Assembly (NCBI GenBank): GCA_001874335.1
Contig: MPDE01000002.1
Coordinates: 186,001-250,000, forward strand
DNA: 64,000 nucleotides
Direction of reading: 5' to 3'
From: Bacteroidetes bacterium MedPE-SWsnd-G2
GTDB lineage: Bacteria > Bacteroidota > Bacteroidia > Flavobacteriales > Flavobacteriaceae
Part shown: piece by piece, positions 1-64,000 of the stretch
How the letters are laid out: every line of letters begins with the position of its first letter
Position numbering within the stretch: the first letter of the stretch is position 1
The notes under the pieces: model-generated
Told to the model about the DNA's origin: nothing
The model's input: only the letters and a program-made list of their open reading frames with translations
The model's database searches: none
Made by a program: the position numbers and the translations under genes

Positions 1-2193
1 ATTGAAAATAAAAACACAACTCAAAAGGTAATTTTAGAAGGCAATAATAGAATAAACACCTTTTTATTATTAACAAAGGAGCCAAAATATTCATATATAC
101 TAACAAATGAATATACTGTAATCACTGACTTGGAGGGTAAAAACTTATCTGAAACTCAAAAAACAATTATTTGTGATAAGGTCAATTCGTTCCTTACCAA
201 AAACTTAGGAAGATACCCTCACGAGAACTTTTTGATTTCAGAATTAGAATATAATAAAGACCCGCTTTATGGTTTAAATCAATTGCCCGATTTTATTAGA
301 CCTTATCCAGATAACTTTCAGTATGAATTGAAACTAATTAAGACGGCATTGCGCGTGTATTTAGACAATACTGTATTTGTGAACCCACGAAAAGATTATT
401 GGCTTAAGGAAGGCTTACAAACGTATTTTTTGATTAGATATATTGAAGAAAACTATCCTGACATGAAGCTTCTTGGAGGGTTAGCAGATATTTGGGGAAT
501 TAGATCCTTCCACGCCGCAGATTTGTTTTTTAATGATCAATACAATTTGTTTTTTATGCAAATGGCTCGAACTAATAGAGATCAAGCCTTAACATTGCCT
601 AAAGATTCGTTATTAAAATTTAACTCTAACATAGCCAATAAATACAAAGCTGGTATTGGTCTTTTATATTTAGATGATTTTGTAGGAGATGAAGTTATCC
701 ATTCGAGTATTACAAGCTTTTTAAACAACGCTCCTAATCAACCTAAATCCTCAAAAGTATTTGAAGATTTTGTACGCCAAAACACGACTAAGGATGTAGA
801 TTGGTTTTTTGGCACCTATTTGAATACAAGAGATCGAATTGATTTTAAATTCAAAAATGTAAAACGCACAAAAGATTCTGTTACTTTCAACCTTAAAAAC
901 AAGAGAAAGAACGATATGCCAATATCCTTATTCTTAATGGATGAAGATTCAATTGTCTCTAAACTTTGGGTTGAAAATGTTAAGGACAAAAAATCTATCA
1001 CTTTACCAAGAAAAGGCGTTTCTAAACTGGTATTAAACTACGATTACAAAGTACCTGAGCTTAATTTACGTAACAATTCCCAATCTATAAAAGGATTAAT
1101 GATCAACAGTAAACCATGGCAGGTAAAACTGATAAAAGATTTAGAAGACCCTTTATTCAATCAGCTTTTTATAATGCCTATTATTGAATACCGTAACATT
1201 TATGACGGATTAACACTAGGGTTAAAACTCTACAATAAAACCGTTTTGCGTAAACCTTTAAGTTACAGAATAGCACCTCAATACTCCATAAACTCTAAAA
1301 CCATTACAGGTTCTGGTTTGTTTAAATACATGAAAGAAATTCAAGGTAAAGACTTATATAACGTATCCTATGGAATTAGTGGTGGGTATTCGTCTTTTGC
1401 TGAAGATGCGTTTGTAACTCGAATTTCTCCTTCAATTGTATTGCGGTTTAGAGATAATGATAATTTTAGATCTAACAAAAGAAGTAAACTTACATTTAGA
1501 TATTTAGATATTAGCAGAACCCAAGAAGATGATCACATCGAGCTTACTGAAGATCCAGATTATGGGGTATTCAATATTAGGTTTAGTAAATCAAATGCAG
1601 GTTTAATAAAGTTCAATCATTTCAACACCGATTTCCAACTCTCCAAAGACTTCGGAAAATTGGCTGTTATGTATGAATACAGAAAACTCACTGAAAACAA
1701 CAGACAATTTAACCTGAGATTTTTTGCAGGTACATTTTTATATAATAACACCGACTCCACATCAGACTATTTTAGCTTTGCTTTAGATAGGCCATCAGAT
1801 TATCTTTTTGATTACGATTATTTAGGACGATCTGAAGACACAGGGCTTTTTAGTCAACAAATAATAATTGCAGAAGGTGGGTTTAAATCTATGATGCCAA
1901 CTGAGTACGCTAACCAATGGATGACTACTCTTAATGGAAGTGCTTCTATTTGGAAATACGTTGAAGCTTATGGGGATATTGGTTTTATCAAAAACAAAGG
2001 ATTTAAAAGTGAGTTTGTTTATGATGCTGGTATTAGATTAAACCTACTTACCGATTATTTTGAATTGTACTTTCCCGTATATTCCAATTTAGGTTGGGAA
2101 ATTGCTCAATCTCATTATGCCGACAAAATTAGATTTGTAATCACCGTTGACCCAGCAACTTTAGCAGGGCTATTTAGACGTAAATGGTATTAG
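1..2193 (+). CDS. M1-like (gluzincin) protein with C-terminal beta-barrel, 5' end cut
   Basis: The reading frame is open from base 1, so the gene starts outside the window; the TTG at 130 is only an internal codon. The first part resembles the M1 aminopeptidase fold: a WLKEG element (Glu at 409-411) followed by helices resembling the domain after the zinc site. At the place where the HExxH zinc motif should lie (340-354) the residues are KTALR, so both zinc His and the catalytic Glu are missing. From about base 1150 to the end the protein has alternating aromatic/polar strands like an outer-membrane beta-barrel, ending in RRKWY. Known Bacteroidota proteins combine an M1-like domain with such a tail. 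I infer an outer-membrane-associated, non-catalytic protein; the upstream part is not visible. Confidence 0.7.
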   Translation: MENKNTTQKVILEGNNRINTFLLLTKEPKYSYILTNEYTVITDLEGKNLSETQKTIICDKVNSFLTKNLGRYPHENFLISELEYNKDPLYGLNQLPDFIRPYPDNFQYELKLIKTALRVYLDNTVFVNPRKDYWLKEGLQTYFLIRYIEENYPDMKLLGGLADIWGIRSFHAADLFFNDQYNLFFMQMARTNRDQALTLPKDSLLKFNSNIANKYKAGIGLLYLDDFVGDEVIHSSITSFLNNAPNQPKSSKVFEDFVRQNTTKDVDWFFGTYLNTRDRIDFKFKNVKRTKDSVTFNLKNKRKNDMPISLFLMDEDSIVSKLWVENVKDKKSITLPRKGVSKLVLNYDYKVPELNLRNNSQSIKGLMINSKPWQVKLIKDLEDPLFNQLFIMPIIEYRNIYDGLTLGLKLYNKTVLRKPLSYRIAPQYSINSKTITGSGLFKYMKEIQGKDLYNVSYGISGGYSSFAEDAFVTRISPSIVLRFRDNDNFRSNKRSKLTFRYLDISRTQEDDHIELTEDPDYGVFNIRFSKSNAGLIKFNHFNTDFQLSKDFGKLAVMYEYRKLTENNRQFNLRFFAGTFLYNNTDSTSDYFSFALDRPSDYLFDYDYLGRSEDTGLFSQQIIIAEGGFKSMMPTEYANQWMTTLNGSASIWKYVEAYGDIGFIKNKGFKSEFVYDAGIRLNLLTDYFELYFPVYSNLGWEIAQSHYADKIRFVITVDPATLAGLFRRKWY

Positions 2194-2295
2194 ATTTTTC
2201 TCAGTCTAAGCTTTTTTTTTAACAGTATTTTAAATAAAATTTAAAGAAAACACCCTTTTTTTAAACATTATTCAAAATTATAACATTTTACAACA

Positions 2296-2325
2296 TTGTA
2301 AAAGTCGTTAGATTTGTTAACTTTG
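2296..2325 (+). promoter_or_regulatory. Bacteroidota-type promoter of the fused E1 gene
   Basis: TTG at 2296-2298, a 19-base spacer, then TAACTTTG at 2318-2325 match the -33/-7 consensus of Bacteroidota (TTG, about 19-21 bases, TAnnTTTG). Transcription would begin a few bases later, just upstream of the ATG at 2341. This rules out the in-frame TTG at 2314 as the start codon because it lies inside the promoter. Confidence 0.75.
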
Positions 2326-2340
2326 CAAAAAAACAAACCT

Positions 2341-4755
2341 ATGACACAATTAGATTCTACACTTGCTAAAGACATGACTTTCGAAGATTTCAAAACAGAA
2401 GTCTTAAACGATTATAAGATAGCTGTCACAAGTCGAGAATGTAGTTTACTTGGTCGTAGAGAGGTACTTACAGGTAAAGCTAAATTTGGAATTTTTGGTG
2501 ACGGTAAAGAAGTACCGCAATTAGCTTTGGCTAAAGCCTTTAAAAATGGTGATTTTAGATCAGGTTATTACCGAGATCAAACCTTTATGATGGCTATTGG
2601 CCAGCTTGATATTCAACAATTTTTCTCAGCACTTTATGCACACCCAAGTATAGAAGCAGACCCAATGTCGGCTGGTAGACAAATGGGAGGGCATTTTGGC
2701 ACACATAGTTTAGATAATGAAGGCAATTGGAACAACTTAACAGAGCAAAAAAACTCAAGTGCTGATATCTCACCAACAGCAGGGCAAATGCCTCGTTTAT
2801 TAGGTTTGGCGCAAGCTTCAAAAATATACAGAAACGTTGACGGAATAGACACTACAAAATTTTCTATTGAAGGAAATGAAATTGCTTGGGGTACTATTGG
2901 AAACGCAAGTACAAGTGAAGGTTTATTCTTTGAAACTATTAATGCTGCTGGTGTATTACAAGTACCAATGGTAATTAGTGTTTGGGATGATGAATATGGA
3001 ATTTCTGTTCATGCCAAACATCAAACAACAAAAGAAAATATCTCAGAAATTTTAAAAGGATTTCAAAGAGATGAAAAAAATAACGGTTACGAAATCTTAC
3101 GTGTTAAAGGTTGGGATTACGTAGCATTAGTAGAAACGTATCAAAAGGCTGCTAAAATTGCAAGAGAAGAACATGTTCCTGTTTTAATTCACGTAAATGA
3201 ATTAACTCAACCTCAAGGTCACTCTACTTCTGGTTCTCATGAGAGATACAAAAGTAAAGACCGATTGGCTTGGGAAACAGAATATGACTGTTTAGCTCAA
3301 ATGCGCGAATGGATGATTACTAACAACTTCGCCACTGAAGATGATTTATCAGCAATTGATAAACAAGCAAAAAAAGCGGTTAGAGACGGTAAAAAGAAAG
3401 CTTGGAGTGCTTACGTTGCTCCTATTCAAAATGAGCAATCTGAAGCCATCACATTATTGGAGTCATTGGCGCAATCAAGTTCAAATACAGCATTTATAAC
3501 AAAGCTTAAAAATGACCTTGCCGAAATAAAGGAGCCTATTAGAAAAGACATTATGTCAACAGTTAGAAAGGCGTTACGCTATGTACTTTCTGAAACTTCT
3601 AATGAAAAAGAAGCGCTTAAAGCTTGGATTGACGAACGTTTGGAAGCTGTACAGCCAAGATACAGTTCTCATCTTTATAGCAACTCAAAGCAGTCTCCTT
3701 TAAACATAGAAGGTGTTGCTCCAGAATATGATGAATCTGCCGATTTGGTTGATGCAAGATTAGTAATCAGAGATAACTTCGATAAAATCTTTGAAACCTA
3801 TCCAGAAGCTTTAATTTTTGGAGAAGATGCGGGTAATATTGGTGATGTAAACCAAGGATTAGAAGGTTTACAAGAAAAATACGGCGAACTTCGTATTGCT
3901 GATGCAGGTATTAGAGAAGCAACAATATTGGGTCAAGGTATTGGAATGGCTATGCGTGGTTTAAGACCTATTGCAGAGATCCAATACTTAGATTATATCT
4001 TGTATGCCTTACAAATAATGAGTGATGACCTTTCAACCTTGCAATATAGAACTGCCGGTAAACAAAAGGCCCCATTAATTGTTAGAACTCGTGGACACAG
4101 ATTAGAAGGAATATGGCATTCAGGTTCTCAAATGGGAGGAATTATTAACCTTGTAAGAGGAATGCATGTACTAGTACCTCGTAACATGACAAAAGCAGCT
4201 GGATTCTATAACACTCTTTTAGAAGGAGATGATCCTGCTTTAGTGGTGGAGTGCTTAAACGGATACCGATTAAAGGAAAAAATGCCAACTAACCTAGGTC
4301 AGTTTAAAACACCTATTGGAGTTGTAGAAACAATAAAAGAAGGCACAGACATTACGTTAGTATCTTATGGCTCTACCCTTAGAATGGTTGAACAAGTTGC
4401 AAAAGAGTTATTAGAAGTTGGCATTGATGCTGAAGTTATCGATGTACAATCTTTATTACCTTTTGACCTTAACCATGATATAGTAAAAAGTGTTGCTAAA
4501 ACCAACAGGTTAATGGTTATTGATGAAGATGTTCCTGGCGGAGCTTCTGCTTATATCTTAGACCAAATTGTAAATACTCAAAATGCGTATAGCGTTTTAG
4601 ATAGTCAACCACAAACTTTAACTGCCAAAGCACACAGACCAGCTTACGGTACAGACGGTGATTATTTCTCTAAACCATCTTTAGAAGATATTTTTGAAGG
4701 AGTTTACAACCTAATGCATGAAGTAAATCCAACACAATATCCTGAATTGAGATAA
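2341..4755 (+). CDS. Fused alpha-beta E1 component of a 2-oxoacid (branched-chain type) dehydrogenase
   Basis: Thiamine-diphosphate-dependent decarboxylase that feeds acyl groups to a lipoyl E2 core; 804 aa. Residues about 20-350 match E1-alpha, with the cofactor loop GNASTSEG at 187-194 and WDDEYGIS near 215-222. Residues about 470-804 match E1-beta, with FGEDAGNIGD, RIADAGIREATILGQGIGMA and VRTRGHRLEG. E1-alpha and E1-beta are usually separate; the one-chain form is typical of Bacteroidota. The usual GDG...NN metal/cofactor motif reads GNA...DD here (see findings). The ATG at 2341 is chosen because the promoter -7 box ends at 2325. E2 and E3 are not in the window, so the exact substrate (branched-chain 2-oxoacids versus others) is inferred. 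Confidence 0.9.
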   Translation: MTQLDSTLAKDMTFEDFKTEVLNDYKIAVTSRECSLLGRREVLTGKAKFGIFGDGKEVPQLALAKAFKNGDFRSGYYRDQTFMMAIGQLDIQQFFSALYAHPSIEADPMSAGRQMGGHFGTHSLDNEGNWNNLTEQKNSSADISPTAGQMPRLLGLAQASKIYRNVDGIDTTKFSIEGNEIAWGTIGNASTSEGLFFETINAAGVLQVPMVISVWDDEYGISVHAKHQTTKENISEILKGFQRDEKNNGYEILRVKGWDYVALVETYQKAAKIAREEHVPVLIHVNELTQPQGHSTSGSHERYKSKDRLAWETEYDCLAQMREWMITNNFATEDDLSAIDKQAKKAVRDGKKKAWSAYVAPIQNEQSEAITLLESLAQSSSNTAFITKLKNDLAEIKEPIRKDIMSTVRKALRYVLSETSNEKEALKAWIDERLEAVQPRYSSHLYSNSKQSPLNIEGVAPEYDESADLVDARLVIRDNFDKIFETYPEALIFGEDAGNIGDVNQGLEGLQEKYGELRIADAGIREATILGQGIGMAMRGLRPIAEIQYLDYILYALQIMSDDLSTLQYRTAGKQKAPLIVRTRGHRLEGIWHSGSQMGGIINLVRGMHVLVPRNMTKAAGFYNTLLEGDDPALVVECLNGYRLKEKMPTNLGQFKTPIGVVETIKEGTDITLVSYGSTLRMVEQVAKELLEVGIDAEVIDVQSLLPFDLNHDIVKSVAKTNRLMVIDEDVPGGASAYILDQIVNTQNAYSVLDSQPQTLTAKAHRPAYGTDGDYFSKPSLEDIFEGVYNLMHEVNPTQYPELR

Positions 4756-4770
4756 TATAAATTAGATTAA

Positions 4771-4806
4771 AAAAAAGGCATTGTAGATTTTACAATGCCT
4801 TTTTTT
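4771..4806. terminator. Bidirectional terminator between E1 and PhyH genes
   Basis: A 9-bp perfect stem (4777-4785 with 4791-4799) with a 5-base loop is flanked by an A-run on the left and a T-run on the right. It can therefore end transcription of the plus-strand E1 gene and of the convergent minus-strand gene that ends at 4813. Confidence 0.9.
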
Positions 4807-4812
4807 ATGTTT

Positions 4813-5535
4813 TTAGTTTAAATTATCGTACTCAAGCCAATTTAAGTTTTTGTCTAAGGGAATAGAATTAAACTCTAAATGAATAACTCTTCGATTAGAT
4901 GAATTATTTGAGCGATTAGATGAATGCAGAGTTAAAGGTTTCATCAGCATAACTCCGCCTTTCCTCACTTCACAAACTTGTGGGGATAATTCACTACAAT
5001 AATTTTCATCTACCCGAACAATACCTTGTAAATGAGATTTAGGTACAACATTTAATGCACCATTTCCAGAATTTGTGTCATCTAGGTGAATCCTAATTGT
5101 AACGGTGTTTTCTAATATTCCCAATGGCGGAATTACCCCATATTGTCCTTTTTTAAAAGTCCATTGATTGTAACCCTCAACATGCTTCTTATCTGCTACC
5201 GAAATACTTAAATCTTGATGAATAGGTACAAACCAATTAGATTGCTTTGGTTTGTCAAAATATATTGCCTTGGTTAAAAAAGAATTTCCTTCAAATAATT
5301 TAGAAAGTAAAAACCTTAAATTATCATTGAACAAAAATGATTTAAGTTCAGGTATTTCAATTAGCAGTTTTCTAATAGCAAATACATTATTCGATCTAAA
5401 ATTAGAATTATTAGACTTTTCAAATGATTCAAGGCAATTAATTATACCTTCAAGCTCTTCTTCTGAGTAAATCTCGTTTAGAATATAAAACCCGGTATTC
5501 TTAAAATCCGAAATTGATGTTGATTTTAGATTCAT
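4813..5535 (-). CDS. Phytanoyl-CoA dioxygenase (PhyH) family protein
   Basis: A 240-aa Fe(II)/2-oxoglutarate-dependent oxygenase of the PhyH superfamily. The iron triad is visible: HxD as H106-Q-D108 and the distal His at 204 (LTLHSS), with an Arg at 215/216 (RRVIH) in the place of the 2-oxoglutarate-binding Arg. A GNGALNVVPKSH segment before the distal His is typical of the family. It starts 13 bases after the end of holA on the same strand, so it is probably co-transcribed with it, although no functional link is evident. The substrate is unknown; relatives hydroxylate lipids, amino acids or natural products. Confidence 0.8.
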   Translation of the reverse strand: MNLKSTSISDFKNTGFYILNEIYSEEELEGIINCLESFEKSNNSNFRSNNVFAIRKLLIEIPELKSFLFNDNLRFLLSKLFEGNSFLTKAIYFDKPKQSNWFVPIHQDLSISVADKKHVEGYNQWTFKKGQYGVIPPLGILENTVTIRIHLDDTNSGNGALNVVPKSHLQGIVRVDENYCSELSPQVCEVRKGGVMLMKPLTLHSSNRSNNSSNRRVIHLEFNSIPLDKNLNWLEYDNLN

Positions 5536-5548
5536 TCCAATTAAATAA

Positions 5549-6553
5549 CTACTTTAACATCCTTACCATTAACTCTTTAAGCAAATCGCCTTGAGGTGTT
5601 GCACTCACTCCTACCCCCTTGCTTTTGACATCAAATTCTCTAAGTAAATTAATAACCTGACTTACATTTCTCATCGGATAATTTTTAACAGCCACTAAAT
5701 ATTCATTAACAAAATAAGGGTTCACTCTAATAGCTGAAGCCACAGACCTTGGGGACTTATCCTGTAAGCCATGAATATGCAATAATTGAGAAAAGAAACT
5801 AAACAACAATGACACCGTCATCACCATAGGGTTACTCTTTGGGTTATCTGCAAAATATTTAATAATTTTAAATGCCTTTTCAGTGTTTTTTTCACCAACT
5901 GCCTTACGCAATTCAAAATTGTTATAATCCTTACTTATACCTATATTTTCTTCAATATGTTCTGGTGTAATTTGGGTTCCTTTAGGTAAAATAATCTGAA
6001 GCTTTTCTAACTCATTATTAATCTTACTTAAATCTGTACCCAAAAACTCAACCAACATTTGAGCCGCTTTTGGCGTAATTGCATATTGCTTGCCTTTCAA
6101 TACGCGGGTTATCCAATCCCCTATTTGATTTTCATATAAACGTTTACTTTCAAAAACTACTCCCACTTTCTTCGCTGCCTTATAAAGTGCTTTTCGCTTA
6201 TCAATCTTTTTGTATTTATAATTCACCACCAAAACCGTAGTTGGCTGTGGGTTTTGAGCGTATTTCGCAAGTTGCTCAATCGTACGAGACAAATCCTGTG
6301 CCTCTTTTACAATAATCACTTGACGTTCTGCCATCATAGGAAACCGCTTGGCATTACTAATAATTTCATCGACACTCACATCTCGGCCATACATTGTCAT
6401 TTGGTTAAACCCTTTTTCCTCTTCTGCCAATACATTTTTCTCAATGAAATCTGAAATTCTATCAATATAATACGGCTCTTCGCCCATCAAAATATAAATG
6501 GGCTTTAAATTCCCACTTTTAATATCTGTTACTAACTGTTTAACTTCGTCCAT
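5549..6553 (-). CDS. holA: DNA polymerase III subunit delta
   Basis: The delta subunit of the clamp loader opens the beta sliding clamp for loading. The 334-aa length and the N-terminal segment GEEPYYIDRISDFIEKN, which corresponds to the clamp-wrench start of HolA, fit the family. Further on are the AAA+-like fold without a P-loop and a C-terminal helical collar domain (around residues 210-334). The ATG at 6553 is 26 bases from the divergent GTG-started gene, so the two must share a very compact promoter region. Confidence 0.9.
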   Translation of the reverse strand: MDEVKQLVTDIKSGNLKPIYILMGEEPYYIDRISDFIEKNVLAEEEKGFNQMTMYGRDVSVDEIISNAKRFPMMAERQVIIVKEAQDLSRTIEQLAKYAQNPQPTTVLVVNYKYKKIDKRKALYKAAKKVGVVFESKRLYENQIGDWITRVLKGKQYAITPKAAQMLVEFLGTDLSKINNELEKLQIILPKGTQITPEHIEENIGISKDYNNFELRKAVGEKNTEKAFKIIKYFADNPKSNPMVMTVSLLFSFFSQLLHIHGLQDKSPRSVASAIRVNPYFVNEYLVAVKNYPMRNVSQVINLLREFDVKSKGVGVSATPQGDLLKELMVRMLK

Positions 6554-6579
6554 TAAAATATTTTCACCAAATTTGTGTC

Positions 6580-7032
6580 GTGCAAAAACTCAACTTTCCC
6601 ACATACGCGTTTCGTTTCAAAAATAGCGAAAATAAAGTATCTATATTCGATGAGATTCGTAAAAAATTTGTGGTTTTTCAACCTGAAGAATGGGTAAGAC
6701 AACATTGCGTAAAATATCTCATAGAAGAGAAAAATTATCCCATTTCTCTCATTAACGTAGAGAAAGAATTAAAGGTCAACAATTTAAGCAAGCGCTATGA
6801 TATCGTGATCTATCGTCCAGACGGAAGAATTTTTCTCATCGTAGAGTGTAAAGCTCCAAAGATTAAAATAAGTCAGAGTACTTTCGACCAAATTGCACGA
6901 TACAATCTCACATTGAATGCTGAATATTTAATGGTCACTAATGGATTAAATCACTATTATTGTCAAATGGATTTTGATCAGAGCAAATACCTTTTCCTAA
7001 AAGACATTCCAAATTACGATACATGGAAATAG
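6580..7032 (+). CDS. Orphan type I restriction HsdR N-terminal domain protein (PD-(D/E)xK fold)
   Basis: A 150-aa protein made only of the HsdR-N nuclease-like domain. The region about 70-100 contains RYDIVIYRPDG followed by LIVECKAPK, matching the D...ExK core of the PD-(D/E)xK fold. There is no helicase motor, and no HsdM or HsdS nearby. Translation appears to begin with GTG at 6580, because no in-frame ATG exists before the conserved region and the divergent holA starts 26 bases away. It overlaps the next gene by 10 bases, indicating translational coupling. The function is unknown; a DNA-end or repair role near holA is only a guess. Confidence 0.75.
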   Translation: MQKLNFPTYAFRFKNSENKVSIFDEIRKKFVVFQPEEWVRQHCVKYLIEEKNYPISLINVEKELKVNNLSKRYDIVIYRPDGRIFLIVECKAPKIKISQSTFDQIARYNLTLNAEYLMVTNGLNHYYCQMDFDQSKYLFLKDIPNYDTWK

Positions 7033-8009
7033 CTGTTGTAATTTTAAACTGGAACGGCAAGCAACTCTTAGAAGAGTTTCTTCCAACTGTCATGAAGCAC
7101 AGTAAGGAACAGGCTCAAGTATATCTTGCTGACAACGCTTCGACAGATGACTCTATTTTATTTGTTACAACCCATTTTTCAGAAGTAAAAATTATTAAAA
7201 ACGAAAGTAATGGTGGTTATGCAAAAGGGTATAATGATGCCCTAAAACAGGTGTCAGAACCTATTTTTTGCTTATTAAATAGCGATGTAGCGGTTACTAA
7301 AAACTGGCTTACTCCAATTATCAAACAGTTTTCCTCTGAACCAAATACTGCTATAATTCAGCCTAAACTATTGGATTATAAAAATCCGCCTTTATTTGAA
7401 TATGCTGGCGCAGCAGGTGGTTTTATTGATAAATATGGCTACCCTTATTGTAGGGGTCGAATTTTTGATACGGTTGAAGAAGATAAAAACCAATATGATG
7501 CCGCAAGCATCTTTTGGGCTAGTGGTGCGTGTTTATTTATAAGAAAAAATGTATTCCTTAATCTTAACGGATTTGATGAGACGTTTTTTGCCCACATGGA
7601 AGAAATCGACTTATGTTGGAGAGCTCATAACCAAGGTTTAGAGATTAAGTATAATCCCGACTCTACAGTATTACATTTGGGAGGTGGCACCTTATCTGCA
7701 ATTAATCCGCAAAAAACCTATCTCAATTTCAGAAACAGCCTATTCACATTAACAAAAAATGCCAAAGGGCCGCTCCTATTGCTCATATTTGTGAGGTTAC
7801 TATTAGATGGATTAGCAGGCGTAAAGTTTCTATTTAGTTTTCAGTTTAAACACATTTTAGCCATAGTTCATGCGCATTTCGGTTTTTATTATGCGCTACC
7901 TCGTTTACTCAAGCAAAGAAAATCAACGCTTGAAAAGCGTGACTATTACAAGCTCAATTCTATCGTTTGGCAATATTTTGCTCGTAAATCTAAATTTTAT
8001 CATAAATAG
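7023..8009 (+). CDS. Family 2 glycosyltransferase
   Basis: A 328-aa GT-A glycosyltransferase that moves a sugar from a nucleotide-sugar donor to a glycan or lipid acceptor at the cytoplasmic face of the membrane. The N terminus has the VVILNWNG start and DNASTDDS. NSDVAV around residue 90 is the metal/donor-binding DxD-like position. GFDETFFAHMEEIDLCWR holds the ED-type acceptor-base region typical of rhamnosyltransferase-like GT2 enzymes. Hydrophobic segments at about 245-290 suggest membrane association. It overlaps the HsdR-N gene by 10 bases. Donor and acceptor cannot be read from the sequence. Confidence 0.85.
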   Translation: MEIAVVILNWNGKQLLEEFLPTVMKHSKEQAQVYLADNASTDDSILFVTTHFSEVKIIKNESNGGYAKGYNDALKQVSEPIFCLLNSDVAVTKNWLTPIIKQFSSEPNTAIIQPKLLDYKNPPLFEYAGAAGGFIDKYGYPYCRGRIFDTVEEDKNQYDAASIFWASGACLFIRKNVFLNLNGFDETFFAHMEEIDLCWRAHNQGLEIKYNPDSTVLHLGGGTLSAINPQKTYLNFRNSLFTLTKNAKGPLLLLIFVRLLLDGLAGVKFLFSFQFKHILAIVHAHFGFYYALPRLLKQRKSTLEKRDYYKLNSIVWQYFARKSKFYHK

Positions 8010-8063
8010 CTGAAATGACAGTAAAAAAAATGTTAATACGTAATTAAAGACTCAATTTTTGCA

Positions 8064-8071
8064 TATTTTTG
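8064..8071 (+). promoter_or_regulatory. -7 box for the OmpA lipoprotein gene
   Basis: TATTTTTG matches TAnnTTTG and lies 28 bases before the ATG at 8100. No convincing TTG box is seen at the usual distance, so only the -7 element is called. Confidence 0.45.
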
Positions 8072-8099
8072 TTACTTAATCACGAAATTATTTGTCAAA

Positions 8100-8939
8100 A
8101 TGAAGAAACTTGTATTATTAAGTTTATCTGCAATGTTAATGTTAAGTTCTTGTGTATCATCAAAGAAATACGAAGAATTAGAAGCAACTAGTAAGAAAAA
8201 CAAAGATTTATTAAATTCTGCCACTGTAAAATTAAATACTTGTTTAGAGGAAAGAGCATCATTATCTGCGCGTTCTGAAGTATTACAAGATCAGGTTACA
8301 GATTTAAGAAACGCTGCGAAAGAATTATCTATTCTTACAACGAAAGGCGCTACAAACCTTGAAAAGACTTTAGAAAGTCTTCAAGAAAAAGATTTGCGTA
8401 TTACAAGATTACAAGATGCCTTAACAAGAAAGGATAGTGTTAATCTTGCCTTAGTATCTTCATTTAAGAAGGAAATAGGAATGGATGATCCAGACATTCA
8501 AATTAATGTTGAAAAAGGAGTTGTATTCATTTCTATCGCTGATAAATTATTATTTAAAAGTGGTAGTTATAACGTAACATCGCAAGCTAAAGAAGTATTA
8601 GCAAAGGTTGCTAAAGTTGTTAACGGTAAGCCAGATTTTGAATGTATGGTTGAAGGACATACTGACAGTCAATCTTACAAAAAAGGAGTATTACTTGACA
8701 ACTGGGATTTAAGTGTTAAGCGTTCTACATCGGTAGTAAGAGTTCTTGAAGATTTAGGAGTGCAACCACAACGTTTAGTTGCTGCTGGTAGAAGTTTCTA
8801 CGTACCATTAGTTGATAATGATACTGCTGAAAACAGAGCAAGAAACAGAAGAACAAGAATAGTTGTTTTACCTAAAATAGATCAGTTCTATGATATGGTT
8901 GAAAAAGAAATGAAAAATTTATCTACAAGCTCAAACTAA
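8100..8939 (+). CDS. OmpA-family peptidoglycan-binding lipoprotein
   Basis: A 279-aa outer-membrane lipoprotein. The signal peptide ends in the lipobox LSSC with the lipidated Cys at residue 18. Residues about 25-115 are rich in charged heptads (EELEATSKKNKD, LEKTLESLQEKD) and probably form a coiled coil. Residues about 140-265 are the OmpA C-terminal domain, with VEGHTDSQ and the ending AENRARNRRTRIVVLP, which binds diaminopimelate in peptidoglycan. The coiled coil presumably spans from the outer membrane to the wall, as in other Bacteroidota OmpA lipoproteins. It is monocistronic, with a terminator directly after it. Confidence 0.9.
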   Translation: MKKLVLLSLSAMLMLSSCVSSKKYEELEATSKKNKDLLNSATVKLNTCLEERASLSARSEVLQDQVTDLRNAAKELSILTTKGATNLEKTLESLQEKDLRITRLQDALTRKDSVNLALVSSFKKEIGMDDPDIQINVEKGVVFISIADKLLFKSGSYNVTSQAKEVLAKVAKVVNGKPDFECMVEGHTDSQSYKKGVLLDNWDLSVKRSTSVVRVLEDLGVQPQRLVAAGRSFYVPLVDNDTAENRARNRRTRIVVLPKIDQFYDMVEKEMKNLSTSSN

Positions 8940-8963
8940 GCTTTAGAAACACATAAATTAAAA

Positions 8964-8995
8964 AATCCAACTTAGTATTAAGTTGGATTTTTTTT
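8964..8995. terminator. Bidirectional terminator between OmpA and YciO genes
   Basis: A 9-bp stem (8964-8972 with 8981-8989), an 8-base loop, a T-run on the right and an A-run on the left serve both convergent genes. Its end touches the stop codon of the minus-strand gene at 8994. Confidence 0.85.
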
Positions 8996-9614
8996 ATAAT
9001 ATATCTAAGCTACCTTTTCCTTCCCTGACCACTACGGGATCGTCATCAGAAAAATCGATTACTGTAGAACCTTCATTATCTCCGTAGCCTCCATCAATAA
9101 CTAAATCTACTTTGTTATCCCATTTTTCAAGGATCAACTCAGGATCTGTGGTATATTCCAAGATTTCATCTTCATCTCTAATAGAAGTCGAAATTATAGG
9201 ATTACCAAGCGCCTTAACAAGTTCTATAGCAATATTATTATCTGGCACACGAATACCAACGGTCTTTTTCTTTTTAAAAGGGTGAGGCAATGTTTTAGCC
9301 CCTGGCAATATAAACGTATACGGACCTGGTAATGCCCGTTTAAGAACCTTAAACGTACTTGTACTAATCTGCTTTACGTAATCTGAAAGATTGCTTAAAT
9401 CATGGCATATAAATGAAAAATTAGACTTTTCTAATTTCACGCCCTTAAGTTTTGCAACACGCTCCAATGCTTTAGTATTACTTATATCACAACCTAACCC
9501 ATAAACCGTATCGGTAGGGTAAATAATAAGTCCGCCACGCTTAAGCACGTCAACAACCTTCTTTATTTCTTTAGGATTTGGATTCTCCTCATATATTCTA
9601 ATAAACTCTGCCAT
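8994..9614 (-). CDS. YciO/Sua5/YrdC family protein (putative threonylcarbamoyl-AMP synthase)
   Basis: 206 aa. The family makes threonylcarbamoyl-AMP for the t6A modification of tRNAs that read ANN codons. The motifs are KRGGLIIYPTDTVYGLGCDI at the N terminus, LPGPYTFILPG near residue 95, GNPIISTS near 140, and the C-terminal TVIDFSDDDPVVVREGKG. Length and layout match the YciO branch most closely rather than the longer Sua5 with an extra C-terminal domain. YciO's own contribution to t6A is weaker and debated, so the synthase role is likely but not certain. It lies 53 bases downstream of uvrD on the same strand. Confidence 0.82.
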   Translation of the reverse strand: MAEFIRIYEENPNPKEIKKVVDVLKRGGLIIYPTDTVYGLGCDISNTKALERVAKLKGVKLEKSNFSFICHDLSNLSDYVKQISTSTFKVLKRALPGPYTFILPGAKTLPHPFKKKKTVGIRVPDNNIAIELVKALGNPIISTSIRDEDEILEYTTDPELILEKWDNKVDLVIDGGYGDNEGSTVIDFSDDDPVVVREGKGSLDIL

Positions 9615-9667
9615 TCTATTTCTAAACTGAATATGAAAATTACAAAATTAAACCGTAGAAAGCACCA

Positions 9668-11980
9668 TTAGCCTAAAACAGTAAGTTTAGCAAATCTCAA
9701 TAGTAGTTTTTTTACACCACCGTTTTCAAAATTAATTTCGGCCTTTGTATCTGGGCCTTTTCCTTCTATACTTAATACTTCACCTTTACCAAAACGCAGA
9801 TGTTCAACAAAATTTCCTTTTGTTAATTGTCCGTCAAATAAATTGACATTACTTGACTTTGCGTTCGAAACAGGTTTTAATTTTTTAGGCGGAATAAATT
9901 TTGGTGGTGCTTTATCCTTCTTCTTTTTTATTGGCTTTTTAAATCTGATTTTATTGGGTTCAACATCGCCAAAAATATCAGCACTAAGCATTGGGTTTAC
10001 TCTTTGCTCATGAATAGGTGTAAGCATTTCTAAATACTGCTCATCAATTTCTTCAATAAATCGGCTTGGCTCTCCGTCAATTAGTTTTCCCCAACGATAT
10101 CTGGACAATGCGTAAGTTAAATACGCCATTTTTTCTGCACGAGTTAAAGCCACATAAAACAATCTTCGCTCCTCCTCTAACTCGCTGCGTGTATTCATAC
10201 TCATTGCACTCGGAAACAAATCTTCTTCAAGACCGACAATATACACACATGGAAATTCCAAACCTTTAGCAAGGTGAATTGTCATTAAAGCCACTTGATC
10301 TCCATCATTCTTGTCGTTATCTAAATCGGTAGCAAGCGCAACATCTTCTAAGAATTCGGCTAAAGATCCTGTCGTATCAGCAATTTCTTTTTGCTCCTCA
10401 ACAAAATCCTTCATACCATTTAAAAGCTCCTCGATATTATCCACCTTTGCAACTCCTTCTGGCGTTACATCCTTTTCGTACTCCTTAACAATGCCAGTTG
10501 CTTTAGAAACATGTTCGGCCAAATCAAATACATTAGCCGTTTCATTAAGCACCTGAAAACTTTCAATCATGGTCACAAAATTGAAAAGCTTTGCTTTTGT
10601 ACCCGCATTGATTTTTATATCTATTTTATCAATATTCTTAAGAACTTCGAAAATTGAACGCTTATAACCGTTTGCAGCAACTATTAATCTATCAATTGTT
10701 GTTTGACCAATACCACGCGCAGGAAAATTAATTACACGTTTTAAGGCTTCCTCATCGGCAGGGTTAACAATTAATCGTAAATAAGACAATACATCCTTTA
10801 TTTCTTTACGCTGATAGAAGGATAATCCTCCATAAATCCTATAAGGAATATCTCTTTTACGCAGACCATCTTCTATGGCCCTGGATTGTGCATTGGTTCT
10901 ATATAAAATTGCAAAATCACCATTTTTCATTTGGTGTTGCATTTTGTTTTCAAAGATAGAACTGGCTACATAACGGCCTTCATCACCTTCAGTTAGTAAC
11001 CGATTGACTTTTATTTTTGGCCCTTCGTCATTAGAAGTCCATACCACCTTGTCTAATTTGGTCTGGTTTTTATCAATTATTGAGTTTGCAGCGTTTACAA
11101 TATTTTTTGTCGATCTGTAATTTTGTTCCAATCGGTAAACATTTACACCAGAATAATCTCTTTGGAAATTTAATATATTATTGATGTTTGCTCCCCTAAA
11201 CGCATAGATACTTTGGGCATCATCACCTACAACACAAATATTTTGAAACTTATCAGAAAGGGCTCTTACAATTAAATATTGCGAATGATTGGTATCCTGA
11301 TACTCATCTACCAAAATGTATCTAAATCTGTTTTGATATTTTCCTAAGACCTCTGGAAAACGAGTTAACAACTCATTAGTTTTAAGTAATAAATCATCAA
11401 AATCCATGGCACCAGCCTTAAAACAACGATCCACATAATTGGCATAAATCTCACCTAACCTTGGTCTTTTGGCCATTTTATCGGCCTCCCTTAATTCGGG
11501 ATTAGCCATATAAGCTTTTACAGTGATTAAGCTATTTTTATAGGATGATATTCTTGAAAGTACTTGCTTGGTTTTATAGATGTCTTTATCCAAGCCCATT
11601 TCCTTTATAATTCCGGAAATTAGCTTTTGCGAATCCTGAGAATCATAAATAGTGAAATTTGAAGGATACCCTAATTTATCCGCTTCAATTCTTAAAATCT
11701 TTGCGAAAATAGAATGAAATGTTCCCATCCATAAATTTTTGGCCTCACTTTCACCAACAATTTGAGCAATCCTACTTTTCATTTCTCTTGCCGCCTTATT
11801 GGTAAAGGTTAAAGACAATATATTAAAGGGATCAACCCCTTCATGCATCAGGTATGCAATTCTAAAAGTTAATACTCTTGTCTTTCCTGAACCCGCACCA
11901 GCAATGACAATCATTGGTCCATCCTTTTGAATGGTTGGTGCTAGTTGTGCTTCATTTAGTTGGCTTAAATACTTCTCCAA
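9668..11980 (-). CDS. UvrD/PcrA-type superfamily 1 DNA helicase
   Basis: A 770-aa 3'-5' DNA helicase for repair and replication-fork processing. The Walker A motif GAGSGKT is at residues 28-34, motif II is VDEYQDT, motif III is VVGDDAQSIYAFRGA, motif IV contains LEQNYRS, and motif VI is LEEERRLFYVALTRA. The C-terminal 100 residues are lysine-rich and then form a small beta-rich Tudor-like domain (VEHLRFGKGEVLSIEG), as in PcrA, where it contacts RNA polymerase. It is close to the full family length. It is transcribed divergently from the amidohydrolase and is followed by the YciO gene. Confidence 0.92.
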   Translation of the reverse strand: MEKYLSQLNEAQLAPTIQKDGPMIVIAGAGSGKTRVLTFRIAYLMHEGVDPFNILSLTFTNKAAREMKSRIAQIVGESEAKNLWMGTFHSIFAKILRIEADKLGYPSNFTIYDSQDSQKLISGIIKEMGLDKDIYKTKQVLSRISSYKNSLITVKAYMANPELREADKMAKRPRLGEIYANYVDRCFKAGAMDFDDLLLKTNELLTRFPEVLGKYQNRFRYILVDEYQDTNHSQYLIVRALSDKFQNICVVGDDAQSIYAFRGANINNILNFQRDYSGVNVYRLEQNYRSTKNIVNAANSIIDKNQTKLDKVVWTSNDEGPKIKVNRLLTEGDEGRYVASSIFENKMQHQMKNGDFAILYRTNAQSRAIEDGLRKRDIPYRIYGGLSFYQRKEIKDVLSYLRLIVNPADEEALKRVINFPARGIGQTTIDRLIVAANGYKRSIFEVLKNIDKIDIKINAGTKAKLFNFVTMIESFQVLNETANVFDLAEHVSKATGIVKEYEKDVTPEGVAKVDNIEELLNGMKDFVEEQKEIADTTGSLAEFLEDVALATDLDNDKNDGDQVALMTIHLAKGLEFPCVYIVGLEEDLFPSAMSMNTRSELEEERRLFYVALTRAEKMAYLTYALSRYRWGKLIDGEPSRFIEEIDEQYLEMLTPIHEQRVNPMLSADIFGDVEPNKIRFKKPIKKKKDKAPPKFIPPKKLKPVSNAKSSNVNLFDGQLTKGNFVEHLRFGKGEVLSIEGKGPDTKAEINFENGGVKKLLLRFAKLTVLG

Positions 11981-12099
11981 ATCTTATAACTTTTAAAGTT
12001 GTGAAATTAACTAATAGAGGGCATTTTTTCGGCTCAAAAGGCGATTAATTATAAACAATCAATTTCTATTTGATTAAAATCCTTTAATTTTTGAATATA

Positions 12100-12111
12100 T
12101 TGTAATTACAA
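12100..12111. promoter_or_regulatory. 12-bp palindrome upstream of the amidohydrolase gene
   Basis: TTGTAATTACAA is a perfect palindrome 28 bases before the ATG at 12140, in the 159-base divergent region between uvrD and the amidohydrolase. It could be an operator, but in AT-rich DNA a 12-mer like this can arise by chance. Confidence 0.3.
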
Positions 12112-12139
12112 ATTTAAATTCACTCTAAACCAACCACAT

Positions 12140-13411
12140 ATGAAACTTAGTTTTTGGCTATTTGGCCTCATGAGCTTCTCCCTTTTTAGTCAGGAAACGA
12201 TACAAGGAGATATTGCTTTAATAGAATCTCAAGTTATTGAATGGCGACGTCATTTTCATAAAAACCCCGAACTATCAAACAGAGAATTTAAAACTGCAAA
12301 AACCATTGCAGAGCATCTTAAATCCTTAGGATTTGAAGTTAAAGAAGGCATCGCTAAAACAGGTGTGGTTGGATTGCTCAAAGGAAATCACCCAGGAAAA
12401 GTAGTAGCACTTAGAGCCGATATTGATGCCTTACCTGTAACAGAACGAAATGATTTGCCGTTCAAATCTGAAGTGACAACCACGTTTTTAGGAAGCCAGA
12501 CTGGTGTAATGCATGCCTGTGGTCATGACACACACATTGCCATTTTAATGGGCGTGGCCGAAGTGCTTTCTAAGCATAAAGATAAAATTCATGGGACCGT
12601 TAAATTTATTTTTCAACCAGCTGAAGAAGGTCCACCTCCAGGAGAAGAAGGTGGAGCGAAGCTAATGATTAAAGAAGGGGTGCTAGATCAACCCAAAGTT
12701 GATGCCATCTTCGGCCTTCATATTGATTCGGGTATAGAGGTTGGACAAATAGGTTATAAATCTGGAGGGATTATGGCTGCGGTTGAACGCTTTGTAATAC
12801 GTGTAAAAGGAAAACAAACTCATGGTTCAACCCCTTGGGATGGTGTAGACCCTATTCTGGTTTCCGCAAAAATAATTGATGGTTTACAAACTATAATTAG
12901 CCGAGAATCAAACTTAATTACAGAACCTGCAGTCATTACAATTGGTAAAATTACCAGTGGTTTACGATTTAATATAATTCCTGAAGATGCCGAACTTATA
13001 GGTACAGTTAGAACCTTAGATCCCGACATGCGATCTCATATCATTTCTCGAATGACCGAAATGACAAAAACTATAGCCAAAGCTTATGGTGCTGAAGCTA
13101 CAATTGAATTTCAAAACAATGCTGCTGTCACTTACAACGACCCTCAACTTACAGCTCAAATGATTCCGTCACTGGAAGCCTCGGCAGGTAAAGACAATGT
13201 AGAAATCATCAAAGCTATTACCGGTGGTGAAGATTTTTCATTCTTTCAAGAGAAAGTGCCAGGTTTATACTTTTTTGTTGGGGGAAAAACAATTGGAAAT
13301 GAAGCTCCGTTTCCTCATCACACTCCTGATTTTTTCATAGATGAAAGTGGACTTTTGTTAGGCGTTAAAAGCTTAACCCAGCTAACCTTAGATTATTTAA
13401 ATGCGAAATAA
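12140..13411 (+). CDS. Secreted M20D-family amidohydrolase
   Basis: A 423-aa metallo-amidohydrolase of the M20D group (N-acyl-amino acid/IAA-conjugate/hippurate hydrolase type). An N-terminal hydrophobic signal (LSFWLFGLMSFSLFSQ) points to the periplasm. Metal-binding motifs are visible: MHACGHDTH near residue 126, the catalytic PAEEG with a GGA continuation, GLHIDSG, and a late TGGEDFSFF. A dimerisation/lid domain (about residues 215-330) sits between. It precedes the FMN glutamate-synthase-like gene by 3 bases and is probably in one transcript with it. It cleaves an amide-linked acyl group from an amino acid; the exact substrate is not readable. Confidence 0.88.
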   Translation: MKLSFWLFGLMSFSLFSQETIQGDIALIESQVIEWRRHFHKNPELSNREFKTAKTIAEHLKSLGFEVKEGIAKTGVVGLLKGNHPGKVVALRADIDALPVTERNDLPFKSEVTTTFLGSQTGVMHACGHDTHIAILMGVAEVLSKHKDKIHGTVKFIFQPAEEGPPPGEEGGAKLMIKEGVLDQPKVDAIFGLHIDSGIEVGQIGYKSGGIMAAVERFVIRVKGKQTHGSTPWDGVDPILVSAKIIDGLQTIISRESNLITEPAVITIGKITSGLRFNIIPEDAELIGTVRTLDPDMRSHIISRMTEMTKTIAKAYGAEATIEFQNNAAVTYNDPQLTAQMIPSLEASAGKDNVEIIKAITGGEDFSFFQEKVPGLYFFVGGKTIGNEAPFPHHTPDFFIDESGLLLGVKSLTQLTLDYLNAK

Positions 13412-13414
13412 TAA

Positions 13415-14971
13415 ATGAATCAAATTATAGAGTTATTATCACATATAAGTTGGTGGCAATGGATAATTATTGTTTTAGCAGCAATTGCCATTCGAGATAT
13501 ATTTATTCAAAAAACACATACCATAAGTCACAATTACCCAATTTTTGGGCACTTACGATATCTCTTCGAAAGTATTGGTCCTGAAATGCGGCAATATTTT
13601 GTTGCCAACAACAGAGAAGAGCTGCCATTTAACCGGATTGAGCGCAGTTGGATATATGCCTCAGCAAAAAAAGAAAACAACTACGAAGGTTTTGGTACTG
13701 ACCGTGACATTTATGCGCATCATCATATTTTTATAAACAATGCCATGATGCCATTTAAGGTTGATGAAAATCATCCTAATTCAAAAGACAAAAGTTTTCT
13801 ACCTTCAGCCAAAGTAATGGGATTGTATAACAAAAGAGCAAAACCATATAGGCCAGCCTCAGTCATAAATGTTTCTGCAATGAGCTTTGGTTCTTTATCT
13901 GCGAAAGCAATAAGTTCACTTAACCAAGGCGTAAAACTATCTGATGCCTACCATAATACTGGCGAAGGTGGTCTCTCTCCCTATCATAGGCACGGCGGGG
14001 ATGTCATTTTTCATTTTGGTACCGGATATTTTGGTGTTAGGGATAAGAACGGCGATTTCTCTTTAGAAAAACTTGTAGCCTTAGTCCATCAAAACCCTTT
14101 TATTCGAGCCATAGAAATCAAGCTATCACAAGGAGCAAAACCAGGTAAAGGCGGTGTTTTGCCCGGTGCTAAAATCACTAAAGAAATAGCAGACATTAGA
14201 GGTGTAGAAATAGGAAAAGATGTGCTTTCGCCACCAAACCACAGTGCCTTTTCAACAGTACCAGAATTATTAGATTTTGTAGAACAAATTGCGAACGCAA
14301 CAGGTTTACCTGTAGGAATAAAAGCTGCGATTGGGAAATTAGAACAATGGGAAGAATTAGCCGATTTAATGGTTCAAAATGGTACCGGTCCTGATTTCAT
14401 TGCAGTTGATGGCGGTGAAGGTGGTACTGGTGCAGCCCCACCAAGTTTTGCCGACCATGTGTCACTGCCCTGGGTATACGGATTTAGTGATATATACAAA
14501 CTTTTTAAAAGTAAAAATCTAACCGACAGAATTGTATTTGTGGGTAGTGGTAAGTTAGGATTCCCTGCTAAAGCGGCAATGGCCTTTGCCATGGGCGTAG
14601 ATTGCATAAACGTGGCACGTGAAGCCATGCTGAGTATTGGTTGTATTCAAGCTCAAATTTGCCATACCAATCGATGTCCAAGTGGCATTGCAACCCAGAG
14701 TAAATGGTTGCAAAACGGCATTAACGTACCTCTTAAATCTGAACGATTAGCGCAGTATTTTAACACCTTCAAAAAAGAGTTTATAGAAATCACACATGCC
14801 GCAGGCTACGAACATCCTTGTCAATTTACAATGGCCGACATAGAAATTAATGTAGATGATCATAACCTTTCTAAAGCTTTAGGAAAAACTTATGATTATC
14901 AAAAGACGAAAGTCCCATTTTCAGGGGTTCAAAATTTAAAAGATTGTCTATATTTGGGCGGTAAACACTAA
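13415..14971 (+). CDS. FMN-binding glutamate synthase family protein, membrane-anchored
   Basis: 518 aa. A hydrophobic helix at about residues 10-27 anchors it, then comes a (beta/alpha)8 FMN-binding domain like the synthase domain of GltB (NVSAMSFGSLSAKA, GTGYFGVRDKNG, EIKLSQGAKPGKGG, AVDGGEGGTGAAP). The segment CIQAQICHTNRCPSG carries the three cysteines of a 3Fe-4S cluster. It lacks the N-terminal glutaminase domain and the C-terminal GXGXG domain of classical GltB, so it cannot use glutamine by itself. It belongs to the stand-alone archaeal-type GltB-like group whose physiological reaction is poorly defined. Co-transcription with the amidohydrolase is likely. Confidence 0.85.
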   Translation: MNQIIELLSHISWWQWIIIVLAAIAIRDIFIQKTHTISHNYPIFGHLRYLFESIGPEMRQYFVANNREELPFNRIERSWIYASAKKENNYEGFGTDRDIYAHHHIFINNAMMPFKVDENHPNSKDKSFLPSAKVMGLYNKRAKPYRPASVINVSAMSFGSLSAKAISSLNQGVKLSDAYHNTGEGGLSPYHRHGGDVIFHFGTGYFGVRDKNGDFSLEKLVALVHQNPFIRAIEIKLSQGAKPGKGGVLPGAKITKEIADIRGVEIGKDVLSPPNHSAFSTVPELLDFVEQIANATGLPVGIKAAIGKLEQWEELADLMVQNGTGPDFIAVDGGEGGTGAAPPSFADHVSLPWVYGFSDIYKLFKSKNLTDRIVFVGSGKLGFPAKAAMAFAMGVDCINVAREAMLSIGCIQAQICHTNRCPSGIATQSKWLQNGINVPLKSERLAQYFNTFKKEFIEITHAAGYEHPCQFTMADIEINVDDHNLSKALGKTYDYQKTKVPFSGVQNLKDCLYLGGKH

Positions 14972-14997
14972 GTCTAAAATTTAACCGTTATCCTGAT

Positions 14998-15519
14998 ATG
15001 GAATTTGATACTCTAATTAATTTACTTTTAAATGTTGTCCCTGCTTTAATTACGGGGTTTGTAGCTTACTATTTTTTTAAGGAGCATATTGAAAATGAAG
15101 ATAAACGCAGACGCTTTTTACTTCAAAAAGACATGCAAATAAATGCCATGCCTTTAAGATTGCAAGCTTATGAAAGAATGGCTTTGTTCTTGGAGCGTAT
15201 TTCACCTTCAAAATTAGTAATTCGCGTAAAACCTAACTCCTCAAATAAGGAAGATTATGAAGCCTTATTAATAGCAAGTATTGAACAAGAATTTGATCAC
15301 AATCTGTCTCAACAAATTTATGTTACTGACGAATGCTGGAACGTGATTTCTACTTCTAAAAATGCGACAATCCAACTTATTAGAAAGGCATCTATGTTAG
15401 AAAAAACAGATACAGCTAATAAATTAAGGGAAGTATTGCTTACGGAAATGATGGAAAAACGAGCTCCGAGTGATGCTGGACTTTCATATATCAAAAAAGA
15501 AGTAGCCGATATGTGGTAA
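14998..15519 (+). CDS. Unknown single-pass membrane protein
   Basis: 173 aa with an N-terminal hydrophobic helix (LINLLLNVVPALITGFVAYYF) followed by a charged linker and an alpha-helical cytoplasmic or periplasmic domain. I recognise no catalytic motif. It begins 26 bases after the glutamate-synthase-like gene on the same strand and ends at a strong terminator, so it is probably the last gene of that operon. The soluble part is rich in Arg/Glu and has an ATIQLIRKA amphipathic helix. Confidence 0.75.
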   Translation: MEFDTLINLLLNVVPALITGFVAYYFFKEHIENEDKRRRFLLQKDMQINAMPLRLQAYERMALFLERISPSKLVIRVKPNSSNKEDYEALLIASIEQEFDHNLSQQIYVTDECWNVISTSKNATIQLIRKASMLEKTDTANKLREVLLTEMMEKRAPSDAGLSYIKKEVADMW

Positions 15520-15540
15520 ACTCTTATACATACCAATAAA

Positions 15541-15573
15541 AAATCCCCAACGTCAACCGTTGGGGATTTTTTT
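15541..15573. terminator. Bidirectional terminator
   Basis: A 10-bp GC-rich stem (15543-15552 with 15558-15567) with a TCAAC loop has a T-run after it and an A-run before it. It separates the convergent plus-strand membrane protein gene and the minus-strand PNGase F-like gene. Confidence 0.9.
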
Positions 15574-15592
15574 ATCATTTAAATTACAACCT

Positions 15593-17287
15593 CTATTCTG
15601 TTACAATTGGTTTTTCGATTGGCGTATTACTTTTAACTACAACGTAAGTTGAAATAGCATAAAATGCATTCCCGCCTTCACCATTTGAAGTCCAATCCTC
15701 AAAATCATATTCAAAATCAAAACTTGTTCCTGCCATTGCAGTTGCAAATTCATCAATTCTAATAGGCACTTCCATCCCTGGGCACCATCCAGCTCTATCT
15801 GGCTCCCAGTTTCCTGGTTCTTGATTATTGACAGGGTTACTTGCACAACCTAAAGGTGCCAAATCGTGTTGAAATTCTTGATTTCCGTTTATTAACACAT
15901 CATGTGTTCTGTAGCACCATTCTGCACAAGGACGACCGTCAGAGTCATTTGGAGTTGCATGTCCCCAACCAGAAATAACGGTACGCAAATGTGTGTTTTC
16001 AGAATTTGCAGGTACCGCAATGTTTTTGTTTAAATCAAAAGAATGAGCCACACCATAAGGTACACCTGCAAGAGAATTACCGTTATACTGCATTACTCTC
16101 GATACCGCATAATACGGATAATCCGGTGTTCCTTCAATATAATCGAAATCTAAAGTCACTTCGTAACCTCTATCATTCCAGCATTCAGTAAATATTCTAA
16201 GTTCTGCTGCTCCAGTTAATAGCGATTTAAAATCGGTTACATCAAACACAAACCCACGCTCTAATTGGCTATTATCATTCCAATAAGGGGTAATATATCT
16301 TCCTAATTCATACCACTCTCCAGAAGCTACATCTTTAACTTGAACATTTGCATACACATCCCATTCGTCACAGCCTCCGGTAGGGCAACGCAATTGAACA
16401 TACATATTAATTGTTCCAATATTCGATAAATCAGAATGTAAATTAAACGTTTGAGCTGCCCCTTGGTTATATCCTCCGCCAAACGCTAATCGTTCAGAAT
16501 TAAAGGTTATATAATTATGTACAACCGGAGTACCTTCTCCAGATAAATTTAATTCGACTGTCACTGCATCGGTATTTTGTAAACTCAAAACTCCAGAAAT
16601 CTGCCCTACCATATTAGGAACAAACCTCACATAAACAGGGTTTGAACTATTGGCATTATCGATATTAATAACAACAGATGAAGAATAATTAGTGTTATCT
16701 AAGGACACTTCATAACCTTCTGAAACAGATATTTGAATTTGAGACTCCAAGTTATTTCCTCTTACAGAAATTATTTTAGAATCCGAATGTTGCATCATGG
16801 CGGTATTATCAAACTGTAAACTCGTTTCGCCACTCTCAATGGTAATAACTGGCTCAATACTCAACCCCAGTCCATTTACACTAATGGTTTTATTGTCAGC
16901 TTGAGCGCTTGACAACGTAATTGTTCCGGTTTGTATTCCTATTGAATTCACCAAAGGAGAAAACCGAATATAAAGTACAGCGCTACCTGACAAAACGGAT
17001 TCTGTAGCAATTGACAATTGGCTTGAATAGCTTGTACCATCTAAAGATACTTGAAAGTTAGCCGTTGCAGAAACCGAAATATCTCCAACCAATTCTGAAC
17101 CGTTAATTTCTACTGTTTGTGCTTCTGAATGACTTAACACATCAACTCCTCCAAAGGCGTTAACGGTACCATTAATTGAGATTTGAGGATTTGCAGGAGC
17201 ACTATCATCTCCACCACAATTTGTAACTAATAAAAAGGAAAATGCAATGCATAGCATAGCTAAACATCGACTCGTAAACTTAGACAT
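15593..17287 (-). CDS. PNGase F-like glycoamidase lipoprotein with two Ig-like repeats
   Basis: 564 aa from the ATG at 17287, which gives a proper lipoprotein signal with Cys at residue 24 followed by GGDD. An ATG nine codons earlier (17314) is in frame but would lengthen the signal. Residues about 35-250 hold two roughly 105-aa Ig-like repeats of the kind found in flavobacterial secreted proteins. Residues about 255-560 match peptide-N-glycosidase F, which cuts whole N-glycans from asparagine. The three known active-site acids are present: Asp310 in CDEWD, Glu368 in TECW, and Glu456 in CAEWC; the cysteine pattern is also kept. It follows the patatin gene by about 80 bases on the same strand. 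The acidic residues after Cys suggest surface display, which is an inference. Confidence 0.9.
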   Translation of the reverse strand: MSKFTSRCLAMLCIAFSFLLVTNCGGDDSAPANPQISINGTVNAFGGVDVLSHSEAQTVEINGSELVGDISVSATANFQVSLDGTSYSSQLSIATESVLSGSAVLYIRFSPLVNSIGIQTGTITLSSAQADNKTISVNGLGLSIEPVITIESGETSLQFDNTAMMQHSDSKIISVRGNNLESQIQISVSEGYEVSLDNTNYSSSVVINIDNANSSNPVYVRFVPNMVGQISGVLSLQNTDAVTVELNLSGEGTPVVHNYITFNSERLAFGGGYNQGAAQTFNLHSDLSNIGTINMYVQLRCPTGGCDEWDVYANVQVKDVASGEWYELGRYITPYWNDNSQLERGFVFDVTDFKSLLTGAAELRIFTECWNDRGYEVTLDFDYIEGTPDYPYYAVSRVMQYNGNSLAGVPYGVAHSFDLNKNIAVPANSENTHLRTVISGWGHATPNDSDGRPCAEWCYRTHDVLINGNQEFQHDLAPLGCASNPVNNQEPGNWEPDRAGWCPGMEVPIRIDEFATAMAGTSFDFEYDFEDWTSNGEGGNAFYAISTYVVVKSNTPIEKPIVTE

Positions 17288-17366
17288 TGTAGATTGATTT
17301 AAAATTCCCACCAAAATATAGATAATTACGAAACCTACAACATCAAAAACTAATTTTCCTTAACGA

Positions 17367-18263
17367 TTATAAAACGTCATTATTCTCATGAAGTGATTTG
17401 GCGTGTTGGTATCCTTGCTCCCACCATTTTACCATCAGATCTTTACTAAAAACAAGCGAATTTTCGGTTAAACTGGTAGGCGTATAATACAAATTTAGTT
17501 TTGCATTTGCATTTTTGGCCGCTAAATCTCCTATAATAATATCACTGCGTTCCACCTGATCTAACAGGTGACTAAACAAGTTAAGCATCAAGGAAAAGGG
17601 ATTTTTACCAAGTACTTTATTGCGTTCCATTTTTTCAGCTTCTAAAACCACAGCATCCACTTCAGTCGCTCCCCGTTTAATGGCTTCTTGAATTGGAATC
17701 ACACAACCTAATCCTCCATCAGCATACTCAAACCCATCAACAGTTGCTAAAGACATAAAAGGAATATAGTTACAAGAAATCCAAACCCAATTGCAAAACT
17801 CATCATATCCAAAATCATTAATAGACTTATATTCTACCCTGTTTTTTGAAAGGTTAGAAACCGTAACAACCACCTCTTTGTGCATAGATTTAATCTGATT
17901 AAACTCTTCAATTGTAAAGTGTTTTTTCATATAACGCTTCAAGGCCTTACTCTCCCCAAAAGTTCGTTTCATTTTTATAAACTGAAACAAAGTGTTGACA
18001 AAATTGATGGATACAAATTCACGATTACCACGCTTTCTTTGCACAAACGGATTAATACTAAACACATCATCTTGGGATACATTAGTAAATATCTTATACA
18101 ATTTATCAATACTATTTACTGCTAAATGAGGCACCAACAAACTGCCAGTTGATGTCCCCAAAAACATGTCATATGTCTTACCTTGTTCTTCGATTAAATA
18201 TTGGGCGACTCCACCTGCAAAAGCACCTTTACTACCTCCACCAGATATAACTAATGCTCTCAT
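17367..18263 (-). CDS. Patatin-like phospholipase
   Basis: A 298-aa serine lipid acyl hydrolase. The oxyanion-hole motif GGGSKG is at residues 8-13, the nucleophile elbow GTSTG at 36-40 (Ser38), and the catalytic Asp lies in DGG at 182-184, so the Ser-Asp dyad is complete. No signal peptide is seen, so the protein is probably cytoplasmic or loosely membrane-bound. It starts 3 bases after the M1 aminopeptidase stop, indicating one transcript. The substrate is probably membrane phospholipid or another acyl ester. Confidence 0.9.
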   Translation of the reverse strand: MRALVISGGGSKGAFAGGVAQYLIEEQGKTYDMFLGTSTGSLLVPHLAVNSIDKLYKIFTNVSQDDVFSINPFVQRKRGNREFVSINFVNTLFQFIKMKRTFGESKALKRYMKKHFTIEEFNQIKSMHKEVVVTVSNLSKNRVEYKSINDFGYDEFCNWVWISCNYIPFMSLATVDGFEYADGGLGCVIPIQEAIKRGATEVDAVVLEAEKMERNKVLGKNPFSLMLNLFSHLLDQVERSDIIIGDLAAKNANAKLNLYYTPTSLTENSLVFSKDLMVKWWEQGYQHAKSLHENNDVL

Positions 18264-18266
18264 ATT

Positions 18267-20285
18267 TTAATTTTCAATTTCTTTTAATAGTTGTTCTGCA
18301 AATTTTTTGAACCTCCAGTTATGATGCTTACTCGCTTTTTTAATATTCTCACTACAAGTTGTATTACACGCATCCAACATCACCAAATATTCCATAGCGT
18401 TTTTACGAATTTCAAAACTATAATCTAAACCTGTGTATTTTACTAATTCTTGATAATTAGCCATTGCTTTATCTCTATCGTAATTTTCGGTTGCCAATGA
18501 CAATGCTAACCACAAGGTTCTAAAGTTTAATGCAGAGCTACCAATTATATCCTTGGTTTCATCTAAATAGCTCATTCTGTTGTCTGGAAACCACTGCCAT
18601 AATTTATATAGTGCAATTTCATTTGTCACATATGATGCATCTCTTAACAGAGACTCCAACCTTTCTTTTTCTAAATCAAGTGGCCCCTCCAATTGCTTAG
18701 CAACCTCTTGACGTAACTTTATAGTATTAGAATCCATGGCCAGTGAAAAAATTTCCTTTTTAACAGAATCATTCATTTTTGAACTCAATGAAATCATTTT
18801 CTTTTTTGAATAAAATCCAGCTTCATTATAATCACTACTTGTTTTTGAACCAATGTTTTCTTCGGTTAAATCTAAGGCTGCTTGCACATCTTGATTCGTA
18901 ATCCCTAATCGTAAAGCATTTTCTGGAAAATATACGGTGTTCAACCATAAATCAAAAAAGGCTGTCAAATCTTCACCGCTCTCTTCTTCTACAATTGCTA
19001 TAAATTGAAAAGACTCGGCATTTCTATATTGATAGGTATCTAAAAAACGCTTAACCGAGGTCCTAAACACTGCATCTCCAACAACCTGCCTTAAGCGATG
19101 TAAAAGCCAGCACCCCTTTTGATAAAAAGTAATACTCGAACTTTTAGGATTTAATAATTTTGTACTTCCGCCAGTTTTATCTTGCTCTAAAAGGTTATTT
19201 GCATAGGTCACTAAAACATTATTATAGTAGGCATCACCAAACACTTCTTTTTCAGCTAATAGTGCGTAATAAGTTGCGAAGCCCTCTTGTAACCAGTGAT
19301 GTTCTCCAGATTTTGCTGTAACTAAATCGCCAAACCACTGATGAGCCAATTCATGCGCATTCACGTTTACATAATTTTTATCTCCAAACTCAACAGAATC
19401 TACCATAAATCGATCTGAAAAAATAGTAGTACCCGTATTTTCCATTCCTGAATATAAGAAGTCATGAACCGGAACTTGTTTATAGTTTTGCCAAGGATAA
19501 GACACTCCAATTTCTGATTCTAAAAAATCAAACATCTGTTTACTATATCTAAAACTTGGCTCTGTTTTTAAAGCATCTGAAGAATAATGATAAAACAACA
19601 ACGGTATTCCTAAATTTGAAACCTCTTCATAGCTTTCGTACTTACCTATAGCCAAAGCAACTAAATAGCTACTCATAGGCTTTTCCATATTATAAGTAAC
19701 CTTAATCATCTTATCATTTACAACTTGTGATTCAATCTTTTCTCCGTTTGCAATAATCTCATATCCTTTTAAAAAAGTTACACTCAAGTCAAATTCTAAT
19801 TTCTCGTTTGTATCATCAAAACTTGGTAGCCAATTACTTGTATATTTTCCTTGGCCTTGCGTCCACACCTGAGGATTATTCATGGTTTCCCAGCCAACGA
19901 AGTACATACATTTCTTTGGAAATACCTCATAATTAAATTCTATTGTATACGTTTTTCCGCCTTTAAACTTATGCTTGATCCAGATAAATTGATCATTAGA
20001 AAAGATATTTGCTTTTTTTGAATTGACTAATCCTTGAGAAACTTTCATAAACCGACCATCAATTACCACTGAATCTGATTTTGACAGCACATTTAGTTTA
20101 AACTTAGTTTTACCAGACACCTTTTTCTTAAAAGGATCTATACTAATATCAGCTTGTAAAGACAAAAAATCGACAGTTTGCTCATCTTGAGCTCGAGATA
20201 TACCCATGCCCACAAACCAACATATAATTACCAAGCTGAATTTTAGACAGTTACTATAATTTGGGTAAGAAAATTTCAGTTTCAT
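18267..20285 (-). CDS. Secreted M1-family aminopeptidase
   Basis: A 672-aa zinc metallopeptidase that removes N-terminal residues from peptides. A hydrophobic signal region (about 14-32, ending SRAQ) directs export. The exopeptidase signature is YSGMENTG around residue 279-286. The zinc site is complete: HELAH at 311-315 and the third ligand Glu334 in WLQEG. The C-terminal half is helical, as in the family. It is the first gene of a minus-strand run with the patatin and PNGase F-like genes, and it is divergent from recG with 30 bases between starts. It contrasts with the inactive M1-like protein at the left edge. Confidence 0.92.
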   Translation of the reverse strand: MKLKFSYPNYSNCLKFSLVIICWFVGMGISRAQDEQTVDFLSLQADISIDPFKKKVSGKTKFKLNVLSKSDSVVIDGRFMKVSQGLVNSKKANIFSNDQFIWIKHKFKGGKTYTIEFNYEVFPKKCMYFVGWETMNNPQVWTQGQGKYTSNWLPSFDDTNEKLEFDLSVTFLKGYEIIANGEKIESQVVNDKMIKVTYNMEKPMSSYLVALAIGKYESYEEVSNLGIPLLFYHYSSDALKTEPSFRYSKQMFDFLESEIGVSYPWQNYKQVPVHDFLYSGMENTGTTIFSDRFMVDSVEFGDKNYVNVNAHELAHQWFGDLVTAKSGEHHWLQEGFATYYALLAEKEVFGDAYYNNVLVTYANNLLEQDKTGGSTKLLNPKSSSITFYQKGCWLLHRLRQVVGDAVFRTSVKRFLDTYQYRNAESFQFIAIVEEESGEDLTAFFDLWLNTVYFPENALRLGITNQDVQAALDLTEENIGSKTSSDYNEAGFYSKKKMISLSSKMNDSVKKEIFSLAMDSNTIKLRQEVAKQLEGPLDLEKERLESLLRDASYVTNEIALYKLWQWFPDNRMSYLDETKDIIGSSALNFRTLWLALSLATENYDRDKAMANYQELVKYTGLDYSFEIRKNAMEYLVMLDACNTTCSENIKKASKHHNWRFKKFAEQLLKEIEN

Positions 20286-20315
20286 CTTTCAAGTATAAGA
20301 ATTATATTCGTTTTT

Positions 20316-22418
20316 ATGAATACGCAATTGCAAACCCCTATCGATTATTTAAAAGGCGTTGGTCCCAACCGTGCCGATTTATTGCGTAAAGAATTGGGTA
20401 TTCACACCTACCAAGATTTAATTAATCTATTTCCAAACCGGTATTTGGACAGAACTAAATACCACAAAATTGGACACTTACAACGTAATGATGCCGATGT
20501 TCAAATTATAGGCACTATAACTGGACTAAAAGAAGTTTCTCAAAAAAGAGGCAAACGTCTAGTCGCCAAATTTAAAGATGAGTCTGGTGTCATGGAGTTA
20601 ATTTGGTTTAGAAGTCATAAATGGATTAAAGAATCAATTAAAATCAATACACCCTATGTAGTATTTGGTAAAACCAATTGGTATAATGGTATGTTTTCAA
20701 TCGCTCATCCAGAATTAGAATTGCTAAAGGAACATAAAGCAAACCTAAGAACGGCTATGCAACCTATCTACCCATCAACCGAAAAGTTAAGTAATAAGGG
20801 AATTACCAATCGGGTTATGGGTAAAATAATGCAACAATTATTTGTTGAAACCAATGGTAGGTTTTACGAAACCATGCCAAAATATGTTTTAGAAAATTTA
20901 AAATTAATTGGCAAAAGTGAAGCGCTATTAAATGTTCATTTTCCAAAATCTCCAGAGCTATTAGCAGCCTCAAAACGGCGCTTAAAATTTGAAGAATTAT
21001 TCTATATTCAATTACAATTAATCCTTAAAAATTTAATCCATAAATCGAAAATAAAAGGGTTTCAATTTACTGCAGTTGGAGATTATTTCAACACCTTTTA
21101 TAAATCGCATTTACCCTTCAATCTTACCAACGCACAAAAACGAGTACTAAAAGAAATTAGGCAAGATTTAGGAAGTAACGCTCAAATGAATCGCCTATTA
21201 CAAGGTGATGTGGGTTCTGGAAAGACAATAGTTGCTCTAATGTCAATGCTCATGGGGCTTGACAACGGTTTTCAATGCTGTCTTATGGCGCCTACTGAAA
21301 TTTTGTCAGTTCAACATTATAACGGTTTACTCGAATTATGTAAACCACTGAATATCAATATAAAAATACTTACTGGCTCAACTAAAACTTCAAACAGAAG
21401 AATAATTCATGAACAATTAGAAACTGGTGAATTACAGATCTTAATTGGCACTCATGCCGTACTAGAAGACAAGGTGAAATTTAAAAATTTAGGTCTTGCA
21501 ATTATTGATGAGCAACACAGATTTGGGGTTGCCCAACGTTCAAAATTATGGAAAAAAAACAAAGTTCCACCACATATTTTAGTCATGACCGCCACCCCTA
21601 TCCCACGCACCTTAGCGATGTCTGTTTACGGCGATTTAGACATTTCTGTAATTGACGAATTACCACCAGGCAGACGACCTATAAAAACGGTACATAGGTA
21701 CGATTCAAATAGACTAAATGTTTTCAAATTTATAAGAGAAGAAATAACCAAAGGTCGACAAGTTTATGTTGTATATCCATTAATTCAGGAAAGTGAAAAA
21801 ATGGATTATAAAGATTTGATGGATGGGTATGAAAGTATCTCCAGAGATTTTCCAATGCCCAATTATCAAATATCAATTGTTCACGGTAAAATGAAACCTG
21901 CTGATAAAGAGTTTGAAATGGAACGCTTTATTAAAGGTGAAACTCAAATTATGGTGGCCACCACGGTCATAGAAGTTGGAGTGAATGTACCAAATGCCTC
22001 AGTTATGATTATTGAAAGCGCTGAACGCTTCGGACTCTCACAATTACACCAATTAAGAGGTCGTGTTGGTCGTGGCGCAGAACAATCGTATTGTATTTTA
22101 ATGACAAGTCATAAACTTAGTGAGGACAGCAAAACAAGACTACAAACAATGGTTAAAACTAACGATGGATTTGAAATTGCGGAAGTAGACCTGAAATTGA
22201 GAGGTCCTGGCGATTTAATGGGTACGCAGCAAAGTGGGGTCCTACTTTTAAAAATAGCTGATATTATAAAGGATAAGGATATTTTAGAATATGCAAGACA
22301 TACAGCTAAAGAAGTATTACAAAAAGACCCATCTTTAAGTCTTAAAGAAAATGAAGTCATTCTACATACCTACCGACAGCTCATGAAATACAGGAATATC
22401 TGGAATTATATTAGCTAA
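20316..22418 (+). CDS. recG: ATP-dependent DNA helicase RecG
   Basis: A 700-aa branch-migration helicase that remodels stalled forks and Holliday junctions. An N-terminal wedge/OB domain (residues about 1-150, with GVGPNRADLLRKELGI at the start) precedes the motor. Motor motifs are GDVGSGKT near residue 300, DEQH (IIDEQHRFG), MTATPIPRTLA, and QLRGRVGRG. The C-terminal segment DLKLRGPGDLMGTQQSG is diagnostic of RecG. The length is normal. Confidence 0.95.
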   Translation: MNTQLQTPIDYLKGVGPNRADLLRKELGIHTYQDLINLFPNRYLDRTKYHKIGHLQRNDADVQIIGTITGLKEVSQKRGKRLVAKFKDESGVMELIWFRSHKWIKESIKINTPYVVFGKTNWYNGMFSIAHPELELLKEHKANLRTAMQPIYPSTEKLSNKGITNRVMGKIMQQLFVETNGRFYETMPKYVLENLKLIGKSEALLNVHFPKSPELLAASKRRLKFEELFYIQLQLILKNLIHKSKIKGFQFTAVGDYFNTFYKSHLPFNLTNAQKRVLKEIRQDLGSNAQMNRLLQGDVGSGKTIVALMSMLMGLDNGFQCCLMAPTEILSVQHYNGLLELCKPLNINIKILTGSTKTSNRRIIHEQLETGELQILIGTHAVLEDKVKFKNLGLAIIDEQHRFGVAQRSKLWKKNKVPPHILVMTATPIPRTLAMSVYGDLDISVIDELPPGRRPIKTVHRYDSNRLNVFKFIREEITKGRQVYVVYPLIQESEKMDYKDLMDGYESISRDFPMPNYQISIVHGKMKPADKEFEMERFIKGETQIMVATTVIEVGVNVPNASVMIIESAERFGLSQLHQLRGRVGRGAEQSYCILMTSHKLSEDSKTRLQTMVKTNDGFEIAEVDLKLRGPGDLMGTQQSGVLLLKIADIIKDKDILEYARHTAKEVLQKDPSLSLKENEVILHTYRQLMKYRNIWNYIS

Positions 22419-22442
22419 AAAAAAGCCCAACTAAGTTGGGCT
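22417..22442 (-). terminator. Terminator, U-run on the minus strand
   Basis: An 8-bp stem (22424-22431 with 22435-22442) and a 3-base loop have an A8 run on the left (part of the recG stop region) and no T-run on the right. It is therefore oriented to stop minus-strand transcription coming from the thioredoxin lipoprotein gene that ends at 22590, about 150 bases away. Confidence 0.7.
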
Positions 22443-22589
22443 CAATTACAAACTGATCGTGTTTTGATTAATTAATTGATTTTACTTAAAATCGCCTTAA
22501 TCCTACAAAATTAAATTCTAAGTCTTCTAAAGATAAACCTAAAGCCCTGAACCGCTGTTACTTTTGTGTTAAAGAAAATCAACACACTG

Positions 22590-23810
22590 TTAATTAACAG
22601 ATTGTGTCAAAGTTGTTATTGTTTTAGAAAACTCTTTTTTAAAAGCTTCAAACGCTTCACCAGTAGCAGGCCCATTAAACCCTGTATGAATTTTATAAAC
22701 CTCATGATTTTTATCTAAATAGATTGTTGTTGGGTAAGACAAAACATGATTTAGCATAGGCAATTTTTCATTGGCCTTAGACTTACTTGATGTCCCATAT
22801 TGCGCTAACAGCACAGGATACTCCATCCCAACACCATTTTGCAACCTGTTAATCGCTTTCACAGCAGAAGCTTCGGTTTTAGCATACTCAAAGGCCAATG
22901 CTACGATTTCAACGTCTTTATTTTGTTGTGCATTATAAAACTTAGAATAAAACTTACTCTCATCTAAACAATTAGGACACCATGTTCCCATAATTTGAAC
23001 CAAAACCGGTTTACCCTCAAATCGTTGGTCATTCAAACTTAACATCTTACCATTCACATCAGGAAAATTAAACTCAAAAGACTCATATCCTTCTTTTAAA
23101 TAAGTTAAATCATTAGCATCTGTCAATTCAAACCGTTCATTGCGTTTAGCAATAAATGGTTCTTTATAATGGTTTCCCGAATAAAACATCCCGTCCATAA
23201 TCGAATCAGTAAGTTTGGCTTTAAAGAAAAAAGCATGTGCTCCATCAAAAGTGGATAATTTCAATTCTTGACCATCTACAACACCTTCTAAAAACCTATA
23301 ATCTCCAGTTTCAGTCATAAAAGTGCCAGTTACTTTATTGCCTTCTTGTTTAAAAACACCTTTAGCAACATATGAGTCTTCTTCTACATCTGGACTAAAT
23401 GTAGTTTCCCAAACTCCAGAAACATCTGCTCGATTTCCATTTGATTTTACCGTAAATCTATCTTTAACACCTTGAATTGCGGTAAATTCTACAATTCTAT
23501 CCAAGCTTTCCTTTACATACTCACCTTCCCATTTATCTGCATTAATTTTAGCCTTAATATAAGCTTCAAATACAGGTAATTTAATGGTGACAGAATCCTT
23601 TAAAAACAAAACTTCGGAAGTTGAGATTTTCTCTTCAGCATTTGTAAACACCACGGTTGAATCTGACAATACTTCAAAATTAAACGGAAGAATTTCATCA
23701 TCTAAAACTTTCAACTCCCCCAAATACACTCCAACAGGGCTATAATCTTGTTTTTCATTTTGGCAGGACATTAAGATTAGCCCTATGATAAAAGTAAATA
23801 GCAATCTCAT
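22590..23810 (-). CDS. Thioredoxin-like (TlpA/redoxin) lipoprotein
   Basis: 406 aa. The signal peptide has lipobox LMSC with Cys at residue 16, so it is exported and lipidated. Residues about 25-235 form a beta-rich region like the DUF4369-type N-terminal part of Bacteroidota thiol-disulfide proteins. Residues about 245-400 are a thioredoxin/redoxin fold with the active site WCPNC (Cys278, Cys281). A cis-Pro-type segment SYPTTIYLD lies near residue 360. Its role is probably reduction of disulfides in the periplasm or on cytochrome-maturation partners. It is monocistronic. Confidence 0.85.
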   Translation of the reverse strand: MRLLFTFIIGLILMSCQNEKQDYSPVGVYLGELKVLDDEILPFNFEVLSDSTVVFTNAEEKISTSEVLFLKDSVTIKLPVFEAYIKAKINADKWEGEYVKESLDRIVEFTAIQGVKDRFTVKSNGNRADVSGVWETTFSPDVEEDSYVAKGVFKQEGNKVTGTFMTETGDYRFLEGVVDGQELKLSTFDGAHAFFFKAKLTDSIMDGMFYSGNHYKEPFIAKRNERFELTDANDLTYLKEGYESFEFNFPDVNGKMLSLNDQRFEGKPVLVQIMGTWCPNCLDESKFYSKFYNAQQNKDVEIVALAFEYAKTEASAVKAINRLQNGVGMEYPVLLAQYGTSSKSKANEKLPMLNHVLSYPTTIYLDKNHEVYKIHTGFNGPATGEAFEAFKKEFSKTITTLTQSVN

Positions 23811-23905
23811 AAACAGTAGTTTTAAATTTTGTTGATTATTCGAAATAAGTTCAAATAACTTACAATAAAAAATAATTTAGCATTTCTATTACTATTTAGT
23901 ATTGT

Positions 23906-23913
23906 TATCTTTG
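23906..23913 (+). promoter_or_regulatory. -7 box upstream of pheT
   Basis: TATCTTTG matches TAnnTTTG exactly, 21 bases before the pheT ATG. The usual TTG box at about -33 is not clear. Confidence 0.5.
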
Positions 23914-23934
23914 CTGCTTGATTAAACGAAAAGC

Positions 23935-26361
23935 ATGAAAATATCATACAATTGGTTAAAGCAATTTATTAAAGTTGATTGGACACCAGAAAAGACTGGA
24001 GAACTATTAACAGATTTAGGTTTAGAAGTAGAAGGTATTGATTCTTATCAGTCGGTAAAAGGCGGATTAGAAGGCATTGTTGTTGGTGAGGTGTTAACCT
24101 GCGTTCAACACCCTAATGCAGACAAACTTAAAGTAACCACTGTTAATATTGGCGAAGAAAATGCAGTACAAATTGTTTGTGGCGCACCAAACGTTGCTGC
24201 AGGACAAAAAGTGCCAGTAGCTACCATTGGAACCGTGTTATATAATGCTGAAGGTGAATCATGGAAAATTAAAAAAGGGAAAATTAGAGGCGAAGAAAGC
24301 TTTGGTATGATTTGCGCTGAAGATGAACTTGGGCTAGGTCAATCTCATGACGGTATCATGGTATTAGACGAATCTTTGGAACCTGGAACTAAGGCTGCCG
24401 ATATTTTTGATATTGAAAATGATCATGTTTTTGAAATTGGCTTAACGCCAAATCGTGCCGATGCAATGAGCCATTTTGGTACTGCTAGAGATTTAAAAGC
24501 AGGATTGCTTCAGCAAGAAATAAACACGGAGCTCATTACACCTTCTGTGAGTGCTTTTCATGTTGAGAATAGAGCATTAAAAATTGATATTGAAGTAGAA
24601 AACAAAGAATTAGCACCAAGATACTGTGGTGTTACACTATCTGGTTTAAAGGTCAAAGAATCTCCAAGCTGGTTGCAAAACCGACTTAAAGCTATTGGTC
24701 TTGCACCAATAAACAATATAGTAGATGCTACAAACTATGTACTGCATGAGTTAGGACAACCGCTTCATGCTTTTGATGCAGCAAAAATTAGTGGTGGAAA
24801 GGTTGAAGTAAAAACACTTGCCGCCGGGACAAAATTTGAAACATTAGATAACGTTGTTAGAGAACTTCATGAGGATGACCTTATGATATGTGATGGTGAA
24901 AAACCTATGTGTATTGCCGGTGTTTTTGGTGGTGCTCACTCAGGAGTTACCGAATCTACTACAAGCATATTCTTAGAGAGTGCCTATTTTAATCCGGTTA
25001 GTGTTAGAAAAACAGCTAAAAGACATGGTTTAAATACTGATGCATCTTTCCGTTTTGAACGCGGTATCGATCCAAATATTACCAAGTATGCTTTAAAGCG
25101 TGCAGCCTTGTTAATACAAGAACTTGCGGGTGGAGACATTACAAGTGATATTATTGACATGTATCCTAACAAAATTGAGGATTTTCAAGTCAGATTAAGT
25201 TTTGAGAATGCCAAAAAATTAATAGGACAAGAAATCCCTACTGAAGTTATAAAACGTATTTTAACTTCGTTAGACATAAAAATAAACAATGTTACCGAAG
25301 CTGGATTAGGTTTAACTGTTCCTGCTTTTAGAAACGATGTGCAACGTGAATGCGATATCATAGAAGAAATATTACGTGTGTATGGCTATAACAACATTGG
25401 TACAACTGAAAAATTAAACGCATCAATATCCAATACATCAAAATTTGAAGATTACAAACTTCAAAATGTGGTTGGGAATCAGTTAGCAGCACAAGGATAC
25501 TTTGAGATTCTATCTAATTCTTTAACTACTCCTGATTATACAGAACTTACTAATCAGTATAATTCTGATCATAATGTAACAATGCTTAATCCGTTAAGTA
25601 ATGATCTTTCGGTCATGCGCCAATCGTTATTATTTTCAGGATTAGAAGCTGTTTCATATAACATTAATAGAAGACGTCTGGATTTAAAGTTATTTGAATT
25701 CGGAAATACTTACCATAGTTTCAGCGGCAATCGTGAAGAATACAAGCATTTATCACTTTTAGTTACTGGAAACACCTCTGATGAACGTTGGAATAACAAA
25801 GCAGAGCAAGGTGATTTCTTTTATTTAAAAGGAACAATCATTTCTACATTAGAGCGATTAGGTATTAATAGACTTAAATCAAGCGCAATTAAAAATGAGA
25901 TTTTTAGTGAAGGGCTGACTTTAAGTTTTGGAAAAACTAAAATCGTTGAATTTGGTTTGGTCAAAAAATCAATATTAAAACATTTTGGTATCCAACAGGA
26001 GGTTCTTTATGCCGATTTTAATTGGGATGGTGTAATTGAAACCGCACGTTACAACAACATTAAATTCAAAGACATTCCTAAATACCCTGGAGTTCGCAGA
26101 GATTTTGCTTTATTAATAGATGATGCTGTCACTTTTGATCAAATTAGCACCATTGCTAAACAAACGGAAAAACAGCTACTTAAAGAAGTAGATTTGTTTG
26201 ATGTTTACCAAGGGAAAAACCTTCCAAACGGTAAAAAGAGTTATGCGGTAAGCTTTGTTTTGCAAGATGAAAACAAAACCCTTAACGACAAGCAGATTGA
26301 TAAAATCATGAATAAACTACAATCTAATTTCGAACGCCAATTAGGTGCTGAATTAAGATAA
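23935..26361 (+). CDS. pheT: Phenylalanine--tRNA ligase beta subunit
   Basis: An 808-aa subunit of the (alpha-beta)2 synthetase that charges tRNA-Phe. Domains in order are: an N-terminal part with an EMAP-type tRNA-binding domain (about 40-150, including VVGEVLTCVQHPNADKLKV), the B3/B4 editing region around residues 210-380 (with RFERGIDPN), B5 (about 400-480), a catalytic-like core, and a C-terminal FDX-ACB anticodon-binding domain (about 712-806, KDIPKYPGVRRDFALLID). pheS is not adjacent, as is common in Bacteroidota. Confidence 0.95.
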   Translation: MKISYNWLKQFIKVDWTPEKTGELLTDLGLEVEGIDSYQSVKGGLEGIVVGEVLTCVQHPNADKLKVTTVNIGEENAVQIVCGAPNVAAGQKVPVATIGTVLYNAEGESWKIKKGKIRGEESFGMICAEDELGLGQSHDGIMVLDESLEPGTKAADIFDIENDHVFEIGLTPNRADAMSHFGTARDLKAGLLQQEINTELITPSVSAFHVENRALKIDIEVENKELAPRYCGVTLSGLKVKESPSWLQNRLKAIGLAPINNIVDATNYVLHELGQPLHAFDAAKISGGKVEVKTLAAGTKFETLDNVVRELHEDDLMICDGEKPMCIAGVFGGAHSGVTESTTSIFLESAYFNPVSVRKTAKRHGLNTDASFRFERGIDPNITKYALKRAALLIQELAGGDITSDIIDMYPNKIEDFQVRLSFENAKKLIGQEIPTEVIKRILTSLDIKINNVTEAGLGLTVPAFRNDVQRECDIIEEILRVYGYNNIGTTEKLNASISNTSKFEDYKLQNVVGNQLAAQGYFEILSNSLTTPDYTELTNQYNSDHNVTMLNPLSNDLSVMRQSLLFSGLEAVSYNINRRRLDLKLFEFGNTYHSFSGNREEYKHLSLLVTGNTSDERWNNKAEQGDFFYLKGTIISTLERLGINRLKSSAIKNEIFSEGLTLSFGKTKIVEFGLVKKSILKHFGIQQEVLYADFNWDGVIETARYNNIKFKDIPKYPGVRRDFALLIDDAVTFDQISTIAKQTEKQLLKEVDLFDVYQGKNLPNGKKSYAVSFVLQDENKTLNDKQIDKIMNKLQSNFERQLGAELR

Positions 26362-26387
26362 AATTTAAATATTATATTAGAGAAATT

Positions 26388-26423
26388 AGTCAGCTACTGC
26401 TTTAAGTGGCTGGCTTTTTTTTT
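26388..26423 (+). terminator. Terminator after pheT
   Basis: An 11-bp stem containing G-U pairs (26388-26398 with 26405-26415), a 6-base loop, and a run of nine T follow the pheT stop by 26 bases. Confidence 0.85.
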
Positions 26424-26545
26424 GCGCTATCAATTCAAAATCAATCTACATTCAAATCATAATTTCAGAAAGAATAATAAACTTTTCATAAATCATATTT
26501 TTTGAATTTATATTTAAGTATTTTTAAACCTTAAAACCAACTATT

Positions 26546-27046
26546 ATGGCAGCAATTACATTACAAGGATCAACAATTCATACCTCAGGAAATTTACCAG
26601 AAAAGGGAAGTCAAGCCCCTAATTTTTCTCTTACCGCTACAGACTTATCTACAAAATCATTAAACGATTTTAAAGGAAAAAAGGTGGTATTAAATATATT
26701 TCCGAGTATTGATACAGGCACTTGTGCTCAATCTGTGAGATCATTTAACAAAGAGGCGAGCCAATTAGACAACACGGTAGTTTTGTGCATTTCAAAAGAT
26801 CTTCCTTTTGCCCAAGCACGTTTTTGTGGCGCTGAAGGACTTAATGATGTTATTAATTTAAGTGACTTTAAATCTGGTGAGTTTGGAAATAGCTATGGCT
26901 TAGATATTATTGACGGACCTCTAGAAGCTTTGCACTCGCGTTGTGTTGTAGTGTTAAACGAAGAAGGCAAGGTTTTACATACCGAACAAGTTTCTGAAAT
27001 TGCTGACGAACCAAATTACAGTAACGCTTTAGCCGCATTATCCTAA
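26546..27046 (+). CDS. tpx: Thiol peroxidase
   Basis: A 166-aa atypical 2-Cys peroxiredoxin that reduces alkyl and lipid peroxides with thioredoxin. The peroxidatic Cys60 is in PSIDTGTC, and the resolving Cys94 is in ARFCGAEG, at spacing normal for Tpx. The N-terminal LQG and the FSLTATDL segment also match. No signal peptide is present, so it acts in the cytoplasm. The dgkA gene follows after 8 bases and may share the transcript. Confidence 0.95.
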   Translation: MAAITLQGSTIHTSGNLPEKGSQAPNFSLTATDLSTKSLNDFKGKKVVLNIFPSIDTGTCAQSVRSFNKEASQLDNTVVLCISKDLPFAQARFCGAEGLNDVINLSDFKSGEFGNSYGLDIIDGPLEALHSRCVVVLNEEGKVLHTEQVSEIADEPNYSNALAALS

Positions 27047-27054
27047 GTTTTTGC

Positions 27055-27420
27055 ATGAGTAAAGATTCATTTCTTTTAAACCGTATAAAAAGTATTGGAT
27101 ACGCCTTTAAGGGTGCAAAAACGCTTGTACTCACTGAGTCAAGTATTAAAATCCAAGCAATAATCGCAATTGCAGTTTCTATTTTAGGTTTTGTAGTAAA
27201 CATCTCGACTACCGAATGGCTAATACAAATTGTATGCATAGGACTGGTAATGAGTATAGAAGGGGTTAATACAGCCATTGAATATATTGCTGATTTTGTT
27301 CACCCAGAACATCATGAAAAAATTGGACGGATTAAGGACATTGCAGCTGGGGCAGTTTTTATAGCGGCAATGGCTGCAACTGCCGCCGCCATAGTCATTT
27401 ATTACCCTAAGTTATTTTAA
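27055..27420 (+). CDS. dgkA: Diacylglycerol/undecaprenol kinase family protein
   Basis: A 121-aa integral-membrane kinase of the DgkA family with three hydrophobic helices (about 32-50, 54-72, 98-117). The conserved core is visible: the first helix region YAFKGAKTL, the active-site segment EGVNTAIEYIADFVHPEHHEKIGRIKDIAAGAV with the catalytic Glu and the K-D-AAGAV motif. In Gram-negatives it phosphorylates diacylglycerol; in Gram-positives the relatives phosphorylate undecaprenol. Which lipid is used here is not settled by sequence. Confidence 0.9.
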   Translation: MSKDSFLLNRIKSIGYAFKGAKTLVLTESSIKIQAIIAIAVSILGFVVNISTTEWLIQIVCIGLVMSIEGVNTAIEYIADFVHPEHHEKIGRIKDIAAGAVFIAAMAATAAAIVIYYPKLF

Positions 27421-27453
27421 TACGAAACCGTTAGGATAAACGTTAGTAATTTG

Positions 27454-27461
27454 TATTTTTG
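27454..27461 (+). promoter_or_regulatory. -7 box upstream of ftsK
   Basis: TATTTTTG fits TAnnTTTG 20 bases before the ftsK ATG. No clear upstream TTG box is visible. Confidence 0.45.
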
Positions 27462-27481
27462 TTTTAATCCAATTGACTTGA

Positions 27482-29911
27482 ATGGCTAAAAAATCGACGA
27501 AATCTAAGACTAAAAAAACTTCAAAATTTAAAGCACCTAACCTTAATTTATCCAATCAGCAAAAGCTTGTTTTTGGGACACTGCTTATAATTTTGGGAGT
27601 CATTTTATTTATTTCCTTTGTTTCGTTTTACTTCACTGGAAATCAAGATCAAAGCACAGTAACAGAACTCGGTCAACGTCAAGTAGAATCTCAAAATTCA
27701 TTGAATAAACTAGGAGCCTGGGTAAGCAATTTGTTTATTCATAAAGGCTTTGGTATCTCAGCATTTATATTTGCTGGACTTTTTATCATGTCCGGAATAT
27801 CAGTGAGTTTGGGGTTGGATAAAACGCGTTTAAAAAAGCACTGGATCTGGGGCACACTAATCGCGGTATGGTGTTCTGTTCTTTTTGGTTTCTTTACTCA
27901 TAAATATCCAAATTTGGGTGGCACCTTAGGCTATGAAATAAATAGTATACTTCAAATTTACATTGGTAAAATAGGTACTATTCTATTACTTCTTTTTGCT
28001 CTTATAGTGTATTTGGCAGTACGATTTAAGCTTACAGCTCATAACATTTTAGATTTCTTTAAACGCACCAAATCTAAGGTTAAGAATGAAATTAATGAGG
28101 AAAATTTCGATTTTCAAGTTGACAATAGCCTTTCTAATGAAGCTGACGCCATTAAATCATCGTTTGAAGTGCCTTTAGATAATTTGCAACCAACAATTAG
28201 CAACCACTCAACCAACAAGGTAACTAACAAAACAGATGTTAAACCTTCAATTGATATGGAGGTAGCTCCTATTTCAGGACCTAAAATTGAAGCACCTGTT
28301 TTAAAAACAGAACCTATTGAAGAGGAAGTTGAAATTGAAATCGCTGAGGTTCCAGACGAGCAATCAGAAACCAACAACCTTGCGAATAAATTGGTGGAGG
28401 ATTTTGGACAATTTGATCCAACCTTAGAATTAGGTAAGTTTCAATTCCCGCCTTTAGAATTACTAAAAAAATACGATTCAGAAGGGATTACCATAAACCA
28501 AGAAGAACTTGAAGAGAATAAAAACAAAATTGTAGAAACCTTATTAAACTACAAAATTGGAATTTCAAGTATAAAAGCGACAATTGGGCCAACGGTCACC
28601 TTATATGAAATCGTACCTGAGGCTGGTGTTAGGATTTCTAAAATTAAAAACTTAGAAGACGATATTGCCTTATCATTGGCGGCACTAGGAATTAGAATTA
28701 TTGCCCCTATCCCAGGAAAAGGAACCATCGGTATTGAAGTACCTAATAAAAATTCTACGATTGTTTCTATGCGTTCTGTAATAGCTTCAAAAAAGTTTCA
28801 ATCTTCAGAAATGCAATTACCTGTTGCTTTAGGCAAAACAATTAGTAACGAAACTTTTGTAGTTGACTTAGCCAAAATGCCTCACTTACTAATGGCAGGT
28901 GCTACCGGTCAAGGTAAATCGGTTGGATTAAATGCTGTATTAGCCTCCTTACTTTACAAAAAACACCCTGCCGAAGTGAAGTTTGTTTTAGTTGACCCTA
29001 AAAAGGTAGAACTTACTTTATTTAATAAAATTGAACGTCATTACTTAGCAAAATTACCAGACAGTGAAGACGCCATAATTACAGATAACACCAAGGTGAT
29101 TAACACCCTCAATTCACTTTGTATTGAGATGGACAATCGCTATGAGCTTCTTAAAAATGCATTGTGTAGAAATATTGCAGAATACAATGCCAAGTTTAAA
29201 GCGCGTAAATTAAACCCTAATGATGGGCATCAATTTTTGCCATATATAGTATTAGTGGTCGATGAATTTGCCGATTTAATAATGACTGCAGGTAAGGAAG
29301 TAGAAACCCCAATTGCACGATTAGCACAGCTTGCAAGGGCCATTGGTATTCATTTAATTATTGCAACTCAAAGACCATCGGTTAACGTAATTACCGGTAT
29401 CATAAAAGCTAACTTCCCCGCTCGTATTGCATTTAGAGTAACCTCAAAGATTGATTCCAGAACTATATTAGATGGTTCGGGAGCAGATCAATTAATAGGA
29501 CGAGGAGATATGCTTTATACCCAAGGAAATGATTTAATACGAATTCAATGCGCCTTTGTAGATACTCCTGAGGTTGAAAAAATAACCGAGTTTATTGGTT
29601 CACAAAAAGCATATCCTGAAGCTTATTTATTACCAGAGTTTGTTGGTGAAGAAGCTGGCACTAATCTTGATATAGATATTTCTGATCGCGATAAGCTCTT
29701 TAGAGAAGCTGCCGAAATCATTGTTACAGCGCAGCAAGGTTCTGCCTCTTTATTACAACGTAAATTGAAATTAGGATATAACCGAGCTGGAAGGTTAATT
29801 GACCAGCTTGAAGCTGCAGGTATTGTAGGGCCTTTTGAAGGAAGTAAAGCAAGACAAGTACTGGTCCCAGATTTTATTGCTTTAGATCAATTATTAGAAA
29901 ATGAAAAATAA
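27482..29911 (+). CDS. ftsK: DNA translocase FtsK/SpoIIIE
   Basis: An 809-aa septal DNA pump that clears chromosomes at division and activates XerCD at dif. The N-terminal four hydrophobic segments (about 30-180) anchor it in the membrane, and an acidic, low-complexity linker (about 195-320) follows. The motor has Walker A GATGQGKSV near residue 475 and Walker B VVDEFADL. The C-terminal gamma winged-helix domain (about 740-805, SLLQRKLKLGYNRAGRLIDQLE) reads KOPS-like polarity signals. It leads into lolA 18 bases later. Confidence 0.95.
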   Translation: MAKKSTKSKTKKTSKFKAPNLNLSNQQKLVFGTLLIILGVILFISFVSFYFTGNQDQSTVTELGQRQVESQNSLNKLGAWVSNLFIHKGFGISAFIFAGLFIMSGISVSLGLDKTRLKKHWIWGTLIAVWCSVLFGFFTHKYPNLGGTLGYEINSILQIYIGKIGTILLLLFALIVYLAVRFKLTAHNILDFFKRTKSKVKNEINEENFDFQVDNSLSNEADAIKSSFEVPLDNLQPTISNHSTNKVTNKTDVKPSIDMEVAPISGPKIEAPVLKTEPIEEEVEIEIAEVPDEQSETNNLANKLVEDFGQFDPTLELGKFQFPPLELLKKYDSEGITINQEELEENKNKIVETLLNYKIGISSIKATIGPTVTLYEIVPEAGVRISKIKNLEDDIALSLAALGIRIIAPIPGKGTIGIEVPNKNSTIVSMRSVIASKKFQSSEMQLPVALGKTISNETFVVDLAKMPHLLMAGATGQGKSVGLNAVLASLLYKKHPAEVKFVLVDPKKVELTLFNKIERHYLAKLPDSEDAIITDNTKVINTLNSLCIEMDNRYELLKNALCRNIAEYNAKFKARKLNPNDGHQFLPYIVLVVDEFADLIMTAGKEVETPIARLAQLARAIGIHLIIATQRPSVNVITGIIKANFPARIAFRVTSKIDSRTILDGSGADQLIGRGDMLYTQGNDLIRIQCAFVDTPEVEKITEFIGSQKAYPEAYLLPEFVGEEAGTNLDIDISDRDKLFREAAEIIVTAQQGSASLLQRKLKLGYNRAGRLIDQLEAAGIVGPFEGSKARQVLVPDFIALDQLLENEK

Positions 29912-29929
29912 TAGCATAAGATAGAAATA

Positions 29930-30577
29930 ATGAAAATGAAATTAGTTTTAGTAGCATTACTGTTTAGTGTAGGATTAGGAAGTTTTGCTCAAGAAAACCA
30001 AGATGCTCAAGCACTATTAAACGACGTTAGTGAGAAGATCAAAACTTATGAAAACATAAGCTTAGAATTTAAATACACCCTTAAAAACGAAAGTGAAAAC
30101 ATAAATCAAGAAACTCGAGGTTTTGTTGTCATTCAAGGAGATAATTACCATTTAAATGTACTTGGAATCACAAGAATTTATGACGGTAAAACACTATACA
30201 CCATTAGTCCTGAAGACGAAGAAGTAACAATTTCTTCAGATAATAGTGATGAAGAGGGTACTATTACACCTAGTAAGATGTTATCATTCTACAAAGAAGG
30301 TTACACTTATAAAATGGATATTAAACAAAATGTTCAAGGTCGTACTATCCAGTACGTAAAATTAACACCAATAGATTCTGATTCGGAAATTAAACAAGTG
30401 CTTTTAGGGATTGATGCTACAACCAAAAACATCTACAACCTAATTGAAATTGGACAAAATGGTACACAGACTAAGTTAACTGTAAATTCGTTTAAAACTA
30501 ACGAACCTATTTCAAAAACCTTATTTACCTTTGACCAAGCTAAATATAGCGACTATTTCATCAACAAAATAGATTAG
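29930..30577 (+). CDS. lolA: LolA-like outer-membrane lipoprotein carrier protein
   Basis: 215 aa with a cleavable signal (ending GSFAQ, about residue 21). The rest matches LolA, the periplasmic shuttle that takes lipoproteins from the inner to the outer membrane. The conserved start DAQALLNDVSEKIKTYENIS, the GFVVIQGDNYHL strand, and YDGKTLYTISPEDEEV are seen. It lies between ftsK and an LptF/G permease gene, as in many Bacteroidota. The three plus-strand genes probably form one transcript with gaps of 18 and 13 bases. Confidence 0.88.
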   Translation: MKMKLVLVALLFSVGLGSFAQENQDAQALLNDVSEKIKTYENISLEFKYTLKNESENINQETRGFVVIQGDNYHLNVLGITRIYDGKTLYTISPEDEEVTISSDNSDEEGTITPSKMLSFYKEGYTYKMDIKQNVQGRTIQYVKLTPIDSDSEIKQVLLGIDATTKNIYNLIEIGQNGTQTKLTVNSFKTNEPISKTLFTFDQAKYSDYFINKID

Positions 30578-30590
30578 GTATCTAAGCTCA

Positions 30591-32567
30591 ATGAAAATAC
30601 TAGACAGGTATATAATTACTACATACTTAAAAACATTCACAAGTGTGTTCTTAATTCTCATGTTCATTTTTGTACTCCAAACCATTTGGCTTTACATTAG
30701 TGAACTTGCAGGTAAAGATTTAGATATCGTAGTAATAGGTAAGTTTCTACTTTACTTCGCACCTAAAATGGTTCCGTTAGTGTTACCTCTAACTATTTTG
30801 GTTGCGTCCTTAATGGTCTTCGGGCAGTTCTCAGAAAATTATGAATTCGCCGCAATGAAATCAACGGGTATTTCTTTGCACAGAGCCATGAAAGGCTTAA
30901 GCTTTTTTATTTTCGGATTAGCTTTCACGGTATTTTTATTTGCCAATAATGTCATTCCTTGGGCCGAATACAAATCTTATAATCTTAGAAAAAATATTGC
31001 CAAAAAGAAACCTGCAATGGCTATTGCTGAGGGACAGTTTAATGAATTGGGAGACTTTAATATAAAAGTAGAATCCAAATCTGGTGATAGAGGTCAGTAT
31101 TTAGAAAATGTAGTTATTCACAAAAAGAAAGCTCAGAAAAGGGGAAACTATACAGTTATTGTTGCCAAAACAGGCGAGCTAATGAGTAGCATTGATTCTG
31201 ATTTATTGCAATTGGAACTGAAAGATGGTAATTATTATGACGAGGTTATTTCTAATAAAGCCAAAAAGGACAAAAATAAACCTCACGTAAAAAGTGCGTT
31301 TTCAAGTTACATTATAAATGTAGATTTAGCTGAGTTAGATGAAGTTGATTTATCTGAGGAAAATTATAGTAACCGCTATAACATGCTTAAAGTAAGTGAG
31401 CTAAATTATAAGATCGATACGCTCTACCAAGATCAAGTAAATAATTACAAAGAATTGAGTCAAACCTTGTCTAATAGAAGTACAGTTAAGGCATTAAATA
31501 ATAATATTAACGTGTTAAAGCCTATAGATAGTGTTTTTAAAGGCGATGTATTATCACTCTACCGGACCTCAGAAAAAGTTCAGGTTCTTAACTTAGCGCT
31601 AAACTCTATAAACAGTACCCGACAAATATTAGATGGCCGAATAAAAGAGCAAGAAATTTCTAAAAGATGGCTAAATAAACATATTGTCGCCTTACACGAA
31701 AAATATGCCTTGGCATTAGCTTGTATTATTCTATTTTTTGTCGGTGCACCGTTAGGAGCGATTATTAGAAAAGGTGGTTTGGGATTACCAATGATTATTG
31801 CCGTTCTTGTCTTTTTAATTTATCACTTCATTGGCATATTTGCAAAAAACAGTGCAACTGACGGCACTTTAAACCCTGTTTTAGCCTCTTGGATGTCAAC
31901 ATTAGTTATGTTCCCGCTTAGTGTATCTTTAACTCTAAGAGCTACAAAAGATAGAGGATTATTTGAATTTGATGAATTTATTAGACCTATAAAACGTGTT
32001 TTTAAATTTAAAACTAAATCAGAGGATGATGAATTTAGAACCAGCCATAGTTTCTTTCTCGAATATCATAACTCTCGCTTAATTGATATCCTAAAGCACA
32101 AAAATGAACATAGCACTGAAGAAGTGAATTACGCCTTTGATATTTTAATGGATAGAGGTGTGAATTTTCATCAATTAGAAAATGTTGGTGTGCCGTTAGG
32201 CCAGGAGATTGTAAAAGCAGAACAGCAATATTACGACATCAAAGCATATTCTAAATTTGCCTATATCTTTTATTTAATTGGTGGAATTTTAATCATTCTT
32301 CATTTTGTATTCAAAAACAACAAAATTTCAGAATTCATAGTTCCTGCAAGAGATTTGAGTATCATAGCATTTGTGGTTTCCATATTCTACATGTTCGTCA
32401 TGTATAGTTTATCGCGCAAATTCTATAACTCTATTAAATCTCCTAATTTAAATTTAAACTTCATATTGTTTCTCATAGGAATACCTTTTTACGGTATCTC
32501 GCACTTTTTACTTAAAAACAGGATTCTGGGAGACTTAAAAAAAAGGTGCTTACAATTATTAAAATAA
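30591..32567 (+). CDS. LptF/LptG family permease
   Basis: 658 aa. The family forms the membrane part of the LptBFG transporter that lifts lipopolysaccharide from the inner membrane. N-terminal helices at about 12-35, 55-80 and 100-125, a soluble jellyroll-like domain in the middle, then helices around 365-390, 395-420 and 428-450. A C-terminal extension of about 150 residues (with three further hydrophobic helices) goes beyond the typical LptF/G length of about 360 and is common in flavobacterial versions. Whether it serves as LptF, LptG or both is not clear. Confidence 0.88.
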   Translation: MKILDRYIITTYLKTFTSVFLILMFIFVLQTIWLYISELAGKDLDIVVIGKFLLYFAPKMVPLVLPLTILVASLMVFGQFSENYEFAAMKSTGISLHRAMKGLSFFIFGLAFTVFLFANNVIPWAEYKSYNLRKNIAKKKPAMAIAEGQFNELGDFNIKVESKSGDRGQYLENVVIHKKKAQKRGNYTVIVAKTGELMSSIDSDLLQLELKDGNYYDEVISNKAKKDKNKPHVKSAFSSYIINVDLAELDEVDLSEENYSNRYNMLKVSELNYKIDTLYQDQVNNYKELSQTLSNRSTVKALNNNINVLKPIDSVFKGDVLSLYRTSEKVQVLNLALNSINSTRQILDGRIKEQEISKRWLNKHIVALHEKYALALACIILFFVGAPLGAIIRKGGLGLPMIIAVLVFLIYHFIGIFAKNSATDGTLNPVLASWMSTLVMFPLSVSLTLRATKDRGLFEFDEFIRPIKRVFKFKTKSEDDEFRTSHSFFLEYHNSRLIDILKHKNEHSTEEVNYAFDILMDRGVNFHQLENVGVPLGQEIVKAEQQYYDIKAYSKFAYIFYLIGGILIILHFVFKNNKISEFIVPARDLSIIAFVVSIFYMFVMYSLSRKFYNSIKSPNLNLNFILFLIGIPFYGISHFLLKNRILGDLKKRCLQLLK

Positions 32568-32571
32568 GCCA

Positions 32572-32579
32572 TACCTTTG
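32572..32579 (+). promoter_or_regulatory. -7 box upstream of ribBA
   Basis: TACCTTTG matches TAnnTTTG, five bases after the end of the LptF/G gene and 16 bases before the ribBA ATG, so ribBA can be transcribed independently. Confidence 0.5.
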
Positions 32580-32595
32580 CAAAAAATATAACACC

Positions 32596-33747
32596 ATGAC
32601 AGTAAGTTCATCACCTGTAGACATACAATTAGATAATATTGAAGATGCTATAAATGACATCAAACAAGGAAAAATTATAATTGTAGTAGATGACGAGGAT
32701 AGAGAAAATGAAGGTGATTTTTTAGCGGCTGCTGAAAAGGTAACTCCTGAAATGATAAATTTCATGGCAACTAATGGTCGCGGACTTATTTGTGCACCAC
32801 TAACTGAAAACAGATGTAAAGAACTGGAATTAGGTATGATGGTAAATAATAATACCGACCCAATGGAAACCGCTTTTACGGTTTCTGTAGATTTAAGAGG
32901 AAATGGCGTTACCACTGGAATTTCTGCCAGCGATAGAGCAAAAACTGTTCAAGCCTTAATCGATCATGATACACGCCCATTTGAATTAGCCAGACCAGGA
33001 CATATCTTTCCTTTAGTGGCAAAACAAGGTGGGGTATTAAGACGAACAGGTCATACCGAAGCAGCTATTGATTTTGCTCGATTAGCTGGACTAAAACCTG
33101 CTGGTGTTATTGTTGAAATCATGAATGAGGATGGCACGATGGCGCGTTTACCACAACTTATGGAAGTGGCTAAAAAGTTTGATCTCAAAATTGTCTCTAT
33201 TGAAGATTTAGTCGCTTACAGAATGCAACACGATTCTCTGATTGAGAAAAAAGAAGATTTTGATATTTCTACACGGTTTGGGCACTATCGTTTACGTGCA
33301 TACCAACAAACCACAAATAACCAAGTTCATATTGCATTGACTAAAGGCACTTGGACTTCTGAAGAATCTATTTTAACTCGCGTAAATTCTACTCTTGTTA
33401 ATAATGATATATTAGGTACGCTAACAAACAATGCGGATAAGAAATTAGATGATATGTTTAAGGTTATAAATGACAACGGCAAAGGAGCCATCATTTTTAT
33501 CAACCAACAAAATCAGTCAACTAATCTGCTAAATAGATTATCAGTTTTAAAAGAATCTCAAAAAGATTCAGAAATTGTAAAAGCTCCAAGCATTAAAATG
33601 GATAATAAAGATTTTGGTATCGGTGCTCAAATTTTACACGATCTTAATATCACTAAAATCAGATTAATATCTAATGCCGAACAAACAACCAAGCGAGTTG
33701 GTATGATTGGTTACGGATTGGAAATCAAGGAATACGTAGAGTATTAA
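32596..33747 (+). CDS. ribB: RibBA-like: active DHBP synthase domain, degenerate GTP cyclohydrolase II domain
   Basis: 383 aa. Residues about 10-210 form 3,4-dihydroxy-2-butanone 4-phosphate synthase for riboflavin, with the active-site acid loop DDEDRENEGDF, GLICAPL, and RRTGHTEAA. Residues about 215-383 have the GTP cyclohydrolase II fold (FGHYRLRAY, FGIGAQILHDL, KRVGMIGYGLEI). The zinc-binding sequence ECLTGDVFGSLRCDC of active enzymes is here TLVNNDILGTLTNNA, so all three cysteines are gone. RQEGRG is also lost. The second domain is therefore very probably catalytically dead, and the cell must have a separate RibA. The end overlaps the convergent DegT gene by 4 bases. Confidence 0.88.
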   Translation: MTVSSSPVDIQLDNIEDAINDIKQGKIIIVVDDEDRENEGDFLAAAEKVTPEMINFMATNGRGLICAPLTENRCKELELGMMVNNNTDPMETAFTVSVDLRGNGVTTGISASDRAKTVQALIDHDTRPFELARPGHIFPLVAKQGGVLRRTGHTEAAIDFARLAGLKPAGVIVEIMNEDGTMARLPQLMEVAKKFDLKIVSIEDLVAYRMQHDSLIEKKEDFDISTRFGHYRLRAYQQTTNNQVHIALTKGTWTSEESILTRVNSTLVNNDILGTLTNNADKKLDDMFKVINDNGKGAIIFINQQNQSTNLLNRLSVLKESQKDSEIVKAPSIKMDNKDFGIGAQILHDLNITKIRLISNAEQTTKRVGMIGYGLEIKEYVEY

Positions 33748-34943
33748 TAATCTAAAACCGCTCGAATAGCGTTTACCATTTTTTTAGCGCGTTCGGCTAC
33801 TTCTGCCTCCGTCCAAGATAATTTTATAAGACAAGAAATATTCTTCCCTATAATATCATCAGATTGTGCGTACGATTTAGTTTCCAAATAAGCTAATCCG
33901 TCTTTAACCTCTTGTGAGACCGGATACAAGGTTTTTAAGGACTTTAAATGTTGCCACTCTCTAATATAATGCCAACTATTATCGTAATAATGAAAACACA
34001 CATCTACCCCATTTGCTTTAAAGGCATCCATTGTTTTACGGGCCTTTTCTAAAGTAGGTAAACTAAAACTTAAAAATCCATAGCTCTCTTCACCTCCCTC
34101 TGGAACGGCTCTAAAAGTAACTTCATCAATCTTAGCTATAGCTGATCTAATAATTTCGTAGTTGCGTTTTTGGATTGCCAAAAACTCGTCCATTTGCTTA
34201 ATTTGACCAAGGCCTACAGCAGCATGCAACTCAGAAATTCTAAAATTATAGCCTAAGAACGGGTGAGACTCCTTCCCCCTATCATTACCAACATGGTCAT
34301 GACCATGATCACTATAATGATCGGCATAACCCGCGTACTTATCAGAATTTGTTATAACCGCTCCGCCTTCACCACAGGTAATTGTTTTCACAAAATCAAA
34401 TGAAAAGCAACCCAAATCACCAATACTCCCCAAAGGTTTCCCTTTATAGCTTCCTCCAATAGCCTGACAAGCATCTTCAATTAAAAGAAGATTATGGGTA
34501 TCAGCAATTGTTTTCAGTGCATCTAAATTAGCCATACTACCACACATATGAACTGGCATGATCGCTTTGGTTTTAGATGTAATAGCCCTCTCTACAGCTT
34601 TTGGATCTAAGGTTAAGGTTTCATCAATATCAACAAGTATGGGTGTTGCACCTAACATCATAATAGCTTCAAAACTGGCAACAAAGGTAAACGTTGGCAT
34701 AATCACCTCGTCTCCTGCTCCCACACCAGCAACTCCAAGCGCGACAGACACAGCTGCTGTACCACTGGACACTAATTGTGCATGTTTAACTTGCAATTTA
34801 TCTTCTAAGGCGCGTTCTAATTCTTTAGCCTTCCAATGCCCATTCCTCATGCCATCAAACCCATAACGCATCAAAACACCATTATCTAAAACATCATTTA
34901 CTTCTTTACGTTCATTTTCACCAAATAATTCAAATCCTGGCAT
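33744..34943 (-). CDS. DegT/DnrJ/EryC1/StrS family PLP aminotransferase
   Basis: A 399-aa fold-type I PLP enzyme. The PLP-binding segment has SSGTAAVSVAL, LLIEDACQAIGG (Asp contacting PLP nitrogen) and the Schiff-base Lys in FSFDFVKTITCGEGG. Family members transaminate nucleotide-linked keto-sugars or act as dehydratases; the C-terminal region has HYYDNSWHY. No sugar-nucleotide genes adjoin it, so the substrate is unknown. It is transcribed from its own promoter (-7 box at 34979-34986) and converges on ribBA. Confidence 0.88.
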   Translation of the reverse strand: MPGFELFGENERKEVNDVLDNGVLMRYGFDGMRNGHWKAKELERALEDKLQVKHAQLVSSGTAAVSVALGVAGVGAGDEVIMPTFTFVASFEAIMMLGATPILVDIDETLTLDPKAVERAITSKTKAIMPVHMCGSMANLDALKTIADTHNLLLIEDACQAIGGSYKGKPLGSIGDLGCFSFDFVKTITCGEGGAVITNSDKYAGYADHYSDHGHDHVGNDRGKESHPFLGYNFRISELHAAVGLGQIKQMDEFLAIQKRNYEIIRSAIAKIDEVTFRAVPEGGEESYGFLSFSLPTLEKARKTMDAFKANGVDVCFHYYDNSWHYIREWQHLKSLKTLYPVSQEVKDGLAYLETKSYAQSDDIIGKNISCLIKLSWTEAEVAERAKKMVNAIRAVLDY

Positions 34944-34978
34944 ACTTTTTTGTTTAGGGTTATACTGTAGTAGAAAAA

Positions 34979-34986
34979 CAAATATA
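34979..34986 (-). promoter_or_regulatory. -7 box for the DegT aminotransferase gene
   Basis: On the minus strand the sequence reads TATATTTG, a full TAnnTTTG match 35 bases before the ATG at 34943. The upstream TTG box is not evident. Confidence 0.5.
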
Positions 34987-35145
34987 TAGTATAAATACAG
35001 TAATTTAAAGCGTTAGGCAGGATTAAGTCATTTAATTTATTTACAAATTATCAGGTCTAAAATATTTTTTTTCGGCTCTAAATATCAGATATAGAAGCGT
35101 TCAGCAACAATTCTAAAAAAAGTCTTAAAAAAACCCTCTAATTTG

Positions 35146-35177
35146 TTTGATAGAATTAAAAAAGCGTTTTATATTTG
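35146..35177 (+). promoter_or_regulatory. Strong Bacteroidota promoter for tRNA-Ser
   Basis: TTTG at 35146-35149, a 20-base spacer and TATATTTG at 35170-35177 give the full -33/-7 pattern. The tRNA begins 35 bases later, leaving a short leader for processing. Confidence 0.8.
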
Positions 35178-35212
35178 CATCCGCATTCAGGGAATAACCT
35201 GATGAGACACTT

Positions 35213-35297
35213 GGAGAAATGGCAGAGTGGTCGAATGCGGCAGTCTTGAAAACTGTTGAGGGTCACACCTCCGGGGGTTCGAATCCCTCTTTCTCCG
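35213..35297 (+). tRNA. tRNA-Ser (anticodon TGA)
   Basis: The 85-base sequence folds as a class II tRNA with a long variable arm. The acceptor stem is GGAGAAA with TTTCTCC, the discriminator base is G at 35297, and the T-loop contains GGTTCGAATCC. The anticodon loop CTTGAAA has the anticodon TGA (about 35247-35249), reading UCA-type Ser codons. CCA is not encoded. It has its own promoter and terminator and no neighbouring tRNA. Confidence 0.97.
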
Positions 35298-35303
35298 CAG
35301 AGC

Positions 35304-35337
35304 AAACGCTTCATCTTTTGATGAAGCGTTTTTGTTT
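35304..35337 (+). terminator. Terminator after tRNA-Ser
   Basis: A perfect 12-bp stem (35304-35315 with 35320-35331), a TTTT loop and a T-rich tail lie seven bases after the tRNA. Confidence 0.92.
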
Positions 35338-35449
35338 TTGGACTAAATCCACTTCCAGTTCCAAAATTGACCAAATCCTTTATTTTTAATCAGTTTTAAA
35401 TCAGATTTTTAATAAAAAAAAGTACATTAGACATACCAATCACTTTTTT

Positions 35450-37687
35450 ATGAAATCGTCTTTAAAATATATTATTTCAACCGTAGTTTGTGCACTTTTT
35501 ATAGTATTGCTCGCTGTGCGATGCAAAGACAATGAAAATGCTAAATACATTGATTACACAACGACTAATAAAGATTTAAAATTCTCAGATTCAGATTTTG
35601 TAGGTACAGAAACCTGTATTGCGTGCCATAGTGAGGAATACAACCAATGGAAAGGTTCTCATCACGATGATGCTATGAAAATTGCGGATTCTACTTCGGT
35701 TTTAGCCGATTTCAACAATACCACGTTTACCAATCAGAATGTAAAAAGCACATTTTTCAAAAAAGATGGCGACTATTATGTAAACCTCGAAAATCCTGAA
35801 GGTGAATTTCAAGATTATAAAATCGTTTACACCTTTGGTGTGACTCCATTGCAACAATACATCGTTGAGTTTCCAAATGGTGCGTTCCAATGCTTACAAA
35901 CCGCTTGGGATTCTGAAAAGGGTGCATGGTATGACCTTCAACCAAATTATACCCTTAGAAGTGATGAGTGGATTCACTGGAGTAGCGGTGGAATGCGTTG
36001 GAATTCGGCTTGTGCAGATTGCCATTCAACTAATCTTAAGAAAAACTATAACAACGAAACCAGTACGTTCAATACAACCTTTGATATTATAAATGTGAGT
36101 TGTGAAGCCTGTCATGGTCCATCAAGTAAACACGTCGACTTTTATAATCAAGATCTTTTAGAAGGCCTAACGCCACCTAAAATGTATATGCCTACAGGTA
36201 TGGAATCTCAAGAAGTGGTAGATAAATGTGCAAGATGTCATTCAAGACGATCTCAATTAACCGATTATTTTGATTACAATGGTAAATTTGAAGATCATTA
36301 TTTACCTGAAGCCTTATCGCACCCGAGATATGAAAGAGATGGTCAAATTTTAGATGAAGACTATGTTTATGGTTCTTTTATTCAAAGTAAAATGTACCAT
36401 ACCAATGTATCCTGCCGAGATTGTCATAATATGCATTCCTTAAAACTTAAAGAAACAGGTAATGCGCTATGTATTAACTGCCACCTTCCAGAAATTTACG
36501 ATGCGCCAGAGCACTACTTTCATGAAGTTGATAGCGAAGGTTCCCAATGTATAAATTGTCATATGACAGGCCGTACCTATATGGGCAACGACTTTAGACG
36601 AGATCATAGTTTTAGAGTTCCCAGACCTGATCAATCTTTAGCCTACGGTACCCCAAATGCCTGTAATGGCTGTCATACAGACAAGGATGCAAAATGGGCA
36701 AGTGATGTAATAATTGATAAATTTGGTCCAGATAGACCTGACCATTATTCCAATCATCTCACAAAAGCGACTTTAGGCGATATGATCGCTCAAAAAACAC
36801 TTTTAATGAATGAGTCTTATCCTGCATTAACAAGGGCTTCAGCCTTAGACATGTATAGTAGAAATAGGCTAAATGATGATATGCTTAGAGAATTACTTCC
36901 GCTACTACAAGACGAAGCTCCAATGGTAAGATTTCATACAATTTCTGCGTTTGAACGCGCGGAAAGCACCAACTTTACAAATCAGATTTATCCCTTTTTA
37001 GATGATCCTATAAGAATGGTAAGAATCGCTGCTTCGAGATATTATCACTACAAAAACATTGAACTTTTTGAAGATGAAACTTACAACAAGGCGCATAAAG
37101 AATTGCAAAACTACTTGGCTGTAAATGCCGATTTCCCTGGCGGACAAGTTCAATTAGCACTGTATCATCAAGCTAAGAATGAAATGGATTTAGCTATAAA
37201 AGCTTACCAAAAATCAATTTCGTATGATGTTTTTTTCAACCAGGCTAAAATGAATTTGGCCCTTTTGCACTACCAAGAGGGCGATTTAGATGCTGCAGAA
37301 AAATTATATATTCAAGTCACCGAATTGGAACCTAATTATGGATATTCTTATTATATGTTAGGATTGTTGTACAATGAAAAAGGAGATGCACCAAATGCGA
37401 AGAAATATCTCAAGTTAGCAAGTGAACGCGAGCCTCACATACCAAATACCTTTTATAATTATAGTTTAATACTTCAAGGTGAAAAGCAATTTATGGAATC
37501 TATTAAGGTCATTGATAACGGTCTTGCACTATTTCCAAATAACGAACGCTTACTTTATATTAAAGTGTTAGCCTTAATTAACACAAACAACCGACCCGCT
37601 GCGATGCAGGTTTGTCAACAACTAATACAAGTTGCACCTAACAATCAAAATTACATGCAACTCTACCAATCCTTAATGCAACAATAA
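35450..37687 (+). CDS. Octaheme c-type cytochrome with HEAT-like and TPR repeats
   Basis: 745 aa. An N-terminal hydrophobic segment (about 7-24) ending at Cys25 may be an anchor or an atypical lipoprotein signal. Residues about 56-410 carry eight CxxCH heme-binding motifs (CIACH, CADCH, CEACH, CARCH, CRDCH, CINCH twice, CNGCH), so eight covalent hemes are expected in the periplasm. Residues about 440-535 look like HEAT-type helical repeats, and about 545-745 are TPR repeats (for example MNLALLHYQEGDLDAAEKLY, YYMLGLLYNEKGDAPNAKKY). The heme part resembles multiheme cytochromes of electron-transfer chains; the repeats suggest protein binding. Its redox partner is not in the window. Confidence 0.85.
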   Translation: MKSSLKYIISTVVCALFIVLLAVRCKDNENAKYIDYTTTNKDLKFSDSDFVGTETCIACHSEEYNQWKGSHHDDAMKIADSTSVLADFNNTTFTNQNVKSTFFKKDGDYYVNLENPEGEFQDYKIVYTFGVTPLQQYIVEFPNGAFQCLQTAWDSEKGAWYDLQPNYTLRSDEWIHWSSGGMRWNSACADCHSTNLKKNYNNETSTFNTTFDIINVSCEACHGPSSKHVDFYNQDLLEGLTPPKMYMPTGMESQEVVDKCARCHSRRSQLTDYFDYNGKFEDHYLPEALSHPRYERDGQILDEDYVYGSFIQSKMYHTNVSCRDCHNMHSLKLKETGNALCINCHLPEIYDAPEHYFHEVDSEGSQCINCHMTGRTYMGNDFRRDHSFRVPRPDQSLAYGTPNACNGCHTDKDAKWASDVIIDKFGPDRPDHYSNHLTKATLGDMIAQKTLLMNESYPALTRASALDMYSRNRLNDDMLRELLPLLQDEAPMVRFHTISAFERAESTNFTNQIYPFLDDPIRMVRIAASRYYHYKNIELFEDETYNKAHKELQNYLAVNADFPGGQVQLALYHQAKNEMDLAIKAYQKSISYDVFFNQAKMNLALLHYQEGDLDAAEKLYIQVTELEPNYGYSYYMLGLLYNEKGDAPNAKKYLKLASEREPHIPNTFYNYSLILQGEKQFMESIKVIDNGLALFPNNERLLYIKVLALINTNNRPAAMQVCQQLIQVAPNNQNYMQLYQSLMQQ

Positions 37688-37690
37688 ACA

Positions 37691-37722
37691 AAAACCTCGG
37701 ATTAAACCTCCGAGGTTTTTTT
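37691..37722 (+). terminator. Terminator after the cytochrome gene
   Basis: A 10-bp stem (37691-37700 with 37710-37719), a 9-base loop and a T-run follow the cytochrome stop codon. Confidence 0.9.
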
Positions 37723-37844
37723 ATGATCCTCTGTAATTCTAATATTTTATCTGTTTAGAGCATCAACATTTTATTCAAAATGCTTAACAAATAATAATTC
37801 TTTCTAAAAGTTGTCATAAATAGTGGTTAAAGCCTCTTAAATAC

Positions 37845-37856
37845 TGACTTAAGTCA
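37845..37856. promoter_or_regulatory. TGAC-N4-GTCA palindrome upstream of fhs
   Basis: TGACTTAAGTCA is a perfect 12-bp palindrome whose centre lies 29.5 bases before a TATCTTTA -7-like box (37880-37887), 64 bases upstream of the fhs ATG. The form suits a dimeric Crp/Fnr-family site; the same TGAC-N4-GTCA is found before nadA at almost the same distance from its -7 box. Confidence 0.5.
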
Positions 37857-37919
37857 TATTCTAACATTTTAGAATCGAATATCTTTATTCAGATACTCAA
37901 CACAAAAAATGTTCACATT

Positions 37920-39587
37920 ATGACGGATTTACAAATTGCTAAAAAGATAAAACTCGAACACATTTCTAAAATTGCCGAAAAATTTGGTTTGGATGAAGAG
38001 CAAATCGAAATGTACGGTAAATACAAAGCAAAAATTCCGTTAGATGCCATAGATAAAACCAAGGCTAAAAAAAGCAATTTGATTTTAGTATCTGCCATCT
38101 CTCCAACTCCTGCAGGAGAAGGAAAAACAACAATGTCCATCGGTCTATCTGAAGGCTTAAATAGATTGCAAAAAAAGACCACCGTAGTTTTAAGAGAACC
38201 ATCATTAGGTCCAGTATTTGGGATTAAAGGTGGAGCTACAGGAGGTGGTTACTCTCAGGTGCTACCTATGGAAGATATTAACCTCCACTTTACAGGTGAT
38301 TTTTCGGCCATTGAAAAAGCACACAATCTGCTTTCAGCCATTATTGACAATAATATTCAAAGTAAAACAAACTCTTTAAGATTAGATCCCAGAACCATCA
38401 CATGGAAACGTGTTTTAGATGTAAATGATAGAGCATTGCGCCGTATAATTGTGGGATTAGGAGGAACAACTTCTGGTGTGCCACGTGAGACCGGCTTTGA
38501 TATTACGGCAGCCTCGGAGATCATGGCCATACTATGTCTTTCGGAAAGTCTTTTAGATCTGAAAAAACGTTTAGGAAATATTTTTATTGGTTATACCTAC
38601 GACAAATCCCCTATTTATGCAAAAGATTTAAAGGCTGAAGGAGCAATGACCGTCTTACTAAAGGATGCCATAAAACCTAATTTGGTTCAAACTATCGAAG
38701 GTAATCCTGCCATTATTCATGGCGGACCATTTGCCAATATTGCTCAAGGGACCAACACTACATTGGCAACATTGTTAGGGATGACACACTCAGAATATAC
38801 GGTGACGGAAGCAGGTTTCGGATTTGATTTGGGTGCAGAGAAGTTTTTTGATATCAAATGCCAAAGTGCAGGATTAGCTCCTAAAGCTGTTGTGTTAACA
38901 ACCACTATTAGAGCTTTAAAATATCATGGTGGAGCCGATTTAAAATCGCTGACTACACCTGATATAGACGCCTTAAGAAATGGTCTTCCAAACTTAGAAA
39001 AACATTTAGAAAACATTGCTAAGTTTAAGGTAACACCGGTAATAGCAATCAATAAATTTACTACCGATTCACCTGAAGAAATTCAATTAATTTTAGATTA
39101 TGCCCAATCTTTAAACGTAAAAATTGCACTTGCCGATGTTTGGGGTAAAGGTGGTGAAGGTGCTTTAGAGTTAGCCCAATGCATTGTTGATATTATCGAA
39201 GAAGACACGTCTAATTTCACGCCTCTATATAACTGGTCATCGCCCGTTAAGGATAAAATTGAAACCATCGCAAAAGAAATTTATGGTGCTGAGCATGTCG
39301 ATTTTACTGCTAAAGCCAAAACCCATTTAAAAACTATTGCCCATTTAGGGTTGGAGCATTTACCGGTTTGTATTGCAAAAACTCAAAAGTCGCTTTCAGA
39401 TAACCCAAAATTATTAGGTAGACCAAAAGATTTTATAATTACAGTGAGAGCTATTGAAATTGCATCTGGAGCAGGTTTCCTTATTCCAATTACTGGCAGT
39501 ATTATGCGCATGCCAGGTTTACCAGCACATCCAGCATCTGAAGGTATTGATATCGATGAGAACAATGAAATTGTAGGATTGTTTTAA
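37920..39587 (+). CDS. fhs: Formate--tetrahydrofolate ligase
   Basis: A 555-aa enzyme that makes 10-formyl-THF from formate, THF and ATP. The P-loop segment is SPTPAGEGKTTMSIGLSEGL around residue 61, followed by VLREPSLGPVFGIKGGATGGG, both diagnostic of the family. The C-terminal ITGSIMRMPGLPAHPASEGID is also characteristic. The length is normal. It feeds one-carbon units to purine and serine/glycine metabolism. An upstream TGAC-N4-GTCA palindrome suggests regulation. Confidence 0.95.
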   Translation: MTDLQIAKKIKLEHISKIAEKFGLDEEQIEMYGKYKAKIPLDAIDKTKAKKSNLILVSAISPTPAGEGKTTMSIGLSEGLNRLQKKTTVVLREPSLGPVFGIKGGATGGGYSQVLPMEDINLHFTGDFSAIEKAHNLLSAIIDNNIQSKTNSLRLDPRTITWKRVLDVNDRALRRIIVGLGGTTSGVPRETGFDITAASEIMAILCLSESLLDLKKRLGNIFIGYTYDKSPIYAKDLKAEGAMTVLLKDAIKPNLVQTIEGNPAIIHGGPFANIAQGTNTTLATLLGMTHSEYTVTEAGFGFDLGAEKFFDIKCQSAGLAPKAVVLTTTIRALKYHGGADLKSLTTPDIDALRNGLPNLEKHLENIAKFKVTPVIAINKFTTDSPEEIQLILDYAQSLNVKIALADVWGKGGEGALELAQCIVDIIEEDTSNFTPLYNWSSPVKDKIETIAKEIYGAEHVDFTAKAKTHLKTIAHLGLEHLPVCIAKTQKSLSDNPKLLGRPKDFIITVRAIEIASGAGFLIPITGSIMRMPGLPAHPASEGIDIDENNEIVGLF

Positions 39588-39658
39588 AAGCATTGATTTT
39601 AACCGCAATTCTTTTTAACTTCTAATCCTTTATAATCAATCACCTTAACAACCTTATA

Positions 39659-40036
39659 ATGAGTTTAGAAAACCAAAAGAATAACGCCATTGCATTTTAT
39701 AAAATGGCCTATTTGGGGAATCCCAGAGAAGCTGTAAACTTATATGTAGGCGATGAATACATTCAACACAATCCTGATGTTGCAGACGGCTTAGATGGAT
39801 TCATCGCTTATTTTGAACGCATGCAAAAAGAATACCCCAACAAATCTATTGAATTTGTGAGATGTATATCTGAAGGCAATTTGGTAGCACTACATACGCA
39901 TCAAACCTGGCCAGAAGAGGATCAATATGTCACAATGGATTTCTTTAGATTTGATGAAAATGGAAAAATATGTGAGCATTGGGACAGCATTCAGCAAATT
40001 CCAAAATCTTCAGCAAACCCAAATTCCATGTATTAA
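39659..40036 (+). CDS. SnoaL/NTF2-like protein
   Basis: A 125-aa cone-shaped alpha+beta domain of the NTF2/SnoaL superfamily. It starts with helices (NAIAFYKMAYLG), then NLYVGDEYIQHNPDVADGLDGF and HTHQTWPEEDQYVTMDFFRFDENGKICEHWD, the usual pattern. Such proteins act as cyclases, isomerases or binding domains. No signal peptide. It is followed by the acetyltransferase gene after 9 bases, likely one transcript. The substrate is unknown. Confidence 0.8.
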   Translation: MSLENQKNNAIAFYKMAYLGNPREAVNLYVGDEYIQHNPDVADGLDGFIAYFERMQKEYPNKSIEFVRCISEGNLVALHTHQTWPEEDQYVTMDFFRFDENGKICEHWDSIQQIPKSSANPNSMY

Positions 40037-40045
40037 TACAATACT

Positions 40046-40621
40046 ATGACAGAACGAGAAAAGATGCTTTCTGGGGCACACTATAAATCAAGAGACCCCG
40101 AATTAATTGCAATGTATCACAATGCAAGAGCGCTTTTACAACGCTTTAATTCTGCAAACAGTAAAGAAATTGAGGAAAAACATAACATCCTCACTCAATT
40201 ATTGCATAACTGTGAAGATGGTGTATGGATAGAGGCGCCTTTTTTCTGTGACTACGGTAGTCATTTATCAATTGGACAAAACACCTTTATTAATACTAAT
40301 TGCGTGTTTTTAGATTGTAATTTCATTAGCATTGGATCTAATTGCCTAATTGCGCCAAATGTTCAAATTTATACGGCTTCACATCCTATAAAAGCTTCAG
40401 AACGATTGGTAACAAAAAATAATGAAACCTCATATCTCACTTCCTGCAAGCCCGTAAGCATAGGAGATAACGTTTGGATTGGTGGCAATACAGTAATCTG
40501 CCCTGGCGTTTCAATCGGGAATAATGTAACCATTGGAGCGGGAAGCGTGGTTACTAAATCCATTCCAAATGATGTACTTGCCTTTGGAAGCCCATGTAAA
40601 GTGATTAAATCTTTAGAATAA
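40046..40621 (+). CDS. Sugar O-acetyltransferase (Maa/LacA/NodL type)
   Basis: A 191-aa left-handed beta-helix acetyltransferase that uses acetyl-CoA on a sugar hydroxyl. The N-terminal MTEREKMLSGAHYKSRDPEL is the Maa-type cap. The hexapeptide-repeat coil includes the catalytic His in ASHP (residues around 112-115) and the ending VSIGDNVWIGGNTVICPGVSIG. The length fits maltose/galactoside acetyltransferases. Acceptor sugar not identifiable. Confidence 0.9.
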   Translation: MTEREKMLSGAHYKSRDPELIAMYHNARALLQRFNSANSKEIEEKHNILTQLLHNCEDGVWIEAPFFCDYGSHLSIGQNTFINTNCVFLDCNFISIGSNCLIAPNVQIYTASHPIKASERLVTKNNETSYLTSCKPVSIGDNVWIGGNTVICPGVSIGNNVTIGAGSVVTKSIPNDVLAFGSPCKVIKSLE

Positions 40622-40714
40622 TAATATTCATGGTACTGCTTCAGTTAAAATTGAATGATCGTCTTGTTTCTAATCAATTTTGTAATTAGTAATTTTGAAT
40701 TTTAAATAGAAATT

Positions 40715-41182
40715 ATGAGTAACAATTCACCTTATAGCTTTGATTATTTTATTAAAACCTTAAAAATTATGCACCTACTATTTGTGCTCTTTTTATCGTG
40801 TTTTTTAGGATACATCTATTTTTCCAATGATGTCTGGGCCGTTTCTTTTGAAAATTCTATGACTGTAGTTGGAGTTACTGCAATTGTGTTCTTGGCTGTT
40901 GTTGTTAGCAATTACATTCAGAAACATAAACTCAAAGCGTCTAAAGATTTTAAATCTATAAAAGATGTATTTGAAAATTATCAAAAAGCATTTATTATAA
41001 AACTGGCCATACTTGAGGCTACAACCTTGCTATGTTGCGTTGTTGGGAAAACGACTGACAACTTATATTTTGTATTATTAGCATTGGGGTTAGTTATTTA
41101 TTTCATCAGTCTTAGACCCTCTAAAAAAGGTGTTAGAGCTGAGCTTTCCTTAAATTCTGAAACCGAAAATCAACTCTCATAA
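40715..41182 (+). CDS. Unknown four-helix membrane protein (copy A of a pair)
   Basis: 155 aa with four hydrophobic segments (about 16-36, 46-66, 90-108, 115-133). It has the motif ENYQKAFIIKLAILEA before helix 3 and LRPSKKGVRAEL after helix 4. The protein at 53699 has the same layout, with YQEASIIRWALIEG and LYPSDSRIHRAL, so the two are divergent paralogues of one uncharacterised Bacteroidota family. No catalytic residues are evident. Confidence 0.75.
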   Translation: MSNNSPYSFDYFIKTLKIMHLLFVLFLSCFLGYIYFSNDVWAVSFENSMTVVGVTAIVFLAVVVSNYIQKHKLKASKDFKSIKDVFENYQKAFIIKLAILEATTLLCCVVGKTTDNLYFVLLALGLVIYFISLRPSKKGVRAELSLNSETENQLS

Positions 41183-41339
41183 AATTTAATTTTGATTTTT
41201 TTATTCGCTTTTGAAAGGTTGATAAAAATAGCCGACTGAAGGCTTATAAAATTAATATAGATCAATAATCAAGTTGGTCTATTTTTTAAAATTTAAACTA
41301 AGCACCTGCTTAGTATTACAACTCAAATACACGTATTTT

Positions 41340-41891
41340 ATGAAATCATTTACCATTCACAATTCCGACTCGGCTCCACAAGACAGCAAACCATTACTAG
41401 AAAATTCAATCAAAGCATTTGGTATGATACCCAATTTACACGGGGTACTGGCAGAATCTCCAGGATTATTAGAAGCTTACCAAATGTTACACAATTTATT
41501 TTCTAACTCCTCTTTCAATGCCGAAGAATTAACGGTTGTGTGGCAAACTATAAATGTAGAACACGCTTGCCATTACTGTGTACCGGCACATACAGCAATT
41601 GCCCACATGATGAAAGTTGATCCAGAAATTACGGAAGCGCTTAGAAATAAAGGCAATATGCCAACCGAAAAACTACAGGTGTTACACGATACAACATTAA
41701 TATTAGTAAGAGAACGAGGTCACATCTCTGAATCTGATTTAAATCGTTTTTACAATGAAGGATACACACAAAGAAACTTACTAGACATTGTTTTAGGTAT
41801 ATCACAGAAAGTGATTAGTAATTACACCAATCACTTAGCAACCACTCCTGTTGATGCACCATTTCAAAAATTTGCTTGGGAGAAAAAATAG
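41340..41891 (+). CDS. Carboxymuconolactone decarboxylase/AhpD-like protein
   Basis: 183 aa from the ATG at 41340; an in-frame TTG 22 codons upstream (41274) is rejected because that stretch reads like leader DNA. The AhpD-type active site is visible as ExxCxxCxxxH: Glu74, Cys77, Cys80 and His84 (HACHYCVPAH). Members act as alkylhydroperoxidase partners or as decarboxylases; with the CxxC and His a peroxidase or disulfide-reductase function is more likely. It is monocistronic, followed by two hairpins. Confidence 0.85.
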   Translation: MKSFTIHNSDSAPQDSKPLLENSIKAFGMIPNLHGVLAESPGLLEAYQMLHNLFSNSSFNAEELTVVWQTINVEHACHYCVPAHTAIAHMMKVDPEITEALRNKGNMPTEKLQVLHDTTLILVRERGHISESDLNRFYNEGYTQRNLLDIVLGISQKVISNYTNHLATTPVDAPFQKFAWEKK

Positions 41892-41907
41892 AATTCGAAA
41901 TTCTATT
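41887..41907 (+). terminator. Hairpin at the stop codon of the AhpD-like gene
   Basis: 9-bp arms (41887-41895 with 41899-41907) with a CGA loop enclose the TAG stop codon. It is followed by TATTT rather than a long T-run and precedes a second, stronger hairpin. Confidence 0.5.
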
Positions 41908-41914
41908 TATTTAG

Positions 41915-41946
41915 AAAAGCTAACATGAGAATGTTAGCTTTTTTTT
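41915..41946 (+). terminator. Terminator after the AhpD-like gene
   Basis: A 12-bp stem (41915-41926 with 41931-41942), a GAGA tetraloop and an eight-base T-run form a textbook intrinsic terminator. Confidence 0.92.
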
Positions 41947-42080
41947 GGGTTTATAACCTGCGTTTTTATTTTCTCTAACAATTTAGAAACATTATCCCAA
42001 TTAAATTAATAATCAAAACATAGTGTTGTAACATCTTAGTAATAGTTGCTTGTTAGATTTATCCCAAACCTGCAATAGTT

Positions 42081-42572
42081 ATGAAAGCTTTTAAACTACC
42101 TCTTGTTTTACTACTTATAGTACTTCAACTTAGTTTGATCAAACACAAACTACATTTTAAAGCCATCAAGCCAGGACATTTCACTTTTGTTACAATGCAA
42201 TCTAATAGTTTTCAGATAAAAATTAAGGATACCATTCCGCCACATGCAAACATCTATTTTACCAACTCTAAATGGAATGGTAACCACTTTAATATTAATG
42301 GGTCTCATCTTACTTGGAATACGGGTACAGAATCTATATTGCCCGGTAGTAAAATATCATTTAGCCAGATAGAAAAACAGCCAACAGCTTCTAAAGGCAG
42401 TCTAGAAGGCCAAATGAAACTAACTTCTCAAGACCCCATATTTGCATACTTAGGGCATAACAAAATGCCAACACTTTTCTTGGCTGCTGTTGGTACAAAC
42501 AATAAGGCATTTGGCACACTCACAAACACGCAACTTACATTAGATAAAACAGTTACCATACAAATGCCATAA
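42081..42572 (+). CDS. Small secreted single-domain protein (FTNSKWNG-type)
   Basis: 163 aa. An N-terminal hydrophobic segment (about 5-21) serves as signal or anchor. The remainder (about 50-163) matches a domain I recognise from large secreted Bacteroidota and cyanobacterial proteins: ANIYFTNSKWNGNHF, an ITW-like LTWNTGTE, a GSKISF strand, and FAYLGHNKMPTLFLAAVG. Those proteins usually carry it beside other surface modules; here it stands alone. Function unknown. It heads a run of small exported proteins. Confidence 0.7.
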   Translation: MKAFKLPLVLLLIVLQLSLIKHKLHFKAIKPGHFTFVTMQSNSFQIKIKDTIPPHANIYFTNSKWNGNHFNINGSHLTWNTGTESILPGSKISFSQIEKQPTASKGSLEGQMKLTSQDPIFAYLGHNKMPTLFLAAVGTNNKAFGTLTNTQLTLDKTVTIQMP

Positions 42573-42607
42573 AAAAAGTATATTTAGCTATCAAATTATA
42601 CAACGGC

Positions 42608-43039
42608 ATGGGTAAAAAAACAATCTTCTCTGTTGCACTATTCCTTTTCACCTTAGGATGTTTATCACAAACAGAACTGGTGGTTGGTACCTATTTTAAA
42701 AAAATGGGTAATGAAAAGCACAACATAGAATACACCTTAAAACTAAATAGCGATCAAACTTTTAGTTTCCACTCCTACTCCAACAATGTTTCGGGCTTAC
42801 CCCAAATTGTAAATAAATATGGAAAGGGCACTTGGACAATTAAAGACAAAATCATCACTTTAAGCACGGATCAAATGGATGATTATGATGATAAAAACAC
42901 TTTAGATTTTACAAATTCTAAGGCACGCTTTATAAGCAAATCACCTCGAGACAAATCCGATAGAGAAATTCCAAACAGTTTACAATTTTATGAATCTGAT
43001 ATATTTTGGATTAAAAGCTTACAAATTACCAAGAAATAA
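42608..43039 (+). CDS. Unknown secreted protein
   Basis: 143 aa with a signal peptide (KTIFSVALFLFTLGCLSQ). The mature part is a small beta-rich domain (GTYFKK..., YTLKLNSDQTFSFHSYS, GKGTWTIKDKIITLST), resembling lipocalin-like or META-like folds that test a growth or fitness trait, but no exact family is evident. It lies 35 bases after the previous small exported protein and 38 bases before the DUF6624 lipoprotein, in the same direction. Confidence 0.65.
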   Translation: MGKKTIFSVALFLFTLGCLSQTELVVGTYFKKMGNEKHNIEYTLKLNSDQTFSFHSYSNNVSGLPQIVNKYGKGTWTIKDKIITLSTDQMDDYDDKNTLDFTNSKARFISKSPRDKSDREIPNSLQFYESDIFWIKSLQITKK

Positions 43040-43077
43040 AAGTCTTCAGCTGTTGCTGAAATAACACATCAATCCTT

Positions 43078-43770
43078 ATGCGAATCATTTTACTACTTGC
43101 TGTCCTTTTAAGTGTTTCTTGTTCTGATAAAAAAGCAAACAACACCCTTCAAAACACAGCTCCAGATGCCAAAACCTTAACTGCAATGTTAGATACTATT
43201 TGGGACACAGAACAAACACCTATTACAAAACGGGATTCGCTAATGCGCATTTATGGGGATGAATCTGAGCTATACCAGGAGCAACAAAATTTAGTAAAAG
43301 CTAACCATATCATCAATGAAAAAAAGGTCACTCAGTATTTAGACACCTACGGCTGGCCTGAGCCTGAGCGTTCTGGGGAAAGAGGTAATTGGACCATTTG
43401 CAACGTTATTCAACATTCTGATAATGCTGTACGCATTAAATACCTACCAATGATGCGGGAAGCCGTAAAGGCTAACAAACTGGAGCCACGATTTTTGGTT
43501 AGGGCTGAAGATCGCATAGCTACCGAGCGAGGTGATTTACAGATTTACGGCGGGCAAATGAAATACTACCCTGAAACCAAATCCTTTAACCTTTGGCCAG
43601 TTTATGACCCTGAAAACATAGATAAACGAAGGGCAGAAATAGGTTTGGGCCCAATAGATGAATTTCTTAAACTCCGGTTTGATTTTGAATGGAACTTGGA
43701 AGAGCAAATAGAACGTTCAAAAGCATTTGAAGCGGCCAAACTTAAACAAAACAGGGCGAAAAAGAAGTAA
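43078..43770 (+). CDS. DUF6624-type lipoprotein
   Basis: 230 aa with a short signal ending in the lipobox LSVSC (Cys15). The body matches the DUF6624 layout as I remember it: TYGWPEPERSG, CNVIQHSDN, YLPMMREAVKAN, RAEDRIATERGDLQIYGGQ, and the RRAEIGLGPIDEFL ending. The family has no known activity. The C-terminal 30 residues are Lys/Glu-rich. It ends the run of three small exported proteins and is followed by a 287-base gap. Confidence 0.75.
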   Translation: MRIILLLAVLLSVSCSDKKANNTLQNTAPDAKTLTAMLDTIWDTEQTPITKRDSLMRIYGDESELYQEQQNLVKANHIINEKKVTQYLDTYGWPEPERSGERGNWTICNVIQHSDNAVRIKYLPMMREAVKANKLEPRFLVRAEDRIATERGDLQIYGGQMKYYPETKSFNLWPVYDPENIDKRRAEIGLGPIDEFLKLRFDFEWNLEEQIERSKAFEAAKLKQNRAKKK

Positions 43771-43983
43771 ATGCATTAAACATACATCATTCCAACCTAG
43801 ATTATCTTAAAACAATAGAAATCATTTAAAGTAAGGTATTTGGGCTAAAAATCTAAGATAACTAAAAGCCAATATATCCTTCTCATTGCATGGGGTTTAC
43901 CTCAAAATCTTAAAGCAACCCACTAGACAACTGCTTTAAATTAAGCCCTACCCTATTATCATAATCAATAATGTCCAAGCACA

Positions 43984-43999
43984 AATGACATATGTCATT
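43984..43999. promoter_or_regulatory. 16-bp perfect palindrome upstream of nadA
   Basis: AATGACATATGTCATT is a perfect palindrome containing TGAC-N4-GTCA. Its centre is 28.5 bases upstream of the nadA -7 box at 44020-44027, which is the position of class II activator sites. It may bind a Crp/Fnr-type regulator shared with fhs. Confidence 0.55.
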
Positions 44000-44019
44000 A
44001 GCGTTCGTTTATTATCTAT

Positions 44020-44027
44020 TAATTTTG
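44020..44027 (+). promoter_or_regulatory. -7 box of the nadAB operon
   Basis: TAATTTTG fits TAnnTTTG exactly and lies 30 bases before the nadA ATG. The normal TTG box is missing; the palindrome at 43984-43999 occupies that region instead. Confidence 0.55.
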
Positions 44028-44057
44028 TAACTTATTTTTTTCGATAAACAACGGGGT

Positions 44058-45053
44058 ATGAGTGATTTAGAACAAGCGAAATTAACATTAGAAGAAAAGG
44101 GATTTTTAGATATAGAAACGCCTAACATTAACTATGTTGAAGAAATTCTAAGATTAAAAAAGGAAAAAAATGCGGTTTTATTGGCCCATTATTATCAAAT
44201 AGATGAGATTCAAGAAATTGCCGATTTTGTTGGTGATAGTTTGGCTTTAGCCCAACAGGCCGCCAAGACTGATGCCGATATGATTATTTTTGCAGGAGTT
44301 CATTTTATGGCTGAAACGGCAAAAATTTTAAACCCCACTAAAAAAGTAATCCTCCCCGATTTAAAAGCGGGTTGTTCACTGGCGGATTCTTGTCCGCCTG
44401 ATGCTTTTTCTGAATTTAAAAAGCAACATCCAGATCATAAAGTAGTGACTTACATTAACTGCTCTGCAGATATTAAAGCGCTTAGTGATATTGTATGCAC
44501 CTCATCTAATGCCAGAAAAATTATTGATTCCTTCCCCGAAGATCAACCTTTAATTTTTGCTCCTGATCGAAATTTAGGCGCTTACCTCAACAAAGAAACT
44601 GGAAGAGATATGCTGCTTTGGGATGGTGCTTGTATTGTGCATGAGGCCTTTTCTATGGAGAAACTTATTGAAGTGGTGAAAGAACATCCCGATGCCGAGT
44701 TAATCGCCCACCCAGAATCTGAAGCACATATGCTTAAAGTTGCAAAATACATAGGCTCTACTTCAGGACTATTAAACCATGTGAGACAAAGTGAAAAGAA
44801 AAAATTTATAGTGGCCACAGAGGCCGGAATTCTTTTTCAGATGCTTCAGGAAAATCCAGATAAGGAAATCATTCCGGCGCCCGCTAAAGAAGATAATACC
44901 TGTGCTTGCAGTGAATGTGCGTTTATGAAAATGAACACCTTAAAAAAGCTGTATTTATGTTTAAAGTATGAATTGCCTCAAATAGAAGTTGACGATGCCT
45001 TAAGCGCCGAAGCTATCAAACCCATTGAGCGCATGCTTGAGCTTTCTAAATAA
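44058..45053 (+). CDS. nadA: Quinolinate synthase
   Basis: 331-aa [4Fe-4S] enzyme that condenses iminoaspartate with dihydroxyacetone phosphate to quinolinate in NAD biosynthesis. The three triose-phosphate/iron-site cysteine regions are present: [14 protein letters not shown] (Cys106), GACIVHE, and the C-terminal CACSEC segment. The early [19 protein letters not shown] is typical of NadA. nadB follows after nine bases, so the two NAD genes are one operon with a palindrome-containing promoter. Confidence 0.95.
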
Positions 45054-45062
45054 AATAGAAGT

Positions 45063-46646
45063 ATGACCAACGATAAAAACTGTATTCAATCAGATTTCTT
45101 AGTTATAGGATCTGGAGTTTCGGGATTAACCTTTGCTTTAAAAGCGGCTTTAAAATTTAAAGACGCTAAGGTTATTATCGTTACCAAAGACGAGCAACAC
45201 GAATCTAATACCCAATACGCTCAAGGCGGAATTGCTACAGTATTCAATAAAACGGTTGATAGTTTTGAACAACATGTACAAGATACCCTTGTGGCTGGTG
45301 ATGGTCTTTGTGATGAAGCTGTAGTACGTATGGTGGTTGAAAATGCGCCCGACCGATTGCAAGAACTCATTAATTGGGGCACCAAATTTGACAAAACAGA
45401 AAGTGGTGATTACGATTTAGGTCGTGAGGGTGGTCATTCTCAACATCGTATTTTGCATCATACCGATGTTACTGGGGCAGAGATTGAACGTGCACTTTTA
45501 GCGCAAGTAAATGCCCAACCCAACATTCAGTTTTTGTCTTATCATTACGCTATAGATTTAATCACAGAACATCAGGTTAAAAAAACAGCAACCAAACGAC
45601 ATTCAAACATACAGTGTTATGGTGCTTATGTGTTAGATATAAAGTCTAATACTGTAAAAACCTTTGCTAGCAAATACACCTTATTGGCTGCTGGTGGAAA
45701 TGGTCAAGTGTATGAAACCACAACCAACCCAACCGTTGCCACAGGTGACGGCATAGGGATTGCCTACCGCGCCAAAGCCGAAATTGCAGATATGGAGTTT
45801 ATTCAATTTCATCCTACGGCACTTTATAATCCTGGTGAATATCCAGCATTTCTAATCTCTGAAGCCGTGCGTGGTTTTGGAGCTAAACTTAGAGATTTTG
45901 AGGGGCGTAAATTCATGCAGCATTATGACCCAAGAGAAGAATTAGCTTCCCGTGATATTGTTGCCCGCGCTATCGATAAGGAACTTAAAAAAAGTGGAGC
46001 TCCTCATGTGTACTTGGATTGCACACATTTAGACATGGAAAAATTTATTGCTCATTTTCCCAATATCACAGAGAAATGTGCAAGTTTGGGTATTGATATT
46101 GCCAAAGATTATATTCCGGTGGTTCCTGCATCACATTACATTTGTGGCGGCGTAAGCGTAAATAAAAATGCTGAAACTTCAATAAAACAGTTATACGCCT
46201 GTGGGGAAGTTACCAGAACTGGTTTACATGGCGGCAATCGCTTGGCTTCAAATTCTCTTTTAGAAGGTTTGGTCTATGCGCATCAAGCCTATACCCATAT
46301 TTCTGAACGTTTTGACAACACAGCATTCCCTAAGCATGTTCCCGTTTGGAACGATAGCGGTATGATTAAAAACATGGAGAACATTTTAATTACTCATGAC
46401 CGCAATGAAGTAAAAACAATCATGACTAATTATGTTGGAATCGTAAGATCTAACGAGCGCTTATTAAGAGCAGAAAAGCGTTTACATGTCCTTTATGAAG
46501 ACAATAAACGCTTATATGATCATTCTGTTTTATCTGTGGAATTATGTGAGCTTCGAAATCTAATAACCACAGCTTATTTAATTACGCAATTTTCAAAACA
46601 ACGTACCGAAAACCGAGGTGGTTTTTACAATCTTGATTGCGACTAA
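45063..46646 (+). CDS. nadB: L-aspartate oxidase
   Basis: A 527-aa FAD flavoprotein that oxidises L-aspartate to iminoaspartate, the substrate of NadA. The N-terminal dinucleotide fold has VIGSGVSGLTFALKAA, and the family's SQHRILHHTDVTG and YICGGVSVNKNAET follow. RTGLHGGNRLASNSLLEG is the characteristic active-site strand. It ends exactly one base before the stop of the convergent TolC gene, so there is no terminator between them. Confidence 0.95.
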   Translation: MTNDKNCIQSDFLVIGSGVSGLTFALKAALKFKDAKVIIVTKDEQHESNTQYAQGGIATVFNKTVDSFEQHVQDTLVAGDGLCDEAVVRMVVENAPDRLQELINWGTKFDKTESGDYDLGREGGHSQHRILHHTDVTGAEIERALLAQVNAQPNIQFLSYHYAIDLITEHQVKKTATKRHSNIQCYGAYVLDIKSNTVKTFASKYTLLAAGGNGQVYETTTNPTVATGDGIGIAYRAKAEIADMEFIQFHPTALYNPGEYPAFLISEAVRGFGAKLRDFEGRKFMQHYDPREELASRDIVARAIDKELKKSGAPHVYLDCTHLDMEKFIAHFPNITEKCASLGIDIAKDYIPVVPASHYICGGVSVNKNAETSIKQLYACGEVTRTGLHGGNRLASNSLLEGLVYAHQAYTHISERFDNTAFPKHVPVWNDSGMIKNMENILITHDRNEVKTIMTNYVGIVRSNERLLRAEKRLHVLYEDNKRLYDHSVLSVELCELRNLITTAYLITQFSKQRTENRGGFYNLDCD

Positions 46647-47975
46647 TTAAATAGCGACATTCGTAATTTCTCCTGTCAACTGTAGCAATTCTAACTCTAA
46701 TAATTTAGCCGTAAACTTGGCGTCATTATAGGCTGTTTGCGCATTCAATAAATTCACTTGAGCCTGTCTAAATTCAATAGACGAGATTTGTCCCAACTTA
46801 TAACGTTCTACCGAGCGGTCAAAATTGTTTTTGTTGGTGAGAATATTTTGTTCTTGAGCTTGAAGTACAAACAAGGCATTTCGGTAGGACTCAAAACTAT
46901 TTTTCATGGTGTAGTCCAATGTTTCTTCTTGTTGTTGCTTTAAAATCTTCTGATTCTCTAATTGAATTTGTGAATTTGCAATTCTTGTTTTTGTACTACC
47001 GCCATCAAAAATATCCCATGTAAAGGTGATGCCAGCATTAAGCCCAGTAACATCTGTCCCTGCATTAAATGCAGTTGAAGGATTTATATTTTTATTCCAT
47101 CCGTAAGAACCGTTTAATCCAATTGTTGGTATGTATCCCGATTTATTCACCTTAAGATTAAACTCGCTAATGGCAATGTTCTTATCGGCTTGAAGCAAAC
47201 TCACATTGTTTTGTTTTGCTTTTTCTAACACGTCTTCAAAAGTGAACAATGGTAAAAACTCAACCTCCGTTTCTACCTCAAAATCTATAGCTTCTTTTAC
47301 CCCAAGCAAAATGTTTAAATCCCGTTTAGAATTGTCATACAACTGATTTGCATTAAGCAATGCAATACTATCGTTATTGACATCAACTTCGGCATTCAAC
47401 AATTCTAACTTTGTGGTTTGACCGTATTCATATTGATATTCCGCACGTTTTAATCGCTCTTTAGAAATGTTTAAAGCTTTGTCTAAATTGGTTACATTTT
47501 CAGATAATCTGGCAATTTGAAAATACACAGAAAACAACTGCAGATGCATATTCTCTATCGTTTCACGAGCTTGTAACTCTGATAGGTTATACGTCTCTTT
47601 TAGCTGCTTATAATTGTACTTTCTTCCCATGCCGTCAAAAAGCACATAGTTCATGTTTACAGACGCGTTGTAGCCTTTTGACTCAGCACCTTCAACATCT
47701 GTAACACTACCATCTTGAAATTCTACAGTTTGGTCACTAAGGTTATAATTTGCGCCAGCGTTTGCAGAAAGTGACGGTAAATAACCTGAGTTATAAATAC
47801 TCGAATTGTTTTTTGCAATTTCTACATTGTTATTAGCAATTTTAACACCGTAGTTATTTTCTAAAGCAATTTCAAGCGCTTCAGATTTGGTGAGTACACG
47901 TTGAGCAACCACTTGGTAACTCAACAGCACACAACCAATATATATCATGGATTTAATGTAATTCATCATCTTCAT
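46647..47975 (-). CDS. TolC-family outer-membrane efflux channel
   Basis: 442 aa from the ATG at 47975 (other ATGs lie at 47969 and 47966; a TTG at 47987 is not needed). A signal peptide (IYIGCVLLSYQVVAQ) is followed by two homologous TolC halves, with the long helical segments LKETYNLSELQARETIENMH and EQEETLDYTMKNS-type patterns. It begins inside the last codons of the RND permease gene, showing translational coupling. It is the outer-membrane exit of the tripartite pump. Confidence 0.9.
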   Translation of the reverse strand: MKMMNYIKSMIYIGCVLLSYQVVAQRVLTKSEALEIALENNYGVKIANNNVEIAKNNSSIYNSGYLPSLSANAGANYNLSDQTVEFQDGSVTDVEGAESKGYNASVNMNYVLFDGMGRKYNYKQLKETYNLSELQARETIENMHLQLFSVYFQIARLSENVTNLDKALNISKERLKRAEYQYEYGQTTKLELLNAEVDVNNDSIALLNANQLYDNSKRDLNILLGVKEAIDFEVETEVEFLPLFTFEDVLEKAKQNNVSLLQADKNIAISEFNLKVNKSGYIPTIGLNGSYGWNKNINPSTAFNAGTDVTGLNAGITFTWDIFDGGSTKTRIANSQIQLENQKILKQQQEETLDYTMKNSFESYRNALFVLQAQEQNILTNKNNFDRSVERYKLGQISSIEFRQAQVNLLNAQTAYNDAKFTAKLLELELLQLTGEITNVAI

Positions 47976-50900
47976 ATTTAGATTCAATAATAGCGCGTTC
48001 TACCTCTTCTCGAGTCACATCATGACCTGTTCTCATCCATTTAAACCAAACTTTAACCGAGTTGGATACAGAAAGTAATAATGGTAACATGACTAGGGTA
48101 AGCACTGTTGCAATCCCGATTCCGTAAGAAATAGAAACTGCCATAGGTTTTAAAAATTGTGCCTGTCTACTCCCTTCAAATAGTAAAGGCGCTAAACCAG
48201 CAATTGTGGTTAATGAGGTTAAGAAAATAGCTCTAAATCTCGATTTCCCTGCTTGTACCAAGGCTTCGTTAAAGTGCATGCCTTCTTTGAGGTAAGAGTT
48301 AAACTTACCAATAAGTACAAGGCCGTCATTAACCATAATCCCCACGAGAGCAATGATCCCTAACCAGGATAACATACTAATCTGGAAACCATGCACATAA
48401 TGTCCGAAGGCTACACCAATCAAACTAAATGGTATCATGAATAGTAATAACAAGGGTTGGCTATAGGTTCTAAATGTAAATGCAATAACCATGTAAATTA
48501 ATAGTAAGATTACCGGAGCAACTTTATTAAATGATTTACTAACCTTGGCTGCTTCACGGTTCTGACCTTCATAGAGTGCTGAAACAGTAGGATATTTTGA
48601 AGAGATTTCGGGCATGATATTAGCCTGAATATCTGCAATAACATCGGTCGCACTATCTTCAATATTTGCTAAATCGGCATTCACTTGAATTTCACGCTTT
48701 CCTTCCAGGTGATTAATAGCAACATCACCACGTTCTATCTCGTAGGTAGCGATTTCGGAGAATGGCACTTTACTACCTGTAGGTGTATTGATCCACATAT
48801 CGTCTAAATTCTTGATAGAAGAACGGTCTTCTTTCTTATAGCGCACCCAGACCTTAATTTCGTCTTGACCACGCTGAAAACGTTGCGCTTGAAAACCGAA
48901 GAATCCTGAGCGTACTTGAGACATTACCGACTGTAAATTCAATCCGAGGATATATGCCTTATCTTTTAGTTGGATCTGAATTTCCTTAATTCCTGCAGGA
49001 TCATTATCTGAAATATCTTTTAGAATTGGGTTTGCAGAAAGTACTTTTTTAAGTTCGTTTTTAGCTGCTTTTAATTCATCTATATTATTTCCTAATAGCG
49101 ACACAGAAACTGGGCTTCCTCCAAAGTTACCACCAGAACCAAAGGTTAAACTTTCTGCTCCATAAACTTCGTCTGAAATGTTTCTAATTTTATTGGCAAC
49201 CTCTTGAGATTGAATATCACCTCTAAACTCACCATCTAATAAATTAACGGTTAAAGTGGCGTTAGATGTTCCTGGACCAATACGTTTAACCACATTTTTC
49301 ACAATGCTACGACCTTCAAAATCTGCTGGATTATAGTCATCATTTACCACCCAAACTTTCTCTTCAATATTAGAAATAATAGAATCGGTAATGGCTTCGT
49401 TTGTTCCCTGTGGCATTTTTAGAGAAATAGTAACTCTATCACTCGCCATTCTTGGGAAGAAGGCTGTACCAACAATACCTCCACCAATGGCTCCAATACT
49501 TAAAACTAATAAGGCTATTGGAATAGCAAAACCTAAAAATTGATTCTTTAAAAAGTACCTTAAATACGGGACATAAAACTTATCTCTAATCCTACCTAAA
49601 AATTCATCTGCGCCTTTGTTTAGTTTTCTAAAAAACAAATCGACTTTATTAAACTTTCTACCTTCCCTTTGCAAAGCTTTTGAATGTGCAACGTGAGCAG
49701 GAAGAATGATTAAAGCTTCAATCATAGAAACCAATAAGGTTAAGGTCACAACGGTGGACACCTCTTTAAAGAAATCACCAATACGTCCGTCTAAAAAGAA
49801 GAAAGTGGCAAAGGCAATCATAGTAGTCAACAAGGCCGAAATCACAGGTGGCATAACTTCCATAGTACCATCAATAGCGGCTCTAACGGGAGATTTTCCT
49901 TTTTCGTAGTGGTGATAAATATTTTCACCAATTACAATACCATCATCCACCAGAATACCAATTACAATAATCATCCCGAATAGGGACAATACATTTATGG
50001 TTACGCCCATTTGTGCTGCAAAAATGAACATCCCAAAAAAGGAAACTGGGATTCCTGCGGCAACCCAAATGGCTAATCTTGCGTTTAAAAATATGGCCAA
50101 GAAGAATAACACTAACAGTATCCCCATTACCGCATTTTCAACCAATAAATCTGTTCTCTGATTTAGAGTAATAGAGGAATCACTTGAAATGTCTAACTGT
50201 ACATTATCATATTGCTGGTTAAACTTATCGATATAGATTTTCACCTTATCGGCAGAGGCCAAAAGATCTTCGCTATTGGTATTGCTTACGGTAACATTTA
50301 TGGCTTTTTTACCATTGTAATAAATTCTATCAGGTGTTTCAGACCAAGTGTCTTCAACATCTGCAACGTCTTTAAGTCTGATTATGTTTCCGTTTGGTTC
50401 TGCTCTAACAATAAGGTTGTACAACTCTACTCCATAATAGGAACGGTTTTTTGCACGAATCAAATAATCTTCTTCAGATGTTTTAATATTACCACCAGAA
50501 ATAAGAATGTTGGCTCTTGATACGGCGTTAGCCACATCCTGAAATGACAAATTATAGGCTCTCAAATCGTTTTCACGTACTGAGATTGCAATTTCTTCAT
50601 CAGGGAATCCTGAAATTTCCACTTGTGAAATTCCATCAATTCGTCTTAAATCATTTTCAATTTCTCTGGCATATTGCTTTAAGGTAGAAAGGGGAATGTT
50701 CTCTCCACTCACCGAAAAACTGATTGTTGATCTAATGGCTTCTTGCTTAGCTATAACAGCAGGTTCCATACCACTCGGGAACGAAGGTACGCGGTCTACC
50801 GCATTTTTCACATCGGCCAGAACAACATCAATTTTTGAGTCTTTTTCAGTTTCAACTGTTATGGTAGCCGAGTTTTCTCTTGAAACCGAAGTCACACGTT

Positions 50901-51135
50901 CAACACCAACAATTCCTTTTAAATTATCTTCAATTTTAAGAACTACACCTTCCTCCATTTCAAAAGGCGATGCTCCAGGATAGTTTAAACTAATGGTAAT
51001 GATTCGGGATTCTGCTAAAGGGAAAAACGACGATTTTAAATTGCTTACACCTATGGTACCAAAAATGATAAAAGCAAAAATCATCACGTTCACCGCAACC
51101 GGGAACTTTATAAAATAACTTATGATCTTTTTCAT
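47953..51135 (-). CDS. RND efflux pump permease (AcrB/hydrophobe family)
   Basis: A 1060-aa inner-membrane proton-driven pump. There are twelve predicted helices in the RND arrangement (first helix after MKKIISYFIKFPVAVN, helices 2-6 about 330-520, helices 8-12 about 870-1040). The proton-relay pair is present in IVIGILVDDGIVIGENI (AcrB D407/D408). In AcrB the partner Lys lies in GLSAKN; here that region reads GIMVNDGLVL, as in some other RND families, so the relay may differ. It works with the adaptor and TolC gene of the same operon. Confidence 0.93.
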   Translation of the reverse strand: MKKIISYFIKFPVAVNVMIFAFIIFGTIGVSNLKSSFFPLAESRIITISLNYPGASPFEMEEGVVLKIEDNLKGIVGVERVTSVSRENSATITVETEKDSKIDVVLADVKNAVDRVPSFPSGMEPAVIAKQEAIRSTISFSVSGENIPLSTLKQYAREIENDLRRIDGISQVEISGFPDEEIAISVRENDLRAYNLSFQDVANAVSRANILISGGNIKTSEEDYLIRAKNRSYYGVELYNLIVRAEPNGNIIRLKDVADVEDTWSETPDRIYYNGKKAINVTVSNTNSEDLLASADKVKIYIDKFNQQYDNVQLDISSDSSITLNQRTDLLVENAVMGILLVLFFLAIFLNARLAIWVAAGIPVSFFGMFIFAAQMGVTINVLSLFGMIIVIGILVDDGIVIGENIYHHYEKGKSPVRAAIDGTMEVMPPVISALLTTMIAFATFFFLDGRIGDFFKEVSTVVTLTLLVSMIEALIILPAHVAHSKALQREGRKFNKVDLFFRKLNKGADEFLGRIRDKFYVPYLRYFLKNQFLGFAIPIALLVLSIGAIGGGIVGTAFFPRMASDRVTISLKMPQGTNEAITDSIISNIEEKVWVVNDDYNPADFEGRSIVKNVVKRIGPGTSNATLTVNLLDGEFRGDIQSQEVANKIRNISDEVYGAESLTFGSGGNFGGSPVSVSLLGNNIDELKAAKNELKKVLSANPILKDISDNDPAGIKEIQIQLKDKAYILGLNLQSVMSQVRSGFFGFQAQRFQRGQDEIKVWVRYKKEDRSSIKNLDDMWINTPTGSKVPFSEIATYEIERGDVAINHLEGKREIQVNADLANIEDSATDVIADIQANIMPEISSKYPTVSALYEGQNREAAKVSKSFNKVAPVILLLIYMVIAFTFRTYSQPLLLLFMIPFSLIGVAFGHYVHGFQISMLSWLGIIALVGIMVNDGLVLIGKFNSYLKEGMHFNEALVQAGKSRFRAIFLTSLTTIAGLAPLLFEGSRQAQFLKPMAVSISYGIGIATVLTLVMLPLLLSVSNSVKVWFKWMRTGHDVTREEVERAIIESKYEDDELH

Positions 51136-51138
51136 GGA

Positions 51139-52254
51139 CTACTTCTTACCTTCGTATTGTTTCACTTTCATCCCTTGATATGCCCCTGGAGTTGGTTTAG
51201 CCAATAATAAGGTTTCGTCTTCGATGCCTTTGATTACCGCTTTATCTATTGAAAAATACACGGGCTCCACATCTATTAAATCTAAAACTGAATCTCTAAC
51301 AACATAAACCTGTTTATTATCTACCAATAATTTACGAGACACCTCAATAGCATCATGCTCACTCCTTGCCAATAGATTTGCTTCAAGGTACATGCCTTCT
51401 CTAAGGTTTTCATCCTTTAACTCGATATAAGCATTAATGGTTTGTGATGCGGCATCTACACGCCCGTTTATCCTAACTACCTTACCTACAAAAGATTTAG
51501 ATTTATCTAAATTATGCAGTGTAACTTCGTTATCTAATTTCAATAAATCGGCGAATTCAGCATTTACCGCTACTTCCATTTCATAGATATCGGTGTCAAT
51601 AAATTCACCTAATTTTTGTCCTGCTCTAACCAATGAACCTGGTGTTACCAATGCTTCAGTTAGAACACCCGAATATGGTGCTCTTATTGAATATTTAGAC
51701 AACTTAACTTCTAAGTTTTTTACATTGTAGTATGCGGTATTAATTCCGCGACCAGAAATAAAATACTTTTCTTGTTCAGAATGTAATTCAGGTAATTTTG
51801 GCGTTGGTTTATTTATATCAAACTGCTGTAAATACGTTTGCCACTTGTTATACTCGTTTGGATAGTCTAACCTAATATCAGGCATGATAGACGTGATACT
51901 GTTATAAAAATTACTTTTTTGAGATTGCAAATTGGCATAAAACTCATCACTATTAATTTTTAAAATCGAAGTACCTTTATTATAAGTTGTTCCCGCTTTA
52001 AAATCTTTGGTCGCGGGCTCTAAAACACCTTGTACTTCTGAATATAGCTCAATTTTGTTTTTAGCCGTTACATTACCACTTGTTGTAATAATAATTGGCA
52101 CATCATGGTTTTTAACAGGTTCAACAAAAACCGTTTTCACCACCTTATCAAATTTTGGTTTTGGCTTTGTTTTACTATCGATCAAATATTTTGCAAAAAA
52201 TACGGCCGCTGCAAGTAATACAACGCCTAAAATTATTGAGGTTATCTTTCTCAT
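51139..52254 (-). CDS. RND periplasmic adaptor (HlyD/MFP family)
   Basis: 371 aa. An N-terminal hydrophobic helix (ITSIILGVVLLAAAVFFAKYLI) anchors it. The lipoyl/barrel-sandwich halves are visible (KNKIELYSEVQGVLEPATKDF and RAPYSGVLTEALVTPGSLVRAGQ), and a hairpin lies between (about 100-180). The C-terminal barrel and membrane-proximal domains follow (GMYLEANLLARSEHDAIEVSRKLLVDN). It links the RND permease to the TolC channel. The gap to the permease is 3 bases. Confidence 0.93.
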   Translation of the reverse strand: MRKITSIILGVVLLAAAVFFAKYLIDSKTKPKPKFDKVVKTVFVEPVKNHDVPIIITTSGNVTAKNKIELYSEVQGVLEPATKDFKAGTTYNKGTSILKINSDEFYANLQSQKSNFYNSITSIMPDIRLDYPNEYNKWQTYLQQFDINKPTPKLPELHSEQEKYFISGRGINTAYYNVKNLEVKLSKYSIRAPYSGVLTEALVTPGSLVRAGQKLGEFIDTDIYEMEVAVNAEFADLLKLDNEVTLHNLDKSKSFVGKVVRINGRVDAASQTINAYIELKDENLREGMYLEANLLARSEHDAIEVSRKLLVDNKQVYVVRDSVLDLIDVEPVYFSIDKAVIKGIEDETLLLAKPTPGAYQGMKVKQYEGKK

Positions 52255-52263
52255 AGATTCGTG

Positions 52264-52728
52264 TTATATAGATTCAAATTCTGAATCGAAATTTTGTTGA
52301 ATTTTTTTTAGTGTCTTTATAATTTGTTGTTTCTCTTCTTCTGTAATGTTATGCTCTAAAGTGTCTAATGTGTTTTTGATCGCTGGTCTTGATTGGTTAA
52401 ACACCTCTCGTCCTATATCGGTAATAAACACGTGATTTACGCGTTTATCGGTATCACACTGCTGTCGTTTGATGTACCCCTTGTTTTCCATTTTACCAAG
52501 TAACCGTGTTAAAGACGATTTATCTCTAAGGGTAAGAAACGCCAGATTGTTTTGACTGATACCATCTTGGTCATGCAGTTTTTTAAGTACAATCATCTGC
52601 TCCTTTGTAAGCGATAATCCATGGCTCTTAAACTGTTCTTGCAAATAGAACTCTATTAGTTTTACAGTGCGTCCTAACCACGGCCCTACCGAGTTCTCAA
52701 AGTCTATATTATCAGTTTTGGTTTTCAT
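52264..52728 (-). CDS. MarR-family transcriptional repressor of the efflux operon
   Basis: A 154-aa winged-helix dimer. The DNA-binding part has LTKEQMIVLKKLHDQDGISQNNLAFLTLRDKSSLTRLLGKMENKGYIKR, here given in pieces: the recognition helix DKSSLTRLL and wing DTDKRVNHVFIT. The start is taken at 52728 because the promoter -7 box TATCTTTG covers 52733-52740; an earlier ATG at 52746 would place the start inside the promoter. A palindrome at 52754-52773 fits a MarR operator, so it probably represses its own pump operon until a ligand binds. Confidence 0.92.
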   Translation of the reverse strand: MKTKTDNIDFENSVGPWLGRTVKLIEFYLQEQFKSHGLSLTKEQMIVLKKLHDQDGISQNNLAFLTLRDKSSLTRLLGKMENKGYIKRQQCDTDKRVNHVFITDIGREVFNQSRPAIKNTLDTLEHNITEEEKQQIIKTLKKIQQNFDSEFESI

Positions 52729-52732
52729 GCCG

Positions 52733-52740
52733 CAAAGATA
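52733..52740 (-). promoter_or_regulatory. -7 box of the MarR efflux operon
   Basis: Minus-strand TATCTTTG, a full TAnnTTTG match, ends 4 bases before the MarR ATG at 52728. The transcript would be leaderless or nearly so. Confidence 0.7.
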
Positions 52741-52746
52741 CTTCAT

Positions 52747-53163
52747 AAATAAAATAGTTGCACATGCAACTATCTAAAAATATTGTTAAGAATTTATGCA
52801 TTTCATCTCATACTTTTCGGGCTTACAACCCTAATCAATTAAGATAGAATGTGTTTAGACTTAAGCCAGGGAATTAGGTTTAATTTCAAGTGTGTTAAGT
52901 AATTCATAAAACACAAACCACAATCTAAACGTTACATAACTAAGAGTCAATAAATTAAAGAGACAGCAATAACAATATTACTTTAACCTATTGCTGAGAC
53001 AGGGCTCTGCACAATAGAACACTTATTGTATTGTTAATAATTTTATGCATAACTTTAGGAATTTACGCTCATACTTGTAGTGGGATATTCTATTTTTGGG
53101 AAGCAAATTAAATGATGCTTTTTCCAAGCTTAATCCTAACCAAATTAAACAACAAATACCACT
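52747..53163. other. 417-base intergenic region between the efflux operon and the next plus-strand gene
   Basis: It holds the MarR operator at the left end, an 8-base inverted repeat (CAGCAATA 52964-52971 and TATTGCTG 53089-less: second arm at 52989-52996) with a 17-base loop, and a TATTTTTG -7 box at 53091-53098, 66 bases before the ATG at 53164. I find no ORF of useful length on either strand and no RNA gene I can name. Confidence 0.6.
52754..52773. promoter_or_regulatory. MarR operator palindrome
   Basis: Two 9-base arms (ATAGTTGCA and TGCAACTAT) with a 2-base CA spacer form a near-perfect palindrome of the TTGC-N4-GCAA type bound by MarR proteins. It lies 13 bases upstream of the -7 box of the efflux operon, overlapping the -33 region, so binding would block RNA polymerase. 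Confidence 0.85.
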
Positions 53164-53631
53164 ATGAAAAAACTAATTACCATTATCGTATTAACGCTAT
53201 GCACAAGCGTAACATTTGCACAAGATTTTAGTGACTTGGCAAATCAAAAATTAAAAAAAGTAGACAGTTATAAACCTGCTGAAACTAAAGTTTTAGAATG
53301 TGTAAACTACTTATTTGAGACGCCATTCGACAAAAACGATTTAAATAGAGCTGTTGCTCAAGCCTATATTATTCAATGGATGACTGGAACTCCAGATCAC
53401 AGCTTCGCCTTAGACTCAAATGCCATGGAACTTACCAAGGGTTCAACAGATTTGTTTGCATTATTTATGGCAGCTATGACGAAGGTAGTTTTAGAGCAAC
53501 CTAATCAAAAATTAAGTAATGAAGCTATTTACAAACAAGCTGAAGCCTTATTAGTTTCTTATTGTTCCGATAGCAACAATAAATTAAAACCTTCAAAAAA
53601 GATTAAGAAACTAATTAAAGCTACAGAATAG
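53164..53631 (+). CDS. Unknown secreted protein
   Basis: 155 aa with a clean signal peptide (LITIIVLTLCTSVTFAQ). The mature domain is helical, with KVLECVNYLFETPFDKNDLNRAVAQAYIIQWMTGTPDH in parts (two Cys in total: CVNY and VSYCSD). No family is recognised. Many flavobacterial genomes carry such small exported helical proteins. It is followed 67 bases later by the membrane protein copy B. Confidence 0.65.
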   Translation: MKKLITIIVLTLCTSVTFAQDFSDLANQKLKKVDSYKPAETKVLECVNYLFETPFDKNDLNRAVAQAYIIQWMTGTPDHSFALDSNAMELTKGSTDLFALFMAAMTKVVLEQPNQKLSNEAIYKQAEALLVSYCSDSNNKLKPSKKIKKLIKATE

Positions 53632-53698
53632 ATATGCATTAGCATATACAGGTATTATGCCGCAAAGCTCACCCTAATCCAAAAATTCAATCCTGAAA

Positions 53699-54109
53699 AT
53701 GAAACAAAATTTTAAACCTATAAAAACAATACATTTAGCTTTACTTTCAGGACTATGTTTGGCATTTTGGTTTTTGGGTGACTTAACTTCTTTTGAGGTA
53801 TTTAAAATACCATCTATTGATTCTACCAATTTCATAAATATCCTATTCCCCATAGCAGCACTAGTTATTGGACAATTAATTTTTAATTATAAGTTAAAAG
53901 CAATTCAACCAGAATCAAACATAGAAGAAAAGCTAATGCGTTATCAAGAAGCTTCAATTATAAGATGGGCATTAATAGAAGGCGCCTCCTTTTTTATCTT
54001 ATTTGCAGCACCAAAATTTATTGGTATTGGGGTAATCATGATCGCCTACTTTGTTTACCTCTACCCTTCTGACTCAAGAATACATAGGGCGTTAAAAATT
54101 TATCATTAA
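53699..54109 (+). CDS. Unknown four-helix membrane protein (copy B of a pair)
   Basis: 136 aa with four hydrophobic segments (about 12-32, 46-64, 83-100, 101-118). The YQEASIIRWALIEG motif before helix 3 and LYPSDSRIHRAL after helix 4 match the protein at 40715, so it is the second divergent copy of the same family. Genes of unknown function follow at once. Confidence 0.75.
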   Translation: MKQNFKPIKTIHLALLSGLCLAFWFLGDLTSFEVFKIPSIDSTNFINILFPIAALVIGQLIFNYKLKAIQPESNIEEKLMRYQEASIIRWALIEGASFFILFAAPKFIGIGVIMIAYFVYLYPSDSRIHRALKIYH

Positions 54110-54122
54110 TTAACGCACTACT

Positions 54123-54371
54123 ATGAAAGCTTTTAAAATTATTCTATCTCTTTTCTGTATTTGCGTCATACTGCAAAGTTGTAATGCCGAAGAATGTGAA
54201 CCTGGTTATGTGGCAGACATTGATGGTTTTTGTGTTCCTAAATTTAATGATGACATGAATCAAAACTTTGACCCTGGCAGCAAGTTTTACCACGACACCC
54301 ATAGTTTTATATATTTTGAAAATGGCCAATGGTTTGATGAAAGTCACACTGTAATTCTGGATTTGAAGTAA
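54123..54371 (+). CDS. Small lipoprotein
   Basis: 82 aa with a signal ending in the lipobox LQSC (Cys20). The mature part is short, with CEPGYVADIDGFCVP giving three more or less paired cysteines and an aromatic C-terminal half (FIYFENGQWFDESH). No family recognised. It lies 13 bases after the copy B gene and 3 bases before the next. Confidence 0.7.
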   Translation: MKAFKIILSLFCICVILQSCNAEECEPGYVADIDGFCVPKFNDDMNQNFDPGSKFYHDTHSFIYFENGQWFDESHTVILDLK

Positions 54372-54374
54372 TAC

Positions 54375-54896
54375 ATGGTAGAAACTGCATTTAAAAAAAC
54401 AGCTGAACTATATCGTACTAATTATCAAGTTGAACATTTTAAAGTTCCAGGGGATATGGGATCTTGGCTTCCTATTTCAATTTATTATTTGGCAATAGAA
54501 CACGAAGGTTCTATGATTAAAATAGAATATGAATTTGGCAATGCCAACTTAGCAGAAATTTCCTTTCAGCTAAAGTACAATACCAAAATACCTGAACTAA
54601 CCCTTTACACCAGAACTCATCTTTCACGTCTATTTTTTCCCAGACAACACAAATGGGCCATTACATCAAATTACAAGCGAGTAAAAAGAAATCTTACTTC
54701 AGCTTTAAGAATTTCTGGTCTTGCAAAAATTGCCGATAATTATGCTTTTGAACCAGTAATCAAAGGGGAATTTGTAAATGACACATATATTTTTAATACC
54801 AAGTTTAGTTTAGCATTTCCAGAGAAAGAAAAATCGCTTGTACCAGTAATCGAATTTCATAAATACATGATTAGCTACTTAAATGGTTTGAATTGA
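54375..54896 (+). CDS. Unknown protein
   Basis: 173 aa without signal peptide or clear membrane segment. It begins with an ATG three bases after the lipoprotein gene. The sequence is beta-rich and aromatic (LPISIYYLAIEHEGSMIKIEYEF in parts; LSRLFFPRQHKWAITS). No motif is recognised. Likely co-transcribed with the preceding small genes. Confidence 0.6.
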   Translation: MVETAFKKTAELYRTNYQVEHFKVPGDMGSWLPISIYYLAIEHEGSMIKIEYEFGNANLAEISFQLKYNTKIPELTLYTRTHLSRLFFPRQHKWAITSNYKRVKRNLTSALRISGLAKIADNYAFEPVIKGEFVNDTYIFNTKFSLAFPEKEKSLVPVIEFHKYMISYLNGLN

Positions 54897-55007
54897 TCAA
54901 TTTTTAATCCTCCATACCAGAAAACTCAATTGACTTTAGAAGTAATTTACTTTTTATTCACCGCAATAAATAGCTAAATTACAACATATTAACCACCAAT
55001 CAAGTGT

Positions 55008-55817
55008 ATGAAGCCCTTTTATAAAGCAACCCTTTTTTTAGTTCTTGTTTTTCTTTTAGAAATTGTATTTAGAAATGGATTGCTCATTCATTTTATGCCT
55101 TTTCAACTTCCGTATAACGCTAATATTTTGATAGGTTTTACTGGCTTTACTATTTGTTGTTGGTTCATTACTAAACGGTTTTGTAAATGGGATAATATGA
55201 GTTTGAAAGACTTGGGGATTTCATTTTTATCCAACAACCGAAAAGATTTTTTCTACGGATTTGTAATAGGCGTTATTCTATGGGGCATTGTTTCCCTTGC
55301 ACAATCCTATTTTGCTGGCTTTTCATGGGTTCTCAGACCTAATGTAAGTCTTGTTAATATTTTTTATGGACTCCTATTTATTTTCATTGCAGACTTAGGT
55401 ACAGAATTATTTTATCGGGGTTACCCGCTTACACGATATAAAGACAGTTTCGGTTATCTATGGGCCATTATAATCATGTTTTTGTTTGTATCGCTAAAAA
55501 GCTACTCTCCCGGTTTATCTGGAGAATTGTTATTCTACGCGTTATTAATTCCTGGTTTACACACCATTTTTTTCAGCATTATTTACTTCAAGACCAAACG
55601 CCTTGGTGCTGCAGTTGGATTGCATACGGGAGCAAACTTTATAACCATTAGTATTTTTGATTTAAGAGTTACCAATCCCAATCAAGCAATCCCCTCGGGC
55701 ATTTTTGATTCTAATGTAGCTGTTGATACCCTTTCTCTTACGGCTGTTCAAATGCCTTGGGTTGTCATGGCTTCACTTTTATCTATTGTGGTTTACTTCT
55801 GGTGGCAAAAAGAATAA
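55008..55817 (+). CDS. CPBP-type membrane protein, probable loss of catalytic residues
   Basis: 269 aa with eight or so hydrophobic segments. The region about 120-215 aligns with the CPBP/Rce1 intramembrane protease domain. Motif 1, normally EExxxR, is TELFYR (Thr132, Glu133, Arg137), so the first Glu is Thr. Motif 2, normally FxxxH, is FVSLK (Phe160 to Lys164), so the His is Lys. Motif 3 HxxxN is kept (His206, Asn210). I infer that it does not cleave peptide bonds in the usual way. Some CPBP relatives act as immunity proteins for bacteriocins, but no bacteriocin is seen here. Confidence 0.75.
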   Translation: MKPFYKATLFLVLVFLLEIVFRNGLLIHFMPFQLPYNANILIGFTGFTICCWFITKRFCKWDNMSLKDLGISFLSNNRKDFFYGFVIGVILWGIVSLAQSYFAGFSWVLRPNVSLVNIFYGLLFIFIADLGTELFYRGYPLTRYKDSFGYLWAIIIMFLFVSLKSYSPGLSGELLFYALLIPGLHTIFFSIIYFKTKRLGAAVGLHTGANFITISIFDLRVTNPNQAIPSGIFDSNVAVDTLSLTAVQMPWVVMASLLSIVVYFWWQKE

Positions 55818-55986
55818 ATTAGTTGGTCTACATCTTCTTATTTATTGCTATTAATGCAATAGCCCACTTCTATTCTTAGAATCCAAAAAATATTCAAACC
55901 GAGATGAAATAAATATTTCTTGTATTATTTTAGTGCAATTCACATTAAATTAGAATATTTGACAAATTCAAATTGTAGAACCAGCT

Positions 55987-57072
55987 ATGCCAAGAACAAT
56001 TTATCCCAACATAACCTCTATCCGGTTTTTTTTGGCAGTTTTAGTTGTCATATTTCATGTTTCTCAATTTAGCGAAAATCAAGGCTTACCCTATTTTAAC
56101 GATTGGGCCGTTTTTCAAAAAGGTACAGAAGCTGTTTACATGTTTTTCTCTCTCAGTGGCTTTTTAATTATCAAACAACTTTATGATGAAAAGAAGTTTA
56201 CTAACAGCATAAACCTAAAAGCTTTTTATACCAGAAGAGCTTTAAGGATATTCCCGCTTTATTATCTAATTTTAATTTTCGGCTTTTTATACTATCAAGT
56301 TATTTTACCTCAATTAGGTTATCCAGTTGAAAACAACTACGATCTTCTCTCGGGAATTTTATTAGCATCCACCTTTTTTTCAAATGTATTTAGCACCTTT
56401 CAACCCGGAGGTATTCTTGAAATCTTATGGTCTATTGGTGTGGAAGAGCAATTTTATTTATTCATTGCTCCAACCTTATTACTTCTTCCTATTAAGCGAA
56501 TTAAAATATATTTGGTTGGTTTTACCCTTGTATATTTTTCACTCTTCTTCTCCGAAGCATTTTCGTTTTTGAGAACTTATAATATGCTTTTCTTTTACTT
56601 TTCCTTTAGTGGGATTTGCGCACTTTTCATGCATAAATTTAAACTCAATAAATCTCATTACTCACTATTGATTCCTATTTCAGTATTAACCATATTTTAT
56701 TTTAATTCTAATTATTTCAAACATGAGTTAGGAGCCATTTCTTATCATGCCATAAGTATGATTTTGTTTGGTGTTTTTATAACATTGTTATCACTCAAAC
56801 CATTAAAATTATTAGAACACAGGTCACTTAAATATTTAGGTAAAATTTCCTATGGTATATATATGTTTCATCCTATTATAATGCAACTTGTTGGATTCTT
56901 GTTTTTAAAATATCAGTTAGACGCTTCAGAAAACAATTTGGTTTCTGTTGTTTTTATAAACGTTTCTATCATAGCTTTAACCATTATCACATCACATTTA
57001 TCCTATAAATATTTTGAATCTTACTTTTTAAGTCTAAAATCAAAATCAAGAATTCTATATCAAAAGAAGTAA
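55987..57072 (+). CDS. Acyltransferase 3 family membrane protein
   Basis: 361 aa with about ten hydrophobic helices. The N-terminal TSIRFFLAVLVVIFHVSQF holds the conserved Arg and His of the AT3 family, and FYTRRALRIFPLYY follows around residue 75. WSIGVEEQFYLF is another family signature. Such proteins acetylate or acylate surface polysaccharides. It lies alone between two non-coding gaps of about 170 bases. The acceptor glycan is unknown. Confidence 0.9.
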   Translation: MPRTIYPNITSIRFFLAVLVVIFHVSQFSENQGLPYFNDWAVFQKGTEAVYMFFSLSGFLIIKQLYDEKKFTNSINLKAFYTRRALRIFPLYYLILIFGFLYYQVILPQLGYPVENNYDLLSGILLASTFFSNVFSTFQPGGILEILWSIGVEEQFYLFIAPTLLLLPIKRIKIYLVGFTLVYFSLFFSEAFSFLRTYNMLFFYFSFSGICALFMHKFKLNKSHYSLLIPISVLTIFYFNSNYFKHELGAISYHAISMILFGVFITLLSLKPLKLLEHRSLKYLGKISYGIYMFHPIIMQLVGFLFLKYQLDASENNLVSVVFINVSIIALTIITSHLSYKYFESYFLSLKSKSRILYQKK

Positions 57073-57244
57073 AATCAACAGCAACACTGCACAACCACAC
57101 AATACTTTAATAATCAATCCATAACACTAAGTTTTCGGCATAATAATTGTTAAATATTGCCTATATTTTAACAACTATTTATTACAACTAAGGCTACATC
57201 GTAAATTAAAAACGCCTTTGTAGTCTAACATAAACCAATTACTT

Positions 57245-58705
57245 ATGAATTATATTGATTTACTATTACTATTAATTGTATCGATTTACATTCTTTTTAA
57301 TCGGCAAATAAACGTCAAACTTAAAAAATCATATATCCTTGGCGGTTTATTCTCAATATTTATTCTTCAACTTATAATAAGTGGTTACCGCTGGCAAATG
57401 ATACCAACATATGTTTTATGGATAATTGCTCTCTTCTTGGCCATTAAATATTCCATAAAAAAACCATCAAACTTGGCTTTAGTATTTAAGTCGTTTATAA
57501 TTCTGATTATCGCCGGACTCGCCTATTATGTACCAAGTTTATTACCTGTTTTCAAATTACCACAACCTACTGGAAAATATAGCGTAGGCACCAATGACCT
57601 TGAACTCACAGTGAATCGAGATGAAATTATAACAGAAAATCCCAACGACAAAAGAAGTTTTATGATTAAAACTTGGTATCCGACTACCGACTTAAGTGGC
57701 AAGCAAGATTTATATATTGATAAAGGTGGAAGGAATGGTTTTGCAATGAAATATGGTCTTCCAATTTCGATGTTAGATTATTTAGACCAGGTTGACACTC
57801 ATGTTTATCGAAATGCTGCAATTGAAAATGAATCGTTTCCTGTACTACTATTTTCCCATGGATACAATTCAAAGGCAAATGGGTATTACGCACTTTTATC
57901 AGAAGTGGCCAGTCATGGTTACATTGTATTCGCCATTAATCATACTTATGAAAGCACAGGATCTACTTTTATTGATGGTAAAGAAGTGTACTTTGATAAT
58001 CATTTTGCACAAAAGATAGAAACCGACACTTGGCAAATTATAGTACCGATTAAAGACGCTTTTAAAACCAAAATTTCGTTTGAAGAGCGTCAACCTATAG
58101 TAAAAAAAGCCTTAACAACATATTTTGTAAAAGACATAGTAAATCGTTGGGCTCAAGATATTGTGGACGTTTCAAATGTGCTTCAGCAATATAATTCTAC
58201 TGGTTTTTTTAAAGATAAATTAGATATGACTAGGATTGGCGTTTTTGGGCATTCACGTGGCGGTGGAGCCGCTGGGCATTCACTATTGTTACCAAGCAGT
58301 ATAAAAGCTGGTGTAAACTTAGATGGCGTACAATGGGGTGAGATTGCAGATACAACTTTCCAAAAGCCATTTATGTTTGTTGCTGCCGACTGGCCCGAAG
58401 AGCATGAGAATTTAAATCAGCATGCCTATATAAATAAAAGTAGCTCCTATTTTTATGAGGGACTCATTAAAAACTCAGCGCACAGTAACTTTATGGATAT
58501 TCCCTATATGGTTCCAGAACAATCCATAAGTGAAGCTGGCACCATACAAGCTGATATGGCAATAAGCATAAGTTCGAGTCTGGTCACTTCCTTTTTTGAC
58601 AAACATCTGAAAGAAAAGCCTATTGATTTACTGTTGCTCAATTCTGAATTTGAACTCCTCGAATTAAAGGTATTTGAAGGTGATTCGATTAGAATAAAAA
58701 ATTAA
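57245..58705 (+). CDS. Alpha/beta hydrolase, PAF-acetylhydrolase-like, membrane-anchored
   Basis: 486 aa. Residues about 1-110 have four or five hydrophobic helices. The hydrolase domain then has the oxyanion region VLLFSHGYNSKANGYY, and the nucleophile elbow GHSRG with Ser337. A late His within NSAHSNFMD could complete the triad with an Asp in the NLDGVQWGE region. This layout resembles bacterial relatives of plasma platelet-activating-factor acetylhydrolase that cleave short acyl groups from lipids. Physiological substrate unknown. Confidence 0.82.
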   Translation: MNYIDLLLLLIVSIYILFNRQINVKLKKSYILGGLFSIFILQLIISGYRWQMIPTYVLWIIALFLAIKYSIKKPSNLALVFKSFIILIIAGLAYYVPSLLPVFKLPQPTGKYSVGTNDLELTVNRDEIITENPNDKRSFMIKTWYPTTDLSGKQDLYIDKGGRNGFAMKYGLPISMLDYLDQVDTHVYRNAAIENESFPVLLFSHGYNSKANGYYALLSEVASHGYIVFAINHTYESTGSTFIDGKEVYFDNHFAQKIETDTWQIIVPIKDAFKTKISFEERQPIVKKALTTYFVKDIVNRWAQDIVDVSNVLQQYNSTGFFKDKLDMTRIGVFGHSRGGGAAGHSLLLPSSIKAGVNLDGVQWGEIADTTFQKPFMFVAADWPEEHENLNQHAYINKSSSYFYEGLIKNSAHSNFMDIPYMVPEQSISEAGTIQADMAISISSSLVTSFFDKHLKEKPIDLLLLNSEFELLELKVFEGDSIRIKN

Positions 58706-58780
58706 CTCAAGACCATTACAATAACCTTAAAATCAGTACGTTTACCTCATCAAACTCAACAACCAGCAAAAAGTGATATT

Positions 58781-59332
58781 ATGAGCTCTTATTTGGCAAG
58801 CCTAAAAACCCAATTTCAGTACTACAAAACTATTGCAGAAGACACAATACATCAATTACCAGAAGAAAAACTGTTTTGGCAGTTTAATGAAGAGAGCAAC
58901 AGTATAGCAATGATAATTAATCATCTTTCAGGAAATATGCTATCGCGATGGACTGATTTTAGAACTTCGGATGGAGAAAAATCTTGGCGTAATAGAGATA
59001 CCGAATTTGAAGTAACAATGACTTCAAAAAAAGAGGTAATGGCACAATGGGATAAAGGTTGGACTTGTTTATTTGATGGACTTAATTCTATTGCAAACAA
59101 TGAAATAGAAGACCTTATTTACATCCGTAATATGGGTCACACAATTACAGAAGCTCTTAATCGGCAATTAGCACATTATACATACCACATAGGTCAAATT
59201 GCATTTATTGGTAAAATGATTCAGAATGAAACTTGGCAGTCTTTATCCATACCTAAAGGAACATCTGAACAATACAATAAAGAGAAATTTGAAAAAGGCA
59301 AAAGAACCATTCATTTCACAAAGGATCTTTAA
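58781..59332 (+). CDS. DUF1572/DinB-like protein
   Basis: A 183-aa four-helix-bundle protein of the DinB superfamily. The metal-binding His are suggested in IINHLSGNMLSRW (helix 2) and in the late AHYTYHIGQIAFIGK. It has the DUF1572 layout known in many Bacteroidota and Firmicutes; members bind divalent metal and may be thiol-dependent transferases. No signal peptide. The gap to the preceding hydrolase is 75 bases. Confidence 0.8.
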   Translation: MSSYLASLKTQFQYYKTIAEDTIHQLPEEKLFWQFNEESNSIAMIINHLSGNMLSRWTDFRTSDGEKSWRNRDTEFEVTMTSKKEVMAQWDKGWTCLFDGLNSIANNEIEDLIYIRNMGHTITEALNRQLAHYTYHIGQIAFIGKMIQNETWQSLSIPKGTSEQYNKEKFEKGKRTIHFTKDL

Positions 59333-59360
59333 TTCAACTGATACTTAATATTTACTTTAA

Positions 59361-60161
59361 ATGAGACTAAAAAATTTATTTATTATTCCTTTAGTCTATC
59401 TATGTAATAGCATTGGGATTGCACAAACAGCACATTTTATAAAATCGGATTGCAAGCTTATTTCTTCAATTGAATTTTCAAAATTTTTAAAAAATTCTCC
59501 TGAAACCAAATTTTATTCTATATCTGAGGACGGCACTCCTTTTACTAAAGTCCAAAGGGATTCGATTGTAAAATTACTTGGGTATAAAGCCATAAAACAA
59601 ACACTTTATAATGATACGGTTTCAAATCAATTGTTTGCAGTAAACAAAATACTAAGCTTGGAAGAGCAAACCCAGATGAAACAAGAGACTATTGCAAAGA
59701 AAAAAGAAGAAAAAACGTTTAGAAAATCACTAAACGGCACAAAATTATCACCTCTTGTATTAACCGACCTTGAAGGCAATAGCTATAACACTAAAGATTT
59801 AGAAGGTAAAGTTATTGTATTTAATTTTTGGTTCACGCAATGTAAGCCATGTGTAGCTGAGTTCCCTGATTTAAACAAACTAAAAGCGAAGTTCAAGGAT
59901 AAAGATGTTGTTTTCTTTGGAGTCACTTTTAATTCTAAAGATGCTTTAATTCCATTTTTTGAGAATCATAAATTTGATTATACCATCATACCAAATGGAA
60001 ATTTTATTAATGACACTTTTAAAATTCCATATTACCCTTATCATATCATAATCGATAAAACAGGTACAATTGAATATTTTAATAGCGTTTTAGTTCTAAA
60101 TGTATTTAAATCCCTTGAAAGGAAAATCAATCAATCCTTGAAAAGAAAAATAAAAACTTAA
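59361..60161 (+). CDS. TlpA-family disulfide oxidoreductase
   Basis: 266 aa with a signal peptide (FIIPLVYLCNSIGIAQ). Residues about 25-125 are a lysine-rich, mostly helical spacer. Residues about 128-260 are the thioredoxin fold with active-site CKPC (Cys161, Cys164) in NFWFTQCKPCVAEFP and a cis-Pro segment YYPYHIIID. It reduces periplasmic disulfides; partner unknown. A second thioredoxin lipoprotein lies at 22590-23810. Confidence 0.88.
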   Translation: MRLKNLFIIPLVYLCNSIGIAQTAHFIKSDCKLISSIEFSKFLKNSPETKFYSISEDGTPFTKVQRDSIVKLLGYKAIKQTLYNDTVSNQLFAVNKILSLEEQTQMKQETIAKKKEEKTFRKSLNGTKLSPLVLTDLEGNSYNTKDLEGKVIVFNFWFTQCKPCVAEFPDLNKLKAKFKDKDVVFFGVTFNSKDALIPFFENHKFDYTIIPNGNFINDTFKIPYYPYHIIIDKTGTIEYFNSVLVLNVFKSLERKINQSLKRKIKT

Positions 60162-60190
60162 ATTAACAATCGATTTCAAATTCAATTACG

Positions 60191-60418
60191 ATGAAAAACA
60201 TATTAAAATATGTATCTATCAGTGCTCTAGTTCTTTTTGGATTATTAATTGCTGAATATAAGTTTTATAATAATCTAAGTTTTAACAATGGAGATTTACG
60301 AAATTTATTCGTTTTAATTTACCTCTTTACAAACCTAAAGTACTATCAATATGTTGTAAAAGAAAAGGATGAGCTCATTGAAAACTTAAACGATCAGTTA
60401 GCCAATAATAACCAATAG
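60191..60418 (+). CDS. Small membrane protein
   Basis: 75 aa with two hydrophobic segments (about 6-22 and 36-54) and a short coiled-coil-like C-terminal tail (KEKDELIENLNDQLA). No family recognised. It starts 29 bases after the TlpA gene in the same direction. Confidence 0.6.
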   Translation: MKNILKYVSISALVLFGLLIAEYKFYNNLSFNNGDLRNLFVLIYLFTNLKYYQYVVKEKDELIENLNDQLANNNQ

Positions 60419-60475
60419 AAATTTAAAACATATTCTCAATTAATTAGTGCTTTAAGATTTTTGTATCTTAGAAAA

Positions 60476-60760
60476 ATGAAGAGAAAAGGCATAATTAGAC
60501 TTGCAATTGTAGTATTAGGAATTTTATCTATCCCTTTGATAGCCATGCAATTTACAGAAGAAGTGAATTGGAATGTAACCGACTTTATAGTTGCCGGTAT
60601 TATTTTGACTGTCTTTTTTTTTGTAATAAATTATATAATAACCCATTTAAAAAACAGCAAGTATAAGTATGGTTATTTAGTACTTAGTGTCATTTTCTTT
60701 ATTTTATTATGGGCTGAATTGGCTGTAGGCATATTCAATTCGCCTTTGAGTGGAAGTTAA
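60476..60760 (+). CDS. Small three-helix membrane protein
   Basis: 94 aa from the ATG at 60476; a TTG at 60461 is also in frame but lies in a promoter-like TATCTTAG stretch. Three hydrophobic segments (about 4-23, 33-54, 66-86) leave only short loops. No family recognised. It ends the run of small plus-strand genes before the minus-strand methyltransferase. Confidence 0.6.
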   Translation: MKRKGIIRLAIVVLGILSIPLIAMQFTEEVNWNVTDFIVAGIILTVFFFVINYIITHLKNSKYKYGYLVLSVIFFILLWAELAVGIFNSPLSGS

Positions 60761-60900
60761 TTATTGCATCCTATTTTCTTAAAAGGCGTAAAATTCCCTT
60801 TTTTTTTCTATTTCAACAATTCAAATTTTAGATGTATTAAAGTGCTGTTTATTTTTTATCCGAAACCGAGAAACAAAAGTTAATCAAACACTATCATAGC

Positions 60901-61602
60901 TTAAAACATGGTATAACAGTGAGTTTCAATGACACCTTTATTGGGGCCTAAATCAACTCTATGTAACCTCTCTTTTGACTTTATTACAAGGTTAAATGGT
61001 GCAGCTAATAAGTCTATCCCACTTTTCTTTTTAAGTCTAATACCCTGTCCAGAAATGATATCTAAATTTGGAATAAATTCTCCGTTAGGGACATGTTCTG
61101 TTAAAATAACATATTTATAATTTCGAAGCTTTTCAGAAACTTCTTGAACTTCTGTATTGCTCAAATGTTGAAGCACTTGCCTCAGTACCACGCAATCGGC
61201 ATCAGGCAAATTAGATTTGGAAATATCCTTACATTGAAACTCTAAACCTACTATTTTAAACTTCTCTTTATTTCTTTTTATTAATTCCGATACTATATCA
61301 ATACCAATGTATTGATTTGTATACGGTACTAATTGTCGACCTATATTAAAATCTCCACAGCCCAAATCGCATAAGGAAATTGCATTTTCAAACCTTTTTA
61401 ACCACAGGGTCAAAGCTTCAATATAGGGATTGACTATGCTTGGCAAATGCGACCCTTCTCCAGAATAAAAGTCGGTATCAGAACCTCCCCAAAGATTCAA
61501 TTCATAGACCTGAGTCATGGCAGCTTTGGTAGGCCAAGGTTTCTTTTTATTTGTTCCTTCCGTTTTTGAATCCATTACAGCAAAATTATGCTTTAAACTC
61601 AT
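60901..61602 (-). CDS. Class I SAM-dependent methyltransferase
   Basis: A 233-aa Rossmann methyltransferase. The AdoMet-binding loop is LCDLGCGDFNIG near residue 97, and the following acidic residue of YIGIDIV fits motif II; DADCVVLRQVLQHLS holds motif IV/V. The N-terminal 60 residues (WPTKAAMTQVYELNLWGG) resemble those of methyltransferases acting on small sugars or glycan lipids. No signal peptide. It is the only minus-strand gene between 52.7 kb and the end of the window. Confidence 0.85.
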   Translation of the reverse strand: MSLKHNFAVMDSKTEGTNKKKPWPTKAAMTQVYELNLWGGSDTDFYSGEGSHLPSIVNPYIEALTLWLKRFENAISLCDLGCGDFNIGRQLVPYTNQYIGIDIVSELIKRNKEKFKIVGLEFQCKDISKSNLPDADCVVLRQVLQHLSNTEVQEVSEKLRNYKYVILTEHVPNGEFIPNLDIISGQGIRLKKKSGIDLLAAPFNLVIKSKERLHRVDLGPNKGVIETHCYTMF

Positions 61603-61708
61603 ATGTTTTATACTCGATTTTCAAGTTTTATTCAAAAAGCTAATTCATTTTTAACTAACTTAGATTGAAGTGATTGCGCTAAAATAAATCTTACTTACTG
61701 ATTAAAAA

Positions 61709-62728
61709 ATGGATTATACAGTTTTACTCTTCGGTTTTCTTTTTGGTTTTGCAATGCAATATGCCAACTTAAATAAGTTTAATACAATAAGTGGTATGGC
61801 CACATTAGAAGATTATACCATGGCTAAAACAATGGGGTTTGCTATTGGCTTAGGAGCTATTATAATTGCTTTAGATGTTGGACTAGGTTTCGCAAATTAC
61901 CACGTAAAACCGCTCATACCTATTGCAAACAGTGTTGGCGGATTAATTTTTGGAGTAGGTATGGCAATTTTAGGGTATTGCCCTGGAACCTTACCAATTT
62001 CATTAGGTCAAGGTGCTTTAGATGCTTTAGTTGGGATTATTGGCGGTCTTTTTGGAGGATGGATATTTACTATAAATTATGAATCCATTGCTCCCTATTT
62101 TGGAACTAACTACGGTCCTATTTCATTATATTCTCTTTTAGAAGGGAAACCAATAGTCTTTTATGCGTTGACTATTTTATTTGGTTGTTCTCTCATGTAC
62201 ATTGCTTTTAAATTGGATGACCTTGAAGGCAGGAAAAATAAAAAATGGTTAATTACCGGGTTGGCATTTGCTCTTATAAATGGTATTATGCTACTTAATG
62301 TTGTATTTTCAAGACCTATTGGTGCTTCAACTGCATATCCGTATTTAGCAGATATCATTTCAAACGACGTAAATAACACTTATTTCAAAATGATTTCTGG
62401 TCCCGGTAGCTGGGAGTTAATGTTTTTAGTCGGCGCTTTTTTTGCAGGACTTTTACCTGCCCTATATAACAAATCTTATAGACTCAGTTTCATCCAAGAA
62501 AGATGGCAACACTATTTTGGATCTAACCTTTGGAAACGATTAATATGGGCATTTTTAGGTGGGTTTTTATTGATATTTGGTGCTCGGGTTGCAGGAGGCT
62601 GTGCAAGTGGCCATATACTTTCTGGTGTCATGCAAATGGGTATTGGTAGTTTGGTTTTTGCACTTTTTACCTTTATAGCCTTTATCATTACCGGAAAGTA
62701 TTTTTACAAATCAAGTTTCGGAAAGTAA
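61709..62728 (+). CDS. YeeE/YedE-family thiosulfate transporter-like protein
   Basis: 339 aa with about nine hydrophobic helices. Two cysteine motifs of the YeeE/YedE (TsuA) family are kept: GYCPGT with Cys91 and GGCASGH with Cys298. Known TsuA imports thiosulfate as a sulfur source. A third functional Cys of the characterised transporter is not visible, because there is no Cys between residues 160 and 298. No sulfur-assimilation genes adjoin it. It is followed by the SDR gene after 28 bases. Confidence 0.8.
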   Translation: MDYTVLLFGFLFGFAMQYANLNKFNTISGMATLEDYTMAKTMGFAIGLGAIIIALDVGLGFANYHVKPLIPIANSVGGLIFGVGMAILGYCPGTLPISLGQGALDALVGIIGGLFGGWIFTINYESIAPYFGTNYGPISLYSLLEGKPIVFYALTILFGCSLMYIAFKLDDLEGRKNKKWLITGLAFALINGIMLLNVVFSRPIGASTAYPYLADIISNDVNNTYFKMISGPGSWELMFLVGAFFAGLLPALYNKSYRLSFIQERWQHYFGSNLWKRLIWAFLGGFLLIFGARVAGGCASGHILSGVMQMGIGSLVFALFTFIAFIITGKYFYKSSFGK

Positions 62729-62756
62729 TCCTATACAAAACGATTAAAACTACGTC

Positions 62757-64000
62757 ATGAATATACTGTTAACCGGAGCCACAGGTTATATTGGCAAAAG
62801 ATTACTCCCCTTACTAATTAAAGAGGGGCATAATGTTATTTGCTGTGTACGTGACAAATCACGATTTAACCCACCAACCTCACTACAATCCAAACTCACA
62901 GTACTTGAAATAGACTTACTTGATAAATCTTCCTTAGAAAAAATACCTACTGACATTGATGTTGCTTTTTATTTGGTGCATTCTATGTCTGCTTCAGATA
63001 ATTATTCTGATTTAGAAACACAATGCGCCACTAATTTCCAATCCAGATTGTCTCTCACCAAAGTAAAGCAAGTTATTTACCTGAGCGGAATTACAAATGA
63101 AACAGTACTTTCAAAACACCTAACGTCTCGACAAACAGTTGAAAACCAATTGCAAAAAGGCAGCTACAACCTAACTACTTTTAGGGCGGGTATTATTGTA
63201 GGTTCAGGCAGCGCTTCTTTTGAAATTATTAGAGATTTGGTTGAAAAACTGCCCATAATGATTACGCCTAAATGGTTGAATACAAAATGTCAACCTATAG
63301 GGATTTCAGATGTGTTACTCATTTTGACATCCGCAATAAACCACCCCAAAACCTTTAATCAAAATTTTGACATTGGATGTAATGATATCCTAACGTATAA
63401 GCAAATGTTATTACAATTTGCGGAAGTTAGAAACCTAAAACGACGCATTTTTATCGTTCCCGTTATGACTCCTAAACTTTCATCATATTGGTTGTATTTC
63501 GTAACATCTACCTCATATAATCTCGCAAGATCACTTGTAGAAAGTATGAAGGTTGAAGTAATATGTAGGAATCACGATATCATGAACATTCTAAAAATCA
63601 CTCCCATATCATACAAAGAAGCCATTAAAAAGGCATTTACAAAAATTGAAAATAATGATATCGTTTCAAGTTGGAAGGATTCTTATTCTAGTAGTGACAC
63701 CAGCGTGAATATTACCGAATTTATAAATGTCCCATCATTTGGGTGCTTCAAGGATAAACGCAAAAAACATATTAGCGATTTAGAACAAACAAAGTCAAAA
63801 ATTTGGCGCATTGGTGGTAAAACGGGGTGGTATTATGGTAATGCACTTTGGCGAATGAGAGGATTAATAGATAAAGTTTTTGGTGGTGTAGGACTTAGAA
63901 GAGGAAGAACCAACGTCGACACCATAGCTGTTGGGGATGCACTCGATTTTTGGCGTGTAATATATGCCGACAAGACTGAAGGCAGGCTATTACTATTTGC
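62757..64000 (+). CDS. SDR/NAD(P)-binding protein with C-terminal DUF2867, 3' end cut
   Basis: The frame is open to the window end; about 414 codons are visible. The N-terminal NAD(P)-binding loop is LLTGATGYIGK. The middle part keeps the extended-SDR pattern FRAGIIVGSGS near residue 143. The C-terminal region WRIGGKTGWYYGN, FGGVGLRRGR and VGDALDFWRV belongs to DUF2867. Bacteroidota proteins of this type are about 480 aa long; the last part of the gene is missing. The reaction is unknown. Confidence 0.88.
   Translation, partial: MNILLTGATGYIGKRLLPLLIKEGHNVICCVRDKSRFNPPTSLQSKLTVLEIDLLDKSSLEKIPTDIDVAFYLVHSMSASDNYSDLETQCATNFQSRLSLTKVKQVIYLSGITNETVLSKHLTSRQTVENQLQKGSYNLTTFRAGIIVGSGSASFEIIRDLVEKLPIMITPKWLNTKCQPIGISDVLLILTSAINHPKTFNQNFDIGCNDILTYKQMLLQFAEVRNLKRRIFIVPVMTPKLSSYWLYFVTSTSYNLARSLVESMKVEVICRNHDIMNILKITPISYKEAIKKAFTKIENNDIVSSWKDSYSSSDTSVNITEFINVPSFGCFKDKRKKHISDLEQTKSKIWRIGGKTGWYYGNALWRMRGLIDKVFGGVGLRRGRTNVDTIAVGDALDFWRVIYADKTEGRLLLF

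Follow-up and report, generated by a model that had tools for sequence, protein, structure and literature searches.

Introduction

FNR and ANR act at class II promoters from a palindrome centred at -41.5, and hemN, the cbb3 oxidase, pflB and the regulator's own gene are among their targets. The recognition helix of FNR carries residues E209, S212 and R213, and the cluster of the E. coli protein is bound by cysteines 20, 23, 29 and 122. FNR-type boxes can also be reached by two-component input, as in the rhizobial FixLJ-FixK cascades. The FNR box has been given as TTGATN4ATCAA, and the motif of HcpR1 from deltaproteobacteria and two cyanobacteria as TTGACnnnnGTCAA (excerpts of PMC1274295). In a flavobacterium, oxygen limitation raises the cbb3 oxidase and haem genes, and the TAnnTTTG promoter element spans -12 to -5 (excerpts of PMC9723704). 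We found no description of an FNR box, an FNR protein or a low-oxygen regulon for Flavobacteriaceae in the open-licence literature searched, and Fnr and Crp are absent from the available main text of that large flavobacterial transcriptome study (PMC9723704).

Palindromes and -7 boxes at fhs and nadA

The window, that is, the whole 64-kb stretch of DNA analysed, contains these features around two candidate sites:

37690..37720, no strand given (listed on the minus strand): terminator-like hairpin, one 12-pair stem; shuffles mean 0.2
37845..37856, plus strand: FNR-type box TGACTTAAGTCA before fhs, centre 37850.5, predicted at about -41.5
37880..37887, plus strand: fhs -7 box TATCTTTA (consensus TAnnTTTG, final base A)
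37920..39587, plus strand: fhs, formate--tetrahydrofolate ligase, 555 aa (PF01268, E 5.2e-255; NF010030, 850.8 bits, cut-off 652)
43984..43999, plus strand: FNR-type box AATGACATATGTCATT before nadA, core TGACATATGTCA at 43986-43997, centre 43991.5
44020..44027, plus strand: nadA -7 box TAATTTTG
44058..45053, plus strand: nadA, quinolinate synthase, 331 aa (TIGR00550, 387.7 bits, cut-off 262.9)
45063..46646, plus strand: nadB, L-aspartate oxidase, 527 aa (TIGR00551, 535.5 bits, cut-off 452.75)

The hairpin separates the fhs promoter from the upstream multihaem cytochrome/TPR gene (35450-37687). Judging from their spacing of 9 bases, nadA and nadB presumably form an operon and share a transcript.

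A sequence-only reading of the window had pointed to a TGACN4GTCA palindrome common to the fhs and nadA promoters, and the positions it gave for the palindromes and for the -7 boxes are correct. The distance from the palindrome centre to the first base of the -7 box is 29.5 bases at fhs and 28.5 at nadA, where the gap between the two elements is 22 bases, not 23, and TTG is absent from both spacers, also in agreement with that reading. The window holds these two copies of TGACN4GTCA only. The chance rate of about one per 64 kb that had been estimated is slightly high, shuffled windows containing 0.47 copies on average, and the bare count of two, which had been taken as suggestive, is not significant because 10 of 100 shuffled windows reach two or more.

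The same holds for the window's own genome (3.04 Mb in 19 contigs), in which TGACN4GTCA occurs 26 times and the reversed pattern 19 times. With counts such as these (26 against 19; 2 against 0.47) the palindrome cannot be separated from chance, and it is the arrangement with the -7 box that separates it. TGAYN4RTCA lies 22-24 bases before TAnnTTTG at 10 places in this genome, and the reversed pattern at none, far from the random rate that the sequence-only reading had considered. One of the ten, an exact match (L110), is inside a gene. According to a table of ORFs of at least 70 aa, 20 of the 26 TGACN4GTCA palindromes are inside ORFs; the other six are upstream of genes for a CBS protein, fhs, nadA, an NAD(P) reductase, an MBL-rhodanese protein and pflB, and all six stand 22-23 bases before TAnnTTT[GA]. 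For MBL-rhodanese we overruled the table, since its 'inside' call was caused by an alternative TTG start. Allowing one mismatch at fixed spacing gives 26 matches against 6 for the control; we regarded those at L122, L124, L125 and L128-L134, which fall within ORFs, as chance matches, and L121, L123 and L135 are ambiguous. This leaves about 14 candidate promoters, nine of them exact matches outside genes and about five carrying a single mismatch. Most are of the low-oxygen type, which gives no support to the proposal of a small regulon that would link one-carbon metabolism to NAD synthesis.

Recurrence in other genera and predicted target genes

In a set of 100 Flavobacteriaceae genomes, each of another genus and the window's included, the arranged TGACN4GTCA occurs 230 times, in 75 genomes, against 14 times, in 12 genomes, for the control. 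Geometry (10 against 0, 230 against 14) thus supplies the weight that two copies alone did not have. From the 230 sites we took 80, in listing order with some skipped, among the sites listed. The gap is 23 bases in 75 of these 80; four are within a same-strand ORF that has an alternative start, and one is followed by no ORF. The box shares with that of FNR/ANR the TGA-N6-TCA palindrome and the centre at -41.5; it differs from the FNR box in its inner base, C or T and not T, and in not requiring the outer T, and it is followed by a flavobacterial -7 box.

The downstream genes of the sampled sites fall into 35 clusters, whose representatives were annotated, about half being named by models and the rest by eye or left unnamed. 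Predicted targets in the window's own genome include hemN, pflB, the ribosome hibernation factor HPF, PEPCK, a TrxR-like reductase and sulfur-related genes; ccoN and nirK are further targets in relatives. The hemN, HPF, nirK, ccoN and hemA products score over NCBIfam cut-offs, and the PFL-like protein and PEPCK were identified by Pfam. One box of the own genome lies in the intergenic region shared by fnr (encoding P0003, see below) and a ccoI-like gene, and is flanked on each side by a near-consensus promoter. Such a list (hemN, pflB, HPF, PEPCK, fnr/ccoI, ccoN, nirK) points to a low-oxygen, FNR-like regulon, composed of anaerobic and microaerobic genes as that of FNR is and sharing with FNR/ANR hemN, the cbb3 oxidase, pflB and autoregulation as predicted targets. 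The redox state suggested by the sequence-only reading would therefore be better understood as low oxygen.

The reader of these boxes might instead be an HcpR- or DNR-like Crp/Fnr protein whose signal is nitric oxide and not oxygen, which we consider unlikely. The core of the boxes is identical to that of the HcpR1 motif, TGACN4GTCA (excerpts of PMC1274295); the outer T of that motif is not conserved here, 59% of 75 sites having A at position -1 and 7% having T. Among the family targets are nirK (3 of 80) and a NorC-like cytochrome c, so judged by eye (L254, 1 of 80, with a NorB-type Pfam match below cut-off). However, the low-oxygen and energy genes hemN, ccoN, pflB, HPF and PEPCK outnumber these two, and hcp and frdX, which HcpR mainly controls, were not recognised among the annotated targets (cluster representatives, with no hcp model applied), the genes here being those of low-oxygen respiration, haem and fermentation. 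Moreover, HcpR2, the branch found in Bacteroides, has a different motif, GTAACnnnnGTTAC (excerpts of PMC1274295). Even less probable is a carbon-sensing, MalR-like reader: Crp/Fnr homologues of Flavobacteriales MAGs have been placed near MalR, with a carbon signal predicted (excerpts of PMC8510549), but those targets that were recognised are genes of respiration, haem and fermentation. Among the 35 clusters, about half of them named by models, none was recognised as serving sugar utilisation save L304, deoxyribose-phosphate aldolase-like by eye.

The box at orthologous nadA and fhs promoters

Counting the window's own genes, the box precedes 12 of 38 nadA and 11 of 32 fhs orthologues (a nadA match in genome G056, locus L204, whose start was not covered, is not counted among the 38). 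The gap is exactly 23 bases at 22 of these 23 promoters, which places the box centre at -41.5, the class II position; this placement follows from the spacing and the published -12 start of TAnnTTTG, transcription starts being unmapped here. When gaps from 5 to 45 were scanned in the nadA and fhs promoters, a single peak appeared, at 23, against 0.015 genomes per gene in shuffles. The form of the site, its place and its recurrence in other genera at the same spacing agree with the class II Crp/Fnr type that had been proposed. The box is missing from 26 of 38 nadA and 21 of 32 fhs promoters, so that the conservation looked for in orthologues exists in a minority of them. Among the named nadA loci, 78 of 80 were scored (L045 and L091 being too short) and seven carry the box, all with a gap of 23 (L035, L036, L038, L040, L042, L044, L048). 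All seven are among the 20 loci counted as flavobacterial by record title, and the other 58 of the 78 lack the box. It is also missing at both nadA genes of Polaribacter, which at 85% identity are the closest named relatives. A private fhs-nadA pair was rejected: of the 16 genomes in the 100 that have both genes, two have both boxed, four nadA alone, four fhs alone and six neither.

It could be argued that the fhs and nadA palindromes are chance matches beside an otherwise real regulon, as most orthologous promoters lack the box and two palindromes turn up in one tenth of the shuffled windows; we find this hardly credible, since every one of the six TGACN4GTCA that we read as intergenic is correctly spaced and 21 promoters of other genera have the box, all at a gap of 23, where 0.03 would be expected in the whole set. 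No more credible is that the nadA box belongs to an Rrf2-type (Fe-S) regulator, whose gene is divergent from nadA in 6 of 12 boxed loci (L154, L159, L163, L165, L166, L200) and also at L036, L037, L041 and L044: the same box stands at the same spacing before fhs, hemN, ccoN and further genes, the Rrf2 gene occurs without a nadA box at L037 and L041, and a search of 1.5 kb (600 bases at L198) showed no Rrf2 homologue beside the other six boxed nadA genes, among them that of the window. Rrf2 was also rejected as general reader of the box.

Candidate regulators

Taking as Crp/Fnr candidates the proteins recognised by PF13545 (HTH_Crp_2), the own genome encodes two, P0003 and P0004. P0003 (225 aa), encoded outside the window and divergently from the ccoI-like gene, has a cNMP-binding-like domain (PF00027, 64.4 bits) and a Crp helix-turn-helix (PF13545, 60 bits), both over cut-off. 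Its best NCBIfam model is Fnr NF008365, whose cut-off of 228 it does not pass (100.2 bits). As in FNR, the recognition helix has an E and an R: E191 and R195 stand at the FNR places and are invariant in 30 of 30 homologues (the best 30 of 62, own genome included), with Ile194 at the place of the FNR Ser. P0004 lacks the E, and P0003 alone of the two has the E..R helix. Cysteines occupy three of the four FNR cluster positions (C4, C7, C106); the third differs from FNR in being replaced, N13 standing at the place of FNR C29. In the same best 30 of 62 homologues C4, C7, C53 and C106 of P0003 are kept in all, and its C29 and C59 in 29, which leaves a rearranged cluster possible. P0003 is the likely regulator of the boxes, as predicted from these features.

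Clear homologues of P0003 are found in 62 of the 100 genomes, own genome included, and many genera without it encode a receiver-Crp fusion (P0005 type). Genomes with either protein hold more boxes, and genera with neither average 0.29. Thirty-eight genomes lack a clear P0003 orthologue, and 23 of them have at least one box, so a second reader of the box is needed. All 23 boxed nadA and fhs promoters sit in genomes with a candidate regulator, which by itself says little because 34 of the 38 and 30 of the 32 genomes have one. Two-component input to FNR-type boxes would resemble FixLJ-FixK, with the difference that in the P0005 type the receiver and the Crp/Fnr DNA-binding part are in one protein. 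In a look-up in the named loci, the L027 homologue matches P0004 and not P0003, and the homologue at L100 (36%) shows the pattern C-x2-C-x8-C.

Discussion

The palindromes before fhs and nadA are very probably class II sites of the FNR-like Crp/Fnr regulator P0003, serving activation at low oxygen. We infer from the box and the protein that a P0003 dimer would bind TGAC/T-N4-A/GTCA, centred at about -41.5 before flavobacterial-type promoters, when oxygen is low, with oxygen or an Fe-S cluster as the putative signal. At fhs and nadA the bound dimer would replace the missing -33 TTG contact and recruit RNA polymerase, and fhs and nadAB would rise together with hemN, pflB, the ribosome hibernation factor, PEPCK, the TrxR-like reductase and the sulfur-related genes. 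To our knowledge fhs and nadAB are unusual as FNR targets. A plausible use is that Fhs could fix formate from pyruvate formate-lyase, and that extra NadA and NadB could compensate for Fe-S damage and, at aspartate oxidase, for the lost acceptor O2.

Probably, then, fhs and nadA belong to a larger low-oxygen regulon of many flavobacteria, largely undescribed. On a wider proposal we are evenly divided: that Flavobacteriaceae have one low-oxygen box and two readers whose DNA-reading helices are nearly identical, one of them a one-component, FNR-like protein in which the cysteines are rearranged and the other a histidine-kinase-fed receiver-Crp/FNR fusion, and that NAD and one-carbon genes have been recruited to it repeatedly. 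If true, the genera with either, both or neither regulator would be a natural case in which direct oxygen sensing and two-component signalling have been exchanged or merged on one regulon. Members of the family abound in sea and soil. The box and its spacing, the two candidate readers and the list of targets are now stated explicitly and can be tested, and they carry a specific physiological prediction, that NAD synthesis and formate fixation would be part of the regulon in several genera.

Placing of the box relative to the -7 box

The sequence-only reading had noted the palindrome TGACN4GTCA before both fhs and nadA, and its positions are confirmed: from the two centres it is 29.5 and 28.5 bases to TATCTTTA and TAATTTTG, respectively. 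By count alone, two palindromes in the window are weak evidence, because shuffled windows contain a mean of 0.47 and two or more copies appear in 10 of 100 shuffles. The whole genome holds 26 copies versus 19 of the reversed pattern. We read the ORF table as placing six of the 26 upstream of genes; in each of these, TAnnTTT[GA] follows after 22-23 bases. The full arrangement, with TGAYN4RTCA (hereafter the box) 22-24 bases ahead of TAnnTTTG, occurs 10 times in the genome, once inside a gene (L110), versus none for the control. Allowing one mismatch at N23 gives 26 versus 6, with about 10 of the added matches inside ORFs; fhs enters only this list, the last base of its -7 box being A.

We then used 100 Flavobacteriaceae genomes, each from a different genus and the window genome among them. 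TGACN4GTCA-N22-24-TAnnTTTG was found 230 times in 75 genomes, versus 14 times in 12 genomes for the reversed pattern, so that arranged boxes stand well above the reversed pattern in genome and family alike. The gap was 23 in 75 of 80 fetched family sites, 24 in three and 22 in two; the window nadA box, with a gap of 22, is among the minority. Three genera (genomes G029, G041 and G097) share a similar 44-base match whose gap is 24, present twice in identical form in G029 among the matches listed; it looks more like a repeat or mobile element than a promoter.

In E. coli, -41.5 is the class II position for FNR and CRP. TAnnTTTG spans -12 to -5 in a mapped flavobacterial transcriptome (PMC9723704), and a box centre 29.5 bases ahead would therefore fall at -41.5. 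The right half-site would lie near the place of the -33 element, which agrees with the lack of this element in the two window promoters.

In 6 of the 11 genomes with a boxed fhs promoter (window 37880-37887; orthologues L167, L169, L172, L205 and L206), the last base of its -7 box is A, not G, perhaps making a weak promoter without activator. Just upstream of fhs, with a terminator-like hairpin between, lies:

35450-37687 of the window, multihaem cytochrome with TPR repeats

Orthologous nadA and fhs promoters

We found nadA in 39 and fhs in 32 of the 100 genomes, and searched 38 nadA promoters (window included, G056 dropped) and 32 fhs promoters within 180 bases for all 8 palindrome positions of TGAYN4RTCA plus at least 5/6 of TAnnTTTG. 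The box is present in 12/38 nadA promoters, with a gap of exactly 23 in 11, and in 11/32 fhs promoters, all at 23. Every other gap from 5 to 45 yields 0 to 2 boxed promoters, shuffling yields 0.015 genomes per gene, and one match per gene turns up in about 33 kb lying further upstream; the spacer sequences of boxed promoters vary from genus to genus. The expected conservation thus holds in part: the same box recurs, 22 of 23 times at gap 23, but the majority of promoters (26/38 nadA, 21/32 fhs) are without it. Among named nadA loci, 7/78 carry the box, each at gap 23 and each flavobacterial by record title; none was found in the two Polaribacter nadA loci, the nearest among them. As most orthologues and the nearest Polaribacter loci lack it, the box seems to be often gained and lost.

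The idea of a small private regulon of fhs and nadA was not upheld: both are boxed in just 2 of the 16 genomes having both genes, and many other genes are boxed. The two genes therefore seem to have been brought under the box separately, one by one.

In six of the 12 boxed nadA loci (L154, L159, L163, L165, L166, L200) nadA is flanked by a divergent gene for an Rrf2-type regulator bearing a cysteine motif, a hint that NAD synthesis is also controlled in an Fe-S-linked way:

L036:9383-9859, minus strand, Rrf2-type regulator gene beside nadA

Candidate regulators

HTH_Crp_2 matches two proteins of the window genome, P0003 and P0004. The P0003 helix reads GTATESAIR, and its E and R never vary among the best 30 of 62 homologues (P0003 included). 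Its top NCBIfam model is Fnr, with a score under the cut-off, and it can be aligned with solved FNR structures. Cysteine occupies three of the four FNR cluster positions, the third position holding Asn instead; three more cysteines are kept in at least 29 of the same 30 homologues. From its sequence we infer that P0003 is FNR-like in predicted action, yet we do not class it as FNR. P0004 has no recognition glutamate. Its gene (L120:1492-2127, minus strand; see also L113) has as neighbours an MBL-rhodanese gene and genes judged by eye to be sulfur-transport-like; two of these neighbours are boxed. P0004 may be a sulfur-responsive regulator with a different DNA code.

A candidate second reader of the box is a receiver-cNMP-Crp fusion whose helix is ATESLIR or close to it, present in 11 of 12 genomes without a clear P0003 orthologue, which were picked mostly for having boxes. 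Such fusions, of about 350 aa and with a helix almost as in P0003, occur in 52/100 genera at E <= 1e-60; domains were assigned by Pfam for P0005 only.

L325:1489-2547, minus strand, P0005, fusion from another genus
L318-L327, L329, L330, L332, L333, L342, fusion-bearing loci

Genomes with both regulators have on average 3.86 boxes (n=28), those with the fusion only 2.67 (n=24), with P0003 only 1.59 (n=34) and with neither 0.29 (n=14), for comparison with a control average of 0.14. The p values (5e-6 for either regulator versus neither, 6e-5 for fusion only versus neither) are indicative, as the genomes are related and their sizes uncorrected. Every one of the 23 boxed promoters of nadA and fhs belongs to a genome with P0003 and/or the fusion, which says little on its own, as 34/38 and 30/32 of all the genomes counted have one too; with neither regulator, 0/4 nadA and 0/2 fhs are boxed. 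Among the matches listed, the fusion gene ends at most about 75 bases from a box in five genomes (G043, G058, G078, G089, G093).

The exact motif string appears in PMC1274295 as the motif of HcpR in deltaproteobacteria and cyanobacteria, a paper that gives Bacteroides HcpR2 a different motif, and also in a Pseudomonas paper (PMC4974557). Among the matches listed from open-licence main texts, we found no account of such a system for FNR in flavobacteria, receiver-Crp fusions, or nadA/fhs with FNR.

Predicted regulon

Boxed genes of the window genome
CBS-domain protein gene: box
nadAB: box
Thioredoxin-reductase-like enzyme gene: box
MBL-rhodanese protein gene: box
PEPCK: box
L115 gene of unknown product: box; divergent neighbour has a weaker site (L135)
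HPF: box
Pyruvate formate-lyase gene (PFL): box
hemN: box
fhs: box with one mismatch
YeeE-like gene (named by eye and neighbourhood): box with one mismatch
P0003 and ccoI-like metal ATPase (the latter named by eye and gene context, with Pfam support for a metal-binding ATPase): single common site, one mismatch

Targets of the 80 family sites, clustered via BLAST and each named from one representative or by eye, include MBL-rhodanese and hemN (7 each), ccoN and universal stress protein (6 each), HPF, thioredoxin-like, HYC_CC_PP and unknown small membrane proteins (4 each), and Pta, PFL and nirK (3 each), with hemA, moeA and a cytochrome NorC-like in appearance among the pairs and singles. Oxygen limitation raises the haem and cbb3 oxidase genes of another flavobacterium (PMC9723704). 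Formate made by PFL would feed Fhs, a sensible reason for fhs to stand under the box, and nadAB may do so as support for the Fe-S enzyme NadA, and for NadB, when oxygen is scarce.
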